Origin: Clostridia bacterium
Lineage (GTDB): Bacteria; Bacillota_A; Clostridia; Christensenellales; Aristaeellaceae
Length of the DNA: 10,744 nt
Direction: 5' to 3'
Assembly: GCA_017432405.1 (NCBI GenBank)
Contig: JAFRJF010000081.1
Coordinates: 1 to 10,744, forward strand
In this document: positions 1-10,744 of the stretch, piece after piece
Position numbering within the stretch: position 1 is the first letter of the stretch
Layout: every line of letters begins with the position of its first letter
The notes under the pieces: generated by a model
Databases searched by the model: none
What the model saw: the letters and a program-made list of their open reading frames with translations, nothing else
Told to the model about the DNA's origin: nothing
Made by a program: the position numbers and the translations under genes

Positions 1-307
1 ATTCATTGCGACGGGCCTCCCAGAATATAACTCTCCACAATCCATTTTACCATAGATTTACCGAGTCGGCAACCAGTATTTTTCCCGCGCCACATGCACT
101 AATACCCCCTTCAAACCTTGTCTACTACGCCTGTTGCTATCCGTGCCAACTGATGGTAATATGTGCTGTGCGCCACCAGCGCACTCATATCATTTTTAAA
201 GGGCAAGGTAGCCACTATGCGTGAAGACAATATGCCATCACCATTTTCATGACCTCTTGTCTTTGCTGTATTATTGAGCCAATTGTTGCACGCTGCGTGT
301 CACAGAG
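1..307. other. No recognisable gene
   Basis: This stretch has lower GC than the coding regions to the right and contains no reading frame with a convincing ribosome-binding site or recognisable protein. A 72-codon frame at 6-224 on the plus strand lacks a Shine-Dalgarno sequence and looks like translated non-coding DNA. No tRNA or known structured RNA was recognised. It may be the decayed end of a gene or a non-coding transcript that ends at the hairpin at 308-336. Confidence 0.5.
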
Positions 308-336
308 GCCTCACAGGGGTGTGGGGCTGTTTTTTT
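308..336 (+). terminator. Rho-independent terminator candidate
   Basis: Stem GCCTCACA (308-315) pairs with TGTGGGGC (320-327), with one T-G wobble and a GGGG loop, and is followed by T-G-TTTTTTT to 336. The geometry is that of an intrinsic terminator for plus-strand transcription. No gene that it would terminate is recognisable inside the window, so it may serve an unseen short RNA or a gene upstream of the window. Confidence 0.5.
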
Positions 337-390
337 CATCGATCAGCCTGTCATAAGAATAGGGGAAATCTACGATTTTGACGGTTCACC

Positions 391-419
391 TTGAATGAAG
401 CTGGGACAGATGGTATAAT
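391..419 (+). promoter_or_regulatory. Sigma-A promoter upstream of signal-peptide ORF
   Basis: -35 TTGAAT (391-396), a 17-base spacer, and a perfect -10 TATAAT (414-419) preceded by TGG (extended -10). The start of transcription would be near 426, about 30 bases before the GTG start at 458. Confidence 0.72.
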
Positions 420-457
420 AAAGCTTGAATGTTGCCCGGGGTAAAGGGGGAAATGAA

Positions 458-640
458 GTGCGCATTGCGAAGACAAAGGTGGTAATGATCCTGGCGGCAC
501 TACTCATCACGATGGGATTGTGTTTGGCAGAGGATGACGTATTCATCAAATCATCGGAGACGGTTCTGTTTGACTTCTTCTGTCAGAAATGGGAGTCATT
601 TAGGACCGTCCCTGTTGACTTCTGGCGCGATGCGGCATGA
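458..640 (+). pseudogene. Truncated secreted small protein (signal peptide only)
   Basis: The GTG start at 458 is preferred because GGGGG at 446-450 lies seven bases upstream and a consensus promoter lies just before it. The first residues (Arg, Lys, Lys, then MILAALLITMGLCLA) form a classic signal peptide, with likely cleavage after about residue 24, followed by EDDVFIK. At about codon 32 the frame enters inverted repeat copy A, so the remaining residues up to the stop at 638-640 are translated repeat and not native protein. The gene therefore has an intact expression signal and export signal but its body is gone. I do not recognise a family. It may still be transcribed and make a short exported peptide. 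The frame also opens at an ATG at 425, but that lies at the transcription start and lacks a ribosome-binding site. Confidence 0.45.
551..619. repeat. Dispersed inverted repeat, copy A
   Basis: The left arm contains CGGAGACGGTTCT (555-567) and the right arm AGGACCGTCCCTGTTGAC (602-619). The arms are imperfect inverted copies. The core at 572-598, from TGAC to GTCA, includes the small palindrome TTCTG-T-CAGAA and is identical to the core of copy B. Over about 69 bases A and B differ at only a handful of positions. The copy begins exactly where the signal-peptide ORF loses its own sequence. No transposase is present in the window, so any movement would need help in trans; a REP/MITE-like element is the best guess. 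Confidence 0.8.
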
Positions 641-687
641 CGCAGGATCAGATCGACAGACTTGTGGACCTGCTCACCGGGGAATGA
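622..687 (+). pseudogene. Orphan gene tail between repeats A and B
   Basis: Between the two repeats lies one short reading frame ending in TGA at 685-687. From the ATG at 637 it reads MTQDQIDRLVDLLTGE and stops directly before copy B. The composition looks like the C-terminal end of a real protein (amphipathic helix), but I recognise no family and it has no ribosome-binding site of its own. It is probably a gene remnant left between two repeat copies. Confidence 0.22.
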
Positions 688-757
688 GTCAACGGGGACG
701 GTTTCTTTTGACTTCTTCTGTCAGAAATGGGAGTCAATTAGAACCGTCCCTGTTGAC
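688..757. repeat. Dispersed inverted repeat, copy B
   Basis: This is the best-preserved long copy. Left end GTCAACGGGGACGG (688-701); right end CCGTCCCTGTTGAC (744-757). The arms are about 25 bases each (688-712 and 733-757), with roughly 19-20 positions able to pair, and inside them TTGACT pairs with AGTCAA around the TTCTGTCAGAA palindrome. A copy of the same repeat (A) lies exactly 138 bases upstream in the same orientation. The downstream end abuts the phage tail protein fragment. Confidence 0.85.
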
Positions 758-758
758 T

Positions 759-872
759 TTGAACGAAAAGATGGAAGGCGAATTTCCCGTCCTGAAGCCG
801 GGCAACAACCTGGTCTGCTGGTCAGGCGACATCACCAGAGTGGTCATTGAACCGAATTGGCGATATCTGTGA
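759..872 (+). pseudogene. Siphophage distal tail protein, C-terminal fragment
   Basis: The last 37 codons before TGA (870-872) contain GEFPVLKPGNNLVCWSG and end in VVIEPNWRYL. This resembles the C-terminal end of siphovirus distal tail (Dit / phage tail family) proteins, where a 'F-x-x-L-x-P-G-x-N' strand, an 'SG' turn and a terminal 'P-x-W-R-x-L' are common. The assignment is from memory of the family and not from a search. Native sequence begins right after repeat B, so the N-terminal 200 or so residues expected for this family are missing. The frame stays open upstream through repeats B and A only by chance; no start or ribosome-binding site is seen. The fragment is followed after nine bases by the convergent 3' end of tetR. 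Its expected neighbour, the tail-associated protein, is found as a fragment at 4448. Confidence 0.6.
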
Positions 873-881
873 GCTTTTGGG

Positions 882-1502
882 TCAGGACGGTTTCATGGTG
901 AGAATGGATGAAAGATAAAGCTGGAGAATGCGGGCCATCGTTCCCTGTATGTCCGTTTTCAGGTCGCTCATAGCCCAGTCGAACAGGCACCCCTTGACAA
1001 TACTGCAGATGTCAGCGCTCAATTTATGTGGATCTGTATCGGGTTTTAGGACCCCGGCTGCAATCGCCACTCGTGCCTCGTCCTCGCATCGGGCCATGGC
1101 GGTACCGGCGGCAAAATGGCCGTTTTCCTCGCACATATAGGAGGCCAACGCTTTATTGCCGGGGTTATAAAACCGCTTCATAAATGTCACACCGAGGTTG
1201 GAGTAATGCTCCACCAGATGGGAGTACAGCTCACAGACACGACCGGGAAAATCCTCGATGGGTGTCTGCATAATAAAGCGATCAAAAGCCACTTCCTTGA
1301 CGATGGTCATCATCAGATCATCCATATTCTTAAAGTGGTGATAGAATGTTCCCGTGGAAAGCCCTGATGTCTCAACGACATTGGCCGCAGTGAAAGCATC
1401 GATGCCATTCTGTGCGATCAAGGCTATCGCAGCATCTACCAGTCTCTTCCTGGCGTCTGTCGGTTCAACGGCTTTGGATGGGCGCCCCCGCTTTCCTGCC
1501 AT
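882..1502 (-). CDS. TetR-family transcriptional repressor
   Basis: A 206-residue protein, a usual length for TetR regulators. The N-terminus MAGKRGRPSK carries an RGRP patch resembling an AT-hook, followed by the TetR DNA-binding domain (about residues 17-65) with the helix-turn-helix at 37-57: FTAANVVETSGLSTGTFYHH. The rest is the all-helical ligand-binding and dimerisation domain, with two cysteines close to residues 123 and 137 and a CLFDW segment near the end. The ATG at 1500-1502 has GAGGAGG about eight bases upstream. The gene is divergent from nrdD, and two palindromes in the shared promoter region are likely its operators, so it probably represses itself and nrdDG. The ligand is unknown. 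TetR control of nrdDG would be unusual; NrdR is the common regulator. The 3' end lies nine bases from the phage Dit remnant. Confidence 0.95.
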   Translation of the reverse strand: MAGKRGRPSKAVEPTDARKRLVDAAIALIAQNGIDAFTAANVVETSGLSTGTFYHHFKNMDDLMMTIVKEVAFDRFIMQTPIEDFPGRVCELYSHLVEHYSNLGVTFMKRFYNPGNKALASYMCEENGHFAAGTAMARCEDEARVAIAAGVLKPDTDPHKLSADICSIVKGCLFDWAMSDLKTDIQGTMARILQLYLSSILTMKPS

Positions 1503-1530
1503 GCTGTGTGCCTCCTCTCGGGGATTAAAA

Positions 1531-1544
1531 TAAAATCAATTCTA
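1531..1544. promoter_or_regulatory. Candidate TetR operator O1
   Basis: TAAAATCAATTCTA matches the reverse complement of O2 (1586-1599) at 11 of 14 positions and lies just downstream of the predicted tetR transcription start. The centre-to-centre distance to O2 is 55 bases, about five helical turns, so two dimers would sit on the same DNA face. Binding by the neighbouring TetR protein is inferred. Confidence 0.5.
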
Positions 1545-1550
1545 TTTCTG

Positions 1551-1579
1551 TTGACAGTATACCAGATGGATGTTATAAT
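1551..1579 (+). promoter_or_regulatory. nrdDG promoter
   Basis: Perfect -35 TTGACA (1551-1556), a 17-base spacer and perfect -10 TATAAT (1574-1579), preceded by TGT (extended -10). Transcription would start near 1586, inside operator O2. A promoter this close to consensus should be strong unless repressed. No NrdR-box pair was recognised. Confidence 0.87.
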
Positions 1580-1584
1580 GTCAA
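1556..1584 (-). promoter_or_regulatory. tetR promoter, face-to-face with nrdDG promoter
   Basis: On the minus strand -35 TTGACA (1584-1579), a 17-base spacer and -10 TATACT (1561-1556), preceded by TGG. Its -35 abuts or overlaps the -10 of the nrdDG promoter and its -10 overlaps the nrdDG -35, so the two polymerases cannot bind at once. The start of transcription would be near 1549, directly before operator O1. Confidence 0.77.
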
Positions 1585-1585
1585 A

Positions 1586-1599
1586 TAGAATAAATTCTA
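1586..1599. promoter_or_regulatory. Candidate TetR operator O2
   Basis: The palindrome TAGAATAAATTCTA (arms TAGAAT and ATTCTA around AA) lies at the predicted nrdDG transcription start. An additional inverted pair, ATTCTATTT (1539-1547) and AAATAGAAT (1583-1591), ties O1 and O2 together symmetrically around the promoters. Occupancy would block nrdDG directly. Confidence 0.57.
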
Positions 1600-1632
1600 A
1601 TTTATGTGTGCAAGATTCGAGGGGGAAGAAGT

Positions 1633-3834
1633 ATGAAGATCATCAAGAGAAACGGCAGCGAGATGCCGTTTGACAGCGAAAAGATATTCGCGGCGATCTC
1701 CCGGGCAAACGTCCAGGTGGATGCGCCTGACCAGATCAGCAACGCAGAGATCCAGGCGATAACGGATCAGGTGACGGAATACTGCCGCCTGCTGGATCGT
1801 GCCCCGGGCGTGGAAGAGGTGCAGGACCGCGTGGAGCAGGAGCTCATGGCTCACGGCGCTTTTGTGCTGGCCAAGTGCTACATCACTTATCGTTACACCC
1901 GTGCCCTGGTGCGCCAGAGCAACACCACGGATGGCAAGATCCTCAGCCTGATCGACTGTGCAAATGAGGAAGCCAAGCAGGAGAACGCCAACAAGAACCC
2001 GGTGATCAACTCCACCCAGCGCGACTACATGGCGGGAGAGGTTTCCAGGGACCTGACTGAGCGCCTGCTGTTGCCGAAGGACATCGTGAAGGCCCATGAA
2101 GAGGGGCTTATCCACTTCCACGATATGGATTACTATGCCCAGCATATGCACAACTGCGACCTGGTGAACCTGGAGGATATGCTGCAGAACGGCACGGTCA
2201 TCACGGGGACGCTTATCGAAAAGCCCCACAGCTTTTCCACCGCCTGCAACATCGCCACGCAGATCATCGCGCAGGTGGCCTCCAACCAGTATGGCGGACA
2301 ATCCATTTCCCTCGCCCACCTTGCGCCCTTCGTGCAGGTCAGCCGGGAGAAGATTCGCCGGGAACTGGACGCGGAGCTTGCCGAGGTTGGCGTCGCTATG
2401 GATGGAGAAGCAAGGGAAAAGATGGTAGAGCGTCGGCTGCGCGAGGAAGTGAAGCGCGGCGTACAGACCATCCAGTATCAGGTTGTTACGCTGCTGACAA
2501 CCAACGGCCAGGCACCATTCGTGACGGTGTTCATGTACCTGGGCGAGGCGAAGAACGATCAGGAGCGTGATGACCTGGCGCTGGTGATCGAGGAAGTATT
2601 GCGCCAGCGGTATGAAGGAGTGAAGAACGAGCAGGGCGTGTGGGTCACGCCCGCCTTCCCGAAGCTGATCTATGTACTGGAGGAGGACAACATCGGCGAG
2701 GACAGCCGTTACTATTACCTTACAAAGCTGGCGGCGAAATGTACCGCCAAGCGCATGGTGCCGGACTACATCTCCGAGAAGATCATGAAACAGCTGAAGG
2801 GCGGTGACGTGTACACCTGCATGGGCTGCCGCAGCTTCCTGACGCCGGACCGCTTCACGGACGCGGGTCTGGGCAATATCGCCAATGCAGGGAACTATAA
2901 TCCGCATGAGCACAAATACTATGGCCGCTTCAATCAGGGCGTGGTGACGGTGAACCTGGTGGACATCGGCCTGTCCGCCCACGGGGACATGGACGCCTTC
3001 TGGCGGATATTCGACGAGCGGATGGAGCTGTGCCATCGTGCGCTGCGCTGCCGCCATGAACGCCTGCTGGGCACAGCGTCGGATGTAGCGCCTATCCTCT
3101 GGCAGTACGGGGCGCTTGCCCGGCTTCAGAAGGGTGAGGTTATCGACCGGCTGCTGTACAACGGCTACTCCACCATCAGCCTGGGCTACGCTGGCCTGTG
3201 GGAATGTGTGAAGGCCCTGAACGGCAAAAAGCTGACAGAGCCCGAGGGCGAGGAACTGGGCCTTCAGATCATGAGGATGTTGAACACCTACACTGCCAAG
3301 TGGAAGGCTGAGGAAAACATCGACTACTCCATCTATGGCACTCCGCTGGAGAGCACCACCTACCGCTTTGCCAAGTGCCTGCAGAAGCGTTTCGGTGTGA
3401 TCGAGGGGATTACAGACAAGGGCTACATCACCAACTCCTATCACATTCACGTGACGGAGCCCATCAACGCTTTTGACAAGATCGCAATCGAAAGTCGTTT
3501 CCAGGCGCTGTCACCGGGCGGAGCCATCAGCTATGTGGAAGTGCCCAACATGACGGGGAACCTGGAGGCGGTTTTACAGGTGATGCGCTTCATCTATGAC
3601 AACATCCTCTACGCCGAGCTGAACACCAAGAGCGACTACTGTCAGGTGTGCGGCTGGGATGGGGAGATCGAGATTCAGGAGGACGACGGCAAACTGGTAT
3701 GGGTCTGCCCCTGCTGCGGCAACCGGGATCAGGACAAGATGAACGTGGCGCGGCGCACCTGCGGCTACATCGGCACCCAGTTCTGGAACCAGGGCCGCAC
3801 GCAGGAGATCAAGGAAAGGGTATTGCACCTGTAA
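1633..3834 (+). CDS. nrdD: Anaerobic ribonucleoside-triphosphate reductase (class III)
   Basis: This 733-residue glycyl-radical enzyme reduces ribonucleoside triphosphates to deoxy forms without oxygen, in the cytoplasm. The ATG at 1633 (MKIIKRNGSEMPFD) is chosen because GAGGGGGAAG lies just upstream and the family begins this way; an in-frame ATG at 1606 lacks a ribosome-binding site. An ATP-cone fills about residues 1-95 (allosteric control). The barrel region contains HNCDLVN (Cys175) and YTCMGCRSFL (Cys396, Cys399), the latter matching the conserved finger-loop cysteine motif. The C-terminus holds the zinc site CxxC...CxxC (Cys670, 673, 692, 695) and the glycyl-radical motif RTCGYIG with Gly711. 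All key residues are present and no frameshift is seen. It is followed after four bases by its activase nrdG. Transcription is probably controlled by the divergent TetR. The location between two phage tail gene fragments hints at a phage or mobile origin. Confidence 0.98.
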   Translation: MKIIKRNGSEMPFDSEKIFAAISRANVQVDAPDQISNAEIQAITDQVTEYCRLLDRAPGVEEVQDRVEQELMAHGAFVLAKCYITYRYTRALVRQSNTTDGKILSLIDCANEEAKQENANKNPVINSTQRDYMAGEVSRDLTERLLLPKDIVKAHEEGLIHFHDMDYYAQHMHNCDLVNLEDMLQNGTVITGTLIEKPHSFSTACNIATQIIAQVASNQYGGQSISLAHLAPFVQVSREKIRRELDAELAEVGVAMDGEAREKMVERRLREEVKRGVQTIQYQVVTLLTTNGQAPFVTVFMYLGEAKNDQERDDLALVIEEVLRQRYEGVKNEQGVWVTPAFPKLIYVLEEDNIGEDSRYYYLTKLAAKCTAKRMVPDYISEKIMKQLKGGDVYTCMGCRSFLTPDRFTDAGLGNIANAGNYNPHEHKYYGRFNQGVVTVNLVDIGLSAHGDMDAFWRIFDERMELCHRALRCRHERLLGTASDVAPILWQYGALARLQKGEVIDRLLYNGYSTISLGYAGLWECVKALNGKKLTEPEGEELGLQIMRMLNTYTAKWKAEENIDYSIYGTPLESTTYRFAKCLQKRFGVIEGITDKGYITNSYHIHVTEPINAFDKIAIESRFQALSPGGAISYVEVPNMTGNLEAVLQVMRFIYDNILYAELNTKSDYCQVCGWDGEIEIQEDDGKLVWVCPCCGNRDQDKMNVARRTCGYIGTQFWNQGRTQEIKERVLHL

Positions 3835-3838
3835 AGCC

Positions 3839-4363
3839 ATGAACTACGGAACGATAAAGAACTGCGATATTGCCAACGGTACGGGCGTCCGGGTTTCCCT
3901 GTTTGTATCGGGTTGCCGCAATCATTGTCCCGGATGCTTCCAGCCGGAGACCTGGGATTTCGGTTACGGACAGCCTTTCACGGAAGAAACAGAAAATGAG
4001 CTGCTCCAGCTGTTGGAACCCGGCTACATTAACGGCCTGACGCTGCTGGGTGGCGATCCCTTTGAGCCGGAGAACCAGCGTGTGCTTCTGCCGTTTCTGA
4101 GGAAGGTCAGGGCCACCTTTTCAAGTAAGGATATATGGGCCTACACCGGCTACACATGGGAGCAGCTAACCTCCGGGCATCACAGGTCGAGCCTTCCGGG
4201 GACAAAGGAGATGCTCAGTCTGATCGATGTGCTGGTGGACGGGCCGTTTGTCGAAGCAAAGAAGAACATCCGGCTGCGCTTCCGGGGATCGGAGAACCAG
4301 AGGATTATTGATGTGCAGAAGTCCCTTGAGTCTGGCATTGTTATGATCGCCAAGAATGTTTAG
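3839..4363 (+). CDS. nrdG: Anaerobic ribonucleotide reductase activating protein (radical SAM)
   Basis: A 174-residue radical-SAM enzyme, the usual size of NrdG. It uses a 4Fe-4S cluster and S-adenosylmethionine to create the glycyl radical on Gly711 of NrdD. The cluster motif CRNHCPGC (Cys26, Cys30, Cys33) has the CxxxCxxC spacing, and LLGGDPF (residues 69-75) is the SAM-binding GGDP-type motif. The N-terminal NYGTIKNCDIANGTGVRVSL is typical of the family. The ATG at 3839 follows the nrdD stop by four bases, with no strong ribosome-binding site except the AAGGAAAGG about 20 bases upstream, so it is likely translated by coupling to nrdD. The frame is complete and ends with TAG at 4361-4363. 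A terminator follows at 4395. Confidence 0.97.
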   Translation: MNYGTIKNCDIANGTGVRVSLFVSGCRNHCPGCFQPETWDFGYGQPFTEETENELLQLLEPGYINGLTLLGGDPFEPENQRVLLPFLRKVRATFSSKDIWAYTGYTWEQLTSGHHRSSLPGTKEMLSLIDVLVDGPFVEAKKNIRLRFRGSENQRIIDVQKSLESGIVMIAKNV

Positions 4364-4394
4364 CCATGAGGTTATCGAGTTACAGGATTTGTTC

Positions 4395-4420
4395 AGCGTC
4401 GCTACTGCGGCGCTCTTTTT
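4395..4420 (+). terminator. Terminator of the nrdDG operon
   Basis: AGCGTCGC (4395-4402) pairs with GCGGCGCT (4407-4414), one T-G wobble and a TACT loop, followed by CTTTTT. It lies 31 bases after the nrdG stop and before the phage tal fragment, so the tetR-nrdDG unit carries its own promoter and terminator. Confidence 0.75.
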
Positions 4421-4741
4421 ATGCTCGTTTTGTGGAGGTGAACGCCTATGCTCTGTGTCTATCCGCCCGATTGTACCGACTTCTCCGGCAACGGCCTGGG
4501 CACCATTTCGCCCTCTTCCGCGCTGGTGAAGGAAACGCTCAACGGCGAGTATGAGCTGGAAATCGTTCACCCGTTGGACGACACCGGGAAGTGGCACCGG
4601 CTGGTGGAGGGCCATATCGTCCGCGCCCCGGTTCCCGCTTCGGAGACGCCCCAGGTGGCGCTGGCCTACAAGGCCATGAGCGAGGGCAAGGCCATCTACA
4701 AGGTGAACACCAAGCGCAATCCTCTGGTGCTCAGATCCGGA

Positions 4742-4854
4742 GTCAGCGGGGACGGTTCTTCTCGACTCTTTTCGTCTGCATTATGGAGTCAGGCAGAACC
4801 GTTTTCGCCGGCTGTCCATCATCAGGGAGTCAATGAGAGCCGTCCCTCGCCAAC
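4742..4854. repeat. Dispersed inverted repeat, copy C (extended)
   Basis: Left end GTCAGCGGGGACGGTTCTT (4742-4760); right end AGAGCCGTCCCTCGCCAAC (4836-4854). The copy is longer than A, B and D because it contains two right-arm-like segments: a degenerate one, GGAGTCAGGCAGAACCG (4785-4801), and the outer one, GGGAGTCAATGAGAGCCG (4825-4842). This suggests a nested or duplicated arm, or insertion of one copy in another. It begins exactly where the phage tal fragment loses its own sequence and ends four bases before a terminator. Confidence 0.75.
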
Positions 4855-4857
4855 TGC

Positions 4858-4889
4858 ACACCCCGTTTCACTGGTGGCGGGGTGTTTTT
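4858..4889 (+). terminator. Rho-independent terminator
   Basis: ACACCCCG (4858-4865) pairs perfectly with CGGGGTGT (4878-4885) and is followed by TTTTT. The 12-base loop contains a smaller CAC/GTG palindrome. It stops any read-through from the nrdDG/tal side before the DUF4160 promoter. Confidence 0.85.
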
Positions 4890-4892
4890 GCC

Positions 4893-4922
4893 TTGTATTC
4901 TACAATAAAAGTGTGGTATACT
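4893..4922 (+). promoter_or_regulatory. Promoter of the DUF4160-DUF2442 pair
   Basis: -35 TTGTAT (4893-4898), an 18-base spacer and -10 TATACT (4917-4922) preceded by TGG (extended -10). The predicted start near 4929 gives a leader of about 20 bases before the ATG at 4950. Confidence 0.68.
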
Positions 4923-4949
4923 GAAGCGGGAAAGAAAGGAGCCTTCACC

Positions 4950-5216
4950 ATGCCAACCATCAGCCTATTTTATGGTATTTTGATTTCCATGTACTTCGAG
5001 AAGGATGGGCAGCATCACACGCCCCATTTTCACGCTAGATACGGGGAATTCAAAGCGGAATTTGATTTTAATGGCGATATACTAGCTGGCAAGATGCCGC
5101 TTAAGCAAGCCGCATATATCAAAGCCTGGGCTTTTATTCATCAGGAAGAACTCCTCCTGAACTGGGAATTGGCCATGAACGACGAAATGCCCTTCAGAAT
5201 CGACCCATTGAAATGA
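4950..5216 (+). CDS. DUF4160 domain-containing protein
   Basis: This 88-residue protein starts MPTISLFYGILISMYF and carries the hallmark THTPHFH-type segment (HTPHFHARYGEF, His23, His26, His28) followed by the beta-rich DUF4160 core and a helical tail HQEELLLNWELA. The whole protein is one domain of normal family length. The ATG at 4950 is chosen because AAAGGAG lies at about 4935-4941 and the family begins at this methionine; the longer upstream frame runs through repeat C. It forms a unit with the DUF2442 gene nine bases downstream, a pairing seen often in bacteria. The biochemical function of DUF4160 is not established. The small size, tight pairing and scattered distribution are compatible with a toxin-antitoxin-like module, but nothing in the sequence proves this. 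Confidence 0.93.
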   Translation: MPTISLFYGILISMYFEKDGQHHTPHFHARYGEFKAEFDFNGDILAGKMPLKQAAYIKAWAFIHQEELLLNWELAMNDEMPFRIDPLK

Positions 5217-5225
5217 GGTGCTTAT

Positions 5226-5495
5226 ATGGAGGATTTAATCATCGGAAAGCGCGAGCTGTCCCCGGATGCCGCCAGCGTAACAATTTTGCCGGATCACTTG
5301 TTGCGCGTGCGCTTCCTCAACGGTGAACTGCGCGATTTTGATATGAAGCCCCTGCTCACCCGAAAATGCTATCTTCCGCTGAAAAACGACATCCTTTTCC
5401 AAACTGCTACCGTGACATTCGGAACCGTGCAATGGGCCAACGGCCTTGACCTCGACCCCGAATGGCTTTATAAAGACAGCGTACCGGTTCAATAG
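5226..5495 (+). CDS. DUF2442 domain-containing protein
   Basis: An 89-residue protein with the DUF2442 pattern: a strand LRVRFLNGELRDFDMKPLL, then FGTVQWANGLDLDPEWLY near the C-terminus, where 'W-x-x-G-x-D-L-x-P-E-x-L' is the most conserved part of the family. GAGGTG (5215-5220) overlaps the DUF4160 stop and precedes the ATG by five bases, so translation of the two genes is probably coupled. DUF2442 proteins are small cytosolic alpha/beta domains of unproven function and often stand next to DUF4160. Some relatives carry a DNA-binding domain; this one does not. The hairpin of repeat D begins 13 bases after the stop and may act as a transcript end. Confidence 0.93.
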   Translation: MEDLIIGKRELSPDAASVTILPDHLLRVRFLNGELRDFDMKPLLTRKCYLPLKNDILFQTATVTFGTVQWANGLDLDPEWLYKDSVPVQ

Positions 5496-5508
5496 GAAAG
5501 ATACAGAA

Positions 5509-5568
5509 GTCAGGGGACGGCGCTTTTGACTCTGCGAAACGCGCAGACAAAAGCGCCGTCCCTTTGTC
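5509..5568. repeat. Dispersed inverted repeat, copy D (near-perfect hairpin)
   Basis: Left end GTCAGGGGACGG (5509-5520), right end CCGTCCCTTTGTC (5556-5568). GGGACGGCGCTTTTG (5514-5528) pairs perfectly with CAAAAGCGCCGTCCC (5548-5562); after a two-base bulge TCTGCG (5531-5536) pairs with CGCAGA (5542-5547) around an AAACG loop. The ends are those of copies A-C but the inner sequence is different, with compensating changes on both arms. It follows DUF2442 and could act as an RNA end, although the following T-run is weak. Confidence 0.85.
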
Positions 5569-5618
5569 TTATGCCGCCCCGCAACCAAACCCTAACGCAA
5601 ACGTGCCGTGCAATGCGC

Positions 5619-5647
5619 TTGAAGCCTTCACAGAGGAGGTATATGAT
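5619..5647 (+). promoter_or_regulatory. Candidate promoter of the antiporter gene
   Basis: -35 TTGAAG (5619-5624), a 17-base spacer and -10 TATGAT (5642-5647). The spacer includes GAGGAGGT, which looks like a ribosome-binding site but has only four-codon and shorter frames after it. If this promoter is used, the leader would begin near 5654 and AAGAAAGG (5662-5669) would serve the ATG at 5684. Confidence 0.42.
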
Positions 5648-5683
5648 ATGGTAATCAAATAAAGAAAGGCAATGAACTAAAAA

Positions 5684-6973
5684 ATGCTTCTTCCGACCGC
5701 GTTTGCCCTGTTCGCGGGGCTGATCATGACCCGTATCTTCAAGAAAATCAACCTCAAGCTGCCCGATGTGACGGCCTTCCTGATCGCCGGCGTGCTGGTG
5801 GGCCCCTTTGTGCTGGGAGCCATAGACATCCCCTTAGGCTTCAATTCCATGGAGGCGCTGGACAGGGTCAGCTTCCTGTCCACCGTGGCCCTGGGCTTTA
5901 TCGCCTTCGACATCGGCAACGAATTCCGGCTGGCCCAGCTGAAGAAGACGGGCAAGGTCGCCACGGTGATCGGCATCGTACAGGCCCTGGCCGCCATGGC
6001 GCTGGTGGACATCGCCCTCATCGGCCTCCACTTCATCCTCGGCCCTGAAAAGCTGCCCCTGCCGGTGGCCATCACCCTGGGCGCCATCGCCACGGCCACG
6101 GCCCCCGCGGCCACGCTGATGGTCGTGCGCCAGTACAAGGCCAAGGGCCCGCTGACCGACCTGCTGCTGCCCATCGTCGCCCTGGACGACGCCGTGGGCC
6201 TGGTGGTGTTCGCCGTGTCCTTCGGCATAGCCCAGGCCCTGGAGGGCGGCGCGCTGAACGTGACCTCGGTCATACTCAACCCGATGCTGGAGATCGTCTG
6301 CTCGCTGGCGCTGGGTGCGGCCATGGGCGAGCTGCTGACGCTGCTGGAGAAGCTGTTCTTCTCCAACAAGAACCGCCTGTCGCTGACCATCTCCTTCGTG
6401 TTGATGACCATCGCCCTGTCCACGCTCCAGATCCCGCTGCCCGGCGGCGCGAAGATCACCTTCTCCTCGCTGCTGGTGTGCATGATGCTGGGCACCATGT
6501 TCTGCAACCTCAGCGAATACTCCGTGGACATCATGAAGCGCTCCGAGGAATGGACCGCCCCGCTGTACGCGGTGTTCTTCGTGCTCTCCGGCGCGCAGCT
6601 GGACCTTAGCGTGTTCCGCTACCCCTCGATACTGCTGATCGGCCTGGTGTTCATACTGGTGCGCTGCGCCGGCAAGTACCTGGGCGCCTGGGGCAGCGCC
6701 ACGGTGATGGGCTGCGAGCCCAACGTGCGCAAGTACCTGGGCGTCACCTTGTTCCCCCAGGCCGGCGTGGCCCTGGGCATGGTGGTCACCGCCCAGGCCC
6801 TCGGCCAGGAATACGGCGCCATGATCCGCAATATCATACTGTTCGCCGTGCTCGTCTACGAGCTGGTGGGCCCGCTGCTGACCAAGCAGGCCCTGATGGC
6901 CGCCGGCGAAGTGGCAGACAAGCACCCCGAAGCGCACTACCGGGCCAGGTTCCAGAAGAAGGCCGCGCAGTAA
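5684..6973 (+). CDS. Cation:proton antiporter (CPA2 / Na+/H+ exchanger family)
   Basis: A 429-residue integral membrane protein with about 12-13 hydrophobic segments across the Na_H_Exchanger domain (roughly residues 1-405). The N-terminal MTRIFKKINLKLPDVTAFLIAGVLVGP is typical of Kef/NapA-like CPA2 carriers. ATATAPAAT (136-144) corresponds to the unwound helix segment and VALDDAVGL carries the two aspartates Asp168-Asp169 (DD motif), associated in the family with electrogenic exchange. It likely swaps Na+ or K+ for protons at the cytoplasmic membrane. There is no C-terminal TrkA-N/RCK domain; the tail is a short, charged, soluble segment. The start is fixed by an in-frame stop at 5678-5680, though the AAGAAAGG site is 14 bases away, longer than usual. 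It is a single-gene unit with its own terminator at 7003. The ion specificity cannot be read from sequence. Confidence 0.93.
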   Translation: MLLPTAFALFAGLIMTRIFKKINLKLPDVTAFLIAGVLVGPFVLGAIDIPLGFNSMEALDRVSFLSTVALGFIAFDIGNEFRLAQLKKTGKVATVIGIVQALAAMALVDIALIGLHFILGPEKLPLPVAITLGAIATATAPAATLMVVRQYKAKGPLTDLLLPIVALDDAVGLVVFAVSFGIAQALEGGALNVTSVILNPMLEIVCSLALGAAMGELLTLLEKLFFSNKNRLSLTISFVLMTIALSTLQIPLPGGAKITFSSLLVCMMLGTMFCNLSEYSVDIMKRSEEWTAPLYAVFFVLSGAQLDLSVFRYPSILLIGLVFILVRCAGKYLGAWGSATVMGCEPNVRKYLGVTLFPQAGVALGMVVTAQALGQEYGAMIRNIILFAVLVYELVGPLLTKQALMAAGEVADKHPEAHYRARFQKKAAQ

Positions 6974-7002
6974 CCGCTCCCGGGCTTCGCCCTGTAATTC
7001 TC

Positions 7003-7032
7003 AAAGACTTGCCTTTTCAGCAAGTCTTTTTT
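7003..7032 (+). terminator. Terminator of the antiporter gene
   Basis: AAAGACTTGC (7003-7012) pairs perfectly with GCAAGTCTTT (7020-7029) around a seven-base loop CTTTTCA, continuing into a T-run to 7032. The loop also holds the -35 region of the next promoter. Confidence 0.92.
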
Positions 7033-7042
7033 GTGCTATAAT
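7014..7042 (+). promoter_or_regulatory. Promoter of the transglutaminase-like gene
   Basis: A perfect -10 TATAAT (7037-7042) preceded by TGC (extended -10), with TTTTCA (7014-7019) 17 bases upstream as a weak -35. Start of transcription near 7049 leaves a leader of about 50 bases. It also shows that an in-frame ATG at 7041 cannot be the start codon. Confidence 0.62.
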
Positions 7043-7097
7043 GAAAAGGCAATATAACAAACTGGATGTTTTCCCCCGTGACCACAAGGAGCCGCCC

Positions 7098-9998
7098 ATG
7101 AAAAAAGCGCTATGTGCCTTATTGATTCTCCTGCTGACGACAGCGGTGCCGGCGCTGACGGAGAGCGCGATCTCCATGCCCGGTGAATTGGAGATCACTG
7201 AGGAAGCACTCCTCCTCCCGGAGGACGTCAGCGCCGGTCCTGAGACGGATGGGGGCGATATCCTGCTCCCGGAGGACGACGCCGAAATGCCGTTCGAGCT
7301 CGCCGACGAGATGCCTGTCGACGTCCCGATCGACCTCGATATCTCCGACGGCGGCCTTGAAGCCAATCTGCTGATACCGGAGCCGACAGACGACGGCCTG
7401 GCCTCCGACCCCGCCGTGCTGGTGCCGACCGAGGAGGAAGCGTGCTTCATCCATTCCTCCCGGGACAGCGACGCCCTGTTCGCCGGCTACGCGAACGGCA
7501 TTCTCCACGGCGCTGGACCCAGGCGCAACGCCACCGCCTACGCCCGGGAAAAGCTGAACAGCCAGGAGCAGGTCATCTACGACGCCTTGAAGCCCCTCCT
7601 CGCCCAGGTCGCCGAGGGCAGCCGCGCCTCCACCAAGTTCGAAGTTCCCCTGTCAGCACTGCTGGGCCTGACCCGCATCACCGGCCAGGCCCTGACCGGC
7701 GAGGTGCTGTCCAACCCGATGACCGACGACGAAATGGCCCGTGTCGCCGCCGCGTGGAAGGCACTGTACACCTACACGCTGAGCAACGTAGCCAACGCCC
7801 TGTGGTTTGACTGTACCTACGAGCTGTACTGGCTGGATCGCTACGACAATCCCATCCGGGCCGTAAAGCCCGCGGTGATGTATCGCTACAGTGCCGAGCT
7901 CGGCGACTGGGAGCTTTATGTGGCGGACGGTGCCGGCGTCAGCTTTCGATTCCCGGTGCTTGCCCGGTACCAGGGCGATACCTATACCGTGGATCCCGGA
8001 AGCATCGACCGAGCGAAGCTCGCCCGAAAGAACGCCCAGGCCATCGTGGAGCAATACGCCGGCTGCTCGGATTATGCCAGGCTGGCCGGCTACGTGACGG
8101 CGATCTGCCGGCTGGTGCGCTATGACGACGAGGCCGCCACCCCCGAATGGCAGTACGCCAATCCCCAGGTCCAGGACCCCTGGAAGCTGATCTCGGTCTT
8201 CGACGACGACAGCAGCACGAACGTGGTCTGCGAGGGCTACGCCCAGGCCTATCAGTACCTGTGCGAGCTGACACAGTTCGACGGCGACATCCACTGTCGC
8301 CTGGTTACCGGAAACGTCAGCGGCACGGAGCACTCCTGGAACCTGGTGCGCATGGACGACGGGAAGAACTACCTGGTGGACGTGTCCTCCATGGACGGCG
8401 ATTGGGACGACACGGACGGCGACCTGGCCCACTGGATTGGCGAAAACCGGGGCAACCTGTTTCTCTGCGGCGGCTCCGGCAACGTCTCTGTCGGCTACGA
8501 CATCGTAAGACGCGACGGCTCGGAGGAGGGCAGGCGAAGCTACCGCAGCGAGACGCTGGACATCTATCCCGATGCCGCGCTGGCCCTCGCCCCGAAGCGC
8601 TACACCCCCACCGGCTTCCACAAGCTCCCCGACGGCTTCCACTATTTTGACGACAGCGGCGCGTTTGTCACCGGAGAAGCGCTGCTGGACGGCTATGGCT
8701 ATCGGTTCGACGTCGACGGCAGGCTGGAGGACAGTCTCTCCGGCTGGCACACCGTCGACGGCGAGCGCCGCTTCTTCGAGGCCGACGGCAAGCTGCACGA
8801 GACGCACACCCCGATCATCGACGCCGCCGTGCCGCCGACCTGTACCGAGCCGGGCCTGACCGAGGGCAGCCATTGCGCCGTCTGTGAAACGGTGTTGACC
8901 CCCCAGGAGCCCGTCGAAATGCTGGGCCATCATTGGGGAAAGGCGTCCTATGCCTGGTCTGAGGACTACACGAGCGTCGCCGCCCGCAGAGCCTGCCTGA
9001 ACGACCCGGCCCATGTGCAGGCCGAGACCGTCCAGACCTCCGCCGAGGTCACGAAGGCCGCCACCTGCACCGCCAGGGGCACCACCACCTACACCGCCAG
9101 CTTCGATAATACCGCCTTTCACACGCGGAAGAAGGCCGTCAGAAACATCCCCGCCACCGGCCATCGCTGGGGCAGGGCCGGATACACCTGGGCTGAGGAT
9201 TACACGAGCGTCACCGCACGCAGGGCCTGCCTGAACGACCCGGCCCATGTGCAGATCGAGACCGTTCAGACCTCCGTCGAGGTCACGAAGGCCGCCACCT
9301 GCACCGCCAGGGGCACCACCACCTACACCGCCAGCTTCAGGCGCACTGCCTTCAGGACACAAAAGAAGCGAGTCAGGGACATCCCCGCCACCGGCCACAC
9401 GCCCGTCACGGACCCCGCCGTACCGCCAACCGCCACTGCCAACGGCCTGACCGAAGGCAGCCATTGCGCCGTCTGCGGCAAGGTGCTCGTGGCGCAGAAG
9501 CCAATCCCTAGGCTGGACAACGCCCTGATCCTGCGGGGCAACGCCTGCCGGCTGGTCGAGGTGGGCAAGCCCCGTCAAATCATCGTGGCGCTGGGACCGG
9601 TCAGAAGCTACAAGAGCAGCGTGCCCTCTGTTGCCTCGGTCAGCCGGAAGGGGCGTGTAAGCCCACGCGCGCCAGGCATAGCGCTGATCACCATACATCT
9701 GAAGGATGACAGCATACTGCTGCTGAAGCTGGTCGTCCGGGATCCCCACGCGCCCAAATCCGTGCGCATCGCCCAAGGGCGTCGCGCCACACTGAAGGTC
9801 GGGGAAACGCTGGCCCTGAAGGCCGTGCTGCGACCTGCCGGTACACGATCCGCGCTGCGCTGGAGCAGCAGCGAACCCAGGATCGCCTCCGTCAGCAGGT
9901 CGGGCGTGGTCCAGGCGCGTCAGCCGGGCAGAGCGACGATCGTGGTGCGCACCGCCAACGGCAAGCGGGCCGCCATCTCGATCGCGGTGGTAAGATAA
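7098..9998 (+). CDS. Secreted transglutaminase-like protein with repeat block and BIG2 domains
   Basis: A 966-residue exported protein. The ATG at 7098 has AAGGAG (7086-7091) six bases upstream. Residues 1-22 (MKKALCALLILLLTTAVPAL) form a signal peptide. Residues about 23-115 are a very acidic, Pro-rich linker. A helical part leads into a transglutaminase-like core with the expected Cys378 (VVCEGYAQAY), His412 (EHSWNLV) and Asp428 (YLVDVSSMDGD) triad. Residues about 506-568 (GFHKLPDGFHYFDDSG, GWHTVDGERRFFEADGK) resemble cell-wall-binding repeats. A Cys-containing repeat block (570-807) follows, then two BIG2-type Ig-like domains (about 808-966) with ASVSRKGRVS and ASVSRSGVVQ. No LPXTG signal or C-terminal membrane anchor is present, so attachment is probably non-covalent through the repeats. 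The likely role is a cell-surface or secreted peptide-modifying or peptide-cleaving enzyme; substrate unknown. No clear terminator follows. Confidence 0.92.
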   Translation: MKKALCALLILLLTTAVPALTESAISMPGELEITEEALLLPEDVSAGPETDGGDILLPEDDAEMPFELADEMPVDVPIDLDISDGGLEANLLIPEPTDDGLASDPAVLVPTEEEACFIHSSRDSDALFAGYANGILHGAGPRRNATAYAREKLNSQEQVIYDALKPLLAQVAEGSRASTKFEVPLSALLGLTRITGQALTGEVLSNPMTDDEMARVAAAWKALYTYTLSNVANALWFDCTYELYWLDRYDNPIRAVKPAVMYRYSAELGDWELYVADGAGVSFRFPVLARYQGDTYTVDPGSIDRAKLARKNAQAIVEQYAGCSDYARLAGYVTAICRLVRYDDEAATPEWQYANPQVQDPWKLISVFDDDSSTNVVCEGYAQAYQYLCELTQFDGDIHCRLVTGNVSGTEHSWNLVRMDDGKNYLVDVSSMDGDWDDTDGDLAHWIGENRGNLFLCGGSGNVSVGYDIVRRDGSEEGRRSYRSETLDIYPDAALALAPKRYTPTGFHKLPDGFHYFDDSGAFVTGEALLDGYGYRFDVDGRLEDSLSGWHTVDGERRFFEADGKLHETHTPIIDAAVPPTCTEPGLTEGSHCAVCETVLTPQEPVEMLGHHWGKASYAWSEDYTSVAARRACLNDPAHVQAETVQTSAEVTKAATCTARGTTTYTASFDNTAFHTRKKAVRNIPATGHRWGRAGYTWAEDYTSVTARRACLNDPAHVQIETVQTSVEVTKAATCTARGTTTYTASFRRTAFRTQKKRVRDIPATGHTPVTDPAVPPTATANGLTEGSHCAVCGKVLVAQKPIPRLDNALILRGNACRLVEVGKPRQIIVALGPVRSYKSSVPSVASVSRKGRVSPRAPGIALITIHLKDDSILLLKLVVRDPHAPKSVRIAQGRRATLKVGETLALKAVLRPAGTRSALRWSSSEPRIASVSRSGVVQARQPGRATIVVRTANGKRAAISIAVVR
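8805..8927 (+). repeat. 41-residue 'HTP' repeat, unit 1
   Basis: Encodes a 41-residue module beginning HTPIIDAAVPPTCTEPG and containing LTEGSHCAVC. The three cysteines (in PTCTE and HCAVC) resemble a small metal-binding or disulfide-stabilised fold common in clostridial surface proteins. Its partner is at 9396-9518. Confidence 0.85.
8928..9395 (+). repeat. Tandem 234-base repeat, two units (78 residues each)
   Basis: Unit 1 is 8928-9161 and unit 2 is 9162-9395, in phase and without gap. Each encodes a module starting H-[HR]-W-G, with EDYTSV, RRACLNDPAHVQ, EVTKAATCTARGTTTYTASF and ending in IPATG. Two conserved cysteines per unit. The units are highly similar in both DNA and protein, pointing to recent duplication or conversion. 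Confidence 0.95.
9396..9518 (+). repeat. 41-residue 'HTP' repeat, unit 2
   Basis: Encodes HTPVTDPAVPPTATANG and the same LTEGSHCAVC as unit 1, exactly 41 residues. The first cysteine of unit 1 is alanine here (PTATA instead of PTCTE), so only the HCAVC pair remains. Confidence 0.85.
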
Positions 9999-10047
9999 CC
10001 CGTCGCCAGTTTTCACGTAGAATATACAGTGATTCAACATCATCATG

Positions 10048-10077
10048 CTTACATCAATGATAACAGATCATTATAAT
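10048..10077 (+). promoter_or_regulatory. Candidate promoter of the lipoprotein gene
   Basis: -10 TATAAT (10072-10077) is perfect; CTTACA (10048-10053) 18 bases upstream matches four of six -35 positions. The inverted repeat AATGAT-AACAG-ATCATT (10056-10072) fills the spacer and could be an operator. The surrounding 9999-10080 is AT-rich, as promoter regions here are. Confidence 0.5.
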
Positions 10078-10132
10078 TGATATGCCTTGCAGATTGCAGG
10101 AGCACGACATAAGCGAAAGGAAGTACCCGGGA

Positions 10133-10489
10133 ATGAAAAAGATCATCGCTCTGATTCTGGTTATGGTTCTGTTGGCTTTCGGCCTGACCGCCTGCAAGAA
10201 GGCTGAGCAGAAGGCTGAAGAAGCTGCCGCCAAGGTCGAGGAGACCGCCGAGAAGGCCGAGGAGAAGGCTGAAGAGGCCGCCGAGAAGGCCGAGGAAAAG
10301 GTCGAAGAGGCTGCTGAGAAGGCCGAAGAGGCTGCTGACGCTGCCGCTGATGCTGCTGCCGACGCCGTTGAGGAGGCCGAAGAGAAGGTCGAAGAGGCCG
10401 CTGAGGCTGCTGCTGACACCGCTGAGGCCGCTGCCGACGCCGCTGAAGAGGCCGTTGAAGAGGCTGCTGACGCCGCCGCTGGCAACTAA
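10133..10489 (+). CDS. Ala/Glu/Lys-rich helical lipoprotein
   Basis: A 118-residue protein starting at the ATG at 10133 (MKKIIALILVMVLLAFGLTAC); AAAGGAAG lies about nine to twelve bases upstream. LTAC (residues 18-21) is a lipobox, so Cys21 should be lipidated and the mature protein anchored to the outer face of the membrane. The remaining 97 residues are almost only Ala, Glu, Lys, Asp and Val in repeats such as EEAAEKAEEK, with no Pro or Gly until the last residues, which predicts one long continuous helix or coiled coil. Lysines stop after residue 85 and aspartates begin only at residue 69, so the distal end is much more acidic. It resembles in style Lpp-like or other spacer lipoproteins but I recognise no specific family. 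An earlier in-frame ATG at 10082 is rejected because it lies at the promoter. Confidence 0.87.
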   Translation: MKKIIALILVMVLLAFGLTACKKAEQKAEEAAAKVEETAEKAEEKAEEAAEKAEEKVEEAAEKAEEAADAAADAAADAVEEAEEKVEEAAEAAADTAEAAADAAEEAVEEAADAAAGN

Positions 10490-10503
10490 TTCGATTCGGA
10501 TTG

Positions 10504-10539
10504 CAACAAAACGCCCCGCAAACGCGGGGCGTTTTGTTG
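10504..10539 (+). terminator. Strong terminator of the lipoprotein gene
   Basis: CAACAAAACGCCCCGC (10504-10519) pairs without mismatch with 10524-10539 around an AAAC loop. The GC-rich inner stem is followed by TTTTGTTG on the right and preceded by CAACAAAA on the left, so it could work in both directions. It begins 14 bases after the stop. Confidence 0.95.
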
Positions 10540-10744
10540 TGAACTCGACTGCGACAAGGAACCCGTGCCCCGTGATTCAGGGGCAAATTCTAACCGTCAA
10601 ATACTGATTTGTCGGGGAGAGGGATTAGGGATTAGAAATAGTGGCTGGCGCATGGTAGAAACAAACACCATCCCTTAAAACATGAATAATCCTCTGTTCT
10701 GTCGCGGGAACGGTCGCTCTATTCCTCGTGATACCTCGGTGCGC
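10540..10744. other. No recognisable gene; right edge
   Basis: The stretch holds a weak hairpin (TGCCCC 10566-10571 with GGGGCA 10580-10585) and a short GGGATTA duplication near 10620-10636. A plus-strand frame from ATG 10682 is open to the window edge but has no ribosome-binding site and no recognisable protein, so no gene is called. Confidence 0.45.

Follow-up and report, generated by a model that had tools for sequence, protein, structure and literature searches.

An nrdDG cassette between two tail-gene ends, and the dit-tal junction as an apparent cargo slot in related phages

Phage T4 carries the class III reductase genes nrdD and nrdG. Morons, or prophage accessory loci, were reportedly treated by Juhala in 2000 and by Cumby in 2012. 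In PMC7067206, morons are extra genes between otherwise adjacent phage genes, with their own promoter and terminator, and a fixed phage site beside the immunity region hosts different accessory loci. The main text on Ca. Heliusvirales (PMC9226167) contains neither the word tail nor the word moron. A literature search, which covered mostly titles and the beginnings of abstracts and is therefore a weak negative, returned no recognisable description of a cargo slot between dit and tal.

We analysed a stretch of 10,744 nucleotides (the window) from a Clostridia bacterium of the Aristaeellaceae (contig JAFRJF010000081.1). Its block 760-4738 is very probably what remains of a siphophage with relatives among the Christensenellales phages assigned to Ca. 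Heliusvirales; in this reading the phage clade keeps a standing slot at the dit-tal junction, which here holds nrdDG under a divergent TetR switch (predicted regulation). The remnant would comprise the cargo slot and, of the tail genes on either side, only the ends. The C-terminal end of dit (760..872, plus strand) matches PHROG 33, the family of the distal tail protein Dit (E 1.1e-4, search of 759-869), and is 97% identical over 37 amino acids to the Dit C-terminus of L006, a viral contig. On the other side, a ribosome-binding site (GGAGGTG, 4434-4440) precedes the 97 N-terminal codons of tal, which start at 4448 (4434..4738 in all, plus strand). The stretch 4448-4741 matches two tail families, phrog_1067 (E 3.6e-12; its label is minor head protein) and phrog_7142 (E 1.4e-11; tail protein), and the fragment is 95% identical over 97 amino acids to its counterpart in L001. 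Pfam and NCBIfam gave no match to either fragment. The preliminary description had called them Dit-like and Tal-like and had pointed to the ribosome-binding site; both are tail proteins.

Between these ends lie tetR (882..1502, minus strand), whose stop is separated from that of dit by exactly the nine bases noted earlier (873-881), nrdD (1633..3834, plus strand) and nrdG (3839..4363, plus strand). The nrdD product, an anaerobic ribonucleoside-triphosphate reductase of 733 amino acids (PF13597, E 3e-190), has the features of a class III enzyme as judged from sequence, namely the core, the ATP cone, the glycyl-radical domain with its radical site, and the active-site and zinc cysteines. Its motifs MGCRSFL, the CxxC...CxxC pair and RRTCGYIG align with the solved NrdDs 9d3x and 1h78. 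NrdG, a radical-SAM activase of 174 amino acids, has a CX3CX2C motif (CRNHCPGC in the ORF) and matches TIGR02491 (E 3.2e-55; 186 bits, cut-off 126). Between the window and L006, dN/dS is 0.058 for nrdD and 0.11 for nrdG; these figures span both lineages and include time as phage, and the estimate for nrdD indicates strong purifying selection over that whole span. In the NrdD tree, the window protein groups with L006 and with database proteins 89-100% identical to it. Eleven other viral NrdDs, taken from the 47 such loci besides L006, fall outside this clade, the placement of one of them (L028, with 14 stops in the frame used) being unsafe. At E 1e-250, 94/391 genomes of the class match the window NrdD, the best full-length match being 79% identical.

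L006 (8.8 kb) has a complete dit (ending at 4325), nrdD (4362-6563), nrdG (from 6568) and the start of tal (7110) in the same order as the window, and the two NrdDs are 93% identical. Here 36 nt separate the dit stop from nrdD, and the end of nrdG lies 14 nt ahead of tal; the contig has no tetR, no terminator, no visible promoter motif and no extended -10 in the 80 nt that follow dit. Since L006, with its complete dit, carries nrdDG at the same place, the earlier proposal that nrdDG was carried as phage cargo gains support, and the setting of these genes in that relative is a phage gene order, not a locus free of phage genes. L006 is the sole other case of nrdDG found in the slot.

A census of dit-tal junctions gave 93 distinct cases including the window, of which 38 are empty (<150 nt) and 55 hold inserts. 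Each row required a dit match reaching model position 225 and a tal match downstream, and near-duplicates were merged (143 rows to 93; both flanks >97% identical, slot lengths differing by at most 3 nt, and >90% identity over the first 60 nt). In an empty slot, dit and tal overlap or sit a few dozen nucleotides apart. The junction upstream of dit, measured in 88 cases, is at most 674 nt long. A quick Dit tree of 92 rows without the window, with 28/89 inner branches weak and with long-branch warnings, implies at least 18 changes between occupied and empty; the 53 sizeable inserts on it form 38 unrelated cargo groups and imply at least 43 changes. In L004 and L126, the first 70 and the last 80 nt of the slot are 100% identical while the cargo between them differs, and L115 and L137 likewise share slot ends around different cargo. 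Among 11 distant named phages, nine have the Dit gene followed by another tail gene with no annotated ORF in between (eight with an overlap or a gap of at most 29 nt, H53 with 119 nt); ORFs are present there in H31 and H82. These comparisons of sequence show that phages of this clade use the dit-tal junction as a cargo slot. Because relatives hold different passenger genes at the same spot, it appears to be a permanent slot whose cargo can be swapped.

The signals around the cargo recur as well. In 47 of the 55 filled slots, a predicted hairpin terminator lies within the last 78 nt ahead of tal; eight lack it. Its core, GCGTC..GRCGC, occurs in 30/55 filled slots and in 0/93 controls inside tal. 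In an earlier set, terminators were found in 42/49 cases before tal, compared with 3/49 right after dit, 1/76 inside tal and a mean of 3.6/49 in shuffles. In the window, the predicted slot terminator (4395..4420, plus strand) reads AGCGTCGC-tact-GCGGCGCT, with one stem mismatch, followed by CTTTTT. The hairpin and T-run do precede the tal ribosome-binding site, as the preliminary description had it; the attribution to nrdDG fares less well, as related hairpins precede tal behind unrelated cargos and the terminator thus looks like a property of the slot, not of the cargo. An extended -10 element (TGnTAYAnT) within 80 nt after dit is present in 26 of the 55 slots and missing in 29; the controls gave 0/93 inside dit, 0/93 inside tal and 1/55 on the reverse strand. 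A motif search over all slots returned the -10 element and the terminator as its clear signals. The stretch upstream of the hairpin holds a weak motif (log-likelihood 90, compared with 51-65 in shuffles), a comparison that favours the real data somewhat, as these had 60 random starts and the shuffles 25. Two further ideas did not hold. Integron-like core sites (CAAATCGGGATTTG 5' of the cargo and CAGTTTGACGAGAT 3' of it) were seen in several close relatives but were not among the clear signals over all slots. Terminators as general recombination anchors, scored where terminators are more alike than both flanks by 0.08, account for 48/1346 pairs with unrelated cargo against 150/1346 for null windows inside tal; since terminators do not exceed their flanks in similarity, the comparison does not establish them as exchange points.

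The cargos include genes for efflux, metal resistance, acetyltransferases, toxin-antitoxin pairs and sigma factors, as well as transport and regulation. This is based on Pfam searches with 40 + 6 representative proteins from 107 predicted cargo ORFs in 79 groups; the ORFs were called by a simple script, and a few slots gave different ORFs between two runs. Ten cargo proteins were compared with anti-phage defence models: two had strong matches to candidate models (L137 to PDC-S01, L140 to PDC-S22), L078 had weak matches to regulator models only and seven had none. Over 54 slots, cargo GC is 47% and flank GC 57%, the cargo being lower in 52. In the window, nrdD (58%), tal (62%) and dit (53%) give no sign that nrdD is compositionally foreign. 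A filled slot carries one to several passenger genes, often with their own predicted promoter, and usually a predicted hairpin terminator that would shield tal. Extending this, we lean towards seeing the junction, in phages of gut and rumen Clostridia, as a plug-in expression slot whose promoter and terminator sides recur, with genes exchanged so often that nearly every phage differs and with many self-regulated sensor-effector pairs. The window's TetR switch, of redox type, would come from the host family, having been captured with its promoter and operators, placed before nrdDG and given a new operator specificity.

TetR (206 amino acids) has the N-terminal helix-turn-helix (PF00440, E 1.1e-12; 47.9 bits, cut-off 24), and its nearest protein is 98% identical, in a cluster of 22 member sequences. 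The own promoter earlier ascribed to nrdDG is borne out as a prediction, TTGACA-17 bp-TATAAT at 1551..1579 (plus strand), which aligns with the divergent promoters of seven tetR relatives. It is flanked by two predicted palindromic operators, O1 (AAATAAAATCAATTCTATTT, 1528..1547, one mismatch in 9-bp arms) and O2 (AAATAGAATAAATTCTAATT, 1583..1602), spaced 55 bp apart. O1 has a homologous position in the seven relatives, all of which (7/7) have paired operators with a spacing of 55-58 bp. In 5/7 relatives read, the matching module of tetR, promoter and paired operators directly faces a gene for a DsbA-like oxidoreductase, and sequence comparison shows the window module to be related to one in genomes of the same host family. 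TetR would bind both operators and repress nrdDG, and probably also itself, and a ligand, perhaps a thiol-reactive compound, would release it. All four operator half-sites of the window carry the same base change (AATnnATT as against AACnnGTT in the tetR-dsbA-like loci) and its TetR lacks a conserved arginine; the module now faces nrdDG, and both operators have changed symmetrically. Relatives of tetR were found in 5/200 genomes of the host family at E 1e-30 (best 57% identical). The viral_contigs scan, which reaches close relatives only, returned none, and 0/396 genomes of the order matched at E 1e-45, a weak negative from a sample without any genome known to match. That the repressor travels with the cargo is seen in the window only, because no fetched phage has tetR beside nrdDG and L006 has nrdDG without tetR.

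The remnant is bounded by palindromic repeats. The left one (689..759; arms 687-713/732-758, 81% complementary) is 90% identical to another copy at 548..621. DNA similarity to the dit of relatives begins at base 760 in 8/8 loci with a blastn match there, two of the eight being near-duplicates. On the right, Tal similarity stops at 4738-4741 and the palindrome starts at 4740/4741 (unit or units 4740..4860), with an arm (4741-4768) 82% complementary to 731-758. Both tail genes are thus truncated within about two bases of a repeat, and the prophage ends at the palindromic repeats. Recombination or deletion between these repeats probably removed the rest and left the cassette intact. The preliminary description was right that the cassette survived, but the tail genes are cut at repeats and did not decay slowly. 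The copy at 548..621 is 92% identical to a unit in the relative genome G225 beside an orthologous antiporter gene, the one place in G225 where the whole unit passes E 1e-6. The repeats share with REP-type elements a palindromic form and many copies per genome: their pattern, with at most two mismatches allowed, has 12 matches in G225 and one when reversed. REP-type palindromic repeats are linked to the RAYT (Y1) transposase. The copy at 548..621 also adjoins a truncated ORF (458-547) whose start looks signal-peptide-like by eye. An Rfam scan of the window gave two matches, both under the gathering score, and no tRNA was found in it.

Several other readings of the block can be weighed against this evidence. 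The nrdDG pair might have aided phage replication, expressed with the late tail genes for dNTPs, with the TetR control of the window as a later local change. The tight packing between dit and tal in L006, without terminator or extended -10, is consistent with this, and the phage collection has 2795 records with an NrdD relative. We nevertheless find it rather unlikely: for most of the cargo scanned no part in phage growth is evident, the window has a predicted promoter, operators and terminator of its own, and the other viral NrdDs, L028 with its unsafe placement included, lie outside the window/L006 clade. Moreover, phages with only a class III enzyme are reported, in PMC3653736, with the order nrdGD, whereas the window has nrdDG. 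That the insert consists of ordinary tail or lysis genes is very improbable, even though accessory structural genes are often located close to tal in phages and, in Lactobacillus phage phiLdb, a small ORF follows the Dit-like gene. Just two of the cargos scanned or read had a structural or lytic look, L005 (fibre-like proteins, by eye) and L061 (a CHAP/peptidoglycan-binding lysin); many others are resistance, transport, regulation or toxin-antitoxin genes.

It is hardly credible that a host tetR-nrdDG locus lies beside unrelated phage scraps by chance. The two tetR relatives whose surroundings were inspected (L160 and L164) do sit in bacterial genomes with no tail gene recognised nearby by eye, but L006 has dit, nrdDG and tal in the same linear order, and the hairpin and the tal ribosome-binding site are placed as in other phages. 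The window NrdD was also found in 0/28 genomes of the host genus at E 1e-100; PF13597 itself has a match in all 28, 26 of them below E 1e-79. An assembly artefact, suggested by both joins falling at repeats, is equally hard to maintain, with an identical NrdD on three contigs, near-identical ones (P0122-P0124) on six more and 22 members in the 98% TetR cluster; L006 independently supports the gene order inside the joins, except for tetR.

Phage cargo is hard to recognise by sequence alone, and an address between two recognisable tail genes helps. With the fixed dit-tal address, candidate lysogenic-conversion genes, including efflux, metal and acetyltransferase genes, become readable in gut and rumen Clostridia that have not been cultured. 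A host may gain a regulated extra enzyme from a prophage remnant in the way that the tetR-nrdDG case suggests. The operator change, symmetric as it is, and the missing repressor arginine would together be a natural specificity change that is directly testable.

By its architecture as read from the DNA, the window cassette is a moron: it is inserted between genes adjacent in relatives and has a predicted promoter and terminator of its own, as in PMC7067206. It differs in that dozens of unrelated cargos occupy a single junction of a single phage clade, inside a frame that recurs, and in that the window cargo brings its own predicted repressor and operators. Compared with the fixed site of varied loci described in that paper, the dit-tal slot lies inside the tail module. 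The nearest named phages, of Ca. Heliusvirales/Heliusviridae (PV036454 and PV036419), have Dit 57-58% and Tal 58% identical; the junction is empty in PV036454 and holds two small annotated ORFs in PV036419, with a third at the tal start. The tetR-dsbA-like loci (L160, L164, L165, L167 and L168) have TetRs 44-57% identical, the same divergent promoter and paired operators, but face a DsbA-like gene (PF01323 tested for L160 and L164) where the window faces nrdDG. The NrdDs of T4 and other phages (1h78) are likewise phage-carried class III reductases, and the window is set apart from them by its separate NrdD grouping, the order nrdDG and the predicted TetR control.

In the window, a palindromic unit (689-759) is followed by the last 36 codons of a distal tail protein gene, dit (stop codon 870-872), minus-strand tetR (882-1502; TetR_N, E 1.1e-12), nrdD (1633-3834; NRDD, E 3e-190), nrdG (3839-4363; NrdG, E 3.2e-55), a predicted hairpin terminator (4395-4420), the ribosome-binding site and first 97 codons of the next tail gene, tal (4448-4738), and more palindromic units from 4740. 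The preliminary description of this layout is correct, including the nine-base spacing of the dit and tetR stop codons, and PHROGs profiles matched both tail fragments as Dit (E 1.1e-4) and a Tal N-terminus (E 3.6e-12). Alignment with solved structures indicates that NrdD retains its catalytic and zinc motifs. An ORF start at 458-547, signal-peptide-like by eye, is cut by a palindrome at 548 and represents a third gene truncated at such a repeat.

We found 10 loci in a Tal-fragment scan of viral contigs. One of them, L006, contains a complete dit (ending at 4325), nrdD (starting at 4362), nrdG and tal (starting at 7110), in this order, and its NrdD is 93% identical to that of the window (dN/dS of 0.058 for nrdD and 0.11 for nrdG). 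As far as sequence can show, this occurrence of nrdDG at the same place between dit and tal bears out the earlier proposal that the reductase genes were phage cargo; tetR may have joined them in the phage or later. L006 lacks tetR, an extended -10 in the first 80 nt downstream of dit and a terminator ahead of tal; thus, two wirings of nrdDG exist at the same place. The placement of the cassette in the dit-tal slot, and of the slot in a clade of siphophages related to Christensenellales phages placed in Ca. Heliusvirales, is well supported, and the cassette is a moron by architecture.

The dit-tal gap varies in length and content across the other viral loci. The set was widened by Dit-based scans of viral contigs (72 loci) and genome contigs (36 loci), a search that matched 52 of 300 family genomes, and fetched regions. 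Once near-duplicates were merged, 93 distinct junctions remained, 38 of them shorter than 150 nt and 55 longer, with a maximum of 5.7 kb. Among the short ones, 22 span 12-34 nt and contain hardly anything beyond the tal ribosome-binding site, 14 are overlapping or touching, and two measure 48 and 75 nt. The latter two (L104 and L090, respectively) are gene-less, carry a terminator-like hairpin by eye, and are possibly scars of lost cargo. The control junction 5' of dit is at most 674 nt in all 88 measured cases; a 231-nt gene found there in both nearest named phages (PV036454 and PV036419) may account for the frequent gap of ~350-370 nt. Of 11 distant named phages, nine show no annotated ORF separating the Dit gene from the next tail gene; the exceptions are H31 and H82, where ORFs intervene. 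In an Acutalibacteraceae phage that is more distant (L306; PV036413), a 603-nt gene separates dit from the following tail gene, so the slot may extend beyond this phage clade.

The cargos fall into 38 unrelated groups among 53 slots. A quickly built Dit tree with 92 proteins, which excludes the window and has many weak deep branches, requires at least 18 changes of occupancy and at least 43 of cargo. L004 and L126 show a direct case of cargo swap: the first 70 nt and last 80 nt of their slots are 100% the same, and dit and tal are 91% and 96% identical, but the cargos differ except for a 48-nt stretch at 77%. Pfam matches of representatives comprise ArsR and ArsP permease (L067), an ArsR-type regulator and chromate transporters (L094), MarR and MATE efflux (L097), HxlR, radical SAM and nitroreductase (L134), TetR-like and DegV (L231), MerR-TipAS (L070), an ECF sigma factor and a protein weakly like DUF4179 (L074), LytTR and DUF3021 (L136), Phd/ParE with ParE just under its cut-off (L129), ApbE, FMN-binding and TetR-like proteins (L125), SnoaL (L004), GNAT (L126 and L146), GDPD (L092), KilA-N (L140) and ferredoxin-flavodoxin (L002); the L001 cargo has no Pfam match. 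Drug-inactivation-type genes occupy two slots, encoding an aminoglycoside 3-N-acetyltransferase (PF02522; L007, 3584-4366) and a chloramphenicol acetyltransferase (PF00302; L096, 1968-2585). In about 19 of 54 slots of at least 400 nt, counting group relatives too, another gene is paired with one predicted to encode a DNA-binding regulator or a sigma factor. Thus, the repressor-plus-enzyme cassette of the window is one of a pattern.

The filled slots have a recurring frame. In 47 of 55, a hairpin followed by a T-run is located no more than 78 nt upstream of tal, and its core GCGTC..GRCGC occurs in 30 of 55 versus 0 of 93 inside tal. In an earlier set, the hairpin was present before tal in 42/49 cases versus 3/49 after dit, 1/76 inside tal and a mean of 3.6/49 in shuffles. 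On the tal side, an unguided motif search returned GGCGCTTTTnTTTTGC with a log-likelihood of 438 (shuffles, 55-64); on the dit side, it returned an extended -10 with 133 (shuffles, 46-53). The shuffles were run with fewer random starts than the real data. Terminators in general are no more similar than their surroundings. The palindrome CAAATCGGGATTTG or a close form is found directly 5' of unrelated cargos (L002, L004, L126 and L130), possibly as a shared operator, and exact copies exist at other places in genomes G001 and G004.

The antiporter gene (5684-6970) is 98% identical to its counterpart in genome G225, indicating that the window comes from the genus of G225 or close by. One palindrome copy adjoins this gene in G225, and similarity to dit, tetR or nrdDG was found nowhere in the 19 kb compared. 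None of the 28 genus genomes has the window NrdD at E 1e-100, but a PF13597 match is present in every one of them (26 at E <1e-79; weak or partial in G253, 8e-17, and G225, 1e-6), and the cargo therefore looks, judged from these searches, like an extra, foreign enzyme. In the NrdD tree proposed in the preliminary description, the window sequence clusters with that of L006 and with database proteins, several of them named as MAGs of Oscillospiraceae or Lachnospiraceae; the 11 other viral NrdDs included fall outside this group. One of these 11 (L028, 6001-8202) has 14 stops in its frame, perhaps reflecting an intron, frameshifting or a different genetic code, and its place in the tree is uncertain. 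The remnant is bounded by palindromes on both sides, and this palindrome family has 12 matches in G225 versus 1 in the control; thus, the rest of the prophage was likely lost by repeat-based deletion or recombination. A toxin-antitoxin-like DhiT-like/DUF4160 and DUF2442 pair (4950-5495), its DhiT match falling below the curated cut-off, has palindromic units on both sides (4740-4860 and 5512-5562). Further downstream, a large protein (7098-9998) matches a transglutaminase-related lipoprotein family weakly and under the cut-off; a 234-nt segment of its gene is duplicated, and it has a Big_2 domain at the C terminus. It is followed by a small ORF (10133-10489), lipoprotein-like by eye and consisting nearly entirely of Ala/Glu/Lys repeats.

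Seven TetR relatives from host-family genomes (44-57% identical) have the same divergent promoter as the window, with a palindrome on each side of it at a spacing of 55-58 bp. A DsbA-like gene lies directly opposite tetR in five (L160, L164, L165, L167 and L168); in L169 it is second, behind a 131-aa ORF, with its own operator-like site, and in L166 none was found within the 3.6 kb examined (PF01323 identity was tested for two of these proteins). An MBL-fold hydrolase gene is next in L160 and L164 (domain tested for L160). In the window, nrdDG occupies the position facing tetR, and TetR probably controls it. The inner three operator bases are AAC/GTT in all 28 half-sites of the relatives and AAT/ATT in the four of the window, the single DNA example of the changed type here. 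In the DNA-binding domain, the genomic repressors have TVR and the window TetR has TAA, its closest relatives having TVA, TLN, TVN or TIT at this position; we infer that the arginine may read the changed operator base. A study on a Pseudomonas disulfide-stress (allicin) resistance island describes a tetR-dsbA-like pair within it and a mutant screen in which tetR itself was not hit (PMC7119367). A thiol-reactive inducer of the window TetR is thus only a guess. Compared with the known moron, what is new is a slot that takes many cargos in a recurring frame, together with a captured switch that appears to have been re-specified.
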